Assembly (NCBI GenBank): GCA_028281825.1
Contig: JANQJC010000096.1
Coordinates: forward strand, 1 to 64,000
Direction: 5' to 3'
Length of the DNA stretch: 64,000 nucleotides
Source of the DNA: Flavobacteriales bacterium
GTDB taxonomy: Bacteria; Bacteroidota; Bacteroidia; JANQJC01
Made by a program: the position numbers and the translations under genes. Shown here one piece after another: positions 1 through 64,000 of the stretch. The notes beneath the pieces are model-generated. The model did no database searches, was not told where the DNA came from, and saw only the letters and a program-made list of their open reading frames with translations. Each line of letters opens with the position of its first letter. The first letter of the stretch is position 1.

Positions 1-2
1 TC

Positions 3-473
3 CTTCTTGACTCCATTACCCGTTTAGCCCGCGCTTACAATACCACGGCTCCGGCATCAGGCAAGGTGTTATCTGGTGGTGTTGATGCCAACGCATTGCA
101 TAAACCGAAGCGTTTCTTTGGTGCTGCACGTAAAATTGAAAAAGGTGGTTCACTAACTATTTTGGCTACAGCACTTATTGATACTGGCTCAAAGATGGAT
201 GAAGTAATTTTTGAGGAGTTTAAGGGTACGGGTAACATGGAGTTGCAACTTGATAGAAAACTATCTAACAAGCGTGTTTACCCAGCTATTGATATTGTTG
301 CCTCCAGTACAAGGCGCGAAGACTTGCTGATTGAGAAAGATATATTGCAGCGCATATGGATATTGAGGAACCATCTGGCAGATATGACTCCATTAGAAGC
401 GATGGAATTCCTAAAAGACCGAATGAAGAACACCCAAAACAATGAAGAGTTTCTAATCTCTATGAACGGGTAA
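3..473 (+). CDS. rho: Transcription termination factor Rho, C-terminal part (5' truncated by window edge)
   Basis: The 156 visible residues are the C-terminal part of the Rho hexameric RNA helicase/translocase that ends transcription of untranslated RNA. The reading frame is open from base 3, so the start and the RNA-binding and Walker A parts lie outside the window. Visible Rho signatures are [13 protein letters not shown] (the Walker B aspartate region), the Q-loop stretch [11 protein letters not shown], the [16 protein letters not shown] block and, later, the R-loop region ending in STRREDLL. The C-terminal tail ([10 protein letters not shown] and onward) matches normal Rho length. The gene is followed directly by an intrinsic hairpin terminator, so rho itself does not depend on Rho for its 3' end. 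Identification is very secure. Confidence 0.97.
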
Positions 474-494
474 TTAGAGCTGTAAGCGCGGGAA

Positions 495-528
495 GGCCTA
501 TGAATAATTACTCATGGGCTGTTTTTTT
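495..528 (+). terminator. Intrinsic terminator after rho
   Basis: Bases 495-503 pair with 512-520 (stem GGCCTATGA / TCATGGGCT with two G-U pairs, 8-base loop) and are followed by seven T. It lies 22 bases after the rho stop codon and before the convergent gene whose stop is at 530, so it probably serves rho. Confidence 0.75.
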
Positions 529-529
529 G

Positions 530-1156
530 TTAAAGTTGACCTAGCTCTATTCTTCTTACTATATCCTCTATCTCCTTATCAGAGCCTGTTGGATCATACT
601 CTGATTTCAAATCAGACTCAAAAAGGGTGGCAATACCTTGCCAAAACATAGCCGATAATCGCCCCCTCATTTCTTCTATAATTTCATAGCCAGTATCTCC
701 CGTTTCCCTATCTATCAGTTTAAGAAGAATATGTCCTTGAGTGATTGTTAAATCCTTTATTTCACCACCATATTCATCAAGCAACTCCTGCTCTACACGC
801 TTCATGATACGTTTCTTACTCCAATTACCCTTACCTTCAAGTTCTTTTTCATATTTAACCATTTTTTCACCTGCTATCTTGGCATAAGGATATGCCTTTC
901 TAACATTTCTCACCAACCGCCAATATCTCCTCTCTTCTCTCTTATTCCTGAATACTTTAGGAGCCAACACACTAACTGGTTGCATCTCAATCATTGGTAA
1001 GGTATCCCCATCAACAACCAAGTAATCCAAAATAATTGGAGACTTTTTTGTCATAGTCGCTTTTTTAGCTTTAATGGGATTAATTTCAGTCTCTTGAGCA
1101 TAAGAGAAAAGAGAGATAAGGCACAGAAATATTACATATATACCTATCCGTTTCAT
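530..1156 (-). CDS. DUF4294 family protein, exported
   Basis: A 208-residue protein with a signal peptide (about residues 1-20, ending SYAQ, typical of Bacteroidota cleavage before Q). The body carries the DUF4294 signature: RNVRKAYPYAKIAGEKM, a basic helical segment, then DLTITQGHILLKLIDRETG and AMFWQGIATLFESDLKSEYD. The family is confined to Bacteroidota and has no established biochemical role; the signal peptide places it in the periplasm or outer membrane. It is convergent with rho and stands alone; the next gene upstream on this strand starts about 90 bases away. ATG start agrees with the signal peptide. Family assignment is secure, function unknown. Confidence 0.85.
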   Translation of the reverse strand: MKRIGIYVIFLCLISLFSYAQETEINPIKAKKATMTKKSPIILDYLVVDGDTLPMIEMQPVSVLAPKVFRNKREERRYWRLVRNVRKAYPYAKIAGEKMVKYEKELEGKGNWSKKRIMKRVEQELLDEYGGEIKDLTITQGHILLKLIDRETGDTGYEIIEEMRGRLSAMFWQGIATLFESDLKSEYDPTGSDKEIEDIVRRIELGQL

Positions 1157-1248
1157 AACCTTTTTCTTATTATTAACTCAAACACTTTGCCAAACTATCT
1201 TGACACACTTATCAATAACGAACAGGCTGTATGAAAATTGCAGTTTTT

Positions 1249-2739
1249 CTAATTAGTCTTAAGCCTGTTCACTTTCCACGCAGACACCTTCTCAGTATGT
1301 TTCGCTTGACCATTACTTTGGCCCTTCATTTCACCAATTATTGACGAAGCAAATATCGCGGCTATCCTCTCTCCTTCTTCATTTCCTTCAAATAACATTT
1401 CAGGTTTAAAGTGTTGCTTTACAAAATGTGTATCAAAATTACCGCTCCTGAAAGCTTCGTGTTCCATTACAAAACGGCAGAATGCCAAAGTTGTTTCTAC
1501 ACCGGATATCCTGTATTCATCTATGGCTCTAATCATTTTGTTCATGGCTTCTTCCCTGTTCTCAGCATGTACTACTAACTTGGCTATCATTGGATCATAG
1601 TATATGGGAATGTCCATTCCTTGCTCAAAGCCATCATCCACTCTCACCCCAGGGCCTTGAGGGCACTTGTACACTTCCAATTTTCCTGTATCTGGCAAAA
1701 AGTTATTAGCTGGGTTTTCAGCATAAACACGCACCTCAATTGAGTGGCCATTGATAGATAAGTCATCCTGGATAAAACTCAACTTTTCACCCATTGCCAC
1801 TTTTATCTGCTCTTTCACAAGGTCTACTCCTGAAATCATTTCAGAAACAGGATGTTCTACCTGCAAACGGGTATTCATTTCCAAAAAGTAGAAATTGAGT
1901 TTTTCATCAAGTAAAAACTCTACAGTACCAGCGCCAACATAATCACACGCTTTTGCAACATCAACTGCGCATTTACCCATCGCTTCCCTTATCTCAGGTG
2001 TAAGAACTGAAGATGGTGCTTCCTCTATTACCTTTTGATGCCTGCGCTGAACAGAACACTCCCTTTCAAAGAGATAAACAGTGTTACCGTGTTTGTCGGC
2101 TAAGATTTGAATCTCAATATGTCTTGGTGAACCCACATATTTCTCGATAAAAACCGAACCATCCCCAAAAGCAGATTTAGCCTCACTAATAGCCCTATCC
2201 ACTTGTTCCTCTAGCTCACCCTCATGCTCCACTACCCTCATTCCTTTTCCGCCGCCACCGGCAGCTGCTTTTATTAGTACTGGAAAACCTATCTCCTTAA
2301 TTGCTTCGGCAGCAACTTTAAGGTCAGAAACAGCACCATCAGTACCTGGCACCAATGGTATATTATACTTTTTGGCGGCTTCTTTGGCTGATAGTTTATT
2401 CCCCATCACCTCCATTGAATACGCTGATGGACCAATGAAGTTGATTCCTTCTTTTTCTAACCTTTCAGCAAAGAGCGGATTTTCACTCAAAAAGCCATAT
2501 CCCGGGTGTATGCCATCAACGTTCAATTTCTTGGCTACTTCCACAATCTTGTCAATTACCAAGTAAGACTGATTAGAAGGTGGTGGGCCGATACAAACTG
2601 ACTCATCTGCATAACGTACATGGAGTGCATTTCTGTCAGCTTCAGAGTATACAGCCACTGTTTTGATGCCCATTTCCCTCGCAGAGCGCATAATACGCAA
2701 AGCAATTTCTCCTCTATTGGCTACTAAGATTTTCTTCAT
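1249..2739 (-). CDS. accC: Acyl-CoA carboxylase, biotin carboxylase subunit (AccC type)
   Basis: A 496-residue biotin carboxylase, which carboxylates biotin on a carrier protein with ATP and bicarbonate. I start it at the ATG giving MKKILVANRGEIALRIMR, the canonical N-terminus; the 14 extra residues of the longer open frame have no counterpart. The ATP-grasp glycine loop AAAGGGGKGM, the catalytic EMNTRLQVEHPVSE block and the biotin-site region are intact. The FERECSVQRRHQKV and FCRFVMEHEAF stretches resemble the acetyl/propionyl-CoA-carboxylase type of Bacteroidota more than the fatty-acid AccC encoded beside accB. No biotin carrier or carboxyltransferase is nearby, so the acyl-CoA substrate cannot be decided. 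The start codon is 4 bases after the stop of the upstream coiled-coil gene, which implies one operon. Confidence 0.9.
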   Translation of the reverse strand: MKKILVANRGEIALRIMRSAREMGIKTVAVYSEADRNALHVRYADESVCIGPPPSNQSYLVIDKIVEVAKKLNVDGIHPGYGFLSENPLFAERLEKEGINFIGPSAYSMEVMGNKLSAKEAAKKYNIPLVPGTDGAVSDLKVAAEAIKEIGFPVLIKAAAGGGGKGMRVVEHEGELEEQVDRAISEAKSAFGDGSVFIEKYVGSPRHIEIQILADKHGNTVYLFERECSVQRRHQKVIEEAPSSVLTPEIREAMGKCAVDVAKACDYVGAGTVEFLLDEKLNFYFLEMNTRLQVEHPVSEMISGVDLVKEQIKVAMGEKLSFIQDDLSINGHSIEVRVYAENPANNFLPDTGKLEVYKCPQGPGVRVDDGFEQGMDIPIYYDPMIAKLVVHAENREEAMNKMIRAIDEYRISGVETTLAFCRFVMEHEAFRSGNFDTHFVKQHFKPEMLFEGNEEGERIAAIFASSIIGEMKGQSNGQAKHTEKVSAWKVNRLKTN

Positions 2740-2743
2740 TTTG

Positions 2744-3163
2744 TTATTGTTTGAGCTTTTCAGTGCAAGCATAAAGCTCATGTTTCAACTTATAAAACTC
2801 TTTTTTAAATGACTCCATCAGTCTTGCATTTTGCTTATGCTTGTCATCGTAAACGTCATCATCTATAATCAGTTTATTCTCAGCAAGGTCTCTCAAAAAC
2901 TCCTCATGATTGGCTATTTCACGCTTGTAATCCATTATTTCTTCATGCATGAAATAATCTAGTTTTTCTTGAAGGCTAGCAACTGTTATTTGATCCCTCT
3001 TTTCAATAATCTTTAAACCATAGATATCAAGTAGTCTTTTAAAAAATGATAACTCCACTTTCCAAAAGTCGATATCAGATTGCCATTTTCGGGCTTCCTC
3101 GTAATACTGTTTCACCTCCTGCTTTCTATAGAGGTTCTTTTTTGATGCAGCACTCATTGACAT
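2744..3163 (-). CDS. Small coiled-coil protein of unknown function, upstream of the biotin carboxylase
   Basis: 139 residues from the internal ATG giving MSMSAASKK; a longer frame from 3214 would run into the opposite gene's leader and adds an unlikely N-terminus. The sequence is almost entirely charged and helical (KQEVKQYYEEARKWQSD, KREIANHEEFLRDLAENK, FKKEFYKLKHELYACTEKLKQ) with no signal peptide or membrane segment, so a cytoplasmic coiled-coil bundle is likely. I do not recognise a family with a known function. The 4-base gap to the biotin carboxylase suggests co-translation, and it is divergent from the sigma factor at 3276. Confidence 0.75.
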   Translation of the reverse strand: MSMSAASKKNLYRKQEVKQYYEEARKWQSDIDFWKVELSFFKRLLDIYGLKIIEKRDQITVASLQEKLDYFMHEEIMDYKREIANHEEFLRDLAENKLIIDDDVYDDKHKQNARLMESFKKEFYKLKHELYACTEKLKQ

Positions 3164-3275
3164 AGCACCGCTAAAATACAAAAGCCTTTGAGTGATTTGC
3201 AATTTCACATCCAATTTTGATACGAATAGTGGAATCTATGAGTTATCTTCACCGCGAACCAGATTGTTGCACTCC

Positions 3276-4073
3276 ATGTTAGACCAAAACGATTTTTCTA
3301 AAGAGTTTGAAGCTTTTCGACCACAATTAAAGTCTTTCATCCTTCGCATGACCGCGAGCCAGGAAGATACAGAGGATTTAGTACAAGACACCTATATCAA
3401 GGCTACTGAAAAACTCAGCACCTTTAAGGGTGATTCTTCGTTAAAAACTTGGGTGTTTACAGTTAGCTCCAATCTTACCAGGGACTTCCTTCGTTCCAAA
3501 AAACTTTGGCCTGAAAACGTAACGGATATATGCCGTGGCAAAGCGTTAAGTAACCCAGACTTCCTCAAACAGATGATGCAAGTAAGGATGACATCACCGC
3601 AAGGTAATTTTGAAATCAGAGAGCATATAACTTTTTGTTTTACTTGCATTGGTAAATCATTACCCATTGAGCAACAACTGGCCTTATTACTCAAAGAAGT
3701 CTATAGCTTTAAGGTGAAAGAAATTGCAACTATACTGGAGTTAACTGAAGGTGTGGTAAAGCATTTGCTACATGATAGCCGCCAAAAAATGATTGACATT
3801 TTTGATAAGCGCTGTGCCCTGATTAATAAAGAAGGCATGTGCCATCAATGCAGTGAGTTGAATGGAATTTTCAACCCTAAACATGAGTTACAAAAAGAAC
3901 TGATGAAAATTGAAATGGCCCGTGAAGCTGAAAACAAAAATAAAGAAGAACTTTTTGACTTGAGAATGAAAATCGTTCAAGCTATCGACCCCTATAACTC
4001 TGACGCCTCAGAACTCCAGTTACTTCACTTAAAGCATAATAAAAAAGCGATGGATGAATATTTAGGAGAGTAG
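3276..4073 (+). CDS. ECF-type RNA polymerase sigma factor with cysteine-containing C-terminal extension
   Basis: 265 residues. Region 2 is clear (FILRMTASQEDTEDLVQDTYIKA, then FKGDSSLKTWVFTVSSNLTRDFLR) and region 4 is recognisable (PIEQQLALLLKEVYSFKVKEIATILELTEGVVKHLLHDSR). I start at the ATG giving MLDQND, because the 28 extra upstream residues of the open frame are not sigma-like. Unlike an ordinary ECF factor of about 180-200 residues, roughly 80 residues follow region 4, beginning with GMCHQC (C189 and C192) and continuing as a charged helix. A CxxC at this place could bind zinc or sense redox state; that is inference. No anti-sigma gene is adjacent. It is divergent from the coiled-coil/biotin carboxylase pair and tandem with the SRPBCC gene. 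Confidence 0.88.
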   Translation: MLDQNDFSKEFEAFRPQLKSFILRMTASQEDTEDLVQDTYIKATEKLSTFKGDSSLKTWVFTVSSNLTRDFLRSKKLWPENVTDICRGKALSNPDFLKQMMQVRMTSPQGNFEIREHITFCFTCIGKSLPIEQQLALLLKEVYSFKVKEIATILELTEGVVKHLLHDSRQKMIDIFDKRCALINKEGMCHQCSELNGIFNPKHELQKELMKIEMAREAENKNKEELFDLRMKIVQAIDPYNSDASELQLLHLKHNKKAMDEYLGE

Positions 4074-4098
4074 ATTTATACCTCTCCGATCGTTTTTT
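4065..4098 (+). terminator. Possible weak terminator at the sigma-factor 3' end
   Basis: GGAGAG at 4065-4070, overlapping the end of the gene, can pair with CTCTCC at 4082-4087; six T follow at 4093-4098 after a 5-base gap. The displaced T-run makes termination uncertain. Confidence 0.4.
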
Positions 4099-4103
4099 GT
4101 GGC

Positions 4104-4131
4104 TCGTTCGTCTAAAGACTTAAACGAACGA
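4104..4131. promoter_or_regulatory. Perfect 8-bp inverted repeat abutting a start codon
   Basis: TCGTTCGT (4104-4111) and its exact reverse complement ACGAACGA (4124-4131) are separated by 12 bases, and the second arm ends one base before the ATG at 4133. No T-run follows, so this is not a terminator; an operator or a translation-controlling hairpin for the SRPBCC gene is more likely. Confidence 0.55.
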
Positions 4132-4132
4132 A

Positions 4133-4657
4133 ATGACACGAAAAACAATTTTAATCCTATCAATTATTATGACAACAACTTTAGGTAAGGCTCAAGAGCC
4201 TAATGGTATAGCCGTATACAGTGGTAAAGGGTTCAAAATGCAATGTGCGGTGAGTATCCGCATTGATGCCAGCCCTGAAAAGATTTGGAAGATTATGACA
4301 ACAGCCGAAAACTTCACTAAGTGGAACAGCACTATTGTAAGCTTAGAAGGGCCAATAAAACTAAAAGAGAAAATAACCTTAGTCTCGACAGTTGCACCTG
4401 AAAGAACCTTCAAAATAAAAGTGAGCAAAATGGAACAGCCTAGCTTAATGCAATGGAGTGATGGCTTTGCCCCTATGTTTCGCGGAGTAAGGAGTTTTAT
4501 TACCAAGCCACAAGAAGATGGGACATGCGTCTTTACAATGAAAGAAGTATATAGTGGCTTGATGTTGCCAATGATAAAGAAATCTTTACCCGATTTCAGG
4601 CCATCATTTGAGCAATTTGTTGCAGATTTAAAGACCGAAGCAGAAAAGGATAATTAA
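4133..4657 (+). CDS. SRPBCC-family (START-like) exported protein
   Basis: 174 residues with an N-terminal signal peptide (hydrophobic TILILSIIMTTTLG, cut near KAQ). The rest fits the SRPBCC ligand-binding fold: VSIRIDASPEKIWKIMTTAENF at the start, a middle strand region with WNSTIVSLEGPI, and the terminal helix (FRPSFEQFVADLKTEAEK). Such proteins bind hydrophobic ligands in a deep cavity; the ligand here is unknown. A signal peptide is unusual for the family, which is mostly cytoplasmic, and suggests a periplasmic role. It lies between the sigma-factor gene and the DUF6855-like gene on the same strand, with an inverted repeat at its start codon. Confidence 0.8.
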   Translation: MTRKTILILSIIMTTTLGKAQEPNGIAVYSGKGFKMQCAVSIRIDASPEKIWKIMTTAENFTKWNSTIVSLEGPIKLKEKITLVSTVAPERTFKIKVSKMEQPSLMQWSDGFAPMFRGVRSFITKPQEDGTCVFTMKEVYSGLMLPMIKKSLPDFRPSFEQFVADLKTEAEKDN

Positions 4658-4681
4658 TGACTAAATAAAAGCGATAGATAA

Positions 4682-5095
4682 ATGGCAAACTTAAGAGGAA
4701 ACGGAACCAAAGAGAATCCATGGGTATTATTAACCCCTCCAGGCAGTTCAGAATTTACAGTATACAAAGATGAAACTAGTGACCCTCAAACATTGGTTGT
4801 TCAGGTAAAAACTACACAATTAAAGTATCAGTTGCGCTGCATAGAAGACCTGCATCAAATGCTTAAAGAACATGGTGATTGGATTTTACTGGGCAGCACT
4901 GATGAACAAAAAGAACCTAATGAGGGCACTGTTGAAGCATGGGGTCGCTCAGAAGACAATCCAGTTGGTGGATGGTATGGCTTAAGAAAAGGTTTTCGTG
5001 GAAGGTTTGGAATGTATATTCCACCCGTGCTTGAGGCCTTGGGCCTGGCCGAAGTCGAGCATAATGCTAGAAACAATAGAATGAGGGCGCTTTAA
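4682..5095 (+). CDS. Conserved small protein resembling the DUF6855 family
   Basis: 137 residues, no signal peptide or membrane segment, so probably cytoplasmic. The whole length looks like a conserved single-domain family: GTKENPWVLLTPPGSSEFT at the N-terminus, RCIEDLHQMLKEHGDW in the middle and a very well conserved C-terminal block with EAWGRSEDNPVGGWYGL, RGRFGMYIPP and EHNARNNRMRAL. I recall this as DUF6855, a family of unknown function; I am confident of conservation but less so of the number. It follows the SRPBCC gene by 24 bases and may be co-transcribed. Its stop codon is 3 bases from the stop of the convergent T9SS gene. Confidence 0.75.
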   Translation: MANLRGNGTKENPWVLLTPPGSSEFTVYKDETSDPQTLVVQVKTTQLKYQLRCIEDLHQMLKEHGDWILLGSTDEQKEPNEGTVEAWGRSEDNPVGGWYGLRKGFRGRFGMYIPPVLEALGLAEVEHNARNNRMRAL

Positions 5096-5098
5096 TCC

Positions 5099-6310
5099 TT
5101 ATCTCACTATTACTTTGGTAGCATAAAGTTTACTTCCATCGTCTGCCCTGAGGTTGTATATACCTTGGGGCAGGTTGTTTACGTCTATCCTATTTAAACC
5201 TGGTGTGATACTTGTTTGTGATAACACCATTTTGCCCATCATGTCATAAACCTCTATTTGCAATTTGTTTCGAAAAGGAATATTAAACCAGACAACATCA
5301 TCAGCGGGATTAGGGTAAACTTGTAATTGTTCCACTTGCCTTTCCTCCTGCCCTATCACACCCCAAAACATATACTCCAAATCAACCCCATATAAAATTG
5401 GGTTAGCTGTTATCTCAGGACTTGCGACTACTTCACCATCTTCAATATTCACGATATAGAGTCTTTTTTTGCCTTCATCATCATTACCCGTAAAGAAATA
5501 CCTTCTACCTATAGGGTCAAGAGTAGCGCTTCCAGTAAAAGGAACACTTAAATGATTGATATTATCAATATTAGCCACTAAGGCAGTATTAGATGATATT
5601 TCTGAGAAGTAATAAACCCCCTGGTTGTTTCTCACCAAACCATATAGTTTACCATTGATGGGGTCGTATTCCATTTCAAAAGGAGGTATCAATAGGGAAG
5701 TTGAATATGGTTTACCTATCACTGTGGAGTCGTCAAGATCTACGATATACATCTTGTAATCAGAAAACTCATCAGCAGCATTAAAGAAAAAACGATTTCC
5801 CAATTCATCCAAAGCACCAGAACCATTTATCTTAGAATTCACATTTACGACACTTTTTATTAAACCTAAAGTGCCGGTAGATGGGTCTATCTCAACAACA
5901 TTTGCATTATCATTTCCAGATAATAAATTTAGTGCATACAGCTTATTCTTACCATTATGGTAATGAAACTCCATTCTGCCCTCAGATACAGAAGAGCTTA
6001 AAATGGTGTTACCAACAATATTCCCTGTATTCAAGTCAATTTGTAATAACCTTTTAGCGCCAGAGCTATCAACGGCCAAATAATATATCTCATGATTACG
6101 ATTAATTGTCGAAGCAGTAGTAAAGTGGCTTTCGAAACCTGATAATGTTGGTCCCACATTATTAAATGCCGCGTTACCGATATCAACATTCATAAAATGA
6201 TAGTTGTTGGATTGGTCTTCATAAACACCAAACAACTTATTGAGCACTTGGGTATAGCCAGCACTATACGCGCCAATCAAAAAACAAACGGTAAGTAATC
6301 TTTTCATCAT
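5099..6310 (-). CDS. Secreted protein with T9SS type A sorting domain
   Basis: 403 residues. A signal peptide (about residues 1-20, ending AGYTQ) is followed by a repetitive beta-rich body in which units of about 50 residues repeat phrases such as NRRFFFNAADE, GRRYFFTGNDDE and LYIVDLDD/LYIVNIED, which fits a beta-propeller. The last ~75 residues are a typical T9SS C-terminal domain (LQVYPNPADDVVWFNI, VYDMMGKMVLSQ, NLPQGIYNLRA, ending KVIVR), which directs export through the type IX system and cell-surface attachment. Its ATG overlaps the stop of the upstream SDR gene (ATGA), so it is translationally coupled to two cytoplasmic enzymes, an unusual arrangement for a surface protein. Its ligand or substrate is unknown. 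Confidence 0.88.
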   Translation of the reverse strand: MMKRLLTVCFLIGAYSAGYTQVLNKLFGVYEDQSNNYHFMNVDIGNAAFNNVGPTLSGFESHFTTASTINRNHEIYYLAVDSSGAKRLLQIDLNTGNIVGNTILSSSVSEGRMEFHYHNGKNKLYALNLLSGNDNANVVEIDPSTGTLGLIKSVVNVNSKINGSGALDELGNRFFFNAADEFSDYKMYIVDLDDSTVIGKPYSTSLLIPPFEMEYDPINGKLYGLVRNNQGVYYFSEISSNTALVANIDNINHLSVPFTGSATLDPIGRRYFFTGNDDEGKKRLYIVNIEDGEVVASPEITANPILYGVDLEYMFWGVIGQEERQVEQLQVYPNPADDVVWFNIPFRNKLQIEVYDMMGKMVLSQTSITPGLNRIDVNNLPQGIYNLRADDGSKLYATKVIVR

Positions 6311-7104
6311 GTCACTTTTGCTTTTTTAATCAATTTAGAAAACAAACCAGGGAAAAACCTTTTTACCAAAACTGCATACACCTCTCTTTTACCAACCAAT
6401 ATTTCTTCTTTCTCCTGCTTGATACCTTTAATAATGCCCTTGGCACAATTTTCTGGTGAAGTTCCCTTACCAGTGGCATCATCCATAGTTCCTTGTTTGG
6501 TGCCATCTCCAGTGAGTGCATTGATACTCACTTTCGTTTTAATAAAACCTGGGCAAACCAAAGTTACTTTAATATTGTCTTTGTATTGCTCAGCGCGCAG
6601 GCAATCAAAAAAACCGTGCAGCCCATGTTTAGAAGCTGCATAAGCTGAACGCTTAGGTGTGCCAAACTTACCCGTAAGACTGGTAATCGTTGCTATATGC
6701 CCACCCTGTTGCTTAACCATTACTGGCAATACTGCTTTTGTCAAAGCTATAGTGCCCAATAGATTAATGTCAATCAGCTTTTTATCTACCTCAAAGTCAG
6801 TATCAATCACAAATGAGCGTTGGCTCACCCCACCATTATTAATAAGGTAATCTATCCTCCCAAACTTATTGAGAACAGCTTCCACTTTCTGTGTCGTTTT
6901 ATCATGCTCAATCAAGTCAAGTAGCAATATAAAGGACGTATCATCGCTTAAACCAGCTTCTTGTTTTACTCTTTGCAATTCAGCTTCATTACGAGCCGAT
7001 AAAACTACCTTGGCTCCCTCTTTTGCAAATTCCTTTACCATTGCTTCACCAATACCAGATGAAGCCCCTGTAACCCACACCACCTTACCTTGAAATTTGC
7101 TCAT
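6307..7104 (-). CDS. Short-chain dehydrogenase/reductase (SDR)
   Basis: 265 residues of a classical SDR. The nucleotide-binding TGASSGIGEA is at residues 12-21, followed by the NNGG strand motif (here NNGGVSQRS), a catalytic serine in the ITSLTGKFG region and the YAASKHG active-site tyrosine/lysine. A C-terminal basic, hydrophobic tail (VYAVLVKRFFPGLFSKLIKKAKV) resembles SDRs that associate with membranes, such as the DHRS7B-like group. These enzymes oxidise or reduce alcohol/carbonyl groups with NAD(P); the substrate is unknown. The stop overlaps the next start, and it begins 1 base after the upstream hydrolase gene ends, so the three genes form one operon. Confidence 0.9.
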   Translation of the reverse strand: MSKFQGKVVWVTGASSGIGEAMVKEFAKEGAKVVLSARNEAELQRVKQEAGLSDDTSFILLLDLIEHDKTTQKVEAVLNKFGRIDYLINNGGVSQRSFVIDTDFEVDKKLIDINLLGTIALTKAVLPVMVKQQGGHIATITSLTGKFGTPKRSAYAASKHGLHGFFDCLRAEQYKDNIKVTLVCPGFIKTKVSINALTGDGTKQGTMDDATGKGTSPENCAKGIIKGIKQEKEEILVGKREVYAVLVKRFFPGLFSKLIKKAKVT

Positions 7105-7105
7105 A

Positions 7106-7972
7106 CTAGTCCTTTATGAAATCTAATATTAATGAGTTTACCTTCTCTGGGTATTCATGCTGTACCCAATGACTACACCTACTCAGGTACTCTACTCTGT
7201 ATGGTGCCGTAAAATACTTATCCATATCGTAGGTAAGTTCTTTACCCAATGCTTTATCATTCTCTCCCCAAATTATCAAGGTTGGGACAGAAACTGGTGG
7301 GCGCTTTTGTTGGTCTTTTTTAGTGCCACCAATAATGGCTCGATAGTAATTGATGCTACCATGCAATACACCTTTCTTTTTGAAGGCTTTCACATATTCA
7401 TCAATATCAGCATCAGTAAACGACTCTTTATTGTATGCCCAACCTTGAAAAGTATCTTTCAAGAACTTCCTTAAGCCCAGCGATAGAAATAACTCTGGCA
7501 ACACTGGAGTTTGGAAGGCAAACATGTACCAACTCCTTTTGCGTTGCTTAGGATTAGTTAACAAATGTTTTTTCATGATTGATGGGTGCGGTGAGTTGAG
7601 TATAATTAGTTTATCCAATAACTCTGGATAGTGAATACCCAACTCCCATGCAATACCACCACCCCAGTCGTGAGCTACAACAGTAGCTTTGCTTTTACCA
7701 GTACTTTGGATGAGTTCTACAATATCCCTGGTGAGAATATCCAAAGCATAGTTCTTTTTGCCACGGGGTTTATCAGTTTCATTATATCCGCGTAAGTCAG
7801 GTGCTATCACATGATAGTGCTTGGCCAACTCAGGTATTTGCTTGCGCCAGCTATACCAAAACTCAGGAAAACCATGCAACAAAACTATAAGCTCACCTTT
7901 ACCTTGCTCTACGTAGTGCATATTAATGCCATTTACCTTGATATTCTTATGTTGTAGAGCGCCCTGTTCCAT
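7106..7972 (-). CDS. Alpha/beta hydrolase, epoxide hydrolase/haloalkane dehalogenase-like
   Basis: 288 residues. The oxyanion motif HGFPEFWYSW (residues 33-42) and the nucleophile elbow AHDWGGG with aspartate D102 are those of soluble epoxide hydrolases and haloalkane dehalogenases, which open epoxides or displace halide by way of an aspartyl ester. The acid IIWGENDKALG and the base histidine in CSHWVQHE complete the triad. A cap region lies between. There is no signal peptide. It is the first gene of the three-gene operon with the SDR and the T9SS protein; hydrolase plus SDR would suit successive steps of an epoxide or alcohol conversion, which is inference. Upstream, TATATTTA is a 7/8 match to the Bacteroidota -7 element. 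Confidence 0.88.
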   Translation of the reverse strand: MEQGALQHKNIKVNGINMHYVEQGKGELIVLLHGFPEFWYSWRKQIPELAKHYHVIAPDLRGYNETDKPRGKKNYALDILTRDIVELIQSTGKSKATVVAHDWGGGIAWELGIHYPELLDKLIILNSPHPSIMKKHLLTNPKQRKRSWYMFAFQTPVLPELFLSLGLRKFLKDTFQGWAYNKESFTDADIDEYVKAFKKKGVLHGSINYYRAIIGGTKKDQQKRPPVSVPTLIIWGENDKALGKELTYDMDKYFTAPYRVEYLSRCSHWVQHEYPEKVNSLILDFIKD

Positions 7973-8064
7973 TGTAGTGCAGTTTAAGAAAGGGCTAAAT
8001 ATAAGTACTTATGGGAGAATGCAATTTAACAATTAACCTCATTTGTAGTTAAGCCACAATCACC

Positions 8065-8148
8065 TTATTCGATAAAGGTTAATCTAGTGTATGTAGCCAA
8101 ATGGTCAGAGAAACCACCGTAATAATTTGGGCCACCATATGTATTACC
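8065..8148 (-). pseudogene. Remnant of an endonuclease/exonuclease/phosphatase (EEP) superfamily gene, C-terminal end only
   Basis: On the minus strand a 27-codon frame ends in GGFSDHLATYTRLTFIE and a TAA stop at 8065-8067. The SDH motif followed by a hydrophobic Y-R-L strand is how many EEP (DNase I-like) proteins of Bacteroidota end. Upstream, the frame is closed at once by TGA (8149-8151), and the preceding bases run into the tRNA terminator, so nothing remains of the catalytic core. I infer a gene deleted down to its tail. The match rests on a short stretch and could be chance. Confidence 0.45.
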
Positions 8149-8186
8149 TCAAATTGGACTTGGCACTATGAGAGAAAAATCCCACC

Positions 8187-8214
8187 AAAAAAGCCCCTCT
8201 GATAAGGGGCTTTT
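8187..8214 (-). terminator. Intrinsic terminator of tRNA-Met
   Basis: Read on the minus strand, AAAAGCCCC (8206-8214) and GGGGCTTTT (8187-8195) form a perfect stem with a run of T on the far side. It lies just downstream of the tRNA and is symmetrical, so it could stop transcription from either side. Confidence 0.8.
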
Positions 8215-8220
8215 CTATTG

Positions 8221-8294
8221 TAGCGAGAGAGGGAGTTGAACCCTCGACCTCAGGGTTATGAATCCTGCGCTCTAACCACCTGAGCTACCTCGCC
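8221..8294 (-). tRNA. tRNA-Met (anticodon CAU), elongator type
   Basis: The 74-base minus-strand sequence folds as a cloverleaf: acceptor GGCGAGG with TCTCGCT (G-U closing pairs), D-arm GCTC/GAGC, anticodon stem CAGGA/CCCTG with an A-C last pair, loop TTCATAA with anticodon CAU, and T-arm GAGGG/CCCTC with TTCAACT. The discriminator is A and CCA is not encoded. It lacks the features of initiator tRNA, and the acceptor stem is unlike the usual tRNA-Ile(CAU), so elongator Met is preferred; the Ile-lysidine alternative is not fully excluded. Confidence 0.93.
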
Positions 8295-8336
8295 ATATTG
8301 TATGCTTACTATACCGTGGTTATTTTTAAGCGGCTG

Positions 8337-8344
8337 CAAATATA
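8337..8344 (-). promoter_or_regulatory. Predicted -7 promoter element of tRNA-Met
   Basis: The minus strand reads TATATTTG, an exact match to the Bacteroidota -7 consensus TAnnTTTG, about 43 bases before the tRNA 5' end. No clear -33 TTG was found. Confidence 0.5.
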
Positions 8345-8431
8345 ATTGTTTTGCTTTATAGATTTAAATTTAATTTCAAGGCTTTTATTATTTATTTCCT
8401 ATATTGCAAAAGCACGATTTAATAACGTTTT

Positions 8432-8812
8432 ATGGCTGGAAGAAACAAGATCCAAATGGAGTATACAATTAAATCTTCAGTTGGTGTGTTATATAATTGT
8501 TTAAGCACCCCTAGCGGGCTTGAAAACTGGTTTGCTGATAAGGTAAACATCAGAGATAACATGTATACTTTTGAGTGGGATGGCTCAGAAGATACTGCCG
8601 AGCTTTTAACCAAAAAAGATGGTGAATTTGTTAAATTCCGTTGGGATTGGTCGGATAAAGATGAATTTTTTGAAATGCGCATCAAGATTGATGACATCAC
8701 CTCTGATGTGGCCCTTATTATAACTGATTTTGCTGATGAAGGCGAAGAAGAAGAAGCTCGCCTATTATGGGACAGCCAAATTAGTGACCTTATGCATAAC
8801 TTAGGCTCTTAA
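8432..8812 (+). CDS. START-like domain protein
   Basis: 126 residues, acidic, no signal peptide. The N-terminus (KIQMEYTIKSSVGVLYNCLS, TPSGLENWFAD) and the strand-rich middle (TFEWDGSEDTAELL, FVKFRWDWSDKDEFFEMRI) are the START/AHSA1-like fold seen in a short Bacteroidota family usually annotated only as START-like domain protein. The end is a glutamate-rich loop (DEGEEEEARLLWDSQ) and a short helix. It probably binds a small hydrophobic ligand or a partner protein in the cytoplasm; no function is established. It precedes the PAP2 gene by 23 bases on the same strand and is divergent from tRNA-Met. Confidence 0.8.
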   Translation: MAGRNKIQMEYTIKSSVGVLYNCLSTPSGLENWFADKVNIRDNMYTFEWDGSEDTAELLTKKDGEFVKFRWDWSDKDEFFEMRIKIDDITSDVALIITDFADEGEEEEARLLWDSQISDLMHNLGS

Positions 8813-8835
8813 AAATTTAGCAGCCTGATTAAGTA

Positions 8836-9474
8836 ATGCTCAATAAGAATAAGTACTTTTTCTACCCTTTTATTTTTTCTGTGTTGGTGGCTGTTGGTAT
8901 TCTAATATACCTTGATAAAATGTCAATCCATCTTTACAGCAATCAGTATTACAGTAATTTTTTTGATTGTTTTTTTAGCCATTATACCCATATAGGGCAT
9001 GGGCTTTTTCTTTGGGCTTGCATTCTAGTAATGTTTTTTACAAGGTATTCGCATGCCTTGGCAATGATTATCAATTTTGTTGTCACGGGATTAGTCATTC
9101 TTTTGCTCAAATTTGTAGTTTTTGATACATCCTTAAGGCCTAAAAAGTATTTCGAACAACTCGGTAATGAAGGATTAAGGTTAATTGAAGGACTTGAGGT
9201 TCACTCATTTAATAGCATGCCATCAGGGCATACAGCGACGGCATTTAGCCTGTTTTGTCTCTTGGCACTTCTCACACCCAAAAAAAAAATAGGTCTCTTG
9301 TATTTCTTTTTGGCCGCTTTGGTGGGCTACTCGAGAATCTATCTAAGCCAACATTTTCTTGAAGATGTTACTGTTGGCGCACTAGTTGGATGTATTTGTG
9401 CTATTGGGGTTTATCGTTTTCACGAAGCTAAATTGAGAACGCCAAAACTCTCAAAGTCATTATTCAACAGGTAA
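8836..9474 (+). CDS. PAP2-family membrane phosphatase
   Basis: 212 residues with about six membrane segments. The PAP2 signature is present: a lysine followed by RP (K92, R101-P102, spacing slightly longer than the usual KX6RP), PSGH at residues 129-132 and SRIYLSQHFLED with the catalytic histidine H173 and D177. These enzymes remove phosphate from lipid phosphates such as phosphatidate, undecaprenyl diphosphate or lipid A. Substrate is not evident. It lies beside the GT39 gene, whose 3' end overlaps it on the opposite strand by 15 bases; both act on lipid-linked substrates, so an envelope role is likely. Confidence 0.88.
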   Translation: MLNKNKYFFYPFIFSVLVAVGILIYLDKMSIHLYSNQYYSNFFDCFFSHYTHIGHGLFLWACILVMFFTRYSHALAMIINFVVTGLVILLLKFVVFDTSLRPKKYFEQLGNEGLRLIEGLEVHSFNSMPSGHTATAFSLFCLLALLTPKKKIGLLYFFLAALVGYSRIYLSQHFLEDVTVGALVGCICAIGVYRFHEAKLRTPKLSKSLFNR

Positions 9475-11115
9475 AGAAGAGCGATAAAACACAAATCCAT
9501 TTTTTTCTCCCAACTTTACCAAACCCTCTCTATCATCTAAATAAATGGCTTTGTGTATCTTGGTTACAAAGTATATTGGCTCATTCAGTTCACCTGCAAA
9601 GAATTTATTCGTCGCTTCCTCATTCGTTAACTCCTTAGGCATTTGTTTTGAATAGAATGAGTTGGCATAAGTTTTATATCCTACAGTAGAAATATAGCAG
9701 TCCTCCCCTTCCCTGTTTTGAAAGAATTCAATAGCAGCCCTTTGAGAGTATCCTTCTATCCGTTTGATATAAAACACCAAAGAGGTCATTACGAATACGC
9801 CCGTGGAAACAAACAGCACATAATAGGGTTTAGCATTTCTTTGATTCTTGCTTGCGGATATTAAAAAGTAAATTAATACTGAAGCAATTAGGACACCTGG
9901 CAATACTTCCCAACCCGTCCAGCTTACATCGGCACCAAGATTGGCTAAAGTAAAAGGATGGCTCACATAGGGTTTTATCAGGTCAATGTTTTGCCCAAAA
10001 ATTGGCGCAGCTATAAATATTACCAAAAACATCCCACCTATCAGGCCCAATAGTACTTTCATCCACAGTGCAAATTTGATTTTGCCCTCTAATATTCTTT
10101 CAATACTTAGTGCTCCTAAAAAAGTGAGTGGGAAATAACACATCGATGAATAATGAACAATTTTGGATTTGACTATAGTAAACAGAATTAACACTACCCA
10201 GAAGAGTATTATCATCCAAACTCTCATATCTTTTTCTTTGGCATCGGCATCTTTTGAAACGCTAAAAAATTCACGAATGCAGAATATAGATATAGGAAAA
10301 CAGCCTATCAATAGTATTATAAAATGATAACCAGGAAATCCTCCATGCCCTGCATCAGGTGTACTAAACAAGCGATACTGATATTTAATAAAGGTCTCAG
10401 TGAACCAAAAACCATTTCGCATAGTTTCAATACCAAACCATATAGCAGGTATGGCAAGGGCAACTACTCCTAAAACTAAAAAGTTTAATGGTGAGATGTA
10501 AAATTTAAACCTTTTATATATCCAGTATACACCCATTGCTCCCCCTGCAATAACCATTGCTGCGGGCCCTTTGGTGAGCACAGCGAGTCCAAGAAAAACA
10601 CCAGCATATATAAGAAAAGGTGACTTTTTTTCTTCCAAACCCTGCTTGCCCCAATAGAACCTTATGAAGAAATAGAGCCCTAAGAAAATAAACACGTTAA
10701 ACCAAGGGTCTATTATTCCAGACTTAAAGTATAAGTGTGGCAATATGCTTCCAAAGTAAGCCAATGCCCATAATAGTCCGAATCGAGCATTTTTTAATTT
10801 GGCTCCAATGTTGAATAATATACTTAATGTAAGCATACCACAAATGGCATTGGGCAGTCGAGCAGCGAACTCCCCTACTCCAAATATTTTCATGCATACT
10901 ACTTGCAACCAAAAAAACAAGGGTGGCTTTTCCCAAAATGGTTCAAAATTGATATGCACCCTCAAATAGTCTTTTAGAACTATCATCTCGCGAGCTGCTT
11001 CGGCAAAATTGATTTCATCCCAGTCAAAAAGATGAACCCCGCCAAGAAAGGGAATGAAGAAAATAGCCCCAAGGGCTGCAATAAGTAGAGTATATTTTAT
11101 TCGAGCTCTTTGCAA
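9460..11115 (-). CDS. ArnT/PMT-like integral membrane glycosyltransferase (GT39/GT83 type)
   Basis: 551 residues with about a dozen membrane segments. The first periplasmic loop has DWDEINFAEAAREM (D31-E34), the acidic metal/catalytic motif of polyprenyl-phosphate-sugar transferases of the PMT/ArnT clan, and the next conserved block FWEKPPLFFWLQ follows. These proteins transfer a sugar from a polyprenyl-phosphate donor to lipid A or other acceptors on the outer face of the inner membrane. No in-frame ATG lies near the start; TTG at 11113-11115 is the best start, 18 bases after an exact -7 element. The neighbouring GT2 gene probably makes the polyprenyl-linked donor. Confidence 0.88.
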   Translation of the reverse strand: MQRARIKYTLLIAALGAIFFIPFLGGVHLFDWDEINFAEAAREMIVLKDYLRVHINFEPFWEKPPLFFWLQVVCMKIFGVGEFAARLPNAICGMLTLSILFNIGAKLKNARFGLLWALAYFGSILPHLYFKSGIIDPWFNVFIFLGLYFFIRFYWGKQGLEEKKSPFLIYAGVFLGLAVLTKGPAAMVIAGGAMGVYWIYKRFKFYISPLNFLVLGVVALAIPAIWFGIETMRNGFWFTETFIKYQYRLFSTPDAGHGGFPGYHFIILLIGCFPISIFCIREFFSVSKDADAKEKDMRVWMIILFWVVLILFTIVKSKIVHYSSMCYFPLTFLGALSIERILEGKIKFALWMKVLLGLIGGMFLVIFIAAPIFGQNIDLIKPYVSHPFTLANLGADVSWTGWEVLPGVLIASVLIYFLISASKNQRNAKPYYVLFVSTGVFVMTSLVFYIKRIEGYSQRAAIEFFQNREGEDCYISTVGYKTYANSFYSKQMPKELTNEEATNKFFAGELNEPIYFVTKIHKAIYLDDREGLVKLGEKNGFVFYRSSLPVE

Positions 11116-11133
11116 AATAATGCTGACTTTTTA

Positions 11134-11141
11134 CAAATATA
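11134..11141 (-). promoter_or_regulatory. Predicted -7 element of the GT39 gene
   Basis: Minus strand TATATTTG, exact TAnnTTTG. A start point about 7 bases on would leave a leader of only some 12 bases before the TTG start codon. Confidence 0.5.
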
Positions 11142-11157
11142 TCAGCATAAATGAAGT

Positions 11158-11901
11158 TTAAGCATGAAAGATGCGCGACTTCAGTATACCAAGTTTATTG
11201 AAGAAATAAACCAAAGAAACCTTAATCACACCAAGACCATAAATTGAGCTTCTTTTCAAGTTGATTGAAGATGCTTCGTCAAAGTACTTGGTAGGGCAAG
11301 TTATTTCTCCTATCTCGTACCCCTTGTAGAATATCTGGGCTATCATCTGGTTATCAAAAATAAAGTCGTCACTATTTACCTCATAATTGATATTTTCTAA
11401 GACTTCCCTTGAAAAAGCCCTATATCCGGTATGATACTCAGAAAGTTTTTGATTGATAAGTGTGTTCTGAAAAAAAGTAAGCAAGCGGTTGGCTATGTAT
11501 TTATAAATAGGCATTCCGCCTTTTAAAGCTCCTTTGCCCAATATTCTTGACCCCAATACTACTGGATACAAATCTTGGCCAATAATACTAGCCATTGCCG
11601 GAACTAACTTTGGCGTATACTGGTAGTCAGGGTGAACCATTATTACAATATCAGCCCCAATTTCCAGGGCTTTATTGTAGCAAGACTTCTGGTTGCCTCC
11701 ATAGCCTTTGTTTTTCTCATGCCTTATCAGGTGCTTAATTCCGAGTTGTCTACCTACCTCAATTGTATTGTCTCCACTGGCATCGTCTACTAGCACTACG
11801 TCGTCTACTATATCGAGTGGCAGTTCTTTATATGTCTTCTCAAGCGTAAGGCTGGCATTGTACGCTGGTAATACTACTACTACTTTTTTTCCGTTGACCA
11901 T
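11158..11901 (-). CDS. Family 2 glycosyltransferase, polyprenyl-phosphate sugar synthase (DPM1-like)
   Basis: 247 residues from the internal ATG giving [16 protein letters not shown]; the longer frame has 19 extra hydrophobic residues that overlap a promoter element. The GT-A fold shows [16 protein letters not shown], the DDASGDNT metal-site region, [16 protein letters not shown] and VHPDYQ, as in dolichyl/undecaprenyl-phosphate mannose or glucose synthases. Such enzymes place a sugar on polyprenyl phosphate at the cytoplasmic face. There is no strong C-terminal membrane domain, though a hydrophobic stretch ([18 protein letters not shown]) is near the end. The product would suit the adjacent GT39 enzyme, about 40 bases downstream on the same strand. 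Confidence 0.88.
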
Positions 11902-11917
11902 AAGTAAAACTAAGCCG

Positions 11918-11925
11918 CAAAAATA
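11918..11925 (-). promoter_or_regulatory. Predicted -7 element of the GT2 gene
   Basis: Minus strand TATTTTTG, exact TAnnTTTG, ending 16 bases before the ATG at 11901; the predicted leader is about 10 bases. This supports the internal start chosen for the gene. Confidence 0.5.
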
Positions 11926-12027
11926 AAATTTAAGCCCAAAGGCAGCTAATTTATACAACAGATATTGAGAATTAAGTAAAGTTCATAACTCAAGGAGCCT
12001 ACCCAACACATAAACCTAACTATAAAT

Positions 12028-12035
12028 TATCTTTG
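12028..12035 (+). promoter_or_regulatory. Predicted -7 element of the LptF/G gene
   Basis: TATCTTTG, exact TAnnTTTG, ends 6 bases before the ATG at 12042, so the transcript would be essentially leaderless. No convincing -33 element. Confidence 0.5.
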
Positions 12036-12041
12036 CCCCCA

Positions 12042-13514
12042 ATGAAAAAATTGCATAAGCTAGTATTGCGCTCGTGGTTAGGACCTTTTATCCTTACCTT
12101 TTTCATTGCGCTGTTTATCTTACTCATGCAATTCCTATGGAAATACATTGATGATTTCGTAGGTAAAGGGCTTGAATGGTATATTATAGCTGAGTTGATG
12201 TTTTATGCATCTGCCAGCTTAGTCCCCATGGCATTGCCGCTAGCCATCTTGTTATCCTCTTTAATGACATTTGGTAACCTGGGTGAGCATTTGGAGTTAG
12301 CAGCATGCAAAAGCGCTGGGATATCATTGCAGAGAGTAATGCGCCCACTCACTATCACCGCCATAATTGTCAGCTTAAGTGCTTTCTATTTTTCTAATAA
12401 TATTTTGCCTGTATCTAACCTTAAAATGGGCACCTTATTATATGATATACAGCAACAAAGGCCTGCTTTAAACATCAAGGAGGGAGTATTTTACTCAGGC
12501 ATCCCTGGTTATATAATTAAGGTGAATAATAAAAGTGAAGATGGCAAAATACTCAAAGGAGTAATGATATACGACCATGTGGATAGATTAGGGGCTAATA
12601 AAGTAATTGTAGCCGATTCAGGTAAAATGGAGATGACGTCGGATGAACAATTTCTCCTTCTCACATTGTACAATGGTTATTCATACGAAGAAGTAGAGCC
12701 AAAAAATAGGCGACAAAACACCTACCCACACCAGAGAAGCAGTTTTAGTGAAAACGTCATCAAATTTGATATGAGCGAGTTTCAATTGGAGCGCCATGAC
12801 GAAGAAATATTCAAGAATAATCATCAAATGCTGAATGTATGGCAATTGGCTGCTCAAAGAGATACTCTTGTAATGAAACTAAAAGAGCAACGTCACACTA
12901 TGGCAACCGGAGTAATGAAGAGTATTTTGTATTTCAATACCCTACTGGATACAACACCGGCTGCTGATACCTTGAAAGCTCTTATCAATGCACCTACTCG
13001 AAAACCAAACATGGATATTTTAGCAAACTTTCCGGCGGAATACCACAAAGGCATATTGGAAAATGCCACTAACATGGCGCGTCAAAATAAGGCTTATGTT
13101 AATTCTTCAGCTATGGGGCTTGATGGAAGAATGAGAATGATATGGCGACATGAGATTGAATGGCATCGTAAGTTTACTCTATCTGTTGCGTGTTTAGTGC
13201 TTTTCTTTATTGGCGCCCCGCTTGGAGCTATCATCCGTAAAGGAGGCTTAGGCTTGCCTGCAGTTATTTCAATTATCTTTTTTGTTCTCTATCATTCAGT
13301 ATCAATGATTGGTGAAAAGTTTGCCAGACAAGGTTCAATAGATCCTCTAATCGGAATGTGGATGGCGTCTGTAGTCTTGCTGCCAATAGGCATTTTTCTT
13401 ACTTATAAGGCTACTACTGATTCAGTTATTCTAGATATGAACACTTATCTCAAACCATTTGAGAAAGTGGTTAGCTTTATTAGGAGCTATGCCGGTAGAT
13501 TTATTTCAAACTAG
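12042..13514 (+). CDS. LptF/LptG-family LPS export permease
   Basis: 490 residues. The ATG at 12042 is chosen over an in-frame TTG nine bases upstream that lies in the promoter. The N-terminus (KKLHKLVLRSWLGPFILTF) and the second membrane segment with SLVPMALPLAILLSSLMTFGNLGEH are typical of the YjgP/YjgQ (LptF/LptG) permeases, which extract LPS from the inner membrane with the LptB ATPase. A periplasmic beta-jellyroll region follows, then a Bacteroidota-typical helical insert (about residues 270-365), and three C-terminal membrane segments (APLGAIIRKGGLGLP). Only one permease is present here, as is usual for separate LptF and LptG genes. Two GT4 genes follow at 2 and -4 bases, forming an envelope operon. 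Confidence 0.9.
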   Translation: MKKLHKLVLRSWLGPFILTFFIALFILLMQFLWKYIDDFVGKGLEWYIIAELMFYASASLVPMALPLAILLSSLMTFGNLGEHLELAACKSAGISLQRVMRPLTITAIIVSLSAFYFSNNILPVSNLKMGTLLYDIQQQRPALNIKEGVFYSGIPGYIIKVNNKSEDGKILKGVMIYDHVDRLGANKVIVADSGKMEMTSDEQFLLLTLYNGYSYEEVEPKNRRQNTYPHQRSSFSENVIKFDMSEFQLERHDEEIFKNNHQMLNVWQLAAQRDTLVMKLKEQRHTMATGVMKSILYFNTLLDTTPAADTLKALINAPTRKPNMDILANFPAEYHKGILENATNMARQNKAYVNSSAMGLDGRMRMIWRHEIEWHRKFTLSVACLVLFFIGAPLGAIIRKGGLGLPAVISIIFFVLYHSVSMIGEKFARQGSIDPLIGMWMASVVLLPIGIFLTYKATTDSVILDMNTYLKPFEKVVSFIRSYAGRFISN

Positions 13515-13516
13515 TA

Positions 13517-14725
13517 GTGAAGGTATTACAGATATGCAATAAACCCCCTTTTCCACCGGTCGATGGTGGCTGTATTGCAATGGCTTCTATCACAGAAGGC
13601 CTTATAAAGCAAGGCATTCAGGTAAAAATACTATCAGTTGCCACTTCGAAACACCCATTTGAGCTAAATAAGATACCACCAGAATATCTTGAGAAAACCA
13701 ATTTCGAAGCTGTTTTTATAGATACTTCTATCAAGATTTGGCCAGCACTCAAAAATTTACTCAGTTCGCAATCATACAATATAGAACGTTTTTGGTCAGA
13801 CGGGTTGGCTAAAAGATTAAAGGAAATACTCATTGAAGAAAAGTTTGATGTTGTACACCTTGAAAGTCTATTCGTTGCGCCATACATTGAAACAATCAGA
13901 AAGCATACCAACGCTCCAATTGTATTAAGAGCGCACAATGTAGAACATGTTATTTGGGAAAGGCTTTCTGCAAGCTCAGGTTTTCCATTAAAGAAAGTTT
14001 ATTTAAAACTACTTGCAAAAAGGCTTAGAGTTTACGAAACTAAAACTATTAACCAGGTAGGTGGAATTGCTGCTATAACTGAAAATGACAAGAAAAAATT
14101 TGAAGAAATGGGATGCGATAAACCCATTGAGGTATTTCCAGTGGGCGTAGATAGTACTCGTTATCCCATTTCATCCAAAAAGCCTGAATTTCCAACTATC
14201 TTTCATCTTGGAGCTATGAATTGGGAGCCAAACATTGAAGGAGTACAATGGTTTCTAACCGAGGTTTGGCCGTCTCTTTCAAGAGAATTACCTGATTTAA
14301 AATTTTATATCGCAGGCAGAAACATGCCCGAATGGATGAAGGTGTTAAAGTTGGATAATGTATTTATCAAACCAGATGTACCTAGCGCCATTGATTTTAT
14401 TAATTCAAAAGCTGTAATGGTTGTGCCTATGCTTTCTGGTGGTGGCATGAGGGTGAAAATTATTGAAGGAATGGCTTTGGGCAAAACCATTGTATCAACT
14501 GACATTGGTGCTGAAGGCATCGATTGGGAAGATGGTAAAAACATTTTAATCGCCAACCAGCCTCACGAATTTGTTGAAAAACTAAAAATCTGCTTTAACG
14601 ACCCAAATTACTGTGACTCCATAGGCAAAGCAGCTAGAAAGCTCATAGCTGATAACTACGACAACAAAAAGATTTGTGGCAATTTAAGTTACTTTTACCG
14701 CCAAATAATTGACGATTTAAGTTGA
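13517..14725 (+). CDS. Family 4 glycosyltransferase (first of tandem pair)
   Basis: 402 residues, GTG start two bases after the LptF/G stop. The N-terminal Rossmann half opens with MKVLQICNKPPFPPVDGG, the acceptor-side glycine region of GT4 enzymes; LRAHNVEHVIWERL is a typical GT4 histidine motif; the C-terminal donor half has FHLGAMNWEPN and the sugar-nucleotide-binding SGGGMRVKIIEGMALGK with the conserved glutamate. It is a retaining GT-B enzyme that probably acts on a cell-surface polysaccharide or LPS. Sugar and acceptor cannot be read from the sequence. The stop TGA overlaps the next gene's TTG start. Confidence 0.9.
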   Translation: MKVLQICNKPPFPPVDGGCIAMASITEGLIKQGIQVKILSVATSKHPFELNKIPPEYLEKTNFEAVFIDTSIKIWPALKNLLSSQSYNIERFWSDGLAKRLKEILIEEKFDVVHLESLFVAPYIETIRKHTNAPIVLRAHNVEHVIWERLSASSGFPLKKVYLKLLAKRLRVYETKTINQVGGIAAITENDKKKFEEMGCDKPIEVFPVGVDSTRYPISSKKPEFPTIFHLGAMNWEPNIEGVQWFLTEVWPSLSRELPDLKFYIAGRNMPEWMKVLKLDNVFIKPDVPSAIDFINSKAVMVVPMLSGGGMRVKIIEGMALGKTIVSTDIGAEGIDWEDGKNILIANQPHEFVEKLKICFNDPNYCDSIGKAARKLIADNYDNKKICGNLSYFYRQIIDDLS

Positions 14726-15885
14726 GAATTCTATTCCTTGTTTCCCGGATACCATGGCCACTTGAAAAAGGCGATAAACTGCGTGCCTATAATCAATTAC
14801 GAATATTATCTCAACACCACGCAGTTGCCCTTTGCGCCTTGCATGACGAACCGGCACACCCTGAAGCATTGGAAAAGCTATCTCCTTTTTGCGAATCAAT
14901 TGAGTTTGTCCAATTAAGCAAAACAACAATTGCTTTTAACCTATTTAAAGCCTTAATGAGCGGCAAACCATTCCAGGTAGGTTACTTCTATAATTATTAC
15001 TCCAAGGTTATAGTAGAAAAGATGATAGGAGAGTTTAAGCCAGACCACATTTATTGCCAATTGCTGAGAACGGCTGAATACGTGAAGGATGTGAGAGACA
15101 TTCCGAAGACAATCGATTATCAGGATGCTTTTGCAAAAGGCCTGGAAAGGCGCATAAAGGGAGAGCCTTTCTACATGAAGTGGCTCTTGGAAATGGAAAA
15201 CAAAAGGCTATCAAAATATGAACTCGAGACTTTTGACTGGTTTGAGCATAAAGCCATAATTTCTGAACAAGACAGGCAATTTATACATCACCCGAAAAGA
15301 GAAGACATTGAGATAGTGCCCAATGGTGTTGATTTTGACTTCTTTTCTCCTCTAGAAAGAGAAAAAAAGTACGACCTTGTGTTTACGGGAAATATGGCCT
15401 ACCCTCCCAATATTGCGAGTGTTGAATATCTTGTGCAAAGCATTATGCCTATTGTATGGAAAAAAAGGCCGGAAACTACAGTATTGATTTCTGGAGCTAG
15501 CCCTCATACTAAAGTTTTACAACTACAATCAGATAAAGTAAAAGTAACGGGATGGGTAGATGACATTAGGGATAGTTATGCTTCATCAAAAGTGTTTATA
15601 GCCCCGATGCAAATAAGTATTGGGCTACAAAACAAACTATTGGAGGCAATGGCTATGAGACTACCATGTATTACCTCAGAAATGGCCAATAATGCCCTTA
15701 AAGCTGAAAAAGATAAAAGCATCCTTATAGGCGATACACCTGAAGAATATTCCCAACACATCATTCAATTACTAGGTAACCAAGAAAAGGCCACTGTGTT
15801 GGCCCAAGAAGGCCATAACTTTGTAAGGCAGAGTTATTCTTGGGAAGCTATGACTCAGCCTCTTTTGGATATTTTTGAGAAATAA
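14722..15885 (+). CDS. Family 4 glycosyltransferase (second of tandem pair)
   Basis: 387 residues from a TTG that overlaps the preceding stop (TTGA), implying translational coupling. N-terminal MRILFLVSRIPWPLEKGDKL, a TIDYQDAFA segment, IVPNGVDFDFF at the start of the donor half, VFTGNMAYPPN and APMQISIGLQNKLLEAMAM with its conserved glutamate are those of GT4 enzymes of the kind found in exopolysaccharide clusters (similar to the TIGR03087 group). It is distinct in sequence from the preceding GT4, so the two likely add different sugars. The 3' end overlaps the convergent YdjM-like gene by 38 bases. Confidence 0.88.
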   Translation: MRILFLVSRIPWPLEKGDKLRAYNQLRILSQHHAVALCALHDEPAHPEALEKLSPFCESIEFVQLSKTTIAFNLFKALMSGKPFQVGYFYNYYSKVIVEKMIGEFKPDHIYCQLLRTAEYVKDVRDIPKTIDYQDAFAKGLERRIKGEPFYMKWLLEMENKRLSKYELETFDWFEHKAIISEQDRQFIHHPKREDIEIVPNGVDFDFFSPLEREKKYDLVFTGNMAYPPNIASVEYLVQSIMPIVWKKRPETTVLISGASPHTKVLQLQSDKVKVTGWVDDIRDSYASSKVFIAPMQISIGLQNKLLEAMAMRLPCITSEMANNALKAEKDKSILIGDTPEEYSQHIIQLLGNQEKATVLAQEGHNFVRQSYSWEAMTQPLLDIFEK

Positions 15886-16453
15886 AAGGCAAAGCACTAT
15901 CCTCGCCTACAGTTCTGGCAAGTAGAAAAAGCCCTAGTTGTAATAACACATAAGCCCAAACAGATAGAGCCATAATTTGCTTGTAGGGATAAAGAATTGG
16001 AGTTACGTCAGTTAGACAGTCTCTTGCTACATGCTGCGCTATGGCTATAAAAACCCAACAGAAAAAGAAAACTTTATATTTTTTCGTTACTACTAAAGCT
16101 GCCAGACCTGCAGCTATCATTGCAAAAGCAAGGCTATGGGTGGGAGGCCTTTCTACTAGCATCATGATATCCTTGAAGTCAATGGAATGCACTACAAAGA
16201 TGTGATCTATATCTAGTATTCCACCGCTGAAGAAAGCCAGAAGATAGGTTTTAAAGGTGTATTCCCTGAACAAAGGGAATAATATTATACTACCAATAAA
16301 GCAATGAGAAAAACCATCTACCGCGCCCCAAAACCTAAGACCAAAGAAGGGCTTAACATTCATTAAGCACTCGACAGGTAAAGAATATACTGCAAATAAT
16401 AAAACTAAGGGAAAAACCCCTACTCTTTCAAACTTTAGTCTTACTGTGTTCAT
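15848..16453 (-). CDS. YdjM-like membrane-bound metal-dependent hydrolase family protein
   Basis: 201 residues with about four or five membrane segments. GGILDIDHIF and, later, RPPTHSLAFAM carry the D-x-D-H and H residues typical of the YdjM/DUF457-like membrane 'metal-dependent hydrolase' family, and QHVARDCLTD supplies another His/Asp pair. The family is named for presumed metal binding; an enzymatic reaction is not established here. It is a single gene, convergent and overlapping with the GT4 operon and divergent from the DUF4399 lipoprotein gene. Confidence 0.72.
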   Translation of the reverse strand: MNTVRLKFERVGVFPLVLLFAVYSLPVECLMNVKPFFGLRFWGAVDGFSHCFIGSIILFPLFREYTFKTYLLAFFSGGILDIDHIFVVHSIDFKDIMMLVERPPTHSLAFAMIAAGLAALVVTKKYKVFFFCWVFIAIAQHVARDCLTDVTPILYPYKQIMALSVWAYVLLQLGLFLLARTVGEDSALPFISQKYPKEAES

Positions 16454-16541
16454 ATACCGAACAATAATAACCAGATAAATTTAATGTGGCGAGTTACTTT
16501 TTTTTACCTTCGTTGGCTAACCAGTTTAATTAAGTTATATC

Positions 16542-16997
16542 ATGAAAATAAAGTTATTCTTTACATCAATGCTAGCGATTGGTATTTTCGCTTGCAATCA
16601 ACCAGCTCAAGAAAACCAAGAAGAGCAAAACACAGAGACAGAAACAGTTGAAGAGGAAACCAGTCCTGAGGTTTTCTTTGTAAACATAAGTGATGGTGAC
16701 ACTGTAACATCACCAGTATTAGTGCAGATGGGTGTGAACGGCATAGAGGTTGAACCGGCAGGAGAAGAAAAAGAAGGTTATGGTCACCACCATATCATCA
16801 TTAACGGAACTTATCTTGAAAAAGGAACCATAGTGCCTATGAATGAGACCAACATCCATTACGGTAAGGGGCAAACTTCAGACACATTAGAGTTGACACC
16901 TGGTGAACATACACTTACTCTACAATTTGCTGATGGCTTACACCAATCTTATGGGTACAAGTTGAGTAATACCATTAAAATTGTAGTTATTGAATAG
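16542..16997 (+). CDS. DUF4399 lipoprotein
   Basis: 151 residues. A lipoprotein signal ends at IGIFACNQ (cysteine near residue 18), followed by a low-complexity Q/E/T linker (about residues 20-42) common in Bacteroidota surface or periplasmic lipoproteins. The remaining ~105 residues match DUF4399: VFFVNISDGDTVTSPVLVQMG, EGYGHHHIIIN with a histidine triplet, HYGKGQTSDTLEL, and GEHTLTLQFADGLHQSYG. The clustered histidines suggest metal binding, but no function is proven for the family. TACCTTCG about 30 bases upstream is a 7/8 match to the -7 element. A strong terminator follows. Confidence 0.87.
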   Translation: MKIKLFFTSMLAIGIFACNQPAQENQEEQNTETETVEEETSPEVFFVNISDGDTVTSPVLVQMGVNGIEVEPAGEEKEGYGHHHIIINGTYLEKGTIVPMNETNIHYGKGQTSDTLELTPGEHTLTLQFADGLHQSYGYKLSNTIKIVVIE

Positions 16998-17018
16998 TGC
17001 ATCACACCTAAGACATAT

Positions 17019-17044
17019 AAAAGCCACGTTTATTCGTGGCTTTT
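17019..17044 (+). terminator. Intrinsic terminator after the DUF4399 gene
   Basis: AAAAGCCACG (17019-17028) pairs perfectly with CGTGGCTTTT (17035-17044) around a 6-base loop; 22 bases after the stop codon. Confidence 0.85.
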
Positions 17045-17122
17045 CAGCTTATGAAGTATTAAAAGCTATTTATCGCTATTTTGCATCACTTAATTCAAAA
17101 CCTACTAAATCAGCTTACCCTC

Positions 17123-18031
17123 ATGAAAAAGCTTTTGCTGTTTTCCCTATCACTCACCCTCACCATGAACTTATATGCAGATGGCGGCTCAGAAGAAGAA
17201 ACTGATACATTAATTAGCGAGATTGATAGTCTTGATTATCAGTCCATTATAGATAGTATAAATGCATCTTTTACTTATGAATATGGAGCCATAATCCTAG
17301 ATGGTGAAATGGCTACATTAAATGTTCCTACTGGTTACAAGTTTTTGAATGCTGAACAGAGTGAATATGTGCTTACCGACCTTTGGGGCAACCCTCCAAG
17401 TGAAGTGCTAGGGCTTTTGTTTCCATCCCATACAGATCCCTTGAGTGATAATTTTACATACGCTGTAGAAATTACTTACGACGAAGAAGGGTACATAGAA
17501 GATGATGACGCTAAGGATTTAGACTATGATGACCTGTTGGAAGAAATGATTGAAGACACCAAAGCGGCTAATGAGGAAAGAATAAACCTAGGATATGGGT
17601 CTGTTGAGTTAATTGGCTGGGCTTCACCACCATTCTATGACTCTGAAACCAAAAAGCTACACTGGGCGAAGGAGTTAAAGTTTGAAGGTGCAGAAGAAAA
17701 TACTTTAAATTACAACATTAGGATTTTGGGCAGAAGAGGATACTTGAATCTCAATGCCATCGGAGATATGAGTATTCTGCCACTTGTAAAGAATGATATT
17801 AACCCAATATTGGCTAGTGTTGAATTTAATGATGGGCATCGTTACAGTGATTTTGACCCTGATATAGACAAAATAGCGGCTTATGGTATTGGTGGATTAA
17901 TAGCCGGAAAGATACTAGCCAAAACAGGCTTTTTTGTTGTGCTGCTTAAGTTTTGGAAAGTGATAGCCCTTGGTGCTGTCGGTTTATTTGCAGCGTTTAA
18001 AAACAGGATTTTCGGAAAGAAAGAGAGTTAA
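17123..18031 (+). CDS. DUF2167 membrane-anchored protein
   Basis: 302 residues from the ATG giving MKKLLLFSLSLTLTMNLYA, a clear signal peptide; 14 further upstream residues in the open frame fall inside the previous terminator region. The body fits DUF2167: GEMATLNVPTGYKFLNAEQS, VLTDLWGNPP, VLGLLFP, ITYDEEGYIEDDDA, then LIGWASPPFYDSETKKLHWAKEL and NYNIRILGRRGYLNLNAI. A single C-terminal membrane segment (about residues 265-295, FFVVLLKFWKVIALGAVGLF) anchors it, leaving the domain in the periplasm. The family is widespread with no defined reaction. It is monocistronic, bounded by terminators on both sides. Confidence 0.88.
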   Translation: MKKLLLFSLSLTLTMNLYADGGSEEETDTLISEIDSLDYQSIIDSINASFTYEYGAIILDGEMATLNVPTGYKFLNAEQSEYVLTDLWGNPPSEVLGLLFPSHTDPLSDNFTYAVEITYDEEGYIEDDDAKDLDYDDLLEEMIEDTKAANEERINLGYGSVELIGWASPPFYDSETKKLHWAKELKFEGAEENTLNYNIRILGRRGYLNLNAIGDMSILPLVKNDINPILASVEFNDGHRYSDFDPDIDKIAAYGIGGLIAGKILAKTGFFVVLLKFWKVIALGAVGLFAAFKNRIFGKKES

Positions 18032-18055
18032 TTTTTTATCCTTTGAAAATTAAGG

Positions 18056-18083
18056 AAAGTCGGTACATTTGCCGGCTTTTTTT
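18056..18083 (+). terminator. Intrinsic terminator after the DUF2167 gene
   Basis: AAAGTCGG (18056-18063) pairs with CCGGCTTT (18072-18079, one G-U) with an 8-base loop, and the T-run continues to 18083. Confidence 0.8.
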
Positions 18084-18145
18084 GTGAGCTAACCTTAAGT
18101 AAAAATCAATTTAATAAATTAGTTCGATTAAGATATTGTAAACTG

Positions 18146-18613
18146 ATGGGAAAGAAAAAGGAAAAAACCGTAATTGGCACTACCGATAAAATCGATTTGG
18201 TTGAACTAGAACTCATGGATTTACCCTGCAAGATAGATACCGGTGCAGCAACATCGGCTATCCACTGTGAGAAAGTGCATTTGGTTGAGAAAGATGGAGT
18301 TGAGATGGTTTGCTTTCGCTTGCTTGATCCATCCCATCCTGCGTATAACGGGAAAGAATACTTGGTTTCTGATTTCAGGGAGAGAAAGATTACCAATTCA
18401 TTTGGTAACTGGGAGTACCGCTTTGTAGTCAAAACCAAAGTCAGGATTTTTGAGCAGGAATTTATCACTGAATTTACCTTATCTAACAGGGGTAGAATGA
18501 AATACCCTATATTACTCGGGAAAAAGCTACTCAAGGGGCGCTTTATTGTTGACGTATCAAAATCAAACCTATCCTATAAAAGGAAACACAATGAACATAG
18601 TAATACTCTCTAG
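18146..18613 (+). CDS. Retropepsin-like 'ATP-dependent zinc protease' (RimK-associated)
   Basis: 155 residues, no signal peptide. [13 protein letters not shown] holds the DTGA active-site motif of the aspartic-protease-like family PF05618, commonly misnamed ATP-dependent zinc protease; the C-terminal [21 protein letters not shown] is the conserved final strand pair. In other bacteria such genes sit beside rimK and may process or trim RimK-made glutamate tails; that function is inferred from context. The last 23 bases overlap the rimK start in another frame, so the two are very likely co-translated. Confidence 0.85.
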
Positions 18614-19502
18614 AAACAGAAGGTTATATTCCACCAATAGATTAGTTGAAGCTGCAAAAGAACGTGGGCACAACGTACAGGTAATTGACCATACCAAGTG
18701 CCACATGGTGATTGAAAAAGGTAATATAGGGATTTTTCATGGCGAAGATGAAATTGAAAACATTGATGCCATTATCCCAAGAATTGGAGCTTCCGTGACA
18801 TTTTATGGCAGTTCAGTTATTCGTCAGTTTGAGGCTAAAAAGGTGTTTACAACGGTAAGTTCATTGGCACTTGTACGCTCAAGGGATAAGCTAAGAAGCC
18901 ACCAAGTGCTGGCCAAAGCGGGCGTTAATATCCCCAGGACAGCTTTTGCAAAGCATCCTGATGATACCAATAATCTTTTGAAACAAGTTGGAGGCGCTCC
19001 CCTTGTGATTAAGCTTTTAGAAGGAACCCAAGGACTTGGTGTAGTGCTTGCTGAAACCAGAAAGGCTGCAAAATCAGTAATTGAAGCTTTCTATAACCTA
19101 AATGCGAATATCTTAATCCAGGAGTTTATTGAAGAAGCCAAAGGTGCAGACGTGAGGGCATTTGTTGTTGATGGAAATGTGGTTGGGGCCATTAAAAGAC
19201 AAGGAGTTGAAGGAGAGTTTCGCTCTAATTTGCATCGCGGTGGTAAGGCTCACCCCATTAAACTAACCAAGGCTGAGCAAGCAATGGCTGTTAAAGCCGC
19301 AAAAGCTCTTGGCCTGGGAATAGCTGGTGTAGATATGCTACAGTCTAATAAAGGTCCATTAATATTAGAAGTAAACTCATCACCAGGGTTGGAAGGCATT
19401 GAAAAGGCTACCGAGATTGACATAGCTGGGATGATAATAGAGTATGTAGAAAAGCAATCAGCTATGCCGACAGAAAGAAAGAAGGATAAAGTCGGGATAT
19501 AA
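18591..19502 (+). CDS. rimK: RimK-family alpha-L-glutamate ligase
   Basis: 303 residues from the ATG giving [22 protein letters not shown], the usual RimK N-terminus. ATP-grasp features include [59 protein letters not shown], the [19 protein letters not shown] strand, [14 protein letters not shown] and the metal-binding [16 protein letters not shown]. RimK adds glutamates to the C-terminus of ribosomal protein S6 in E. coli and homologues can make other poly-glutamate products. Length matches E. coli RimK. The start overlaps the retropepsin-like gene, and the pair is probably an operon beginning near 18146. Confidence 0.93.
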
Positions 19503-19603
19503 CCTTACTCAGTCATTTCGTCAGCTTTTTGTACTCATTTCTGCCAAAATTTCCTGTTTATTCTTCCTAATTTCTACTGGACGGGTTTTTGATGTTAGGA
19601 TTG

Positions 19604-19629
19604 TCGCAGCAACACTACAGTTGTTGCGA
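19604..19629 (+). promoter_or_regulatory. Hairpin in the clpB leader beside the Shine-Dalgarno sequence
   Basis: TCGCAGCAAC (19604-19613) pairs over its full 10 bases with GTTGTTGCGA (19620-19629), with one G-U pair and a 6-base loop. It ends three bases before the Shine-Dalgarno AGGAGA (19633-19638). Control of clpB translation or mRNA stability is possible. Confidence 0.55.
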
Positions 19630-19632
19630 AAC

Positions 19633-19638
19633 AGGAGA
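19633..19638 (+). promoter_or_regulatory. Strong ribosome-binding site of clpB
   Basis: AGGAGA with a 5-base gap to the ATG at 19644. It stands out because most genes in this window have no Shine-Dalgarno sequence. Confidence 0.7.
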
Positions 19639-19643
19639 AAAAA

Positions 19644-22286
19644 ATGGATTTAAGTAAGTTTACACTAAAGTCGCAACAGGCGATACAAAACGCCCAGGAG
19701 ATAGCTATGGCCAGCGACCATCAGGCCATAGAAAATGGACATATAATGAAGGGTATATTGAACGTGGATGAAAATGTAACACCCTTTCTTTTAAAGAAAC
19801 TCAACGTAAATGTTGGAGTATTCACCCAAGTATTAGGCAAAATTGTAGATGGCTACCCCAAAGTGAGCGGTGGTAATTTCTATTTGTCGCAAAGCGCAAG
19901 CAAGGCACTAGCCAAAGCTGGCAATTACCTTAAAGAGTTTGGCGATGAGTTTATTTCAATTGAACACTTACTCTTAGGTATTCTTGATACTACAGATAAC
20001 ACTGCACAATTGCTAAAGGATAATGGAATTAATCAAAAAGACCTGATAGCTGCCATCAAGGAGTTAAGAAAAGGTTCTACTGTTAGCAGTGCAAGTGCTG
20101 AAGATACATACAATGCTCTAAATAAATATGCTATCCACTTAAATAAGATGGCTGAAGAGGGCAAGTTGGACCCTGTGATTGGACGTAATGAGGAAATCAG
20201 GAGGGTATTGCAAATATTATCGCGCAGGACTAAAAACAACCCTATATTGATTGGTGAACCCGGCGTGGGTAAAACAGCTATTGCAGAAGGTTTAGCCCAT
20301 AGGATTGTAAAAGGGGATGTACCAGAAAACCTCAAACAAAAGCAAATTTATTCATTGGATATGGGTGCTTTGGTAGCTGGTGCCAAGTATAAGGGTGAGT
20401 TTGAAGAAAGGCTAAAAGCAGTTGTAAAAGAAGTTACCAGCGCTGAAGGCGAGATAGTCCTCTTTATTGATGAGATACATACCCTTGTGGGTGCTGGTGG
20501 TGGCGAAGGCGCTATGGATGCTGCAAACATCCTAAAGCCAGCCCTAGCTCGCGGTGAGTTGAGGGCTATAGGTGCTACAACGCTCAATGAATACCAGAAA
20601 TTTTTTGAAAAGGATAAAGCGCTAGAGAGGCGCTTCCAAAAGGTATTGGTTGATGAGCCACAGGCTGCAGATGCCATTTCCATCCTTCGCGGATTGAAAG
20701 AACGTTATGAAACCCACCATAAGGTGCGTATCAAAGACGAAGCTATTATAGCAGCTGTGGAATTGTCTCAACGCTACATCAATGACCGTTTCTTGCCGGA
20801 TAAGGCCATCGACTTGATGGACGAAGCTGCTGCCAAACTCAGGTTAGAGATTAACTCTGCCCCAGAAGCACTAGAGCAGGTGGAACGTAAGATCAGGCAG
20901 TTAGAAATTGAGCGAGAAGCCATCAAGCGTGAAAAAGATGAGAAGAAGCTGGAACAATTAGGCAAAGAACTTTCTGAACTTAACTCTGAGCGCGACCAAC
21001 TGAAAGCCCGTTGGCAATCGGAAAAAGATATTGTAGACGCCATACAAAAGGCTAAAGAGGATATTGAGAATTATAAATTACAATCAGAGCAAGCTGAGCG
21101 TTCGGGAGACTATGGTAAAGTAGCTGAGTTGCGTTATGGAAAGATACAGGAAGCAGAAAAGTCGCTTCAGGACAACATGGCAAAACTGGCTGAAGTGCAG
21201 AAAGAATCTTCTATGATAAAAGAAGAAGTGGATGCTGAAGACATTGCAGGTGTGGTTTCTCGTTGGACAGGTATTCCTGTAACCAAGATGTTACAGAGCG
21301 AGAAGGAGAAACTACTTCATCTGGAAGATGAGCTGCATAAACGTGTAATAGGACAAGATGAAGCTATAGAAGCTGTTTCAGATGCAGTACGTAGAAGTCG
21401 CGCTGGCATGCAAGACGAGAGAAAGCCGATTGGTTCATTCATTTTCCTTGGTACAACAGGTGTAGGTAAGACTGAGTTAGCAAAAGCACTGGCAGAGTTT
21501 CTCTTCAATAATGAGAATGCCTTGACCAGAATAGACATGAGTGAGTATCAGGAAAGACATAGTGTTTCCAGATTAGTTGGGGCGCCTCCAGGATATGTGG
21601 GTTATGATGAAGGTGGCCAATTGAGTGAAGCCGTGAGAAGGAAACCCTACTCTATAGTTCTGCTGGATGAGATTGAAAAAGCACACCCTGATGTATTTAA
21701 TGTCTTATTACAAGTGCTAGATGATGGGCGCCTAACAGATAATAAAGGGCGTGTGGTGAATTTTAAGAATACTATCATCATTATGACTTCAAACATTGGT
21801 TCAGACCTAATACAAGCAAGGTTTGAAAAAATGAATGAAAAGAATAAGGACGAAGTGATTGAAGGAACCAAAGAAGAAATATTTGCTTTGATGAAGTCTA
21901 CTTTAAGGCCTGAGTTCTTGAACAGGATTGATGACATCATCATGTTTACACCACTCACTCGTGAAGATGTGAAAGAGATTGTTAAGTTACAGTTACAAAT
22001 AGTCGTAAAACGATTGAAAGCACAAAATATAGAGCTTACAGTGACTGATTACGCTATTGATGCCATAGCCAAGATGGGTTATGACCCTCAGTTTGGTGCA
22101 AGGCCAATTAAGCGTTTAATACAACGCAATGTATTGAATGAATTGTCTAAACAAATATTGGCTGGCAAAGTAAAGCCTGAGAGTGAGATAATGTTGGATG
22201 TGTTTGATGACCAATTCGTTTTCCGTCATCCGGATGAAGAAAACGGGAAAGGCCATGCAAAAACAAAAGAAAAGATGGATAAGTAA
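19644..22286 (+). CDS. clpB: ClpB disaggregase chaperone
   Basis: 880 residues, full length for ClpB. Order: N domain (residues 1-145, starting [17 protein letters not shown]), first AAA+ module with Walker [15 protein letters not shown] near residue 203 and Walker [12 protein letters not shown], the long coiled-coil M domain (about 410-520) that separates ClpB from ClpA/ClpC, second AAA+ module with [14 protein letters not shown] near residue 603 and the sensor/arginine region, and the C-terminal D2-small domain with [23 protein letters not shown]. No IGF/ClpP-binding loop is apparent. It threads aggregated proteins with DnaK. Leader features (hairpin and strong SD) are described separately; no CIRCE element is present. 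Confidence 0.97.
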
Positions 22287-22415
22287 ACGTCATTGCGATT
22301 CCAATGCATATCGGTAAAAGCAATCTTAAAGTGATAACCGTAAAAAATGCAAAGTTTTCGTAAAGCACATAGAGTTTGAAGATGTTCGCGGGCGAAAGCC
22401 TGCAATCCCTATACC
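22287..22415. other. Intergenic stretch with decayed-repeat appearance
   Basis: Between clpB and the convergent crotonase gene. It holds the phrases GTCATTGCGA and AAGCAATCT, reminiscent of a palindromic intergenic repeat seen in Bacteroidota, and a separate GCGGGC-GAAA-GCCTGC hairpin (about 22388-22403) with a GNRA-type loop. No open frame of note. Confidence 0.3.
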
Positions 22416-22449
22416 ACCCCTAAAAGGGTATCAAAACCCTTTCAGGGGT
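22416..22449. terminator. Bidirectional terminator between clpB and the crotonase gene
   Basis: ACCCCTAAAAGGGT (22416-22429) pairs with ACCCTTTCAGGGGT (22436-22449) over 13 of 14 positions with a 6-base loop. T-runs are short, but the position between convergent stops supports a terminator role. Confidence 0.65.
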
Positions 22450-22456
22450 ATTTCAA

Positions 22457-23215
22457 TTATTTCAACATGGCTACTACCTTGCCCAACGCTTCCCTGTTCT
22501 CTGAAAGCCACCAGTCTTCCATAGTATCTACATAGTCCCTTTCGAAAACTATCTTTTCGTTTTTATCCAGTTGTTCTTTCCTCAAGTTCTTTTTGCTGTG
22601 TATCCAAGAGGCTTGGCTGAACGATAAATACAATTTCATCTTAGCTTCAGCTCTTGCCAATACCTCGCTACCATCACACACTTCATCTACCAGCCCCACT
22701 TGCAAAGCTTCATCTGGGAGCATCATTTTAGCTTCTAACAGGTTTTGGCAGGCCTTTCTTTCCCCTAGCCAAAAGGCATAGATTTCAAATATCATGGTTG
22801 GTAAGGTGATACCTACTGCAATCTCATTTAAACCTATTTGATATTTACCTTGAGCCATTACGCGGTAATCACTACAGATAGCCATTACCGTACCACCAGC
22901 GGGGCTATGGCCTGTAATAGCCGAGATAAATGGCTTTGGAAAAGCAAACAACTCAGCAATTAAGCTAGAGAAATCCTTCCAAAAAGCAGTCACTCCTTCC
23001 CTATCTTTTTCAAACATTTCTTTCACGTCCACACCTACACTGAAAAAATGTTCTTGTCCAGTAAGAATAATGCCTTTCACAGTATCATCTACAGTTATCT
23101 TTTTCAATAATTCCCTGAATTCATTGACCATTTCATGGCTCAATGGACTAGCCTTACCCCTGTTAAGGGTTATAATTGTGTAATCTCCTTTGTTTTCTGT
23201 CAGTAAGTGGCTCAT
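22457..23215 (-). CDS. Enoyl-CoA hydratase/isomerase family protein
   Basis: 252 residues with the crotonase fold: YTIITLNRGKASPLSHEMVNEF at the N-terminus, GIILTGQEHFFSVGVDVKEM (the first oxyanion-hole region) and FISAITGHSPAGGTVMAICSDYRVM with the second. The catalytic glutamates of enoyl-CoA hydratase cannot be assigned with certainty; the segment GLNEIAVGITLPTM suggests one possible glutamate, as in enoyl-CoA isomerases. Reactions of this family act on acyl-CoA thioesters in fatty-acid breakdown. The gene stands alone, convergent with clpB and divergent from the PhoD gene; TACTTTTA upstream is a 7/8 match to the -7 element. Confidence 0.87.
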   Translation of the reverse strand: MSHLLTENKGDYTIITLNRGKASPLSHEMVNEFRELLKKITVDDTVKGIILTGQEHFFSVGVDVKEMFEKDREGVTAFWKDFSSLIAELFAFPKPFISAITGHSPAGGTVMAICSDYRVMAQGKYQIGLNEIAVGITLPTMIFEIYAFWLGERKACQNLLEAKMMLPDEALQVGLVDEVCDGSEVLARAEAKMKLYLSFSQASWIHSKKNLRKEQLDKNEKIVFERDYVDTMEDWWLSENREALGKVVAMLK

Positions 23216-23282
23216 TTTATATATTCAATATTAATGCTGTGTAAAAGTAGAAAAAACACATTTCTAATAGTCCCCTTTCGCT

Positions 23283-23290
23283 TATATTTG
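23283..23290 (+). promoter_or_regulatory. Predicted -7 element of the PhoD-like gene
   Basis: TATATTTG, exact TAnnTTTG, 19 bases before the ATG at 23309. Confidence 0.5.
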
Positions 23291-23308
23291 GTCAATTAAA
23301 TACCCCTA

Positions 23309-25075
23309 ATGATGAAAAAACTACTACTGGCCTTTACTTCCTTTGCAATATCAGCGTCAAGTTTTGCCCAGCTTGATAGTGCTATGGAACCCTTTTATCA
23401 TGGCGTTGCTTCAGGTGATGCATTGAATGATGCTGTTGTGATATGGACTCGCGTTACCCCAGATTCCGGTGTGTATTCCTACTCTGTGGATTGGGAAGTT
23501 GCAAGCGATGACCAATTCAGCAACATGGTCAACTCAGGGACAGTATCTGCTGATAGTTCAAAAGATTACACGGTAAAAGTGGATGTTACCGGGCTTACCC
23601 CAGATACCTGGTACTATTATCGCTTTAAGGAGGGTGGCAACACAAGTATAGTTGGCCGCACTCGCACTATGCCTTCAGGTATGACCAATGAGTTGCGCTT
23701 TGCGGTTGCATCATGCTCTAATCTAAATGGCGGACAATTTTTCCATAGCTATGACCACATGAGCCAACAAGAATTGGACGGTGTGCTTCACTTAGGGGAT
23801 TACATCTATGAATACAGCGGTGGGGCTTCGGGCAGTGGAATAGATATATTACCTAACTATGAAATAATTACTCTTGCCGATTATCGCGCAAGGTATGCAT
23901 CGTATAGATTAGATAGCAATTTGAGAAAAGCACACCAATTATTTCCATGGTATACGGTTTGGGATGACCATGAAAGCTCTAACAATAGCTGGGAAGGTGG
24001 AGCGGAAAACCACGATACAACTGAAGGTGATTGGTTTGTTCGTAAAATGGCTGCCAGTAAGACTTACTTTGAGTGGATGCCCATCAGAGACAATACCAAC
24101 CCTAATGACTACAATATATACCGCTCAATTTCTTTGGGTGATTTAGGAAAAATAATTCTACTGGACACTAGACTTGAGGAGCGCTCTGAGCAAGTGCCAG
24201 CTACTAGTAGTGAAATTGATGATACCAGTAGAACTATTATAGGTGCTGCCCAAAAGCAATGGTTTAAAAATGAACTATCCAGCCCGAATGGAAAATGGAA
24301 GATTGTGGCACAGCAAGTTATGTTTGCACCACTAGAAATATTTGGTGGTACTATAGTTAATGCCGACCAATGGGATGGCTACCGCGCTGATAGGACCGAA
24401 ATTATCAACCATGTAATGGATAATGACATTAATAATGTGGTAGTTTTGACAGGTGATATACATACATCATGGGCCAATGATATCCCAATCCCTGGCGCTA
24501 CTTACAACCCACAAACAGGAGATGGTTCAGCCTTTGTAGAATTTGTGGTTTCGGGTATTACTTCAGGTGTTGAGAACATTCCCGTAGGTACCAGTATTAT
24601 ACAAACCCTTAACCCTCACATGAAATACATAGATTTAAGCCAAAGAGGTTATTTGGTATTGACCATTTCAGATGATAAGGCAAGTTCGGAGTGGATGCAC
24701 GTTTCTGGTGTCGATCAACCTACGTATGCACCCGTAGCAGCAGAACATTGGATGGTATTAGATGGAGAACGTTTTCTTCGCCCATATGAAGATGTTGGAA
24801 TTAGGCCCTATTCCAGTTATGCTCATTCGGGTTGGCTAAAGTCTGTTTTCCCCAACCCAACAGATGATAAGTTGACTATTACCTTTAGCTATGATGGAAA
24901 TGCAGATTTACAAGCAGGTATCCATGAAATTAGTGGGAAGCTAATAATGGAAAAGACTGTCACCAAAACTGACAAGTCGGTTGAATTTAACTTAAATGGG
25001 TTAGCTGCTGGTCAGTATTTTGTAAAGCTTACTGACGGTAAAAGATTTGATGGTAAGCTGATTATCAAGAACTAA
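23309..25075 (+). CDS. Secreted PhoD-like alkaline phosphatase/phosphodiesterase with T9SS type A sorting domain
   Basis: 588 residues. Signal peptide (MMKKLLLAFTSFAISASSFAQ), a fibronectin-like PhoD N-terminal domain starting FYHGVASGDALNDAVVIWTRV, then the metallophosphatase core: FAVASCSN, LHLGDYIYEY, WDDHESSNNSW, LDTRLEERSEQ, VAQQVMFAPL and VVVLTGDIHTSW, which provide the metal-binding Asp/His/Asn residues of PhoD. It should release phosphate from phosphomono- or diesters outside the cell. The last ~80 residues are a T9SS sorting domain (VFPNPTDDKLTITFSYDG, AAGQYFVKLTDGK, KLIIKN), so the enzyme is surface-attached or released by type IX secretion. Both functional halves look complete. It is monocistronic. 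Confidence 0.93.
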   Translation: MMKKLLLAFTSFAISASSFAQLDSAMEPFYHGVASGDALNDAVVIWTRVTPDSGVYSYSVDWEVASDDQFSNMVNSGTVSADSSKDYTVKVDVTGLTPDTWYYYRFKEGGNTSIVGRTRTMPSGMTNELRFAVASCSNLNGGQFFHSYDHMSQQELDGVLHLGDYIYEYSGGASGSGIDILPNYEIITLADYRARYASYRLDSNLRKAHQLFPWYTVWDDHESSNNSWEGGAENHDTTEGDWFVRKMAASKTYFEWMPIRDNTNPNDYNIYRSISLGDLGKIILLDTRLEERSEQVPATSSEIDDTSRTIIGAAQKQWFKNELSSPNGKWKIVAQQVMFAPLEIFGGTIVNADQWDGYRADRTEIINHVMDNDINNVVVLTGDIHTSWANDIPIPGATYNPQTGDGSAFVEFVVSGITSGVENIPVGTSIIQTLNPHMKYIDLSQRGYLVLTISDDKASSEWMHVSGVDQPTYAPVAAEHWMVLDGERFLRPYEDVGIRPYSSYAHSGWLKSVFPNPTDDKLTITFSYDGNADLQAGIHEISGKLIMEKTVTKTDKSVEFNLNGLAAGQYFVKLTDGKRFDGKLIIKN

Positions 25076-25677
25076 GAATTGCTGCCAAGTCTTGAAATTA
25101 TATCGGCTATAGCTTGCATATAATCCTTGCCAGAAATATCATGTCGGGCATTTTGTATTACAAGTAATTGAGCTTCTGGGTATAGGTTTTGTCTTTGGGT
25201 TATGATTTTCTGATTAAGGTATTTACCTTCTCTATCACCAATCAACCAATAAGTATCCATCAATTTATAAGCAAATGGGTTGGGATATTTGGGTCTTTCG
25301 GAGCCTGGATAAATAATGAAACTGGAAATTAAGCGAGTATGAAAAGGCAAATACTCTATATCTTCCTTAAAAAAGGGTGACATAGAGCATAAAACCTGAG
25401 CTTTTGCCTCGTAGTGTGCAGATAGAATGTGTGCCACCATAGCTCCAATGGAAAATCCAAAGAAATACAAGTCATCATGAGGTCGCTCTTCAAGCACCTT
25501 TCTTATATGCCCTTCAGCTTCTTCAGCGCAGTCCTCAATACTTTGACGCATTCGCCAATTAATGTTTATATATGCAGGAGTTATTCCCTGTTTCTCAAAC
25601 AGTTCACCAATTTGAAAGTAATGAGGCATATCAGGCCTTTGCCCAGATCCAGGAATAATAAATACAGTTTTGCCCAT
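25072..25677 (-). CDS. Small alpha/beta hydrolase
   Basis: 201 residues, no signal peptide. The nucleophile elbow FFGFSIGAM (S76) and histidine in NARHDISG near the C-terminus are visible, and the acid is probably the aspartate in LIGDREGKYL. The N-terminus KTVFIIPGSGQRPDMPHY lacks the usual HGxG but has a glycine-rich oxyanion region. Compact size suggests a YqiA/YcfP-like esterase. Substrate unknown. It overlaps the convergent PhoD gene by 4 bases and follows the secreted hydrolase gene by 18 bases, so it is probably its operon partner. Confidence 0.75.
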   Translation of the reverse strand: MGKTVFIIPGSGQRPDMPHYFQIGELFEKQGITPAYININWRMRQSIEDCAEEAEGHIRKVLEERPHDDLYFFGFSIGAMVAHILSAHYEAKAQVLCSMSPFFKEDIEYLPFHTRLISSFIIYPGSERPKYPNPFAYKLMDTYWLIGDREGKYLNQKIITQRQNLYPEAQLLVIQNARHDISGKDYMQAIADIISRLGSNS

Positions 25678-25695
25678 TAAAAGGACTTCAGTGGA

Positions 25696-26919
25696 TTAGA
25701 ATTTGGACTTGGCCATATTCAACAGCAGTCTTTTGAAAAGAGGCCCTTTCCTACCTTTTTTACTTCCATCCCTAATGCTGTCAAAAAACCATCCAGTGTA
25801 TACCGCTGTAAATAGAGCGCATTTATTATGAGTAAACTTTTTACCTGCATGGCGCAATTTAACGAATTCACTGCCATTCTCCTTCATGGCTTTATAGGCA
25901 ACTAATGTATTCTTATAGCTCACCTGTTCGTCTGCCTCGCAATAGCAAAGTAGCATAGGGGCTTCAGGCTTCCAGTCGTAATTGCTATTTGCTTCTAAAG
26001 CTTTCTTTAAAGGGTAGTTAGGGTTATTTAAATATTGTGTAATCAACTCATCCTTTAAAGCATCCTTAGGTATAGAAGGCATCACCCTATTCACATCACC
26101 CATGGAGTGTTCTCCATTAAATAATGGTCTGAGATTATCCCTATATGGTTCTTTAAAAACGGAAAAAATATCCTCAAAAAGTCCATACACCTCGTTGTAC
26201 CCCAATAATAGGTAAGGCAAATATCCAGGATGAGAGTAAGGCTCGAACATTACTTCTCCCTGAACACCCGCTAAGTCATAGGCACCTGACATAGGAGCTG
26301 AAGCCGTAACTTTTATATCATCAAAATTGTGGTCTTGGATGTACTTATGAGTAGCCATAGTTGCATGACCACCTTGTGAATATCCGGTAAGAAATAGCTG
26401 GTCATTTGCTCTAAAACCTATTTCATCATTTAACTCCTTTATGGCCCTTATCATGTCAACTGAAGCAGTAGCTTCGCTTTCAGCATGCTGGTATAGATGA
26501 AACTTCTCACCTTTACCTAAACCCAGATAATCTGGCCAAATCACCGCAAAGCCATCTGTGGCATAACCAGCACAAATTGCTTGTTGGCCCTTTAGTTTGT
26601 GCCTTCTTTCTCTCTCTATTTGGGTGCCGTGATTAAACACCAGAAGAGCTGCTTCTTCCTGCATATCCTTTGGCGCAAAATACCAACCTGAAGCTTTTAC
26701 GCAGGTGCCATCGTGCCAACTGGTATTGTATATTACTTCATAAACATCAAACCCATATTTAACCTTTACAATGAAGTTAGGTACCTTATTCTTTTTCCAT
26801 ACATCTTTCAGGTCTTCTTTTTCGTAAGAAGCAATCAATTTATAACTATCAAGATACACCTGACTAAAAGAAGATAAGCTAAAAGCTAGAAATGCCACCA
26901 AAAGAGAGAAAATACGCAT
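25696..26919 (-). CDS. Secreted alpha/beta hydrolase (lipase/prolyl-oligopeptidase-like)
   Basis: 407 residues from the ATG giving MRIFSLLVAFLAFSLSSFSQ, a clear signal peptide; the frame extends 16 codons upstream without a plausible leader. It contains LLVFNHGTQIERER (oxyanion region), AVIWPDYLGLGKGEKFH, FLTGYSQGGHATMATHK with the nucleophile serine, ADEQVSYKNTLVAYKAMKENG as the acid region, and histidines near RHAGKKFTHNKC. The pattern fits secretory lipase-like or S9-type hydrolases that act on esters in the periplasm. The end is basic. TAACTTTA upstream is a 7/8 match to the -7 element. Confidence 0.82.
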   Translation of the reverse strand: MRIFSLLVAFLAFSLSSFSQVYLDSYKLIASYEKEDLKDVWKKNKVPNFIVKVKYGFDVYEVIYNTSWHDGTCVKASGWYFAPKDMQEEAALLVFNHGTQIERERRHKLKGQQAICAGYATDGFAVIWPDYLGLGKGEKFHLYQHAESEATASVDMIRAIKELNDEIGFRANDQLFLTGYSQGGHATMATHKYIQDHNFDDIKVTASAPMSGAYDLAGVQGEVMFEPYSHPGYLPYLLLGYNEVYGLFEDIFSVFKEPYRDNLRPLFNGEHSMGDVNRVMPSIPKDALKDELITQYLNNPNYPLKKALEANSNYDWKPEAPMLLCYCEADEQVSYKNTLVAYKAMKENGSEFVKLRHAGKKFTHNKCALFTAVYTGWFFDSIRDGSKKGRKGPLFKRLLLNMAKSKF

Positions 26920-27010
26920 CGTTTTGTATTTTTTTGAACAGACGCGTAAAGTTAAGGAATAATGCAACTCAAGAAAAGGCTTTGCTTATGGTTTTTAGGT
27001 TGAAATTGGG

Positions 27011-28009
27011 TTACCACCTAATCAAAGCACTAGCCCAAGTAAAGCCGCTACCAAAGGCTGCCAAACAAACCAAATCGCCGTCTTTAATTTTACCTTCAGC
27101 CCAAGCTTCACTCATTGCAATAGGAATTGATGCTGCAGTAGTGTTGCCATACTTTTGAATATTGCTGTATACTTTTTCGTCTGCTATGCCCAGCCTTTGA
27201 CCAACTGCCGTTGAAATACGCAAATTGGCCTGGTGTGGGATTAGCAGGTCGATATCGTCTACAGTTTTTCTGTTATGCTCGAGTGCCTCATTAATCACTT
27301 CAGGAAATTTAGTTACTGCATGCTTAAATACCATAGAACCATTCATGTAACAATACGTCTTGTCCAAATTGGTCATTTCTTTATAAAGCCTTTCCGGACG
27401 GCTGCTTCCTGGGTCAAGAATAGCCAATTCTTCAGCATAAGTACCATCACTATGTAAGTGTGTGCTCAATACTCCTTTATCTTGTTCCTGAGTAGCTTGC
27501 ACAAGAGCCACTCCAGCACCATCACCAAATATTACTGATACAGCCCTTCCTTCATCACTATAATCCAATACAGATGATTGTATTTCACCACCAACAACTA
27601 GAATAGTTTTGTATTTACCAGCTTTAATGAAGTTATCAGCCGTTTCTAAGGCATAAATAAAACCAGAGCACTGGTTTTTAATGTCCATGCAAGGTATTGT
27701 ACCTAAGCCTAACTCCCTTTGTAAGAGCACTCCACTACCGGGAAAGTAATAGTCAGAGGTGATGGTAGCGAAAATAATCATCTCAATTTCACTTTTGTCT
27801 ACTCCTGCCCTTTCCAGCGCCATTTTTGCAGCTTTGGCAGCCATGTTAGCCACTGTATCTTCTCCTTTTTTAAAGAACCTTCGCTCCTGAATACCTGTTC
27901 TTTCTTTTATCCATTCGTCGCTGGTGTTAATCTTTTTCTCAAGATCAAAGTTAGTTACAACAGTTTCAGGCACATGATGTCCAAGGCCAACTATTTTCGA
28001 ATTAAGCAT
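27011..28009 (-). CDS. fabH: 3-oxoacyl-ACP synthase III (FabH type)
   Basis: 332 residues of a KAS III. The catalytic triad is intact: C114 in IKNQCSGFIYALE, H259 in IPHQANLRIS and N289 in KYGNTTAASIP, equivalent to C112/H244/N274 of E. coli FabH. GDGAGVALV and the final AAFGSGFTWASALIRW are typical. The enzyme condenses an acyl-CoA with malonyl-ACP to begin fatty-acid synthesis, and in Bacteroidota often uses branched primers; substrate cannot be read here. It is not in the usual plsX-fabH operon, so it may be a second copy or an alternative KAS III. It is divergent from the OstA-like gene, with TAACTTTA about 20 bases before the start as a likely -7 element. Confidence 0.9.
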   Translation of the reverse strand: MLNSKIVGLGHHVPETVVTNFDLEKKINTSDEWIKERTGIQERRFFKKGEDTVANMAAKAAKMALERAGVDKSEIEMIIFATITSDYYFPGSGVLLQRELGLGTIPCMDIKNQCSGFIYALETADNFIKAGKYKTILVVGGEIQSSVLDYSDEGRAVSVIFGDGAGVALVQATQEQDKGVLSTHLHSDGTYAEELAILDPGSSRPERLYKEMTNLDKTYCYMNGSMVFKHAVTKFPEVINEALEHNRKTVDDIDLLIPHQANLRISTAVGQRLGIADEKVYSNIQKYGNTTAASIPIAMSEAWAEGKIKDGDLVCLAAFGSGFTWASALIRW

Positions 28010-28072
28010 GGTTATAAAATTATGAGGCGCTAAAGTTAATCATCCAAACAAAAGTTAATGCAATAAATCTGA

Positions 28073-28080
28073 TACTTTTG
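28073..28080 (+). promoter_or_regulatory. Predicted -7 element of the OstA-like gene
   Basis: TACTTTTG, exact TAnnTTTG, 27 bases before the ATG at 28107. Confidence 0.5.
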
Positions 28081-28106
28081 CGCTTGATTGAAGGCAAACA
28101 CCTAAA

Positions 28107-29696
28107 ATGAGAATTGAATACCTAATACTTACTTTAGTTTCTTTGACTGTTCCCATATTGGCCACAGCCCAAAGCGATAAGCCAGAGAAGACTACAAAGG
28201 TAGAACTTTTACATGCTAACAGCCTTGAATATGATGAGAGTATCGCTCCGAAAACCAGGAGACTGATAGGTGATGTTTCCTTCAAGCATGATAATGCTGT
28301 CATGCATTGCGATAGCGCTTACATGTATTCGCTTACTAACAGCCTAGATGCCTTTAGAAATGTACACATCATTGAATCGGATACTGTAAACATTTGGGGT
28401 GATGAGTTAAATTATAATGGCAATACTAAAATGGCAATTATTACTGGTGAGGAAGTGATTTTGGATGATTCAAAAATGAAACTCACCACGGATAGGCTTG
28501 TGTATGATATGAACCAAAAGTTTGGTAAATACACCACAGGTGGAACCATTGTAGACAAAGAAAATATTCTAACCAGCATTTACGGTTACTATTATGAAGA
28601 GAAGAACGAGTTCTTTTTTAAAGATAGTGTGGTACTGAGAAACCCCAAATACACCATTTATGCTGATACTTTGATGTATAACACAACCACTGAAATAGCC
28701 TATTTCTATGGACCCACACGTATTTACAGTGAAGAAAACTTAATCTATTGCGAAACCGGTTGGTACAATACAATTACCGACCAATCAGAGTTTAGCGAGA
28801 ATTCCTTTATGCGGTCTGACAAGCAAGTGATTTGGGGGGATAGCATTTTTTATGACCGAGCTGTTGGATACGGTAATGCTAAGGAAAATGTAATTATTGT
28901 AGACACCGTGCAAGACGTAATAGTATACGGGGACTATGCGGAGTACTTCGAGGAAAGAGAAGTGACTATTGTAACAGGCAATACCTTCATGAAGCAAAAG
29001 TTTGATGAAGATACCCTTTACCTTCATTCAGATACATTGCGAACAGAATTAGATTCTATTGGCAGCGAAAACAGAACACTATTTGCGTACCATAAAGTCA
29101 AAATGTATAAAAGCGATATGCAAGGCATGTGCGACTCTCTGGTATATTCCTATTCAGACTCAACCATAAAAATGTTTACTGCCCCTATCTTATGGACTGA
29201 TAGCAATCAGTTGACAGCAGATACCATTCACATCTTAATAGCCAATGATAAGGTAAACAAGATGCACCTGATTAATACCTCATTTATTACATCACGTGAA
29301 GATAGTACCTATTACAATCAAATAAAAGGAAAGAAGATGGTAGGGCACTTTAAAGATGACAAGTTGCATAAAGTGGATGTGTTCGGGAATGGACAGACGG
29401 TGTATTATGTATCTGAGGAAGGCAGTACCGATGTTGATAACGTAAACACAGCAGCAAGTAGTGACCTAATAATATATGTTGATAGTAATAAGGTAAGTAA
29501 AATCACCTTTATGACACAACCTGATGCTACCCTTTACCCTATTGGCGAAGCTCCAAAGGAAGAACTGATATTGAAAGGCTTTGCATGGCATGGAAAGCAT
29601 AGGCCGTTGAAAATTGAGGACATATTTAAATGGGATGTTATCGAAACCAGGAAATCGAAGACACCTAACAAAAACTTAAAACGTAAAGGAGAATAA
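28107..29696 (+). CDS. OstA/LptA-like periplasmic LPS-transport protein
   Basis: 529 residues with a signal peptide (ILTLVSLTVPILATAQ). The body is a long run of beta-strand units of 18-25 residues, such as RRLIGDVSFKHDNAVMHCDSAYM, NIWGDELNYNG, ILTSIYGYYYEEKNEFFFKD, YTIYADTLMYNTTTEIAYFYG and IVYGDYAEYFEERE, which is the OstA/LptA beta-jellyroll repeat. In E. coli LptA is about 185 residues; Bacteroidota have a larger OstA-like protein of this size. It is expected to carry LPS across the periplasm between LptC and LptD. LptF/G and LptD also occur in this window but in separate operons. The C-terminus is basic and disordered. Confidence 0.85.
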   Translation: MRIEYLILTLVSLTVPILATAQSDKPEKTTKVELLHANSLEYDESIAPKTRRLIGDVSFKHDNAVMHCDSAYMYSLTNSLDAFRNVHIIESDTVNIWGDELNYNGNTKMAIITGEEVILDDSKMKLTTDRLVYDMNQKFGKYTTGGTIVDKENILTSIYGYYYEEKNEFFFKDSVVLRNPKYTIYADTLMYNTTTEIAYFYGPTRIYSEENLIYCETGWYNTITDQSEFSENSFMRSDKQVIWGDSIFYDRAVGYGNAKENVIIVDTVQDVIVYGDYAEYFEEREVTIVTGNTFMKQKFDEDTLYLHSDTLRTELDSIGSENRTLFAYHKVKMYKSDMQGMCDSLVYSYSDSTIKMFTAPILWTDSNQLTADTIHILIANDKVNKMHLINTSFITSREDSTYYNQIKGKKMVGHFKDDKLHKVDVFGNGQTVYYVSEEGSTDVDNVNTAASSDLIIYVDSNKVSKITFMTQPDATLYPIGEAPKEELILKGFAWHGKHRPLKIEDIFKWDVIETRKSKTPNKNLKRKGE

Positions 29697-29765
29697 GTCC
29701 TTCTGCTAGTCCTAATTTTTCTTTTACTTTGGTCGATAGGTAATCACTTTAAAATAAACCAAACT

Positions 29766-30923
29766 TTGAGCTCAATCAAAATAAGAACTGAAAAAAGAAC
29801 CGCAGAAATAGCTTGGTTTGGCGACCTCTGTGGTGGTGATACCCAATACCTAGGCGTGTTGGATAACGAGCGTCGTAGCAATTTCAATCACTGCAAGAAT
29901 ATTCTACTTAATGCAGACAATCACGGCTTTAATAATATCCTTTTGCCTTCATCATACATCGTTGGGCAAGACCCATTCACTTTTGCTGGCGCTATAGCTC
30001 CTTTTACTAAGAACATTTCTTTACTGGTGGCACATAGGTTTGGAGAATTGCATCCACCAATGTTGGCTCGAACTATCAGTACACTTGATCATATATTGGA
30101 AGGGCGTTTTATCTTGAATGTTATTAGCTCAGACCTACCAGGATACAAAGAAGATGGAGCGCTTAGGTATCAACGCACCAGAGAAATTATTGAAATACTA
30201 AAGCAAGCCTGGACGCAAGAACGCATTCAATTTAAAGGCGACCTGTATGAGTTTGATATGCCTACTGACCCAGTGAAACCTTATCAACAGAATGGCGGGC
30301 CACTATTGTATTTCGGAGGCTTTTCCCCTCCTGCCCGTGATGTATGTGCACAATATTGTGACACCTTCCTTATGTGGCCAGATACTGAAGAAGGCTTACA
30401 AAAAACTATGGAAGATATGTCAGCTAAAGCAACGGCCTATGACAGGGTTTTAGATTATGGTTTAAGAGTTCATGTCATTGTTCGTGAGGATGAAAACGAA
30501 GCACACAAATACACGAACCTTTTAATGTCCAAATTAGACGCAGAGCAAGGTGAGCAAATCAAAAATCGCTCACAGGATGCAAAAAATATGGGAGTGTTGC
30601 AGCAAAACACCTTGCGTGATTCTGCCAATAAGGAAGGATATGCAGAGCCCATGCTATGGACAGGTATTGGTCGCGCCCGCTCAGGATGTGGTGCAGCGAT
30701 AGTTGGCACACCTGACCAGATAATTACTAAACTCAATCGCTATATAGATATGGGTATCCGTTCTTTTATTTTATCTGGCTATCCCTTAATTGAAGAATGT
30801 GACTTGTTTGCTAAATATGTATTGCCTGAATTACCCAACGAGAAACTAGCTAAATTACAAGGTCGGTTGCCTGAAACAGAACCGGCAACACCACTTACAA
30901 CTGCACCACTAAAAGTTCAATAA
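29766..30923 (+). CDS. LLM-class flavin monooxygenase, alkanesulfonate monooxygenase (SsuD)-like
   Basis: 385 residues, close to SsuD length. The only plausible start is TTG at 29766; no ATG occurs before residue 100. The TIM-barrel luciferase-like features are IAWFGDLCGGDTQYLG, NNILLPSSYIVGQDPFTFAG, LVAHRFGELHPPMLARTIST, GRFILNVISSDLPGYKEDG and the flavin-phosphate region PLLYFGGFSPPARDVC, in the order seen in SsuD/MsuD desulfonases, which use FMNH2 and O2 to release sulfite from sulfonates. No flavin reductase gene is adjacent. It is first in a tight operon with an aldo/keto reductase (4-base gap) and an Na+/solute symporter (9-base gap). Substrate is inferred only. Confidence 0.87.
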   Translation: MSSIKIRTEKRTAEIAWFGDLCGGDTQYLGVLDNERRSNFNHCKNILLNADNHGFNNILLPSSYIVGQDPFTFAGAIAPFTKNISLLVAHRFGELHPPMLARTISTLDHILEGRFILNVISSDLPGYKEDGALRYQRTREIIEILKQAWTQERIQFKGDLYEFDMPTDPVKPYQQNGGPLLYFGGFSPPARDVCAQYCDTFLMWPDTEEGLQKTMEDMSAKATAYDRVLDYGLRVHVIVREDENEAHKYTNLLMSKLDAEQGEQIKNRSQDAKNMGVLQQNTLRDSANKEGYAEPMLWTGIGRARSGCGAAIVGTPDQIITKLNRYIDMGIRSFILSGYPLIEECDLFAKYVLPELPNEKLAKLQGRLPETEPATPLTTAPLKVQ

Positions 30924-30927
30924 AACC

Positions 30928-31818
30928 GTGAAACAAATAAGTCTACAAAGCAACTTTTCTTTGTCCCAAATTGTATATGGTGTTTGGAGATGGGATAATA
31001 AAAAACAATCAGAGAGTGATGTACAACAAATAATTGAAGCTTGTCTTGAGTTTGGCATAGATAGTTTTGACCATGCTGATATATATAATGATTACAGAAA
31101 CGAGGCTTTCTTTGGAAAGGTTTTAAAGCAAAACCCTTCCTTAAGGTCTCAATTGAAAATAATAACCAAGTGCGGTATCCAATTATTGAGCAACAACAAA
31201 CCCACCACCTATGTAAAGCATTACAATTATAGTTCAGAGCATATTCAAATGTCTGTAGACAATTCGCTACGCAATCTGAATACCGATTACGTGGATGTAT
31301 TATTGTTTCACCGCCCTAGTCCATTGATGAATGTGGATGAAGCAGCAAAAATGCTTGAGACTGTCGTGAATATGGGTAAAGTAAAGTATGTGGGTGTTTC
31401 TAATTTTACTCCAACCCAATTCAGCTTACTACAATCGCGATTGAATATTCCATTAATAACTAACCAAATTGAATTGAGTCTGCTACATCATCAACCATTA
31501 ATTGATGGCAGTATTGATTTTCTTTATGAGAAAAATCTCAAACCTATGATATGGAGCCCTTTGGGTGGTGGCAGGTTATTTGATGGTTCACACTCCATGC
31601 TGAGCAAGGAATTTGAGAAGTTAAATGATAAGTATAATACTACTACTGATGTTTTAGCATTAGCTTGGTTATTGAGACACCCAGCAGGGTTAATTCCCGT
31701 TATTGGCACTAATAAGACCGAAAGAATAAAGGCTGCATTGTCGGCAGTGGATATAAATTTGGAATTACAAGATTGGTTTGTGCTGTACGAAGCTGCCTTG
31801 GGGCAAGAGGTTCCATAA
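30928..31818 (+). CDS. Aldo/keto reductase, YdhF-like
   Basis: 296 residues, GTG start. The AKR catalytic tetrad is complete: D51 and Y56 (in FDHADIYNDY), K81 (TKCGI) and H128 (LLFHRPSP). The TIM barrel continues through KYVGVSNFTPTQFSLLQ, TNQIELSLLHHQP, MIWSPLGGGRLF and the NADPH-binding IPVIGTNKTERIKAAL. Overall it resembles E. coli YdhF throughout. It should reduce an aldehyde or ketone with NADPH. Co-transcribed 4 bases after the SsuD-like monooxygenase, it may reduce the aldehyde that such an enzyme makes when it removes sulfite, as in the sulfoquinovose monooxygenase pathway; this is inference. Confidence 0.9.
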   Translation: MKQISLQSNFSLSQIVYGVWRWDNKKQSESDVQQIIEACLEFGIDSFDHADIYNDYRNEAFFGKVLKQNPSLRSQLKIITKCGIQLLSNNKPTTYVKHYNYSSEHIQMSVDNSLRNLNTDYVDVLLFHRPSPLMNVDEAAKMLETVVNMGKVKYVGVSNFTPTQFSLLQSRLNIPLITNQIELSLLHHQPLIDGSIDFLYEKNLKPMIWSPLGGGRLFDGSHSMLSKEFEKLNDKYNTTTDVLALAWLLRHPAGLIPVIGTNKTERIKAALSAVDINLELQDWFVLYEAALGQEVP

Positions 31819-31827
31819 AACCAAAGA

Positions 31828-33624
31828 ATGAGCAAACTTTCCCTCTCTTCTCTTGACCTTATTATAATGGTCAGCCTCATTGCCTTTCAGGTAGGTGTTG
31901 GTGTATATATCAGCCTAAAGGGCAAAGACAGCGATGATTATTTCATGGCGGGCCGAACTCTAAAATGGTGGGCTGTAGGTGGTTCTGTATTTAGCACTAA
32001 TGTAAGTGCTACTCACTTGATTGGTATGCTGGGTATTGGGTACTCAGTTGGCTTTGCCCAAAGCCATTACGAGATATTAGCCATTTTTGCGATACTGCTA
32101 CTGGCATACATTTTTGTGCCCATCTATCGAAACATGAGAATATTTACGCTTTCCCAGTTTTTGGAGAAACGTTTTGGTGAACATTCCAGGTTAGTTTATG
32201 CCATCCTTATGCTATTGATGATATTGGTGCAATTGATTGCTAACTTTTACATAGGTGCCCGCGCTATTTCTCTCATTACAAGCGGTACTGACTATTCTAT
32301 TGGTTATCCTATGGCATTATTGCTTCTCACTGTAATTACATGCAGTTATACCTTTTTTGGTGGTTTAAAAGCGGTTGTCTTTACTGATACCATACAAGCT
32401 ATATTTATTGTAGGTGTAGCTGTTTTGCTGTCATGGTTCACTTTTTCCCAACCAGAGATTAATGGCTTTGCAGGCTTATTGCAATTGGAAGAACAATTGC
32501 CCAACGCAGAGCAAAAAATGAGATTATTCTTACCATCAGACCACGATTCCCTCCCATTTAGTGGCGTATTTACTGGCTTAATGCTTTTACATTGCTTCTA
32601 TTGGATAACCAATCAATTCTTGGTTCAGAGAGTAATAGCTGCAAAAACAGACAAGGATGCCAAGATAGGTGTAATGTTCGCTGGTTTTTTGAAATTGGGA
32701 ATTCCTTTTGTAAGTATCGCAACAGGTATTGCAGCTGCCCATTATTTCAGAGCTACCAATTTTGGTGATAATGTTTTGCCTGATGATGCTTTTATGCATT
32801 TAGTAAATGCAGTTGTTCCTGTAGGTTATGGCTTAGTGGGACTGATATTCTCGGGCGTGGCAGCATCTACCTTTTCCTCTCTTGACTCCATGATGAATTC
32901 AGCAACCACAATTTTTAGTATTGATATCTACAAGAAATACTTGCATACAGATGTTAGTGATAAAGCATTAGTGCGGGTGGGTAGAATAACTATTGGTGTA
33001 TTAGCTATAACATCGGCAAGTTTGGCTTGGTTAACTTATAACCCTGCAGGTGCTGGCAATTTCTTCTTGAAAATGTCTTCCCACGGGTCTTACTTTACAC
33101 CTGGAGTTATTGTTGTATTCTTTGCTGCTGTACTTATAAAGAATATACCTCCAAAAGCAGCGTTTCTGGCTATGATAAGCGCACCATTCTCTGCTTTTGG
33201 CTCTGAATATCTTTATGAAATGATGGTAGTGCATTCTCCAGTCTTACAAGAATTATTTGGTACGAAGCTTAATTTCTTACACCGGGTTGCCATCACATTT
33301 GTCTCGTCTGGCTTGGTTATGTTTACAGTGAAGTGGCTTTCACTAGGTGGAAAAAATGAGGCTATGCTTTCAATCAACAGCTTAAAGCTTTATTTCAAGA
33401 CAATAGCCTTGTTCTTTATCATTCAATTGGTTGGTATTGCAATTGTTGCCTCTGATATTATTGATACTTCTGGTATTTCTATTCCAATCGCAATAGTATC
33501 GGGGTTACTATTCTTAGTGAGATTTTCAGAAAAAGATAAAATCCAACTCACCTTTGCCTTACAAAGGGTACTATCAGTATTTTTAGTAGGAATAACGGTA
33601 TGGATATTATACCGCTTTTGGTAG
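31828..33624 (+). CDS. Sodium/solute symporter (SSS family)
   Basis: 598 residues with about 14 membrane segments, the size of SGLT-type members. SSS hallmarks: DYFMAGRTLKWWAVGGSVFSTNVSATHLIGM in TM1-2 (read from residue ~35), VQLIANFYIGARAIS, TVITCSYTFFGGLKAVVFTD, an FSGVAASTFSSLDSMMNSATTIFSIDIYKK Na2-site region and a FFLKMSSHGSYFTPG segment. Such transporters import sugars, inositol or organic anions with Na+. The closest feel is the sugar/inositol branch, but the substrate is not determinable. It is the last gene of the monooxygenase operon and likely imports its substrate. Its stop is 2 bases from the convergent gene's stop. Confidence 0.88.
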   Translation: MSKLSLSSLDLIIMVSLIAFQVGVGVYISLKGKDSDDYFMAGRTLKWWAVGGSVFSTNVSATHLIGMLGIGYSVGFAQSHYEILAIFAILLLAYIFVPIYRNMRIFTLSQFLEKRFGEHSRLVYAILMLLMILVQLIANFYIGARAISLITSGTDYSIGYPMALLLLTVITCSYTFFGGLKAVVFTDTIQAIFIVGVAVLLSWFTFSQPEINGFAGLLQLEEQLPNAEQKMRLFLPSDHDSLPFSGVFTGLMLLHCFYWITNQFLVQRVIAAKTDKDAKIGVMFAGFLKLGIPFVSIATGIAAAHYFRATNFGDNVLPDDAFMHLVNAVVPVGYGLVGLIFSGVAASTFSSLDSMMNSATTIFSIDIYKKYLHTDVSDKALVRVGRITIGVLAITSASLAWLTYNPAGAGNFFLKMSSHGSYFTPGVIVVFFAAVLIKNIPPKAAFLAMISAPFSAFGSEYLYEMMVVHSPVLQELFGTKLNFLHRVAITFVSSGLVMFTVKWLSLGGKNEAMLSINSLKLYFKTIALFFIIQLVGIAIVASDIIDTSGISIPIAIVSGLLFLVRFSEKDKIQLTFALQRVLSVFLVGITVWILYRFW

Positions 33625-33626
33625 GC

Positions 33627-34109
33627 TTAGTTAGCGTATTGTAGTATCCAGCTATCTTTTAGAGGGACTTGCCACTTTGCTTCAAACTCCGCCTTGTCTC
33701 TCACCATATTATTAAATACAATGGTGCTGTCAGTAATCAGAGAGTGCTCTAATAATTTGGTAATACCATCCAAACGACAGGTATTCACCCTATCGCCGTC
33801 CCAATAGGCAACCTGCATCCTATTTAGCAGGTCAATATCATACCGAGTTTGCAGGTCACGGATAAATCCAACTGACTTATCAATAGAACAGCCGCTTGCT
33901 TCAGCTTGTTGCTCATCTACCATTACAACTACAAAACGCTTGTGAAATACAGAGATATGGGCTTTTAAATCATTACCATGAGAAGCCCAACTATCGGCAA
34001 AATGCTCAGCCAGAAAGTTGATTTCATTTACTTCTCTATCTTCAAACTCCCTGCTACTTTGGTAAATCCAAACACGAGAATTAAGCGGCATATTTTGATA
34101 ACTGTACAT
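33627..34109 (-). CDS. Conserved Bacteroidota protein often misannotated as ABC transporter ATPase
   Basis: 160 residues, no signal peptide. SRVWIYQSSREFEDREVNEINFL, AEHFADSWASHGNDLKAHISVFHKRFVVVMVDE, ASGCSIDKSVGFIRDLQ and the terminal KDSWILQYAN are the hallmarks of a small conserved family in Bacteroidota. Database entries often call it 'ABC transporter ATPase', but there is no Walker A, Walker B or signature motif, so that name is unsupported. It lies 29 bases after the HdrB-like gene on the same strand and probably ends that operon. Function unknown. Confidence 0.8.
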   Translation of the reverse strand: MYSYQNMPLNSRVWIYQSSREFEDREVNEINFLAEHFADSWASHGNDLKAHISVFHKRFVVVMVDEQQAEASGCSIDKSVGFIRDLQTRYDIDLLNRMQVAYWDGDRVNTCRLDGITKLLEHSLITDSTIVFNNMVRDKAEFEAKWQVPLKDSWILQYAN

Positions 34110-34138
34110 GGCTGATTATTAAATCTATCTATACAAAG

Positions 34139-34930
34139 TTACAAATCATTTGCATTAGCTATCAACTCAGCTACATCATAAACTTTTACATTTTCTTCCT
34201 GCTCTTTCAGCTTTACACCATCTGTCATCATGGTATTGCAGAATGGACAAGCAGTTGCTACCACATTGGGAGATAATTCAAGGGCTTCTTCTGCCCTTTC
34301 AATATTCACTTCCTTATCTCCTTCTTCAGCCTCTTTGAACATTTGAGCGCCGCCTGCGCCACAACATAAGCCATTAGCCCGTGAACGCTTCATTTCAGCT
34401 AGTTCTACATCCAATTTCTCAATAACACTTCTAGGAGCTTCATATTCGTCATTAGCGCGGCCTAAGTAACAGGCATCATGATAAGTTATCTTTTTACCCT
34501 TAAAAGCACCACCTTCCACTTTCAGCTTACCCGTATCAATCAGTTGTTGGATTAACTGGGTATGGTGGATAACCTCATAGTTACCACCTAAGTCAGGGTA
34601 TTCGTTCTTTAGTGTATTAAAACAGTGAGGACAGCCTGTGACTATCTTCTTTACTTCATAGCCATTCAATACCTGTATATTCTGAAATGCCTGCATTTGA
34701 AAAAGGAACTCATTACCTGCTCTTTTGGCTGGGTCACCAGTACATCCTTCTTCTGTGCCTAATACAGCGAAGCTCATATCCACGTGATTCAATATTCTCA
34801 CTATGGCCTTGGTTATTTTTTTAGCCCTATCATCAAAACTGCCAGCGCAACCTACCCAAAATAGTATTTCAGGGGTTTCTCCCGCCGCCATGCAGTCGGC
34901 CATGGTTTTTATTTTCAAAGGTTCTGACAT
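34139..34930 (-). CDS. (Fe-S)-binding protein with cysteine-rich CCG domains, HdrB/GlpC-like
   Basis: 263 residues from the ATG giving MSEPLKIKTMADCMAAGE; an upstream extension would overlap the previous gene. Two cysteine-rich CCG domains are seen: VGCAGSFDDRA ... TGCPHCFNTL ... YHDACYLGR, and LCCGAGGAQMF ... ACPFCNTMM, as in heterodisulfide reductase HdrB, where they bind a noncubane Fe-S cluster at the site of disulfide chemistry. It is cytoplasmic. The gene starts 16 bases after the HdrD-like membrane Fe-S protein, with which it likely forms a two-subunit quinone-linked redox enzyme; the electron acceptor is unknown since Bacteroidota lack CoM/CoB. Confidence 0.88.
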   Translation of the reverse strand: MSEPLKIKTMADCMAAGETPEILFWVGCAGSFDDRAKKITKAIVRILNHVDMSFAVLGTEEGCTGDPAKRAGNEFLFQMQAFQNIQVLNGYEVKKIVTGCPHCFNTLKNEYPDLGGNYEVIHHTQLIQQLIDTGKLKVEGGAFKGKKITYHDACYLGRANDEYEAPRSVIEKLDVELAEMKRSRANGLCCGAGGAQMFKEAEEGDKEVNIERAEEALELSPNVVATACPFCNTMMTDGVKLKEQEENVKVYDVAELIANANDL

Positions 34931-34946
34931 ATCCCTAATCTCTTTA

Positions 34947-36281
34947 TTAATCTTCTTGCGCCCAATTAAACCTATCAGTTGGTGAAAACTGCCAAGGGGC
35001 ACTATTGTTTTCTACATTAGTAAACATAGCCACTAATTCGCTTGGAGCGCTTGATTCTTCCATTACCAAATTTCTTCTTAAATCAACGATAATGCTCAAT
35101 GGGTCAATATTTACCGGACAAGCCTCCGTGCATGCATTACACGTAGTGCAAGCCCAAAGTTCTTCAGGTGTGATATAATCATGCAATAATGATTTACCGT
35201 CATCCTTAAACTCTCCGCCATTAGTATCAATGTTTTTTCCAACTTCTTCCAACCTGTCTCGCGTATCCATTACTATCTTACGTGGAGAAAGTTTTTTACC
35301 TGTAATATTCGCCGGACAATTAGATGTACATCTTCCACACTCCGTGCAGGTGTATGAATCCATCAATTGCTTCCAGTTTAAGTCTGTTACATCTCTGGCA
35401 CCAAACTTCTCAGGCACAGCACCTTCTTCCGCTGGCGGTGGCGCAGCATATGGGTCGGCATTTGGGTCGAACATCAATTCCACTTCTTTTTTTACTGATT
35501 CCATGTTATTGAATTGCCCTTTGCTTTTTAAGTTAGAGAAGTAAACATTTGGGAATGCCAACATAATATGGAAGTGCTTGGAGTAAGTCACATAAACCAA
35601 AAAGCAAAGAATGCCTATGATATGGAACCACCAGCCAAACCTCTCAACAAAAACTAAAGCACTATCACTAAGGCCATTGAACAATGGTGCTAGCAATGAC
35701 GCCACTGGGTAAGCCCCAGCTTCGTGGTAATGCTCTGCACCCCTACTTTGCAAAACAAAATCTGCGGTATCCATAGAGAGGAAAGCACACATCAAGGCTA
35801 TCTCAGTAATAAGAATAATATTGGCATCACTTCTTGGCCAACTAGTCATTTCCTTACTCCAGAATCTCTTTAGCTTGATAATGTTTCTTCTTATTAAAAA
35901 TACCACACAAGCTATTATTACGCCAACAGCTAGTATCTCAAAAGAGGCTATAAGTAAATCATATAAAGGCCCTAATACCGACAAGACCCTGTGAGTGCCC
36001 AAAGCTCCGTCTATCACTATTTCAAGCAGCTCGATATTTATAATAATGAAACCTACGTAAACCAAAATATGCAGGATACCAGATACAGGCCTCACTACCA
36101 TTTTAGATTGCCCTACTGCCACACGAAGCATAGTACTCAACCTCTCTGAAGCATTATCTGATCTATCCACACCTTTGCCCAACTTGATATTGCGGGTAAT
36201 GGTCATTATCCGTTTAGCAAAAAGCACAATAGCTGTTATGAAAACAACTAAGAATATAATATTAGATACCCCAAAATGCAT
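34947..36281 (-). CDS. Membrane-bound 4Fe-4S dicluster protein, HdrD/HmeD-like
   Basis: 444 residues. The N-terminal ~230 residues have five or six membrane segments with histidines suited to heme b, as in nitrate-reductase gamma/HdrE subunits (for example LHILVYVGFII and RFGWWFHIIGILCFLVYV). The C-terminal part has two 4Fe-4S motifs, CTECGRCTSNCPAN and CTTCNACTEACPVN, in a succinate dehydrogenase/Hdr type arrangement. This fuses the quinol-oxidising membrane subunit with the ferredoxin-like subunit; the CCG subunit is the next gene. It probably passes electrons between the quinone pool and a cytoplasmic disulfide or other acceptor. Its start is 9 bases after the MCE gene ends, so all four genes are likely co-transcribed. 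Confidence 0.87.
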   Translation of the reverse strand: MHFGVSNIIFLVVFITAIVLFAKRIMTITRNIKLGKGVDRSDNASERLSTMLRVAVGQSKMVVRPVSGILHILVYVGFIIINIELLEIVIDGALGTHRVLSVLGPLYDLLIASFEILAVGVIIACVVFLIRRNIIKLKRFWSKEMTSWPRSDANIILITEIALMCAFLSMDTADFVLQSRGAEHYHEAGAYPVASLLAPLFNGLSDSALVFVERFGWWFHIIGILCFLVYVTYSKHFHIMLAFPNVYFSNLKSKGQFNNMESVKKEVELMFDPNADPYAAPPPAEEGAVPEKFGARDVTDLNWKQLMDSYTCTECGRCTSNCPANITGKKLSPRKIVMDTRDRLEEVGKNIDTNGGEFKDDGKSLLHDYITPEELWACTTCNACTEACPVNIDPLSIIVDLRRNLVMEESSAPSELVAMFTNVENNSAPWQFSPTDRFNWAQED

Positions 36282-36290
36282 AGTAACGAT

Positions 36291-37265
36291 TTATTGAGTT
36301 CTGTTTTTTCTTCCAAAAATTGAGAAATGGACGTAATTGCCTGGATTTTTGCGCATATCCTGAAACAACTTATCCAAATCATATGCCGCATTGTTCAAAT
36401 TATTATAGAGGCTGTCATTATTAACGAGCATGCCCATAGAGCCTTCACCTTTATTAATTTTTTCCAAAATATCTGAAGTTTCAGCAATGGCTTTATTGGC
36501 CCTGGAAATTGTACTTGCAATTTCAGCCCTCGCCAATGTGTCGCTAACTGAAGCCATATTATTTAAAATGGTGGTGATATTCTTATTATTGTCCTTGATA
36601 TTTCTGGATATTGAATTCACATTATCCAATATCTGCCTAATCCTACTTGTTTCCGTCGTTACAAGTGTATCAATATCAGCAGTTGTGCTTTCAATGTTTA
36701 CAATCGTCTTTTTAAGGTTTTCTATACTTTCAGTAATGTCATTTTGAGTTTGCTCATTAAAAACCCCTTTTATGATAAGCAATATAGAGTCTATTTCAGT
36801 AAGCATTGTAATTGCCCTGGCCTTGATAGGCTCTACCGTTTTATTCACTTCATCAGTAAAACTGGCTTTTACTTGTCCACTTAAGGTATCGCCGTTTTCA
36901 GCATATACCCCAATGGTATCTCCTAATGCCAGTTCCATAGCCTTCGTTCCCAATAGGTCTGCAGAAGTGATAAGGGCAACAGTGTTTCTTGGGATTTTGA
37001 AATCTGTATCACTAAGAACCATTTTAACTACAACCTTACCGCTGTTGTTTGGATGAAAATAGATATCCTGAATGATACCCACTTTAACTCCATTTATTAC
37101 CACCGAGTTAGATTGCACCAAGCCTTCTACCTTGTCATAAACTGCATAAAACTCACGCTGATTATCTAGTACATTGCTTCCTTTGAGGAAATTGTACCCC
37201 CAAATGAATAATCCTATCGCAACAACTACGATAATTCCGGTCTTTATTTCAGTAGAATATTTCAA
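36291..37265 (-). CDS. MCE-family (MlaD-like) lipid-transport protein
   Basis: 324 residues from a TTG start (no nearby ATG gives the domain). One N-terminal membrane segment (TGIIVVVAIGLFIWGYNFL) leads into a single MCE domain: FYAVYDKVEGLVQSNSVVINGVKVGIIQDI, then VVVKMVLSDTDFKIPRNTVALI and LLGTKAMELALGD. The rest is a helical coiled coil (about residues 140-300, with NNKNITTILNNMASVSDT repeats), which forms the barrel/needle of MlaD-type hexamers. These proteins carry phospholipids between membranes together with an MlaE permease and MlaF ATPase; neither is here. It lies 20 bases after the amidase gene, as in other Bacteroidota. Confidence 0.9.
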   Translation of the reverse strand: MKYSTEIKTGIIVVVAIGLFIWGYNFLKGSNVLDNQREFYAVYDKVEGLVQSNSVVINGVKVGIIQDIYFHPNNSGKVVVKMVLSDTDFKIPRNTVALITSADLLGTKAMELALGDTIGVYAENGDTLSGQVKASFTDEVNKTVEPIKARAITMLTEIDSILLIIKGVFNEQTQNDITESIENLKKTIVNIESTTADIDTLVTTETSRIRQILDNVNSISRNIKDNNKNITTILNNMASVSDTLARAEIASTISRANKAIAETSDILEKINKGEGSMGMLVNNDSLYNNLNNAAYDLDKLFQDMRKNPGNYVHFSIFGRKNRTQ

Positions 37266-37285
37266 AGTCGGGCTAAAATAGTTAT

Positions 37286-39637
37286 TTAATTATTATTTAA
37301 TATCTCTCTGGCTTTGCTAACGGGAATTCTCTCACCATTTAGGAAAGCAACCACAAAGGCATCATTAAATCCTTTTGTTCTCATTTCCCTCTGCATAGCG
37401 GACGCCTCATCAACACTTGCCGTTTCTCCAGCAGTATACTTAAAGGTATTTCCATCCATATACTCATTTACTGCGACACCTTTGAAGCGTGGCGAATTTA
37501 AGGGTATTTGCTTAGCCGAAGAAGCTAATTGAATCTTAAATACAATATTTTTACTGCCCGAAATAGTTTCTGAAGGTGGATTTATTTTTTTAATGAGTTC
37601 TTCTTTCTTTTCTATAAAGGCTTCATCCTCTTCTCTTTCTCTTATCACTTCTGCTATTGGTGCTTCTTCCACTGTTTCTTCGTGTTCTTCGCGAAACTTC
37701 TGCAGTTCATTTTTCAAAGAATCTCTTTTTAGGCGCATTTTTTCCTGAACCAAAGCAATAGAGTCAGCAAGCCTTTGCGCTTTTAACTCCCCCTCTTTTC
37801 TTAGCTCATCTTTTAGAGCCTGCGCCGATGCATCGATAAGTTTCTTATAATTTACTAATTCGTAAGTTCCACCATGAGCTTCATGTTTTATCTTATCGTT
37901 GATATATTCCTCGTACATGGCAAAAGCCCTCTCATCAATATACTTTGAATTTTCAGGATATAGTAAGGTCAAGGCTTTGAATGTCTCTACGTTTCTACCA
38001 TTCCCTAGCTCGAAAGCAAAATATATCTTCTGGTATTCTTTATCTGCCCGCCTTGCTTTCCATGCCTCAGTCTTGTCTTTTTTAGTGCTTTGGTGCCATA
38101 GGTAATTATCTAACATGATGGCAGCATCAACATACTTTTGAAAGTCAACCCTGCTATCCAATGCTTTTTTGCTTAACATATCAACATTCTCCCATAGGGA
38201 CTGTTGCTTTGACATTTCAGCTTCTGCCAGCATCCGGGCTAAAGAATCTTTCAAGGCTTCTTCTCTGGCTTTGAGTTTCACCAGCGAATCTTGTCTTTGC
38301 TTTGCCTTCAATAATTCAGCTTCTTTTTTCTTCTTTTCTTCCTCTTGCTTTTTTAGTCTCGCTTCTAACTCTTGATGAGCTTTCTCTCGTTCTTTCTCTT
38401 TAGCCTTAGCAATAGAATCTGCAATTAGCCTAGCTTTTTCTTTTTCAATCTTAGCTAGTGAATCTGCCTTAGCTTTCTTTATACTGTCTTCTCTTGCTTG
38501 TGCAATAGAATCTGCCTTTACTTTTTCTAAATGTTCTTTTTCGGCTTTGGCATTTGCAATAGAGTCTTCTTTCAATTTAACCTTTTTTGCCGCTTCAACT
38601 TTTGCCAGTGAATCTGCTTTTAGCTTAGTCCTTTTTTCTGCTTCAACCTTTGCAATTGAATCTGCTTGTGCTTTTTTACGCGCTTCTTCTTTCTTTTTGC
38701 GTTCCTCTTCAGCCTTCTGTTTATCCTCTTGCTCTTTCCTCCTTTTGGCTTCTTCAACTTTTTTAGCTTCTGCTTGCTCCTTTTTCTCAGCAGCTTTTTC
38801 TTCCTCAGTTTTTTCAGGTGTAGGGTTAGGATTAGTATCAACTACGTCTGGTGTTTCATACTCTTGCTTATACTCTTTAAACGCCCTGAAAATAGCAGAT
38901 GCCATGTACACTTTTCCATCCTCTGAATTGAGATAGTCTTCTTCTTCTTTATTTGTAAGAAAGCCCAATTCGACCAATATGGAAGGCATCGTGGTTTTAC
39001 TGATAACCACAAAACCTGCCTGTTTCACCCCCCTATCTACTCTTCCTACCCTTGTTTTAAATTGCTTTTGAACCTTGGATGCCAAATCCAGACTTTGGTT
39101 CAAGAAAGCATTCTGAAAAATTACCATGGCTATGTAGCTCTCGGGTGCGTTAGGGTCAAAACCTTCGTACTTGACTTCATAATCATCTTCCAGGAAAATC
39201 ACGGAGTTTTCCTTTTGGGCTATTTTTAGGTTTTCTTCAGACTTGTGTAAACCCATCACCCAACTTTCAGTTCCATGAGATTCAGGATTTTTGAACGCGT
39301 TGCAGTGAATTGAAATAAAAACGTCGGCCTTATTATCATTGGCGAGCTTGGCTCTTTCATTCAAACCAACAAATACATCCTTATCCCTGGTGTATATTAC
39401 TTCAATATCCGGAAAAGCTTCTTTAATGTAGTTTCCAAGCCTTAATGAGATGTCTAATACAATATGCTTTTCCGTTGTTTTATACCTTCCAGTACCCAAA
39501 TTGCCTGGGTCTTTACCGCCATGACCTGCATCAATCACCACTGTTTTTATCTTTGACCCATTAGCCTGGGCAAAAGAAAGAACAGGAGTAATGATAAACA
39601 ATAAAGCAATAAAGGCCAATATGAAGCGTTTACCCAC
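37286..39637 (-). CDS. N-acetylmuramoyl-L-alanine amidase with long charged linker
   Basis: 783 residues, GTG start, signal peptide ending SFAQ. Residues ~30-250 are an Amidase_3 (AmiC-like) zinc domain: VIDAGHGGKDPGNLG, ADVFISIHCNAF and SILVELGFLTNKEE give the two histidines and the catalytic glutamate; the metal-binding glutamate is probably in TTEKHIVLD. It cleaves between muramic acid and the peptide in peptidoglycan during cell separation. A very long K/E/A-rich linker (about 270-470) follows, made of 11-residue-like units such as KADSIAKVEAE and KADSLAKIEKE. The last ~80 residues (IVFKIQLASSAKQIPLN, NEYMDGNTFKYTAG, KGFNDAFVVAFLNGERI) resemble a SPOR domain. The MCE gene follows 20 bases downstream. 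Confidence 0.92.
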   Translation of the reverse strand: MGKRFILAFIALLFIITPVLSFAQANGSKIKTVVIDAGHGGKDPGNLGTGRYKTTEKHIVLDISLRLGNYIKEAFPDIEVIYTRDKDVFVGLNERAKLANDNKADVFISIHCNAFKNPESHGTESWVMGLHKSEENLKIAQKENSVIFLEDDYEVKYEGFDPNAPESYIAMVIFQNAFLNQSLDLASKVQKQFKTRVGRVDRGVKQAGFVVISKTTMPSILVELGFLTNKEEEDYLNSEDGKVYMASAIFRAFKEYKQEYETPDVVDTNPNPTPEKTEEEKAAEKKEQAEAKKVEEAKRRKEQEDKQKAEEERKKKEEARKKAQADSIAKVEAEKRTKLKADSLAKVEAAKKVKLKEDSIANAKAEKEHLEKVKADSIAQAREDSIKKAKADSLAKIEKEKARLIADSIAKAKEKEREKAHQELEARLKKQEEEKKKKEAELLKAKQRQDSLVKLKAREEALKDSLARMLAEAEMSKQQSLWENVDMLSKKALDSRVDFQKYVDAAIMLDNYLWHQSTKKDKTEAWKARRADKEYQKIYFAFELGNGRNVETFKALTLLYPENSKYIDERAFAMYEEYINDKIKHEAHGGTYELVNYKKLIDASAQALKDELRKEGELKAQRLADSIALVQEKMRLKRDSLKNELQKFREEHEETVEEAPIAEVIREREEDEAFIEKKEELIKKINPPSETISGSKNIVFKIQLASSAKQIPLNSPRFKGVAVNEYMDGNTFKYTAGETASVDEASAMQREMRTKGFNDAFVVAFLNGERIPVSKAREILNNN
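38400..38760 (-). repeat. Internal charged repeat region of the amidase
   Basis: At protein level the unit (K/A)-A-D-S-(I/L)-A-K-x4 recurs about a dozen times with spacing of 11 or multiples, giving an uninterrupted coiled coil or single alpha-helix linker. At DNA level the repeats are diverged. The opposite strand is open and hydrophobic here, which creates false open frames. Confidence 0.6.
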
Positions 39638-39687
39638 TGTTTCTCGATTAAGTATTCATCCCAACCACACAACTGCTAATTTTTGAT

Positions 39688-39695
39688 TAGCTTTG
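39688..39695 (+). promoter_or_regulatory. Predicted -7 element of lptD
   Basis: TAGCTTTG, exact TAnnTTTG. It includes the most upstream in-frame TTG at 39693, which therefore is unlikely to be the start codon. Confidence 0.45.
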
Positions 39696-39743
39696 GCGCG
39701 CTCTGATTATAAACTCTGTATTGGCAAAAATAGTATTAATCAA

Positions 39744-42371
39744 TTGCTTCTCAACCCGCTATTTCGCCACTTATTCACACTGATATTCACAATTTTGTGG
39801 ATTAATACCGCTTTTTCCCAAAACCCGATCGAAGGTAAGAAAAGCGGAAACAAAATACCTGATTCACTTAAGGTGGGTGGTAACGCTCCTATAATACTAC
39901 CTGATTCATCTCAAGTTTTGCCTCCAGATAGTAGCATTGCAATTGTGAGTGACAGTCTTAAAAAACCACCCAAAAAAACTGCACTAGATACCAAAGTTGA
40001 ATACCATGCTAAAGATTCATTGCGCTTTGATGTGCTTGGTAAAAAAGTGTATCTGTATAATGATGCTGAGATACATTACGGTGATATTACCTTGAAAGCC
40101 AACTACATAGAGATAGATTGGACAACCAATACTTTATTTGCAAAAGGCTTGCCTGACAGCACCGGAAAAATAGCTGGTACACCAGTATTTAGTGAGGGTG
40201 ACCAAAGTTTCAGGGCCGACTCTATGTCATACAACTTTGACTCAAAAAAGGGACGCATTGTACAGGTAATAACCACCCAAGGTGAAGGCAATATACATGG
40301 TGGTGTGGTGAAAAAGATAAATGAAACTTCATACTTTATCCGCGATGGCGGTTACACCACTTGTATTGATGACCACCCCCACTTTTTGATTAAATCCAAT
40401 AAGCTAAAAGTAATTCAGAATGATAAGATTGTAACTGGCCCTGCCTATTTAACTTTTGAGGATGTTCCAACTCCCTTAGTACTGCCATTTGGCTTTTTCC
40501 CTAACAAACAAGGGCAGAGTTCCGGTATTATTATACCTGAATATGGTGAGTCTCCAGGCTTGGGTTTCTTTTTAAAAAATGGAGGCTATTATTTCGCGAT
40601 AAATGACAACATCAATCTAGCTTTGAGGGGCGACATATACTCCAGAGGCAGTTGGGGCGCGCGGGCCAACAGTTTTTACAAAAGAAGGTATAAATACAAC
40701 GGAAGTATAGAGATTGACCATAACCGAGTGAAGCAGGGTGACCCAGATTTTCCTGACTTTGTGGAGCAAAGAAACTACTTTGTGAGGTGGAACCACCAGC
40801 AAGACCCTAAAGCCAGGCCGAATACGAACTTCTCTGCTAATGTAAATGCGGGTAGTAGAAATAACTTTCGCAATAACCTGAATAGTACTACGCAAGAGTT
40901 TTTAACTAACACCTTTCAATCTAATATAGCTTACTCACAAACTTTAGCTGGTACGCCATTTTCTTATAGTGTAAATGCCAGTCACTCCCAAAACACTTTA
41001 AACAAAACAATGGATATTGTCCTTCCTGAGTTGACCTTTAATATGACGCGTATTTATCCTTTCAAAAAGAAGGACAAGGTGGGTAAGCAAAATATGTTTG
41101 AAAAGATTGGTGTGAGTGCTACTCTTAATTCGAGAAATACCTTAACTACCTTCGACTCATTAATTACTAAACCTGAAGTTTATGAGAACTTAGATGAAAA
41201 AATGCGCAATGGAGCCAAAGTAAATGCCACAGCCAATACTTCTTTTAAAGCGTTCAAATATTTCACGGTTACGCCTTCCATTACAGGGACTTCGCAGTTG
41301 CACACCAAGACATTAAGAAAAGTATGGGATAGCGATTCATTAGAGTATGTAAATGATACTATACAGGAGTTTAAAGTTACTGGCGAATGGAGTGCCAACG
41401 CGAGTATGTCCACGGTGATATATGGGATGCTATCATTCAAAAAAGGAGGGCTGAGAGCCATAAGGCACGTATTTACACCAAGTTGGGGTCTCACTTACCG
41501 CCCTGATTTTGGCACACAGCAATTTGGATACTTTGGCAGTGATAACACCTTGAGTAGTTATTCCATTTATGACTTGAGTATATACGGAAAACCTACTTCA
41601 GGCGAACAAGGTTCTTTTAATCTATCCCTAGGTAATAACCTTGAAATGAAGGTTCGGTCAGCCAAAGACACTATTACAGGCACTAAAAAGATAAAGCTAT
41701 TGGATTACTTTGGGGCTACGGCTTCTTACAACTTTTTTGCTGATGAGTTTAACCTGTCTGACATTGCCTTAAGTGCAAGAACCACCTTATTCAATAAACT
41801 AAACGTGAACTACACTGGAACCTTGACCCCATATGTGTTGGATACCAATTACCAACGAGAAAATGAGTATAGGGTGAACTACGATGGCAAGATTGGTACT
41901 ATCACGCGATCAACTATTGCTTTGGGTTTTAATCTTAATAGCCAGGGACAAAGTACAGCTACACAGCCTAACCCTGCCACTGTGCAAGGTACTGAAGACC
42001 AGCTTGAAGAAATCAGGCAAAACCCACAGGCTTACATTGATTTCAATATTCCGTGGAACTTTTTTATGAATTATAACCTTGCATATAACGGCTTGGTAGA
42101 TGAAGATAAAATTACCCAATCACTTACTTTTAATGGCGATTTGAGTATCACCCCCAAATGGAAAGTTGGGTTTACGTCTGGATATGATTTCGTTGGGCAA
42201 GAACTCACCCAAACCACTTTGAATATTTATCGTGACTTGCATTGCTGGGAAGCCAGATTCCGTTGGGTTCCGTTCGGTCAACTTAGAAGCTATAGTATTG
42301 ACATCAATGTGAAAGCCGCCGTATTACAAAGCTTGAAACTTAACCGCAAGCGCGACTGGTACGATTACTAG
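39744..42371 (+). CDS. lptD: LPS-assembly outer-membrane protein LptD
   Basis: About 875 residues, start uncertain. The frame is open from 39693 with no ATG in the first ~180 codons; the TTG at 39744 gives MLLNPLFRHLFTLIFTILW and a signal peptide ending AFSQ. A periplasmic OstA-like jellyroll (about 90-220, with RFDVLGKKVYLYNDAEIHYG and FRADSMSYNFDSKKGRI) precedes the transmembrane beta-barrel. GGYTTCIDDHPHFLIKS and VPTPLVLPFGFFPNKQGQSSG are the conserved transition into the barrel found in LptD. It inserts LPS into the outer membrane, usually with lipoprotein LptE, which is not recognised here. The end is rich in aromatic residues (RDWYDY), suitable for BAM recognition. Confidence 0.9.
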   Translation: MLLNPLFRHLFTLIFTILWINTAFSQNPIEGKKSGNKIPDSLKVGGNAPIILPDSSQVLPPDSSIAIVSDSLKKPPKKTALDTKVEYHAKDSLRFDVLGKKVYLYNDAEIHYGDITLKANYIEIDWTTNTLFAKGLPDSTGKIAGTPVFSEGDQSFRADSMSYNFDSKKGRIVQVITTQGEGNIHGGVVKKINETSYFIRDGGYTTCIDDHPHFLIKSNKLKVIQNDKIVTGPAYLTFEDVPTPLVLPFGFFPNKQGQSSGIIIPEYGESPGLGFFLKNGGYYFAINDNINLALRGDIYSRGSWGARANSFYKRRYKYNGSIEIDHNRVKQGDPDFPDFVEQRNYFVRWNHQQDPKARPNTNFSANVNAGSRNNFRNNLNSTTQEFLTNTFQSNIAYSQTLAGTPFSYSVNASHSQNTLNKTMDIVLPELTFNMTRIYPFKKKDKVGKQNMFEKIGVSATLNSRNTLTTFDSLITKPEVYENLDEKMRNGAKVNATANTSFKAFKYFTVTPSITGTSQLHTKTLRKVWDSDSLEYVNDTIQEFKVTGEWSANASMSTVIYGMLSFKKGGLRAIRHVFTPSWGLTYRPDFGTQQFGYFGSDNTLSSYSIYDLSIYGKPTSGEQGSFNLSLGNNLEMKVRSAKDTITGTKKIKLLDYFGATASYNFFADEFNLSDIALSARTTLFNKLNVNYTGTLTPYVLDTNYQRENEYRVNYDGKIGTITRSTIALGFNLNSQGQSTATQPNPATVQGTEDQLEEIRQNPQAYIDFNIPWNFFMNYNLAYNGLVDEDKITQSLTFNGDLSITPKWKVGFTSGYDFVGQELTQTTLNIYRDLHCWEARFRWVPFGQLRSYSIDINVKAAVLQSLKLNRKRDWYDY

Positions 42372-42439
42372 ATAGTAATGCCGAATAAAGTGCTATCTTG
42401 CTCAAGTTCCGCCTCTTTTAAAACTTTTGGGCTATTCTC

Positions 42440-42910
42440 ATGTTAGTAGAGCGTATGCAATTAGAAGACTATGTGGGAAGTTGGTACATTAACATGACTA
42501 ATTTTCCGATGTGGCTTAAAGGCAACAAATCAAATCCCACCCTCAATTACAAAGTAGGTGAAAGAGATGGTGTGATGGGGCTTGAAGATGAAGTTAGGTA
42601 TACTGAGAACGGAAAAAGCAAGAGCATTAAAGGGTTTGACAAACCTCTGGATGATAAGTGTACCTCATATATATGGCGCGGAAATGGCTTGCTCTGGTTA
42701 CTGAATAGTAAGTGGGATTTAGTATACATAGATAAGAAAAAGCAAATCGCCATAACCCACTTTGAGAAAACACTATTTACTCCCGAAGGCATTGATGTGA
42801 TATCAAAGAAAAAGTCACTTAGTGATGAAGAAATACAGATGGTAACAGGTATTATGAAAGATGTAAACCTAACCGTAAAAGGTGAATTGAAAGTAATCAA
42901 GCAAGATTAA
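42440..42910 (+). CDS. Lipocalin-like small protein
   Basis: 156 residues, no signal peptide. EDYVGSWYINMTNFPMWL near the start is the G-x-W motif that opens lipocalins, and CTSYIWRGNGLLWLLNSKWDLVYIDKKKQIAITHF supplies the central strands and a possible disulfide/lid pattern. It probably binds a lipid or other hydrophobic ligand. A second ATG (residue 6, MQLEDYVG) is a possible alternative start. It is 68 bases after lptD and may be transcribed with it; AACTTTTG just upstream is a 7/8 match to the -7 element. Family call is moderate since lipocalins diverge widely. Confidence 0.65.
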   Translation: MLVERMQLEDYVGSWYINMTNFPMWLKGNKSNPTLNYKVGERDGVMGLEDEVRYTENGKSKSIKGFDKPLDDKCTSYIWRGNGLLWLLNSKWDLVYIDKKKQIAITHFEKTLFTPEGIDVISKKKSLSDEEIQMVTGIMKDVNLTVKGELKVIKQD

Positions 42911-42957
42911 TACTTACATTGCAAAATATTCCTACTTTAATGGAAATTTTAAACTCT

Positions 42958-43299
42958 ATGAAAAATCTTACTATACTAGTGCTGATATTCCTTCCTTTTT
43001 CACTTTTGGCACAAGAAGCTACCACTGACATTGTTCCTGAAAGCCCCAGTGCGAAACAAGCACAAGCTCAATTATTGGAAGGCGACCTAAAGATGGATGC
43101 CAAGGAATACAAGGATGCCGTTCTATATTATACTGAGGCTATCAATCTTAATAAAGAACTTACCTGTGCATATATCTATAGAGCCAAAGCCTATTTTAAG
43201 CTTGGAGAAAACACCAAAGCTTGCTCGGATGTTAATAAGGCTAATGAATTGGGTTGTTGGAGGCCTGAGATAGATACTCTATTAGAAAAGTGCAAGTAG
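42958..43299 (+). CDS. Small exported tetratricopeptide-repeat protein
   Basis: 113 residues from the ATG giving MKNLTILVLIFLPFSLLAQ, a clear signal peptide; two upstream in-frame starts add residues before it. The mature protein has about two TPR units: KQAQAQLLEGDLKMDAKEYKDAVLYYTEAI and LTCAYIYRAKAYFKLGENTKACSDVNKANELG. It likely acts as a periplasmic protein-interaction module. Partner unknown. Its stop codon abuts directly the stop of the convergent PKD-protein gene with no base between. Confidence 0.78.
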   Translation: MKNLTILVLIFLPFSLLAQEATTDIVPESPSAKQAQAQLLEGDLKMDAKEYKDAVLYYTEAINLNKELTCAYIYRAKAYFKLGENTKACSDVNKANELGCWRPEIDTLLEKCK

Positions 43300-46200
43300 T
43301 TACTTAATCAGGTTCACCTGCCCCCTGAATTTATGAGGGTGTTTCTCGAAGTCCATCACCTGGACTTGATAGATATAGGTTCCACCTTCAACAATCTCAC
43401 CTACATTGTGTTTTCTTCCATTCCAGCCCTTGTTTTTGTCAGTAGTGAAAAATAACTGCTCCCCCCACCTATTAAATATTCGAAGTTCAAAATCAGTAAA
43501 CCCTTCACCATAACACAAAAACTCATCGTTTATACCATCTTTACCGGGTGTAAAAGCTGATGGGATATACATTGTAAAAGCCTCTTCAATTATAATCGGT
43601 ATAGTAACCGTGTCAGCACAGGCATGTTCAGTAAGCACAATCTGCTGCACAAAATAAGTTCCAGTATCATCATAAACATGAAAGGGGTTTTGTTCAATTG
43701 AGTAATCAAAGTCCGTCAAAACCCAATCCCATGCCACAGATAGTGAAGACTTGTCTGTAAACTGAACTTCAGGCAATAGAATTGAAGCCGGCTGTGGGGT
43801 AGCAACGAAATTAGCCACTGGCGTTGGAAATACTTCCACCCTATCGCTATCACTTACTACCGAGCTACAACCATTAGCTGAGATGACTTCTAATGTAACA
43901 TTATAAAAACCTGCGGTATCATATATGGTCTCTGTATTTGGATCAAAGTCTATGCGTTCGTTACCAAAATTCCAGTTCCACTGAGTGATATTATAGCCTG
44001 ACGCTATGGTACTTTCATCCAAGAAGTTTACTTGCAAAGGCATGCAGCCAGTATCGGGTATTACTTTATAAGAAATGTCAGGGCGCGGATAAACTTCAAC
44101 TTCATGCGAAACTGAATCCACACAGTTTTTGTCTGATGTAGCCACCAGAGTGGCAGTGTAAAAACCCGCCTGTGGGTAAACATGGACAGGTTCATATAAA
44201 ACAGAAGTTTCTGAATCACCGAAATACCACATCTGGGAGCTTACTATTCCACTTGCAATATCACTTTCATTAGTGAATTGAGTAGTGTCATATACACATA
44301 CCTTGTTTGATGAGAAATCAGGTTCAGGTAGGTCATAAACTGTAATAGAGTTCTCAGTAGCATTAGCACATCCACTATCTGTCTCCACGGATAATATCAC
44401 TGAATACTGCCCAGGGTTAGGAAAAATGAAGTCAGTATTTTGGCTTGAGGAAGAACCTATTCCGCCAAAGTTCCAGTTCCATTGGTCAATCACACCTGGA
44501 GTAGCATCAGAAGCATCTACAAAGGTGGTTGGTACACCAAAACATACTGAGTCAAACGTAAAATCAGCAATGGGTACTGGAAATATCACCACATCTCTTT
44601 GTATGGTATCGTCACAACCATATTGTGTGGATACAATTAATTCAACCGCATAGGTTGAGTCAACAGCATACTGATGTGTAACCGGATTACCGCTGTTAGT
44701 ACTAATTGTATCACCATCCCCAAAATACCAATCCCATTGACTGAGTGTGCCCGATTGACTGGAGGAAGAATTATTGAAAGTGGCTGCTACACCCTGACAA
44801 ACGTTTTGAACAGAAAAATCAGCTACCGGGTCATTATACACAGTGATAGCCTGCACAATGGTATCTACACAACCATGATTGGTTTCTACTGCTAACATCA
44901 CATTATAAGGCCCGGCCACTGTGTAAGTATTGCCTGGGTCACTAGAAGTGGATGTATTTAAGTTATCGCCGAAGTCCCAGTAATAGTCCGTTATATTGCC
45001 TGAAAGGCTGGTAGATGTATTGGTAAAATCAGCAGCCTGATTGGGGCACACGTTGAAAAAGTCAAAATCAGCCTCTGGATTATTGAATACTTCCACAGTA
45101 TGCTCGACTGTGTCTGTGCATCCATTGTCAGATTCTACTACCAAGCTTACATTGTAGGTATTAGGTGAAACATAATTGTTGGTGGGGTTAGCCAGTGATG
45201 ATGTATTAAAATCATCAAAATCCCAATAGTAAGCATCAATAGTACCCACTGAAATTTGAGACAGGTCTGTAAAGCTAATAGGCGTATTATGACACTCGTC
45301 AGTAAAATCAAAGTCAGCTGTTGGTGATGGATAAACAGTAACGGAAACGGTATCACTACCCAAACAACCTGCATCGCTTTCCACATCAACTATATAATCA
45401 GTGGTTATGATGATGGTTCCTGTGTTTGATAATGTCACAGTCGGATTTGCCGCAGAAGCATCACTTAATCCAGATGTAGGGGTCCAGGTATAGGTAAAAC
45501 CCGTGGTCGGAGCAGTTCCAATAGGTGCACTTTCACCATTACAAAAACTAGTATCAGGTCCTGCATCAGCTACTGGTGCAATGATTACATCCACAGTTTC
45601 TGTAGTGTCCCAATCACATGCTCCCTCTGTATAGGTATATGTAATAGTATGTTGACCAACACCTGCATCAAATGCATTGAAATCGGTGCCAGCTATTCCG
45701 TTGCCTGTGAGTACACCTCCTACTGGGGTTAATGTAAGTGGATTATCTATGTCACTATAGCAATATTGGGCAGCTAAGCCATCAATCACGGGCTCATAAG
45801 TTAAACCTGAGGCATTTTTAAAATCAATATTATTGGTTGAATCACATTCTGGGTAAACCAATTCAGGGGCATTTGTCGGGCTACTTCCATCGTCGTTAAT
45901 AGATACGTAAAGGTCAAACGGGGTATTATTCCAAGGAAGGTCAAATGTTTCAGTGACACAAACTGTTGTATCTATATCAGTTGCAGTGAGGTTTTGAGTA
46001 TTGATAGCGGCACCTCCAGCCAATGGATTACCATTATAAAATGTAACAGGTATGTTACCCATAATGCGTTTGCTTCCAATATTGCACACCTCAAATGTTA
46101 CACTCATTTGGTCAGGTGCAACTTCACAAAACCTAATGGTATCAATTTCTACTGTAAAGTCCGCTACTGGTATGAATAAAGGCTCCCAACTTTCATCAAA

Positions 46201-47763
46201 AAGAGGTGATTGCGAGATAAAACTGTTTATGGCTGGAAAATCACCATTGTTCTGTTGCAATCGGGGAATTGTTAAATCATCGTTGATATTAGTGATTGAA
46301 TAAGCGTGCTGATTCATTACTTTACGGGTAGGTATCCATTCAAAACCACTGCTCTTGTATACCCTTACCTTACCAGAACCTCCCTGATTATTTGTTGAGC
46401 AATTACAAATTATATCAGCGTACCTGTCACCATTGGCATCAGCTACTGTTGGAAACTCTGTTCTGGTTGCTGAACCGCAAGGTGTTGCCACTTTCACATT
46501 TCCTGTTGCTCCATCGTACACACGAAGGTTATTTTCGTCCCTATATACCAGTTCAGTAATACCGTCCCCTTCAAAATCAAAAGCCGAACCTGTTGTCTGT
46601 TGTGAGCCATCAACTGTAGTTTTTTGCCACAACTGTATCATTGCATTAGTGCCAATATTGTAATCTATTACGACATACTTATGACTACCTCCTACCCCAA
46701 TCTCAGGGTAGCCATCGTTATCATAATCTGCAATGTTGGGCCTTCCACCACTACCAGTACCAGGTATGTCAAATGTAGCCCCGAGCTGATTACCTGTAAC
46801 GGGGTTCCACACGTATACTTTACCGCCACGTGTCACTATCACATCTAAGGTCCCGTCCATATTCATATCGGCCACCGCGGTATAGCCGTCACCTAATGGG
46901 CCTACATTATTAGGTACGGGCATCATTGTGCCCCCGGGAATGTTGACCTCATAAACAGTATTACCACAAACCAGTTCCATGCCACCGCAATTGCCGCAGG
47001 CACTAGTTGGTAAAACGTCAGCTGCGACAGGATGCCTGGAAGTGTTAGAGGTGTTTCTTCCTGAACTACCGGCACCTCCAGAAGCTATGAGTGCACCAGT
47101 TTGAGAGTTGTAAATCTCATTAGCTACATATATCTCAGGGTTTCCATCGCCATTAAAGTCAGCAATACCCGGACCTACTTCGGCATGAGGAACATTAGGC
47201 GGGGTGTAACCAGCCTTAGGATTGCCATTGTGCTCAAAGCAATGTAGCTTGGAATTGGCAGTGACCACATATATCTCTCCAAAACCATCATTATCAGTAT
47301 CTGCAACGGCCATAGCGTCAGAGTAATCTAATATCGCTGGACAGGTAATAGTTAACTCAGTAGCTCCTGTCGTGCCATTCAAAACATAGAGCTGATTAGC
47401 GTTTTTAGAGTGACAGATAATTTCAGGTACATTATCGGCATCAATATCTGCCACCAAGGAAATACTTCTAGTAGACACCGTAACTGTTGACTCCCAAAGT
47501 AAAGTCACACCAAAAGGGCCTACCGGAGGCTGTAATTCACAGTGATTAACCGGGTAGCCATAAAAGAAGGAATCGCAGGCAACCTGGCCGGCACAATCCG
47601 AATCGTAGCAATCAATCTGCCCATCTCCATCGTCATCAACACCGTTACTACAATTCTCTTGTGCATCAGCAACAGAACAGAACACTGAAAAGCTTAGGTA
47701 TAGTAGATAAAACCTCCAATGGCATAAGATATACTTTAATACCTGACATTGGGGATTACTCAT
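43300..47763 (-). CDS. Giant surface protein: FG-GAP propeller, seven PKD domains, T9SS type B (gliding-type) C-terminus
   Basis: 1487 residues. After the signal peptide (about 1-35) comes a Cys-rich MopE-like motif (CSNGVDDDGDGQIDC, two copies of D-x-D-G calcium loops). Residues ~55-500 are FG-GAP/VCBS propeller units such as VADTDNDGFGEIYVV and IADFNGDGNPEIYVA. A CARDB-like region (~530-640) and two Ig-like units follow. I count seven PKD domains (~790-1385), each beginning with a phrase like PVADFSVQNVC and a W-x-F-G-D turn. The last ~90 residues are CHU_C: YIPSAFTPGKDGINDEF, FNRWGEQLFF, YIYQVQVMD, a type IX secretion signal. Likely an adhesin exported to the surface. It is at the end of the plug/sigma/anti-sigma cluster, with its own promoter and dyad. 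Confidence 0.92.
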   Translation of the reverse strand: MSNPQCQVLKYILCHWRFYLLYLSFSVFCSVADAQENCSNGVDDDGDGQIDCYDSDCAGQVACDSFFYGYPVNHCELQPPVGPFGVTLLWESTVTVSTRSISLVADIDADNVPEIICHSKNANQLYVLNGTTGATELTITCPAILDYSDAMAVADTDNDGFGEIYVVTANSKLHCFEHNGNPKAGYTPPNVPHAEVGPGIADFNGDGNPEIYVANEIYNSQTGALIASGGAGSSGRNTSNTSRHPVAADVLPTSACGNCGGMELVCGNTVYEVNIPGGTMMPVPNNVGPLGDGYTAVADMNMDGTLDVIVTRGGKVYVWNPVTGNQLGATFDIPGTGSGGRPNIADYDNDGYPEIGVGGSHKYVVIDYNIGTNAMIQLWQKTTVDGSQQTTGSAFDFEGDGITELVYRDENNLRVYDGATGNVKVATPCGSATRTEFPTVADANGDRYADIICNCSTNNQGGSGKVRVYKSSGFEWIPTRKVMNQHAYSITNINDDLTIPRLQQNNGDFPAINSFISQSPLFDESWEPLFIPVADFTVEIDTIRFCEVAPDQMSVTFEVCNIGSKRIMGNIPVTFYNGNPLAGGAAINTQNLTATDIDTTVCVTETFDLPWNNTPFDLYVSINDDGSSPTNAPELVYPECDSTNNIDFKNASGLTYEPVIDGLAAQYCYSDIDNPLTLTPVGGVLTGNGIAGTDFNAFDAGVGQHTITYTYTEGACDWDTTETVDVIIAPVADAGPDTSFCNGESAPIGTAPTTGFTYTWTPTSGLSDASAANPTVTLSNTGTIIITTDYIVDVESDAGCLGSDTVSVTVYPSPTADFDFTDECHNTPISFTDLSQISVGTIDAYYWDFDDFNTSSLANPTNNYVSPNTYNVSLVVESDNGCTDTVEHTVEVFNNPEADFDFFNVCPNQAADFTNTSTSLSGNITDYYWDFGDNLNTSTSSDPGNTYTVAGPYNVMLAVETNHGCVDTIVQAITVYNDPVADFSVQNVCQGVAATFNNSSSSQSGTLSQWDWYFGDGDTISTNSGNPVTHQYAVDSTYAVELIVSTQYGCDDTIQRDVVIFPVPIADFTFDSVCFGVPTTFVDASDATPGVIDQWNWNFGGIGSSSSQNTDFIFPNPGQYSVILSVETDSGCANATENSITVYDLPEPDFSSNKVCVYDTTQFTNESDIASGIVSSQMWYFGDSETSVLYEPVHVYPQAGFYTATLVATSDKNCVDSVSHEVEVYPRPDISYKVIPDTGCMPLQVNFLDESTIASGYNITQWNWNFGNERIDFDPNTETIYDTAGFYNVTLEVISANGCSSVVSDSDRVEVFPTPVANFVATPQPASILLPEVQFTDKSSLSVAWDWVLTDFDYSIEQNPFHVYDDTGTYFVQQIVLTEHACADTVTIPIIIEEAFTMYIPSAFTPGKDGINDEFLCYGEGFTDFELRIFNRWGEQLFFTTDKNKGWNGRKHNVGEIVEGGTYIYQVQVMDFEKHPHKFRGQVNLIK

Positions 47764-47791
47764 GAGGATAATGAAACTTCAATTTATCCTC
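47764..47791. promoter_or_regulatory. Perfect 8-bp inverted repeat between promoter and start codon of the PKD adhesin gene
   Basis: GAGGATAA (47764-47771) and TTATCCTC (47784-47791), 12-base spacer. One arm abuts the start codon, the other touches the predicted -7 element, covering the expected transcription start. A repressor site is the simplest reading. Confidence 0.55.
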
Positions 47792-47798
47792 AAATTTA
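47791..47798 (-). promoter_or_regulatory. Predicted -7 element of the PKD adhesin gene
   Basis: Minus strand TAAATTTG, exact TAnnTTTG, 27 bases before the ATG. Confidence 0.5.
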
Positions 47799-47877
47799 AT
47801 AGAAATTTGACAACTGATGAAATATTACCAAACCCTTACAGTTATTAGCCAGTAGCCCGTAAGAATGTCTAAAATCC

Positions 47878-49041
47878 TTATTTGAAGTCTAGTTTTTCTT
47901 GTGCCTTTTTAGCATAAAAACCACCTTGTTCAATTATTTCCTGGAGGGTGGCTTTAAGGTTCTTGTAATCCGCTAGTTGTTCAAAGGAAAGTGCTTTGTA
48001 CCATTGGGCTTCTTCATAAAAAGTATTGATATAACTTTTCTCTACTTGAGAAAAAAACTGAATAGCCTTGTTAGCCTTGCCCAAGTTGTAATAGCACAAG
48101 CCACCGTAAAAGAGCGCATTTTGGTCCTCAGGGAACTGTTCAAGTACAACCCTATAATCTTGAAGAGCTGCTTTGTAGTCATTTCTAGAGAATTTACCCA
48201 TTGCCTGCTTCAAATAGCTATCGTAAGATATTGTCTTGGTACTAGGGCCATACCTTTCCCACTCATTATTTTGTGCTTTGTATTCGTATTTGGCTTCTAC
48301 CCCGCTTAAATCAAAGCCTGGAACATAAATTGCCTGGTCATAGAATTTGCTGTAATCCACTGTTTTCAAGTTGTTGTAGTACTTGAGTACCACGTTTGAC
48401 TTACTGGAAGATTTACTGACTTTGGGTGTTGGCAAATCTCCTTTAACATGTTCTGGTTCCAGGGCTGTTATTGAACCTTCAAATTGTTTCTTTTCTTCTT
48501 CCTCTTTTGTTTCAGGAACAATGGATGCTTTCTGTTCTTCCTGGTTTTCTAGGGCTACCTCATAAGAGATTTGCTTTTCTTCCGCTATTTCATCGGCTTT
48601 CACTATTTCTTGCTGGTCTTGCTCAAAAGCACTGAGGTAAGAAGTTTCAATTATTTCTGCTGGCTGTTGTTCAGTTTTTTCAACTGGTACTTCTTGGGTT
48701 ACATCATGCCTTTTTTGGAGATAATTAACTGTGATGAGGGCGGTGATAATAAAACCCACTAAAATAGCTAGCGCAGGCACAACCACTGGAGCCCTCAGCC
48801 AATCTGGCGTTCCCGAGACTGATTGTTGAAATTGTTTACGGTACTTGTTAATATTAGCAACGGCAGATAGATTTTGCTCATAACCCTCTATGGCTTCAGC
48901 GTTAAGTTGATTAGCAGATATCTTTTGCTCAATAACATATTGCTCTTCACGCGTGACCTTGCCGCTCATGTATTTTTCCAACTCATCCTGCGAGAGAAAG
49001 CCGCTGTTTTCAAATATATGTTTACCTCGTAGCGAACTCAT
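47878..49041 (-). CDS. Membrane TPR protein, probable anti-sigma factor
   Basis: 387 residues, no signal peptide. The N-terminal cytoplasmic part (SQDELEKYMSGKVTREEQYVIEQKISANQLNAEAIEGYE) resembles the short anti-sigma domain of Bacteroidota ECF partners. One membrane segment follows (about 84-108, VVVPALAILVGFIITALITVNYL). A disordered, glutamate-rich periplasmic stretch (about 110-215) leads to TPR units (about 285-380, MGKFSRNDYKAALQDYRVVLEQFPEDQNALFYGGLCYYNLGKANKAI in part). The first 20 bases overlap the ECF sigma gene, typical of sigma/anti-sigma pairs. I infer that it binds the sigma factor inside and senses a periplasmic or envelope signal through its TPR. Confidence 0.78.
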   Translation of the reverse strand: MSSLRGKHIFENSGFLSQDELEKYMSGKVTREEQYVIEQKISANQLNAEAIEGYEQNLSAVANINKYRKQFQQSVSGTPDWLRAPVVVPALAILVGFIITALITVNYLQKRHDVTQEVPVEKTEQQPAEIIETSYLSAFEQDQQEIVKADEIAEEKQISYEVALENQEEQKASIVPETKEEEEKKQFEGSITALEPEHVKGDLPTPKVSKSSSKSNVVLKYYNNLKTVDYSKFYDQAIYVPGFDLSGVEAKYEYKAQNNEWERYGPSTKTISYDSYLKQAMGKFSRNDYKAALQDYRVVLEQFPEDQNALFYGGLCYYNLGKANKAIQFFSQVEKSYINTFYEEAQWYKALSFEQLADYKNLKATLQEIIEQGGFYAKKAQEKLDFK

Positions 49042-49612
49042 TATATTGGGATAAAATCATTTTCAAATTACGTTTACCGTTTTGTATGTGGCTTTTCACC
49101 TCATTCATGCTAAAACCCGTTTGTTCTGAGACCTCCTTGTAGCAATACTGCTTGATATAAAAAAGCACGATGCATTGCTTTTGTTCAGACTTGAGCTTTT
49201 CGATAGCCTGTTCTAGCTTGGTTAATTGCTTCTCTTTTACCTCGATGTCTTCACTATCATCCACTTCAGGGGCACTTTTTATCTCTACTTCGTATTCATT
49301 TTCTCTCTTAAGGGCACGGCCTTTCGTGCGAAGGTAGGTGAAGCAATAGTTTCGCGTTACCACATACAGCCAAGCATTGATGTTGTCAATTTCCTTTTCT
49401 TCAAAATCTTTCAAGAGGCGCTCATAGATTGCCAAAACTGCTTCATTACTTTCGTATTCATTTTTTAGATACTTCAAACAAACACCAAATACCAAATGGA
49501 AATACCGCTCAAACAGTACTTCCAGGTATTTGCTGCTGCCCGATTGCCTATATTTCTCAATAAGCTCATGGTCGTCCAACTTTTTGATATTTTTTCTATT
49601 GAAGAAAAACAT
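49022..49612 (-). CDS. ECF-type RNA polymerase sigma factor
   Basis: 196 residues, normal ECF length. Region 2: LIEKYRQSGSSKYLEVLFERYFHLVFGVCLKYLK, then ERLLKDFEEKEIDNINAWLYVVTRNYCFTYLR; region 4: LEQAIEKLKSEQKQCIVLFYIKQYCYKEVSEQTGFSMNEVKSHIQNGKRNLK. It directs RNA polymerase to an alternative promoter set. The start is 2 bases after the stop of the plug-domain gene and the stop overlaps the membrane TPR gene, so the three are one operon. No C-terminal extension. Targets likely include this operon and the downstream adhesin, which is inference. Confidence 0.92.
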   Translation of the reverse strand: MFFFNRKNIKKLDDHELIEKYRQSGSSKYLEVLFERYFHLVFGVCLKYLKNEYESNEAVLAIYERLLKDFEEKEIDNINAWLYVVTRNYCFTYLRTKGRALKRENEYEVEIKSAPEVDDSEDIEVKEKQLTKLEQAIEKLKSEQKQCIVLFYIKQYCYKEVSEQTGFSMNEVKSHIQNGKRNLKMILSQYNEFATR

Positions 49613-49614
49613 AT

Positions 49615-50340
49615 TTAGCGCCTGCCAGAATTATATTGATTATACAGGTCAAAATAGCTATTTGTCTCGATTACAATCACTCCTCCTGTCAAGTCTCCAT
49701 ACATAGCCGGCACACCACCGCCGTATACTTCCATACTTTTGATAGAGCGGGCGGGCGCAACACCGTTAAGGCTTTTTACTCTCATGCCATCCACATAATA
49801 GGCGTTTGTGCCCTCTCTTGCTCCGCGCATTCTCACTTGTCCATCTGATGATTGTTGAACTCCTGGTACAGTGGCTGCAATAGCAGAAATATCAGTAGGG
49901 TCTGGAGCCCTTTGAATAAAAACAGGGTCTAGTACTTCAATGGAAGGTTTATCAGGCCGAATGAGTGGGTTAGTGTATGCAATGACTATTACACCTTCAT
50001 CACCACCAATTAAAATCGCTTTGGTTTTTAAAAGTATATCCTGCAAAGGCAGTACTTCGCTGGTGTTTAGCTTTATGCCAGTTATAATAGCAGTTTGCAT
50101 GCCCATAGAAGAAACAGTTAAGTTGTAAGTGCCAGCTGATAAAGGCTTTATTCTAAAATTCCCATCTATGTCCGTAGCAGAGCCTATTTTAGCCCCCCCT
50201 ACTTCGACATATACATTAGCACCTATTACAGGCTCACCGGTTTCTTCATCCAGCACCCTGCCATTTATTTGGCTGTTTCTTTGGGCAAAACTGATGAGAC
50301 CTAGAAGAACAAAGACGCTTGCAAATAGTACTTTTTTCAT
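49615..50340 (-). CDS. Carboxypeptidase-regulatory-like plus TonB plug domain protein lacking a beta-barrel
   Basis: 241 residues with signal peptide (MKKVLFASVFVLLGLISFAQ). Residues ~23-110 are a CarbopepD_reg-like domain (INGRVLDEETGEPVIGANVYVE, ATDIDGNFRIKPL) and ~115-230 a plug domain (RAPDPTDISAIAATVPGVQQ, VRMRGAREGTNAYYVDGMRV, IKSMEVYGGGVPAMYGDLTGG) as at the N-terminus of SusC-like TonB receptors. The protein ends right after the plug (YNQYNSGRR), where a receptor would continue for 600+ barrel residues. The ECF sigma gene starts 2 bases later, so this looks like a complete stand-alone protein rather than a truncation. It may act as a periplasmic signal carrier to the membrane anti-sigma protein. 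Confidence 0.85.
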   Translation of the reverse strand: MKKVLFASVFVLLGLISFAQRNSQINGRVLDEETGEPVIGANVYVEVGGAKIGSATDIDGNFRIKPLSAGTYNLTVSSMGMQTAIITGIKLNTSEVLPLQDILLKTKAILIGGDEGVIVIAYTNPLIRPDKPSIEVLDPVFIQRAPDPTDISAIAATVPGVQQSSDGQVRMRGAREGTNAYYVDGMRVKSLNGVAPARSIKSMEVYGGGVPAMYGDLTGGVIVIETNSYFDLYNQYNSGRR

Positions 50341-50499
50341 GGTTTCCTTGGTTTAAATTTCGTTTAAATGAATCCACCATGCAACCTATTCCACAAAATT
50401 TTTCGAAAAAAGTTTAGTTTTCAACAATCGATGTATCTTCCTCAATGATTTTTTTAATTTGGTGCGACGTTTTATTTCTAACTGTTTTAAACTATAAAA

Positions 50500-51315
50500 A
50501 TGAGAACATTACTGATTATTGTGTGCGTGATGGCAATCAACTTATCTTTTGCCTTGAACCCTTCGAGAACCTATAAGCAAAGGCCTGATAAATACAACAT
50601 GGAGTATGATGAATTGAAAGTGCAAACTGAAGATGGCGCTACTTTGAACGCCTGGTATTTTCCTGCTTCAAAGAAAACCACCGACATGATACTTATCAGC
50701 CATAATGGTGAGGGTAATATGGCTGACTACCTGAGGAGGGTTGACCAGTTTCGCTCTAACTACAACGTGATGATATATGACTACAGGGGTTTTGGTGAAA
50801 GCAGTGAGTTTGAAATTGATAATAACATGTACATCTATCCACACTTTCAGGATGATTTTTTGGCTATGATAGACTACTGTAAGGCCAAGTACACCTCACA
50901 ATTTCACCTTTATGGCTGGGGTATTGGAGCCGGATTATCACTAGGTATTGGCTATCATAGGAAAGAAGTGAAAAAGATAATAGCCGATACTCCTTTCTTC
51001 TCAATGGAAGACCTTGAAGAAAGATTTGGAAAGTGGGACGAACCGATGGAAGTGCCTTTTGCTGGATATGATAAGAAAAATGAGCCTTTCTACGCTTTGG
51101 ATGAAGCTACCTCAGACCGCTTGCAGGGAGTACTACTTATAGTAGGGAGTAATGATGCCCTTTACAGCGTTGAAGACATGAAAACCTTACAACAAAAGCA
51201 GAAAAAGCTGATTGAAAAAGAGATTTATGTGGTTGAGAACCCCGACAAAAAAGATAATTTCAGGGTTGATAAAGCTGGCTACTTCAAAAGAATAAATGAC
51301 TTTTTGGGTAGTTAA
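50500..51315 (+). CDS. Exported alpha/beta-hydrolase-fold protein, probably catalytically inactive
   Basis: 271 residues with signal peptide (TLLIIVCVMAINLSFA). The fold is clear: ILISHNGEGNM replaces HGxG, YDYRGFGESS is the typical strand-turn, and VLLIVGSNDALYS is the acid-loop region. The nucleophile elbow, however, reads HLYGWGIGAGLSLG: the serine expected at G141 is glycine. The C-terminal part after residue ~215 has no histidine where the catalytic histidine should be. With two of three catalytic residues missing it is probably a pseudoenzyme with a binding or scaffold role in the periplasm. It is divergent from the plug/sigma operon and followed by a terminator. Confidence 0.8.
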   Translation: MRTLLIIVCVMAINLSFALNPSRTYKQRPDKYNMEYDELKVQTEDGATLNAWYFPASKKTTDMILISHNGEGNMADYLRRVDQFRSNYNVMIYDYRGFGESSEFEIDNNMYIYPHFQDDFLAMIDYCKAKYTSQFHLYGWGIGAGLSLGIGYHRKEVKKIIADTPFFSMEDLEERFGKWDEPMEVPFAGYDKKNEPFYALDEATSDRLQGVLLIVGSNDALYSVEDMKTLQQKQKKLIEKEIYVVENPDKKDNFRVDKAGYFKRINDFLGS

Positions 51316-51337
51316 AAACAAACTACACTATAGTGGA

Positions 51338-51364
51338 AAAGGCGCATTAATCATGCGCTTTTTT
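51338..51364 (+). terminator. Intrinsic terminator after the alpha/beta-hydrolase-fold gene
   Basis: AAGGCGCAT (51339-51347) pairs with ATGCGCTTT (51353-51361, one G-U) with a 5-base loop, and the T-run continues to 51364. Confidence 0.82.
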
Positions 51365-51458
51365 CGTTTATCATAAATTGGTGAGCAATAATTAGCTATC
51401 AAACAGTGTTAATATCATATGCACAACATTTACGAGTTTCACCATAACCTACTCCATC

Positions 51459-53708
51459 ATGAAAAAGCTAATAATTGCGCTTTTGGCTGTTGTGCCATTG
51501 ATATCATTGGCCCAGTATCCTGACAATGACGAATTCACCATTTTTATTACTGTAAAAAACGATGAAGGAAAAATTGTTCCCTTCACCAATCTTGTATTGA
51601 CCGAAAAGGTAAGCAAGCAAGAAACAAGCGTTACCACTGACGTTAGAGGTAAAGTAGAAGTAAGAGCCACCAGAGGGAAAAATTACCTGGTAAGCTTTGA
51701 CGATGCCGAAGGCATTACAGAACTGAGCACCCCTGCCCGTGGGCAGACTTTTTACACCAAAACACTCATTTACAATCCTATTGGTGGCATTGAAACAACT
51801 ACACTTGATTCTATTTATCAAAAGATATCAGGCAGAGACAGAGCTGGAGATAACGATGCCATTGTAAACATAAGGTTGAGCAATCGTGTGGGCAGGCCAT
51901 TGAGGAATACGGAAGTCAGACTGGTTTCTAACAGAGCCAAAAAGGTCTACATTGCAACTTCTAACGGTACTGGAGAGGCCAAGTTTCTGGTTCCTACCAA
52001 TCAAACTTATGATATTGGTGTGGAAGATATAGATGGTTACAGGGATATTACCTTACCTGAACGCGGAAGACTAACCATTAATAAGGGATTTAAATTTCAG
52101 CCTACAGAAATTACAGAAATCGTTAATGGTGATACCATTACCCAGGAATGGCCTGACCGCTCTGGCCCGACTTCTGCCAGGGCTTACGTGAATATGCTTT
52201 TGAAAAACCCACAAGGTGAGCCCTTACCCAATGAGAAAGTGTATATAGATGTGAAGATTGGACCCGAAGTATATATGGCTACCTCTAATGAAAGTGGTGT
52301 AGCGGAATTCTTGTTACCCAAAGGTCATGAGTACCTGCTGAACTTTGAATATGAGCGTGGAGTGGATATTTTGAATTATATGGAAAAGAGGGGTTTTCAT
52401 ACGACAGAGATAGAATACAGCTACATGGGCTCAGAAAGGATTGAAGAGTATTATGAAACAGCTAAAAAGGACAAAAATGGTTTCCGCATAGAGTTTATGG
52501 AAACACCAGTAAAAAGAATTGCTTTTGATGAGCGCAATGTAGAAATCACAGACCAAGGTTTTAACATTAATATGCCCAAGGAAGTTAAAACACCTACCCC
52601 GGCTATTGGTGAAGATATGTTGTTTATTGATGGTGGTTATTACTCGAATGAGTTTTACAGTTTTGATAAAAAAAATGGTAAATTTAATTGGGGAATTTCT
52701 CTTGGAGAAAGCGGCTCTTCATCAGCGGTGTATGAAGACGGAGTGGTATTACTTATCACTGAGTCATGCACCCTATATGCACTTGAAGCTGGCACGGGCA
52801 GGTTGCTTTGGAGCAAGTGGTTGGGACCCAACATTTATTCTTCACCAACTGTAGCCAATGGCAGAGTGTATGCTGTATATCCAAATGAATTAGGCCCCAT
52901 GTTATACAGTGCCAAGGGTAAGCAAAACAATAATGTAGTTGCATGTTTTGACCTTAAATCAGGTGATATAGTATGGCAAAACTGGATGGACGCAGAAGTA
53001 TTGGCTTCAGCAGTGTTGAGTGGCAACTCAGTTTACCTTACTTCTGTTGCTGGCACATTATACCAGTTTAGCAAAGACAAGGGAGTGTTGATGAATACCC
53101 AAAATGTAGCTGCTGTAACTCCTCCAACGGTAGTAAAGGACAAGTTATTTGTGAGCATTAGAGATACCAAAGATGCCACCAAGGAACAGGTGGCTATCTT
53201 CAATGCCAATGACTTGAAGCTCATTAAAAAAGTAGACCAACTCTCATCAGCAGCACAGTATCCTAACCTTGCCGAGTTAGATGCTGATTTCCGCATGAAC
53301 TACAATGGTAGCCGTATTTTACATTATAGGGGCAAGAACTATAATGTGATGGCTGATAAGCTGTATTGCTCAGACCCTGAAAGTGGCAATGTGTTGTGGA
53401 CAAAAGTACTACCAGGTGTGGCTATGAGTGATGATAAACCTACAGAAGGCATGCCAATAGTGGTGAATGGAAAGTTGATTGTACCCACCAAATCGGGTAA
53501 GCTTCAGGTATATAACCCATTAAATGGTAATCTTGAAAAGGAGTTTGATATAGGTGCTACACCCAATAACCAAGCTATTGTTCATGATGGCTGGATATAT
53601 AGCGGCACTGTAGAAGGTAAATTGGTATCCATCAACACTAAGGACAAGAACTTTACTGGGTGGCCTATGTGGGGACTTAACGCAAGCCATAACCCGGTGG
53701 TGGAATAG
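51459..53708 (+). CDS. Secreted PQQ-type beta-propeller protein with three Ig-like N-terminal domains
   Basis: 749 residues with signal peptide (KKLIIALLAVVPLISLAQ). The first ~350 residues hold three related Ig/CarbopepD_reg-like units, each with a phrase like TSNGTGEAKFLVPTNQTYDIGV or TSNESGVAEFLLPKGHEYLLNF. From ~385 the PQQ/WD-like propeller begins: FIDGGYYSNEFYSFDKKNGKFNW, LYALEAGTGRLLWSKWLGP, VACFDLKSGDIVWQNW, LYCSDPESGNVLWTK and LVSINTKDKNFTGWPMWGL, as in BamB-like and PQQ-binding repeat proteins. No PQQ dehydrogenase residues are identified, so a structural or binding role is likely. No T9SS domain at the end. The stop is 1 base from the convergent Nramp stop. Confidence 0.82.
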   Translation: MKKLIIALLAVVPLISLAQYPDNDEFTIFITVKNDEGKIVPFTNLVLTEKVSKQETSVTTDVRGKVEVRATRGKNYLVSFDDAEGITELSTPARGQTFYTKTLIYNPIGGIETTTLDSIYQKISGRDRAGDNDAIVNIRLSNRVGRPLRNTEVRLVSNRAKKVYIATSNGTGEAKFLVPTNQTYDIGVEDIDGYRDITLPERGRLTINKGFKFQPTEITEIVNGDTITQEWPDRSGPTSARAYVNMLLKNPQGEPLPNEKVYIDVKIGPEVYMATSNESGVAEFLLPKGHEYLLNFEYERGVDILNYMEKRGFHTTEIEYSYMGSERIEEYYETAKKDKNGFRIEFMETPVKRIAFDERNVEITDQGFNINMPKEVKTPTPAIGEDMLFIDGGYYSNEFYSFDKKNGKFNWGISLGESGSSSAVYEDGVVLLITESCTLYALEAGTGRLLWSKWLGPNIYSSPTVANGRVYAVYPNELGPMLYSAKGKQNNNVVACFDLKSGDIVWQNWMDAEVLASAVLSGNSVYLTSVAGTLYQFSKDKGVLMNTQNVAAVTPPTVVKDKLFVSIRDTKDATKEQVAIFNANDLKLIKKVDQLSSAAQYPNLAELDADFRMNYNGSRILHYRGKNYNVMADKLYCSDPESGNVLWTKVLPGVAMSDDKPTEGMPIVVNGKLIVPTKSGKLQVYNPLNGNLEKEFDIGATPNNQAIVHDGWIYSGTVEGKLVSINTKDKNFTGWPMWGLNASHNPVVE

Positions 53709-53709
53709 C

Positions 53710-54951
53710 TTACAGGAACTTTCCGAGAGAATCAATAAAACCATCTATGCCGAGCCCTCCCATCACTAGGGCGAAAAGAAGGATTAGGGCAAGAATGATG
53801 TTATCTAAGGTGCTATTGGCATGCTCACCCATTATTTTCTTTTGGCTGGTAACGTAGAAGATACATATTACTGTGGCTGGTAAAACCAATGTAGCGAAGG
53901 CTTGTGAGGCTATCATTACGAATACTGGCCTCGCCCCTAAGAATGGCACCACCAAGCCCAATAGAGACATTGCCAATACCAATAAGCGGAAAGAAGTCTT
54001 TTTCATGTCCCGCTTCCACGAGAAGAAATCACATAGCAACCATGGCAGAAGCAAGGTATTCGGGAATTGTGAAGACAAACCAGCGGCTGCTATACCCACT
54101 ACAAATATCCCAACGGCGTATTTACCTGCTACTGGTTCTAATAGTGGTATCATCTCTTTGGCATCATCCAAATGTAGACCGTTAACATATAAGGTGCCAG
54201 CAGCCGCCGCCATGATGGAGGCAGAAATCAGAAACATCATGGATGCACTTACAATGGCATCCCTGTTTTGGATGGACAAATCTTTGATGCCCCACCCCTG
54301 CTCTTTTACAAGCGTGGTGCGTACAATAAATATCATTGATGATACCGTAGTGCCTACCATACCAGCCGTAACTAATGAGGCACCAGCTAAAGAAGTGTCA
54401 TCACCCGTGGGCATACCAGGCACTAATCCATTGAGAATATCGCCCAATGGTGGCATCATGATGAAAAAGTTGATGAAGAAGCATAGGCCCATAAAAGCTA
54501 CCATAATGGCAAGTGCTTTTTCGAACACCTTGGTTGTTCCAATCAAGAAAATACTGTAAACCAGACCTACCCCGAATATGGCCCAAACCTTTGCTGAGAT
54601 GCCTCCTGTATGCCAAGTTTTACTCCACTCATTGAGCACATCGGCTACTATGCCCATTACCCCCATTATACCACCACTTACGTTTACCGTAAGTGCGATA
54701 ATAAAGAACCAACCTACGGCAGGATGTAAATGCTTCTTAAAAGCAAAGAGGGCAGTTTCACCTGTGACTATGGTATACTTTCCAAAAAGGCGAATGAGAT
54801 ACCAAGTGACTATGCACGAAAGAAGAATAGTCCAAAGCATGGCCATGCCATAATTGGCACCAGCCTTGGCCATTGCTGTTACGCTACCTGTACCGATATT
54901 GAAACCGATAAGGAAAAGCCCTGGAAGTATGGATTTAAGAAACTTATTCAC
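53710..54951 (-). CDS. Nramp-family transporter with divergent metal-site motifs
   Basis: 413 residues with about 11 membrane segments, GTG start. Overall pattern (LPGLFLIGFNIGTGSVTAM in TM1, then AGANYGMAMLW, TVNVSGGIMGVMGIVADVL, GLSSQFPNTLLLPWLL) is Nramp-like. The two signature motifs for divalent metal binding are altered: DPGN in TM1 is replaced by N18-I-G-T, and the M-P-H motif in TM6 is replaced by VSS (in AGMVGTTVSSMIF). The acidic and thioether ligands for Mn2+/Fe2+ are thus missing, as in NRAMP-related groups that use other substrates (Mg2+, Al3+, or amino acids). Substrate is undetermined. A hairpin overlaps its start codon. Confidence 0.8.
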   Translation of the reverse strand: MNKFLKSILPGLFLIGFNIGTGSVTAMAKAGANYGMAMLWTILLSCIVTWYLIRLFGKYTIVTGETALFAFKKHLHPAVGWFFIIALTVNVSGGIMGVMGIVADVLNEWSKTWHTGGISAKVWAIFGVGLVYSIFLIGTTKVFEKALAIMVAFMGLCFFINFFIMMPPLGDILNGLVPGMPTGDDTSLAGASLVTAGMVGTTVSSMIFIVRTTLVKEQGWGIKDLSIQNRDAIVSASMMFLISASIMAAAAGTLYVNGLHLDDAKEMIPLLEPVAGKYAVGIFVVGIAAAGLSSQFPNTLLLPWLLCDFFSWKRDMKKTSFRLLVLAMSLLGLVVPFLGARPVFVMIASQAFATLVLPATVICIFYVTSQKKIMGEHANSTLDNIILALILLFALVMGGLGIDGFIDSLGKFL

Positions 54952-54965
54952 GCCGATTAACGGCG
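54951..54965 (-). promoter_or_regulatory. Hairpin including the first base of the Nramp-like start codon
   Basis: On the minus strand CGCCG (54965-54961) pairs with CGGCG (54955-54951) around a TTAAT loop; the last G of the stem is the first base of the GTG start. In mRNA it would partly hide the start codon and could reduce or regulate translation. Confidence 0.45.
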
Positions 54966-55000
54966 GAAATTAAGAAATGTTTCCCACTTTGCAAGTAGGC

Positions 55001-56653
55001 CTATAGTTTTATGCCTATTACCAGCACGTCATCTACCTGCTCTTGAGTGCCTTTCCATTCAATGAGGTGCTCTTTTAGAAGGTCATATTGCTCTTCTATT
55101 GGTTTTGGTGATACTTTAGATAGCAAATCAGTAAATGCTTTTTTCATCATTTTTTTGCCTGAGGAACCACCAAATTGTGAATAATACCCATCAGATGAGA
55201 GGTATATGCGATCTCCTGTCTTGTAATCAATAGTATGCTGTTCAAACTCTTTGGTGCCCTGATAATTGAAAAAGCCACCTAAAGGATATTTGCTGCCTTG
55301 TATCTCCTTTAGTTTACCTTCATTGAAGTAAAACAACGGCCTTAATGCACCAGCAAAAGTTAATTGTTTTGATGTTTTATCCACTCTACAAAAGGCCACA
55401 TCCATTCCATCATTCATTTCCTTGCCAGTTTCAGTCTGCAGGGCTTTTATAATGCCTTCGTCCAACTCTCTCAGCACATCGGCTGGTTCGGTTTTTCCTT
55501 CTTCTGCTACAATTCTATTAAGCAGCTGATGGCCAATCATTGACATGAATGCCCCGGGCACACCGTGACCTGTGCAATCTACTGCTGCGATATAGAATTT
55601 ATCATCTTTTTGATAGTGCCAATAAAAATCCCCGCTTACTATGTCTTTAGGCATCCAAAGGACAAATGATTCTGGAAATAGCACTTTATACTCAGCCAGC
55701 TTAGAAAGCAAAGCTCGCTGGATGAGCTTGGCATATCTAAGGCTATTGGTCATCTCACGATTCTTTTGAGCAAGAGACTTGTTGGCAAAGGTGAGTGCCC
55801 AGGTGCGCTCTTTCACTTTGTTTTCCAGTTCCTCTGTAAGTTCCCGCAAGGCCAATTCTGTGCTATGCAAGGTGGTAATGTCCTGAACAGTTGCAAATAC
55901 CTTCATTTGCTCCCGCCCATTTACAATTTTGTTCCCCTTGAGTATTGTGTGCAACATTTTTTCGTTGCCATCACCAGTAACGATTCTTCCATTGAACTCT
56001 ACATTATCTTCAAGCCCTTCTGCTATGGCTTGAATTTTTTGCTCAGCTGTTTGTTTGTCTTCCTCATGAAAAAAATCGAGAAGGGAATTATATCGCGCAT
56101 CAAACTCATCCCTGGAAATTTCAAATATTCTGAACATTTCGTCAGACCAACTCATTTTACCCGACTTTACATTCCACTCCCAATTGCCTAGCTTGGCCAT
56201 GTGTTCAGCTTCAGCCAGGCGTTTTTGGCTAACCACAAGGTTTTTAACTGCTATACTGCGTTCATGCTCAAGGTGTTTTCTTTCAATCACCCTATTTATA
56301 GCATCCGGCAGACGGCTTAGGCGGTCTTTAAGTATATAATCATCCACACCTGCTTTGAGGCATTTTACTGCAATTTCATCAGGCATACTGCCTGTAACCA
56401 TTATAAATGGGCAAGTGTAACCTATTTGCCTTACTTCGGAGTAGGCTGAAAGTCCATTATAATTAGTGAGGCTGTAATCAGAAAGAATGATGTCAGGATT
56501 AAAGCTATCCAAGGAGTCAAGAAGTTCTTGCCTAGTTTCTGTAACCAGATACTCAAATGACATATTCGCTTTCTCTAACGTTTTAATGACCATCTGAGTG
56601 TCTGTCAATCTATCCTCAAGAATTAAAATCCGCAGTTTATTTCTTTCACCCAT
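55001..56653 (-). CDS. REC-PAS-SpoIIE (PP2C-type) phosphatase response regulator
   Basis: 550 residues. Receiver domain at residues 8-125 with phospho-acceptor D59 in PDIILSDYSLTNYNG and the switch residues in FIMVTGSMPDEI and DDYILKDRL. A PAS domain (about 160-275, MAKLGNWEWNVKSGKMSWSDEMFRIF, DGNEKMLHTILKGN), a helical linker (~280-320), then a SpoIIE/RsbU serine phosphatase (~330-550): DIVSGDFYWHY, IAAVDCTGHGVPGAFMSMIG and DRIYLSSDGYYSQFGG with metal-binding aspartates. It is expected to dephosphorylate an anti-sigma antagonist or similar protein when its receiver is phosphorylated; no partner STAS or kinase gene is adjacent. The upstream small genes on the same strand may be co-transcribed (56-base gap). 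Confidence 0.9.
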   Translation of the reverse strand: MGERNKLRILILEDRLTDTQMVIKTLEKANMSFEYLVTETRQELLDSLDSFNPDIILSDYSLTNYNGLSAYSEVRQIGYTCPFIMVTGSMPDEIAVKCLKAGVDDYILKDRLSRLPDAINRVIERKHLEHERSIAVKNLVVSQKRLAEAEHMAKLGNWEWNVKSGKMSWSDEMFRIFEISRDEFDARYNSLLDFFHEEDKQTAEQKIQAIAEGLEDNVEFNGRIVTGDGNEKMLHTILKGNKIVNGREQMKVFATVQDITTLHSTELALRELTEELENKVKERTWALTFANKSLAQKNREMTNSLRYAKLIQRALLSKLAEYKVLFPESFVLWMPKDIVSGDFYWHYQKDDKFYIAAVDCTGHGVPGAFMSMIGHQLLNRIVAEEGKTEPADVLRELDEGIIKALQTETGKEMNDGMDVAFCRVDKTSKQLTFAGALRPLFYFNEGKLKEIQGSKYPLGGFFNYQGTKEFEQHTIDYKTGDRIYLSSDGYYSQFGGSSGKKMMKKAFTDLLSKVSPKPIEEQYDLLKEHLIEWKGTQEQVDDVLVIGIKL

Positions 56654-56709
56654 AAGTTAAGATATTAGCCAAAAACCAGATTTCGTTGACCTAAACTTAA
56701 CTTGGTTAG

Positions 56710-56934
56710 TTATTGAATTGTTTTGAATTCTAGCTTTTGTAGATTAGCAAATATGTTTTCATCAAAGGTTGGTGCCCATTGTTTTAGTTCACTTTTATGA
56801 GTGTTTTTATTGAGCCACTCTTGTTCTTCTTTCTTTTCAAAATACCTGTATAAACCTAATCCTATTGCCAAGACTATCACTATAAAGCATATTAGCCCTA
56901 TATCCTTTACAACTGATTTCAGAAATAGTATCAT
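56710..56934 (-). CDS. Small single-pass membrane protein of unknown function
   Basis: 74 residues. An N-terminal membrane segment (about 8-27, VKDIGLICFIVIVLAIGLGLY) is followed by a charged cytoplasmic or periplasmic tail (YFEKKEEQEWLNKNTHKS). Not recognised. The gene lies between the 113-residue gene (4-base gap, probably translationally coupled) and the REC-PAS-SpoIIE phosphatase. It may anchor one of its neighbours at the membrane, which is inference from context only. Confidence 0.65.
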   Translation of the reverse strand: MILFLKSVVKDIGLICFIVIVLAIGLGLYRYFEKKEEQEWLNKNTHKSELKQWAPTFDENIFANLQKLEFKTIQ

Positions 56935-56938
56935 TTGC

Positions 56939-57280
56939 CTACCACACTGAACCAGCTGTCATCTTACGCCCACTTCTGATAGAGAAGAACTCTACCGTTT
57001 TATCCGGATATACAATAGCCAAAACAGCTTGCTCCACATTCATTTGCGCCTGGGCTACCACTTTCTCAGCTGTATAAATGTTTATCCATCCCTCCATTTT
57101 ATGGAAACTTTGATACTGTTTGGTAACTATTCGCCAGGTGCGCCGGTTTTTCCACCGGCACACCAGGTTTAGTTCACCAAAATGATTGATATCAAGACTG
57201 CAGGTGCCACCCTCGGCGCCAGCAGCTGCAAAAATGCTCTCAATAGCGTTATCAGTTAGGATTTCTAAACTATCATCCAT
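56939..57280 (-). CDS. Conserved-looking small protein of unknown function
   Basis: 113 residues, no signal peptide or membrane segment. The pattern alternates strand and helix (GTCSLDINHFGELNLVCRWKN, RTWRIVTKQYQSFHKMEGW, NVEQAVLAIVYPDKTVEFFSIR), consistent with a compact alpha/beta domain. I do not recognise the family. Start is ATG (MDDSLEIL), 43 bases after the Cys-rich protein gene and 4 bases before the small membrane protein gene, so all three are likely one transcription unit. Confidence 0.65.
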   Translation of the reverse strand: MDDSLEILTDNAIESIFAAAGAEGGTCSLDINHFGELNLVCRWKNRRTWRIVTKQYQSFHKMEGWINIYTAEKVVAQAQMNVEQAVLAIVYPDKTVEFFSIRSGRKMTAGSVW

Positions 57281-57323
57281 AGTGGTTATTTTTAGTTTGA
57301 GGGTTATTAGTTGGGTTTATATT

Positions 57324-57773
57324 TTATCCTGCACAGGTACCTGCGTTTACTAATTCATAGCAATCCGAATCACTGCACTCTTCACTTCCATCGCATGGGC
57401 ATTTCATGTGCAACTCATCTTCTGTATCATCCACCCATATTTCAATTGGGCAGTCTGATATATCGTACTCATTTTTGTAAACCACGCTACCTTGACTATC
57501 ATTATCAGTTCCAATAAACTTAGTACTGCCTTCGTTGAAGGATATGTTGGCGCAAGGCCCTGATTGGTCTGCGGTTTTTGTAAAATGGTATGTTCCCCAA
57601 GTGATGCTACCTGTACAGAAATTACCACTTTGCACCTTAATAGCTATGTGACTAGCCGTAAGGTCGTGCGTAGCTACGACAGTTTTGCCTTGCTTGATTT
57701 TCATTGTATAGCCATCGAATATCACATCATGTGTAGATAGACTATAAGAATTTGTTGCTGTGAATGTGCTCAT
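57324..57773 (-). CDS. Eight-cysteine protein of unknown function without a signal peptide
   Basis: 149 residues. The body is threonine/serine-rich and strand-like (ATNSYSLSTHDVIFDGYTMKI, ATHDLTASHIAIKVQSGNF, ITWGTYHFTKTA), suggesting a beta-sandwich. There are eight cysteines; five of them lie in the last ~26 residues (KCPCDGSEECSDSDCYELVNAGTC), a dense cluster fit for metal binding or disulfides. The even count suggests disulfides, yet no Sec signal, lipobox or membrane segment is present, so it is either cytoplasmic and metal-binding or exported in another way. Not recognised. It is first in the minus-strand cluster that leads to the REC-PAS-SpoIIE gene. Confidence 0.68.
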   Translation of the reverse strand: MSTFTATNSYSLSTHDVIFDGYTMKIKQGKTVVATHDLTASHIAIKVQSGNFCTGSITWGTYHFTKTADQSGPCANISFNEGSTKFIGTDNDSQGSVVYKNEYDISDCPIEIWVDDTEDELHMKCPCDGSEECSDSDCYELVNAGTCAG

Positions 57774-57871
57774 AATCAGTTGTTTAAATTTTAGTTAACG
57801 ATGAAATAAATGTAATTGGATAAGCTTGCTCTTAAAAACCCTTTTTTAGGATTTATAATAATTTGTAATTA

Positions 57872-57914
57872 ATTTTCGGAACGTTTTTCTGGCATAAATA
57901 GTATGTCCGAAAAT
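57872..57914. promoter_or_regulatory. Perfect 9-bp inverted repeat in the divergent intergenic region
   Basis: ATTTTCGGA (57872-57880) and TCCGAAAAT (57906-57914) separated by 25 bases, between the divergent genes at 57773 and 58001. Candidate operator; the spacer is too long for a simple hairpin terminator. Confidence 0.45.
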
Positions 57915-57953
57915 GTATGTAACTACTGAAAATAAAGAGAAGTAAAGAAATAA

Positions 57954-57969
57954 TTGCTTAGTTAAGCAA
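57954..57969. promoter_or_regulatory. Perfect palindromic element TTGCTTA-gt-TAAGCAA
   Basis: Seven-base arms with a 2-base centre, 31 bases before the ATG at 58001. Typical size for a dimeric regulator site. Confidence 0.5.
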
Positions 57970-58000
57970 GGATTTACTAAACCATTGTTAATAATAGTTT

Positions 58001-59536
58001 ATGAGAGCGAAATCAACTAATCTGTTTGAATTGATTAAGTCTTTAAGTGTTCAGGAGCATAGATATTTCACCAAGTACCTAAAGGAGCATCGATTGAAAT
58101 ATGTGGATGAACTAGAGAAACTGTTTAACCTAATAAAGGGGCAAAAGGAATACGATGAAAAGGCGGTGAAGCTAGGCTTGAAAGGCACCTATATTTCAAA
58201 ATTCTTTCCACAATATAAAAGTCAATTACAAGATTTAGTTCAACGTTCACTTATCAATTACCACAAGGATGCTTCCATAGAGGCCGATATACATCATTTA
58301 TTGCATGTAGAAACCATTCTAAGGCAAAAGAATTTATATGACCAATGTTCAAAAGTATTGAGACAGGCCAGAGATAAAGCATTTAAATATGAGCATCACT
58401 TATTAGAAGTTGAAATACTAAAACGCCAAATTCTACTTCTTGGGGAATTGTTTCCTAAAGACTATAATGAAGTCTTAAACAAACTTATCAGTGAAAAGAA
58501 TGCTGTATTACTCAAGCTTCAAAGTGAATCGGAATATCGAGATTTAAATCAGCGCATGTTTTTCCTTATAAGAAAGACCAATAATCTTAGAAATGATGCA
58601 TTAGAACAGGAACTGGATGAATTGATAGGAAATCCAATATTAAAAAACGAAAATGATGCATTTAACTTCTGGTCAAAAGTGATGTTTAACTACATCCACG
58701 CCCAATATTACAAGCTAAAAAAGAAACACTCAGTTAGTATTAAATATCGAAAGAGAATTGTTGAACTCTGGCAATTATACCCACATAAAGTGGAAGAAAA
58801 CAGACGTTTTTACCTAGAAGCACTTTTCAACCTCATTGGAGCACTTCATAATGTGAAAAGCTATGAAGAAAGTAAAGTGTGGTTAAAAGAAGCAAAGAAA
58901 ATCGGGTTTAAGTCAGAAATTGAAGACGCACATGCTTTTGAACAAGCCAAGTTATATGAGCTGCTTATTTTTATGAATACGAATAGCCTGGAAGAGGCTT
59001 TAGAATTGGTGCCAGAAATAGACTCTGGCTTAAAAAAGTTTAATACCCTGATACAAAACTCCTATCGATTAGCCATCTATCATAACATTTGCCTGACTTA
59101 CTTTATAAGTGACGACCACAAAAGTGCTTTGAAGTGGGTAAATAGAATAATAGACATTGATAAAACAGAAGAAAGGCAAGACATTCAAGACTTTAGTAAA
59201 ATACTACGCCTGATAATTTTCTATTGCCTGGGTAAGTATGATTTGATAGAGAGCCAAGTGAGAGCTACCAAACGATTGCTGAAAAAGAATGACCGGCTTT
59301 ATGACCTTGAGACAACTATTATCAAATACCTACCCATGCTTATAGTATCAAATCATAACAGAACAGAAGAAATGGAAGTGCTCCATTCTTTTAAAGAGGA
59401 ACTAAATAATATTGAGGGAGGTAAAAACAGTGCACTTGGCATGCAAGAAACCGGCTTATGGGTGGAGAGCAAAATCAGGGGAATTACCTTTAGGGCATTG
59501 CTAAAAGAGCTAATTGAAAAAGAAGGCAAAAAGTAA
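58001..59536 (+). CDS. Large cytoplasmic helical-repeat (TPR-like) protein of unknown function
   Basis: 511 residues, no signal peptide, almost entirely helical. Repeat-like helix pairs are visible (HLLHVETILRQKNLYDQCSKVLRQARDKAFK; FYLEALFNLIGALHNVKSYEESKVWLKEAKKIG; LAIYHNICLTYFISDDHKSALKWVNRIIDI), matching TPR geometry though not the strict consensus. The N-terminus (TNLFELIKSLSVQEHRYFTKYLKEH) looks like a conserved Bacteroidota start. Function unknown; likely a protein-binding scaffold or regulator. It is divergent from the Cys-rich gene across a region with two palindromes, and tandem with the MORN gene. Confidence 0.72.
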   Translation: MRAKSTNLFELIKSLSVQEHRYFTKYLKEHRLKYVDELEKLFNLIKGQKEYDEKAVKLGLKGTYISKFFPQYKSQLQDLVQRSLINYHKDASIEADIHHLLHVETILRQKNLYDQCSKVLRQARDKAFKYEHHLLEVEILKRQILLLGELFPKDYNEVLNKLISEKNAVLLKLQSESEYRDLNQRMFFLIRKTNNLRNDALEQELDELIGNPILKNENDAFNFWSKVMFNYIHAQYYKLKKKHSVSIKYRKRIVELWQLYPHKVEENRRFYLEALFNLIGALHNVKSYEESKVWLKEAKKIGFKSEIEDAHAFEQAKLYELLIFMNTNSLEEALELVPEIDSGLKKFNTLIQNSYRLAIYHNICLTYFISDDHKSALKWVNRIIDIDKTEERQDIQDFSKILRLIIFYCLGKYDLIESQVRATKRLLKKNDRLYDLETTIIKYLPMLIVSNHNRTEEMEVLHSFKEELNNIEGGKNSALGMQETGLWVESKIRGITFRALLKELIEKEGKK

Positions 59537-59631
59537 TTACCCATACCCACCTGTTAATAATTATCCATCACACAATAAGTTAGCACTTAATGCATTAGTT
59601 AATTTCGCTGGTGAACTGAAAAGTGAGACTA

Positions 59632-60969
59632 ATGCTAAGACTAATTTTAATACTCGCTACTTCCCTACCCATGATGGCCATAGCCCAAGAGGTGAGCACT
59701 GAAACATGGCCCAATGGTAAGACCAAATCACGTGGTGGGATGAAGGATGGAAAGAAAGTAGGAAAATGGACCACATTTTATGAAACTGGTGAGCGGTTTT
59801 GCGAGGAAAACTACCAAAATGGTGAACGTGGCAACAATTGGAATTGTTGGTACAAAAGCGGCAAAAAGATGACTGAGGCCAATTTTATCAATGGAAAGAA
59901 TACCAATTGGCATGAAAATGGGCAAAAGGAGTTTGAGGGGGAGATAAAAGACCGAAAAAAGACTGGGGAATGGAATGAATGGTACTCCAACGGGCAATTG
60001 AAAGAAACTACCAACTACCAAGATGATAAGCTAAATGGCGCTATCATTGGTTTTTATAGTGATGGAAAAAAGTCTTATGAAGGGAATTATAGCAGCGGCA
60101 ACAAAACAGGAAATTTTGTTTGGTGGTACTCTAACGGCAACAGGGAAATGGAAGGCCCCTTTGTGAACGACATGCGCAATGGCCGCTGGAACTTCTACTA
60201 CCCCAATGGCAAGAAAGGAAGTGAAGGCAGTTTTAAAGATGATAAACTCAATGGCAAATGGACTTATTACTATGAAGAAAGTGGGAAGCTTTGGAAGAAA
60301 GGTTATTTTGTTGATGGTGTGAAAGATAGCCTTTGGATAATCTATTATGAGAGTGGCAAGAAAGACCACGAAGGACACTTTGATGACGGAAAGGAGCAAG
60401 GTATTTGGACCGCCTGGCATGAAAATGGACAGATACGCGAGGCAGGCAAGTTTGAGCAAGGCAAACTGGATAGCCTATGGAAAGGCTATTTTAAAGATGG
60501 GCAGCCTATGTTTGAAGCCACTTATAAAATGGACTCACTAGATGGAAAAAACACCACCTGGTTTGATAATGGTCAGGTGCAATTTGAAAAGGGGTACAAA
60601 AACAATATGATGAACGGCACCTATAAGGAGTATTACCCAAGTGGAAAGGAAAAAGAAAGCGGTGTGTATAAGAACGGTAAGAAAAATGGCATTTGGACAA
60701 ACTGGTATGTTGGAGGGCAAATATACCAGAGGCACAGCTATATGGATGGCAAACTAAGCGGTGTGAGTGAAAACTATTATGAGCATGGCACAAAAATAAG
60801 CTCGGGCAGCTATTTAAATGGCAGAATGCACGGTGTATGGACGTATTGGGATAGTAGTGGCAATGTCACCTATAAGGCAAAATTCAATAATGGAAAGGTA
60901 GTAAAGGTGTATACACAAAAGCAATCACCAGAGTCTGGGTATAAGTTGCCGAGCAATTTACCAAAATAG
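59632..60969 (+). CDS. MORN-repeat (YwqK-type) exported protein
   Basis: 445 residues from the ATG giving MLRLILILATSLPMMAIAQ, a signal peptide (a GTG nine bases upstream is an alternative). The rest is about 17 units of ~23 residues built on W-x2-Y-x2-G-x2-x3-E-x-x-Y-x2-G-x2-x-G, such as GKWTTFYETGERFCEENYQN and GIWTAWHENGQIREAGKF. These are MORN_2 repeats (PF07661), annotated as 'YwqK family antitoxin' in many genomes although no toxin partner is needed. The predicted product is a long periplasmic or surface beta-solenoid. One unit around residue 95 is about 8 residues short. No T9SS domain. Confidence 0.83.
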   Translation: MLRLILILATSLPMMAIAQEVSTETWPNGKTKSRGGMKDGKKVGKWTTFYETGERFCEENYQNGERGNNWNCWYKSGKKMTEANFINGKNTNWHENGQKEFEGEIKDRKKTGEWNEWYSNGQLKETTNYQDDKLNGAIIGFYSDGKKSYEGNYSSGNKTGNFVWWYSNGNREMEGPFVNDMRNGRWNFYYPNGKKGSEGSFKDDKLNGKWTYYYEESGKLWKKGYFVDGVKDSLWIIYYESGKKDHEGHFDDGKEQGIWTAWHENGQIREAGKFEQGKLDSLWKGYFKDGQPMFEATYKMDSLDGKNTTWFDNGQVQFEKGYKNNMMNGTYKEYYPSGKEKESGVYKNGKKNGIWTNWYVGGQIYQRHSYMDGKLSGVSENYYEHGTKISSGSYLNGRMHGVWTYWDSSGNVTYKAKFNNGKVVKVYTQKQSPESGYKLPSNLPK

Positions 60970-61033
60970 TGTGTATAATGTTGTAAATAGTGGATACAAT
61001 GAAATTTATTTACAAAGTAAACAAAGTTTCATC

Positions 61034-61051
61034 GAGACCCTCGAGGGACTC
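61034..61051. promoter_or_regulatory. Palindrome GAGaCCCTCGAGGGaCTC upstream of the inositol oxygenase gene
   Basis: A perfect 10-base core (CCCTCGAGGG, 61038-61047) with outer GAG/CTC arms, about 95 bases before the predicted promoter. Candidate operator; GC-rich against AT-rich surroundings. Confidence 0.4.
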
Positions 61052-61141
61052 ACGGAAAATCTTAGTCGTTGAATAACATAGTGTATTTTTAGCCCTCTAA
61101 AAGCCTTATATATCAAGGGCTGTAACATCAAGGTAATTGAT

Positions 61142-61149
61142 TAGTTTTG
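61142..61149 (+). promoter_or_regulatory. Predicted -7 element of the inositol oxygenase gene
   Basis: TAGTTTTG, exact TAnnTTTG, 22 bases before the ATG at 61171. Confidence 0.45.
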
Positions 61150-61170
61150 TAGTACAGAGTCCTCCTAAAA

Positions 61171-61989
61171 ATGGAAGTAGCAGAAAAACAATTCCGCAAT
61201 TATGATGAAGGTGAGCTGATTGAAGTTATCAAGGATAACTATTACAAGATGCGTACCCGACAAACTGTAGACTATGTGCAGCGTATGCAAAAGAAGTACT
61301 TGACTTTTGATAAGCCTATGCACATTTGGGATGCGATGGAAAAGCTCAACAACTTTGTAGACTTGAGTGACCCTGATATTACCCTACCCAACCTTATTCA
61401 TTTAGTGCAAACAGCTGAAGGTATCCGCAAAGACAACCGTCCTGACTGGATGCAGTTGGTAGGGCTTATCCATGACCTGGGTAAAATAATGTTTCTTTTC
61501 GGGAATGATGAAGATGGAACTTCACTTAAAGAGCAATGGGGTATGGTAGGTGACATCTTTTTGGTTGGCTGCCAACTGCCTGATACTTGTGTGTATCCTG
61601 AATTCAATAAGGACAACCCTGATATGCAAAACCCGCTATATAATACCCCCACTGGTATGTATGAAGCCAATTGTGGTATTGACAACTGCCTAAAAGCCTG
61701 GGGGCACGATGAATACCTTTTCCAGGTATTGAGTAACCACCCTGAAAATAAAATACCTCATGAGGGTATGGCAATGATAAGATATCACTCCTTCTATCCC
61801 TGGCATACAGGCGGTAGCTATCGTGAGTTAATGAATGAACAGGACTATCAATACCTTGAATGGGTGAAGGATTTTAACCAATATGACCTATATACAAAGT
61901 CGGTTACCACTTATAATCTTGATGAAATAAAAGCCTACTATTTACCCATTATTGAGAAATATTTAGGTAAGGGGCCTGTATACTTTTAA
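61171..61989 (+). CDS. Myo-inositol oxygenase (MIOX)
   Basis: 272 residues, near the 285 of human MIOX. The diiron ligands can be matched: H77 (LPNLIHLVQ), H101-D102 (LIHDLGK), H179 (WGHDEYLF), H206 (RYHSFYPWH) and D239 (FNQYDLYTK), with the same 33-residue gap between the last two as in the human enzyme. Substrate-site residues lie in TAEGIRKD and YHSFYPWHTGG. MIOX cleaves myo-inositol with O2 to D-glucuronate; it is common in eukaryotes and occurs sporadically in Bacteroidota. No other inositol or uronate genes are beside it. The PPK2 gene begins 5 bases after its stop, so they are probably co-transcribed. Confidence 0.93.
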   Translation: MEVAEKQFRNYDEGELIEVIKDNYYKMRTRQTVDYVQRMQKKYLTFDKPMHIWDAMEKLNNFVDLSDPDITLPNLIHLVQTAEGIRKDNRPDWMQLVGLIHDLGKIMFLFGNDEDGTSLKEQWGMVGDIFLVGCQLPDTCVYPEFNKDNPDMQNPLYNTPTGMYEANCGIDNCLKAWGHDEYLFQVLSNHPENKIPHEGMAMIRYHSFYPWHTGGSYRELMNEQDYQYLEWVKDFNQYDLYTKSVTTYNLDEIKAYYLPIIEKYLGKGPVYF

Positions 61990-61994
61990 TCATT

Positions 61995-62738
61995 TTGAAA
62001 ATCGATTTACTCTCTATATCAACCAGCCCACCCACTGATATCTCAAAAGAAGAGATAAAAAAAGAGACCAAGGCACTCAAGGAAGAAATGAATGAGTTAC
62101 AGCAACTGCTGTATGCTGAATCAAAACATGCCTTATTAATCGTACTACAAGGTATGGATGCCAGTGGCAAGGATGGTGCTATCCGTGACGTGTTTAGTGC
62201 AATGAACCCGCAAGGCGTTCGAGTCCATTCATTCAAAGTGCCTTCGTCAGAAGAACGCAGGCATGACTATCTATGGCGTGTACATAAGATGACCCCCGAA
62301 AGAGGAATGATACAAATCTTCAATAGAAGTCATTATGAAGATGTATTGGTTACGCGGGTATTAGGAAATATTGATGATGCAGAAGCAGAAAAGCGCTTTG
62401 GGCATATCAATGACTTTGAACGAATGTTGACTGATTGCGATACTATCATTCTTAAATTTTACCTACATATATCTGAAGAAGAGCAACAAAAGAATTTTAG
62501 AGACAGGCTTACAGACCCTTTCAAACATTGGAAGCATAGTATCAAAGACCATAAGATGGCCAAGTATTGGCCTGAGTTCAGGCAATACTACCAAGAAGTA
62601 TTTGAGAAATGCAGCCCTGAGATACCTTGGGTAATTGTTCCTTCTGACAGTAATTGGTACAAGGAATATATCATAGCCAAAGCCATTGTAGATACCCTGA
62701 ATGAGTTGGATATGAAGTATCCAAAGTTAAACTTATAA
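61995..62738 (+). CDS. Polyphosphate kinase 2 family protein (PPK2, class III-like)
   Basis: 247 residues from TTG (no ATG before residue 32). Walker A GMDASGKDGAIRDVF (from residue 53), HDYLWRVHKMTPERG, and Walker B IFNRSHYEDVLVTRV are present; the lid helix and C-terminal WPEFRQYYQEVFEKC are intact. The Walker A and WRxHK regions resemble class III PPK2, which phosphorylates AMP and ADP from polyphosphate, but the N-terminus is short for that class (usually about 300 residues). It probably makes nucleotide di/triphosphates from polyP in the cytoplasm. It is co-transcribed with inositol oxygenase. Confidence 0.88.
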   Translation: MKIDLLSISTSPPTDISKEEIKKETKALKEEMNELQQLLYAESKHALLIVLQGMDASGKDGAIRDVFSAMNPQGVRVHSFKVPSSEERRHDYLWRVHKMTPERGMIQIFNRSHYEDVLVTRVLGNIDDAEAEKRFGHINDFERMLTDCDTIILKFYLHISEEEQQKNFRDRLTDPFKHWKHSIKDHKMAKYWPEFRQYYQEVFEKCSPEIPWVIVPSDSNWYKEYIIAKAIVDTLNELDMKYPKLNL

Positions 62739-62750
62739 AGTAACGGGCTA

Positions 62751-64000
62751 TTACTTATAGTCTACTTTAAGCACTTCTAAGGCTTTCTCGGTAGGCAATG
62801 CAAAAGATATACCTTCTACTCCGCGTTCTACAACCTTTGAAGTTACCACACCAACTACCTTACCCTCTTTAGTGATAATAGGCCCACCACTATTGCCAGG
62901 ACTCACACTCACATCAGTTTGTAGATACTTAACATCCTCAATCAACCGCTCACCACTCAATATACCTTTAGTTACAGTTTGCGATAGGTTCTTGTCTACA
63001 GGCGTTCCTATGGCGTATACTTCTGCCCCCGTGCTTATATCAGAACTATTACTCAACAACTCCAGCGGCTTGAAGCCCTTGCCGCTTAATTTTATCAAAG
63101 CAACATCATGTGTTAGGTCTTTCCTTATTACTTCACCAATAAAAGATAGCCCACTGCCCAAAATTACATTCACCTTAGGGTTGTTTTTTACCACATGATA
63201 ATTTGTCATTATATATCCATCCTCAGAAATGATAAAGCCACTTCCATGTCCGCCTTCATCTAGCTCTACGGTTACCACTGACTGGGTGAAATCCATGATA
63301 GAAGCATCCTTATTTACTGAAGGCTTAGTTAATGTAATGTTGTCAAAATCATTTACAATAGGCTCATTGGAGCCTTTTGATACCAAATCATATATTTCAG
63401 GGTTTTCGGCTAAAAACACACCCATGCCGTTATCAAAAGCTGTGTATATCACGTTATCCAGACTATTTGAGTTTTTGGTATTAAACGATTCTACTTTACC
63501 CTTTTTCACAATTTTATCTGCATATATATCTTTTAATGACCAGTTAGTTTGAAGGGTGCAAGTATAAAAGATGGAACCAAGTGCCTGCATATCGCTATTG
63601 ATAGTCACTCCTGTTATTTCAGCATTCAGTTCATACCCCCTATTTGGAATTTGGTCAGGCACGTTAAATCCAAGGTCTTTCAAGCCATTGTTTACAATAA
63701 CTTCAAGGTCTTCTGCTTTCACATTTACCGTATTCTCCCAAAATATCTCGTTAAGCAGCTTACCTTTGTAACTTGTTTCTCCAATCTTTTCTCCTATCCT
63801 CAATCTCACATTCACATTAGTGCATCCTATTGGATACTGTTCTAATGCCTCACTCATTGGTGGTGCCTTCACAGATACAAAACTTGCACTTCTTGGATAA
63901 CTCTTAAAATTAGAACCCGTTAAACCATCCACAAGATATAAAACCAATGGTGCGGCAATCATAACACCTGTGCCTCCCAAATATAGTCCTAAAAAATTAT
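62751..64000 (-). CDS. HtrA/S1C-like trypsin-fold protease with N-terminal domain, 5' end beyond window
   Basis: About 416 residues visible; the frame stays open to base 64000, so the true start is outside (a TTG at 63978-63980 is possible but a membrane segment, FLGLYLGGTGVMIAAPLVLYL, spans it). The N-terminal ~210 residues are a strand/helix-rich domain with GCTNVNVRLRIGEKIG and ITGVTINSDMQALG, not recognised. The C-terminal ~180 residues are a trypsin-like domain: His in YIMTNYHVVKNNP, Asp in LTHDVALIKL and Ser in SVSPGNSGGPII. No PDZ domain follows, unlike DegP. Membrane-anchored periplasmic protease is inferred. Convergent with PPK2 (12-base gap). Confidence 0.82.
   Translation of the reverse strand, partial: NFLGLYLGGTGVMIAAPLVLYLVDGLTGSNFKSYPRSASFVSVKAPPMSEALEQYPIGCTNVNVRLRIGEKIGETSYKGKLLNEIFWENTVNVKAEDLEVIVNNGLKDLGFNVPDQIPNRGYELNAEITGVTINSDMQALGSIFYTCTLQTNWSLKDIYADKIVKKGKVESFNTKNSNSLDNVIYTAFDNGMGVFLAENPEIYDLVSKGSNEPIVNDFDNITLTKPSVNKDASIMDFTQSVVTVELDEGGHGSGFIISEDGYIMTNYHVVKNNPKVNVILGSGLSFIGEVIRKDLTHDVALIKLSGKGFKPLELLSNSSDISTGAEVYAIGTPVDKNLSQTVTKGILSGERLIEDVKYLQTDVSVSPGNSGGPIITKEGKVVGVVTSKVVERGVEGISFALPTEKALEVLKVDYK

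Follow-up and report, generated by a model that had tools for sequence, protein, structure and literature searches.

In a 64,000-nucleotide stretch of a Flavobacteriales contig (the window), three adjacent genes encode a TonB plug protein that lacks a barrel, an ECF sigma factor, and a candidate membrane anti-sigma factor. Together they probably act as an autoregulated switch for monitoring of the envelope. The sequence data show the three-gene operon, the domains and topology of its products, the single plug branch, the promoter, and the motif shared by envelope genes. A first-pass annotation of this DNA had proposed a variant of trans-envelope ECF signaling that combines a barrel-less plug with a TPR anti-sigma factor, and our data support this proposal, as the genes are conserved and have an ECF-type promoter of their own. 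Little is known of the ways in which Bacteroidota detect damage to an outer membrane as unusual as theirs, with its SusCD, T9SS, and surface lipoproteins; a conserved switch whose promoter is defined and whose candidate regulon is at hand would open envelope-damage sensing to direct tests.

The genes lie head to tail on the minus strand of the window in the order plug, sigma, and anti-sigma, with an adhesin gene beyond:

50370..50395 (-), ECF-type promoter TGTGGAAT-N13-GATTC, 29 nt upstream of the plug start codon and in the same position as the motif of the relatives

49615..50340 (-), barrel-less plug protein, 241 aa, with signal peptide, CarboxypepD-like domain, and TonB plug (Pfam, family alignment, AlphaFold model)

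50059..50268 (-), CarboxypepD_reg-like (NTE) domain, residues 25-94 (Pfam; pLDDT >90)

49960..49992 (-), TonB-box-like segment, residues 117-127, VIVIAYTNPLI (alignment with full-length receptors)

49660..49944 (-), Plug domain, residues 133-227, followed by a conserved 14-residue tail, SYFDLYN... (Pfam; alignments)

49022..49612 (-), ECF sigma factor, 196 aa (TIGR02937, Sigma70_r2, Sigma70_r4_2; family alignment)

47878..49041 (-), anti-sigma factor candidate, 387 aa (26-member family; HC2 zinc signature; zf-HC2; predicted model)

48817..49020 (-), predicted cytoplasmic helical anti-sigma domain, residues 8-75 (alignment; helices 18-56, pLDDT ~90; zinc ligands lost in the window copy)

48709..48783 (-), predicted transmembrane helix, residues 87-111 (hydropathy peak from residue 86; model helix 87-111)

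48352..48369 (-), conserved motif LKTVDY of the predicted periplasmic part, residues 225-230 (alignment; K226 invariant; YKVVDY in many relatives)

47884..48225 (-), predicted periplasmic TPR domain, residues 273-386 (Pfam TPR_6; pLDDT >90; fold matches)

43300..47763 (-), neighboring FG-GAP/PKD adhesin, 1487 aa (Pfam, NCBIfam; type B T9SS signal)

The plug protein matched CarbopepD_reg_2 (E=3.7e-16) and Plug (E=1.5e-9) in Pfam, with no other domain and no barrel. Its AlphaFold model (pLDDT 80.6) is confident for the CarboxypepD-like domain and less certain for the plug (block means 60-87), and by fold it matched a SusC NTE domain (9hfj), FepA (1fep), and SusC (8a9y). The Plug hit and the FepA and SusC fold matches thus identify the plug domain of TonB-dependent receptors, and the 22-strand barrel of such receptors is missing from the protein, the sigma gene following at once. 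TonB boxes of receptors are located in the segment between the N-terminal domain and the plug. Here, this segment (VIVIAYTNPLI) aligns with EVxVxxYxxPLI of full-length receptors, indicating that a TonB-box-like stretch is retained; the protein is a putative binder of TonB.

A barrel-encoding frame recovered by correcting a frameshift after position 49615 would have overturned the earlier reading of a receptor without a barrel. We found no such frame behind the plug open reading frame. Because the sigma gene begins 2 nt past the plug stop codon and about 30 relatives end at the same point, the barrel is truly absent. Among 395 genomes of the class, a profile search recovered more than 30 short plug relatives amid many full receptors. 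In an alignment of 30 of the short proteins, including the window copy, all (228-265 aa) end within a few residues of one another, just past the last plug strand. The protein at the locus of the nearest named relative, a Crocinitomicaceae metagenome-assembled genome (L011), is 41% identical overall to that of the window and has the same ending, ...ETKSYFDLYNQY.

A tree that also included 28 full-length receptors placed the short plug proteins on one side of a branch (88/80), with a well supported clade (97/98) of ~1240-aa receptors as sister. As judged from this tree and the alignment, the barrel-less plug proteins are a single branch and a conserved family, not chance truncations. Plug and CarboxypepD domains are receptor domains, as would be expected if a TonB receptor had been broken by a frameshift or truncation and the sigma pair next to it were unrelated. 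That explanation is refuted by the ending common to about 30 relatives of 228-265 aa, their placement in one branch, the next open reading frame only 2 nt on, and the conserved tail SYFDLYN. The ~1240-aa sister receptors are CarboxypepD (NTE) TonB-dependent receptors encoded beside a PorV-family gene. They share ~40% identity with the plug protein over both N-terminal domains and likewise carry the TonB-box-like segment; the plug protein differs from them in having no barrel.

The nearest full-length relative of the plug protein is a TonB receptor of ~1230 aa encoded in its own genome (C27:91568-100354, equivalent to L232:5569-14355), in one row with a PorV-family gene and the gene for an exported protein of 1323 aa that has no Pfam match. 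Other genomes show a similar arrangement (L141 and L149), and a receptor of this kind is present in most genomes of the class.

Since a possible lipobox occurs in only one of the 30 plug-only proteins, the plug protein is most likely soluble, either periplasmic or exported. As a check for identity with the SprA 'Plug' protein of the T9SS, the window plug was compared with PDB sequences at E values up to 0.1, and no SprA-complex chain was among the matches listed. A second group of barrel-less plug proteins (228-229 aa; L150-L152) is sigma-less and has no promoter motif; their genes stand near apparent ribosomal protein genes, L21/L27.

The gene next to that of the plug had been annotated as an ECF sigma factor, in agreement with our matches to TIGR02937 (sigma70-ECF, E=1.1e-21) and, above cut-off, to Sigma70_r2 and Sigma70_r4_2; the protein consists of regions 2 and 4 only. 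In the family alignment, region 4 contains invariant Q-N-G and R residues.

The gene that follows overlaps the sigma gene by 20 nt. Its 387-aa product has a single predicted transmembrane helix and a C-terminal TPR domain (TPR_6, E=3.8e-9; also matched in 18 of 24 relatives), and a FecR domain was matched neither in the window protein nor among the Pfam families found in the 24 relatives, confirming the earlier view of a membrane anti-sigma candidate with periplasmic TPR units in place of FecR. The members of the family share one layout: an N-terminal domain, one transmembrane helix, a long low-complexity linker, a [YL]K.V[DH][YP] motif, and the TPR domain, in which N..FY, F..E, and GFY positions are near-invariant. 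By fold, the TPR model matched many TPR proteins, including YbgF (2xev).

The zinc signature Hx3Cx2C, found in 10 of the 26 aligned family members and gone from the window copy, is that of zinc-type class I anti-sigma domains (ASDI), which are often mixed with zinc-less members in one group (PMC7406223). The helical N-terminal domain of the family agrees with this class, and in lacking the zinc ligands the window copy resembles many known ASDIs (PMC7406223). We therefore consider the 387-aa protein a candidate class-I-type anti-sigma factor, on the grounds of the Hx3Cx2C signature, the zf-HC2 matches (6 of 24 relatives), the one transmembrane helix, and the position of its gene downstream of and overlapping the sigma gene; it would bind and inhibit the sigma factor. 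ASDIs are reported to adjoin only 6% of Bacteroidetes ECFs (PMC7406223). At E values up to 1e-12, the family profile gave no match in the searched genomes of cultured Flavobacterium, Flagellimonas, Pontibacter, and gut Bacteroidales.

In 28 of the 35 loci with a barrel-less plug that we examined, the plug gene is directly followed on its own strand by the sigma gene and then the anti-sigma gene; these triads span at least nine families. The first relative found was that of L011, with the three genes in the same order, and searches at the level of the window's own family and order returned its own genome only. The remaining seven short plug genes have no sigma pair behind them; in one such genome (L146), the sigma and anti-sigma genes are divergent neighbors. 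Conversely, some families (f21) have the sigma and anti-sigma genes with no plug gene in front. These two sets of exceptions show that the plug protein is not indispensable. On the other side of the operon in the window, a gene at 51459-53708 (+) adjoins the module and is transcribed away from it; it encodes a secreted 749-aa protein with CarboxypepD-like and MG-type domains and a PQQ-type propeller.

Conserved synteny had been expected for four genes, the last encoding the adhesin. The gene order indicates that the conserved unit is three genes, not four: the triad is retained, and the gene after the anti-sigma gene varies among loci, with reversed orientation at 13 of 25. The adhesin is indeed a giant PKD protein with a T9SS type B signal, as had been described (CHU_C, E=2.2e-13 and 50.5 bits with a cut-off of 27; TIGR04131, 40.1 with a cut-off of 35). 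It could be the output of a four-gene module in which adhesin expression is driven by the sigma factor and the status of T9SS cargo is reported by the plug. Read-through into its gene is possible, since no terminator was found in the 114 nt that separate it from the anti-sigma gene; at 5 of 25 loci (the window, L120, L123, L139, and L144), the gene behind the operon encodes T9SS cargo, of a kind that differs among them; and one motif site in the window's genome precedes a type A T9SS protein (L229). Against this, the adhesin is not a conserved fourth gene, a candidacy we rejected because the following gene is usually different and so often inverted, and its upstream region has no promoter motif, the best matches (8/13) having the commonest score in shuffled sequences. 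We consider adhesin control unlikely, and neither the adhesin as part of the signaling system nor T9SS cargo or barrel status as its signal is supported. The rate of cargo genes next to the operon (5/25 versus ~2/63 flanking genes, p ~0.02, from small numbers with an approximate background partly read by eye) is a weak hint of enrichment, not of a module. A small secreted TPR protein is encoded on the opposite strand at 42919-43299 (+), where its stop codon directly meets the end of the adhesin gene.

Upstream of the plug gene, relatives share the motif TATGGAAT-N13-GCATC. Its first box, in the form TDTGGAAT, occurs there in 16 of 25 triad loci compared with 0.43 expected in shuffles, and when the variants TRTGCAAT and TATGCGAT are admitted, the two-box pattern is present at 22 of 25 loci (0.02 expected). 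Of the 23 loci with a measurable spacer, 22 have one of 13 nt. This conserved promoter with its fixed spacer in front of the plug gene suggests that the switch is probably autoregulated, and the operon has the GGAA-type -35 element of ECF promoters. The constancy of both the -35 box and the region 4 residues fits one sigma lineage. The window's own -10 element is GATTC, unlike the GCATC of the family. In a GC-rich genus (family f9; L126-L145), TRTGCAAT or TATGCGAT replaces TATGGAAT with spacer and -10 unchanged; a joint change of sigma factor and promoter is possible.

The same motif precedes envelope genes elsewhere. Across the 395 genomes, TATGGAAT-N13-GCATC has 389 sites compared with ~20 for the reversed pattern; in 17 chosen genomes, most of which have a barrel-less plug, TDTGGAAT-N13-GCATC has 64 sites and the reversed control none. 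Sites lie a few tens of nucleotides upstream of genes for TonB (L198), ExbD (L208), and alpha-2-macroglobulin-type proteins (L226 and L227), and likewise of DUF4139, PD40, and CarboxypepD-like protein genes. In the window's genome, relaxed-motif sites precede genes for a DUF4139/4140 protein, the type A T9SS protein, and two CarboxypepD-like proteins, as well as the plug operon. The strongest link between motif and sigma factor, and an independent one, is provided by a ~440-aa CarboxypepD family that bears the motif in G061, G291, G359, and G306 (L196, L211, L214, and L217), as the same family (full-length homology, E 1e-41 to 1e-88) supplies the fourth operon gene in two genomes (L131 and L137), where it either starts 14 nt past the anti-sigma gene or overlaps it. 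Class-wide, genomes average 1.87 motif sites with an anti-sigma match and 0.44 without; we take these statistics as support only, because the association is inflated by an intragenic motif in family f21 and the genomes are not independent. In that family (L166, L168, L171, and L174), TATGGAAT-N13-GCATC lies inside the sigma gene, where it encodes a conserved MESDxELH, and may be either a coding coincidence or an internal promoter for the anti-sigma gene.

Regulon proteins with MG2 and a 'DKPFYEPGDD' stretch were considered as further barrel-less plugs and rejected; they are alpha-2-macroglobulin-like with a TED domain and gave no Plug match in the part read. At L180, L219, and L220, the motif precedes genes for exported proteins of ~440-470 aa with an F.T.FGEE motif.

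From these data we propose the following mechanism. In the resting state, the 387-aa protein would use its cytoplasmic helical domain to keep the sigma factor at the inner membrane. Its periplasmic TPR domain would watch the envelope, with the barrel-less plug protein of the same operon as the most likely intermediary; this plug protein resembles the periplasmic face of an outer-membrane receptor and carries a TonB-box-like segment. A changed envelope state would free the sigma factor, which would then transcribe its own operon and the scattered envelope genes from TATGGAAT-N13-GCATC promoters. We infer that the plug protein is a periplasmic ligand, or modulator, of the anti-sigma TPR domain. 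Plausible signals are TonB load and outer-membrane assembly, given the receptor-like surface of the plug protein and the presence of TonB and ExbD in the candidate regulon. The specific proposal that a plug without a barrel is a dedicated periplasmic signal, which binds the anti-sigma TPR domain and reports TonB load or barrel assembly, is tentative. If true, the module would be a trans-envelope sigma switch of a new kind, signaled by the plug of a receptor that has lost its barrel, and its regulon would include TonB, ExbD, and surface-protein genes; for plug domains with no barrel to plug, the module offers a candidate function to look for.

The main alternative, which is quite conceivable, is that the plug protein is an output of the switch, an envelope effector or a TonB-binding decoy that is first in the operon by chance, and that the TPR domain responds to another cue. 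The same promoter stands before standalone plug genes (L141, L147, and L149), as would be expected for an ordinary regulon member; the families with a sigma pair and no plug, and the presence of TonB and ExbD in the regulon, point the same way. Other regulon members are scattered, whereas at 28 of 35 loci, from many families, the plug gene stays next to the sigma pair in fixed order, a tighter association that speaks against this alternative.

An ECF sigma factor, a one-helix membrane anti-sigma factor, and a plug-bearing receptor (here, a relative of one) in a single operon also recall FecI-FecR-FecA, and the module might be a member of that cell-surface signaling family that has lost its barrel. 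This is very improbable: the triad has no FecR, STN, or barrel, its anti-sigma domain is HC2-like, and the periplasmic sensor is a TPR domain. A receptor with STN and beta-barrel was found neither in the window, where the protein has CarboxypepD and Plug only, nor among the relatives, all of which stop after the plug. The plug gene also comes first, and the candidate regulon is a set of scattered envelope genes rather than one transporter.

With SigW-RsiW and RpoE-RseA, which pair an ECF sigma factor with a class I (ASDI/ZAS) anti-sigma factor, the triad shares a helical anti-sigma domain, one transmembrane helix, overlapping genes, an ECF promoter at its own operon, and, in part of its anti-sigma family, Hx3Cx2C; it adds to them a TPR domain in the periplasm and a barrel-less plug as dedicated partner. 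The literature searched, which covered few subscription journals so that absence from it is weak evidence, gave no account of barrel-less plugs in sigma operons, TPR anti-sigma factors, or a TATGGAAT-N13-GCATC regulon in Bacteroidota. ECF control of envelope or secretion genes in this phylum is shared with PorXY-SigP, which governs T9SS genes in P. gingivalis, and with the sigmaECF motif SM6 of F. psychrophilum. SigP, which is activated by PorX (PMC7712824), differs from the triad in that respect. SM6 also covers a sigma/anti-sigma pair, as the triad motif does, but its -10 box is CGT (PMC9723704), unlike the GCATC of the triad.
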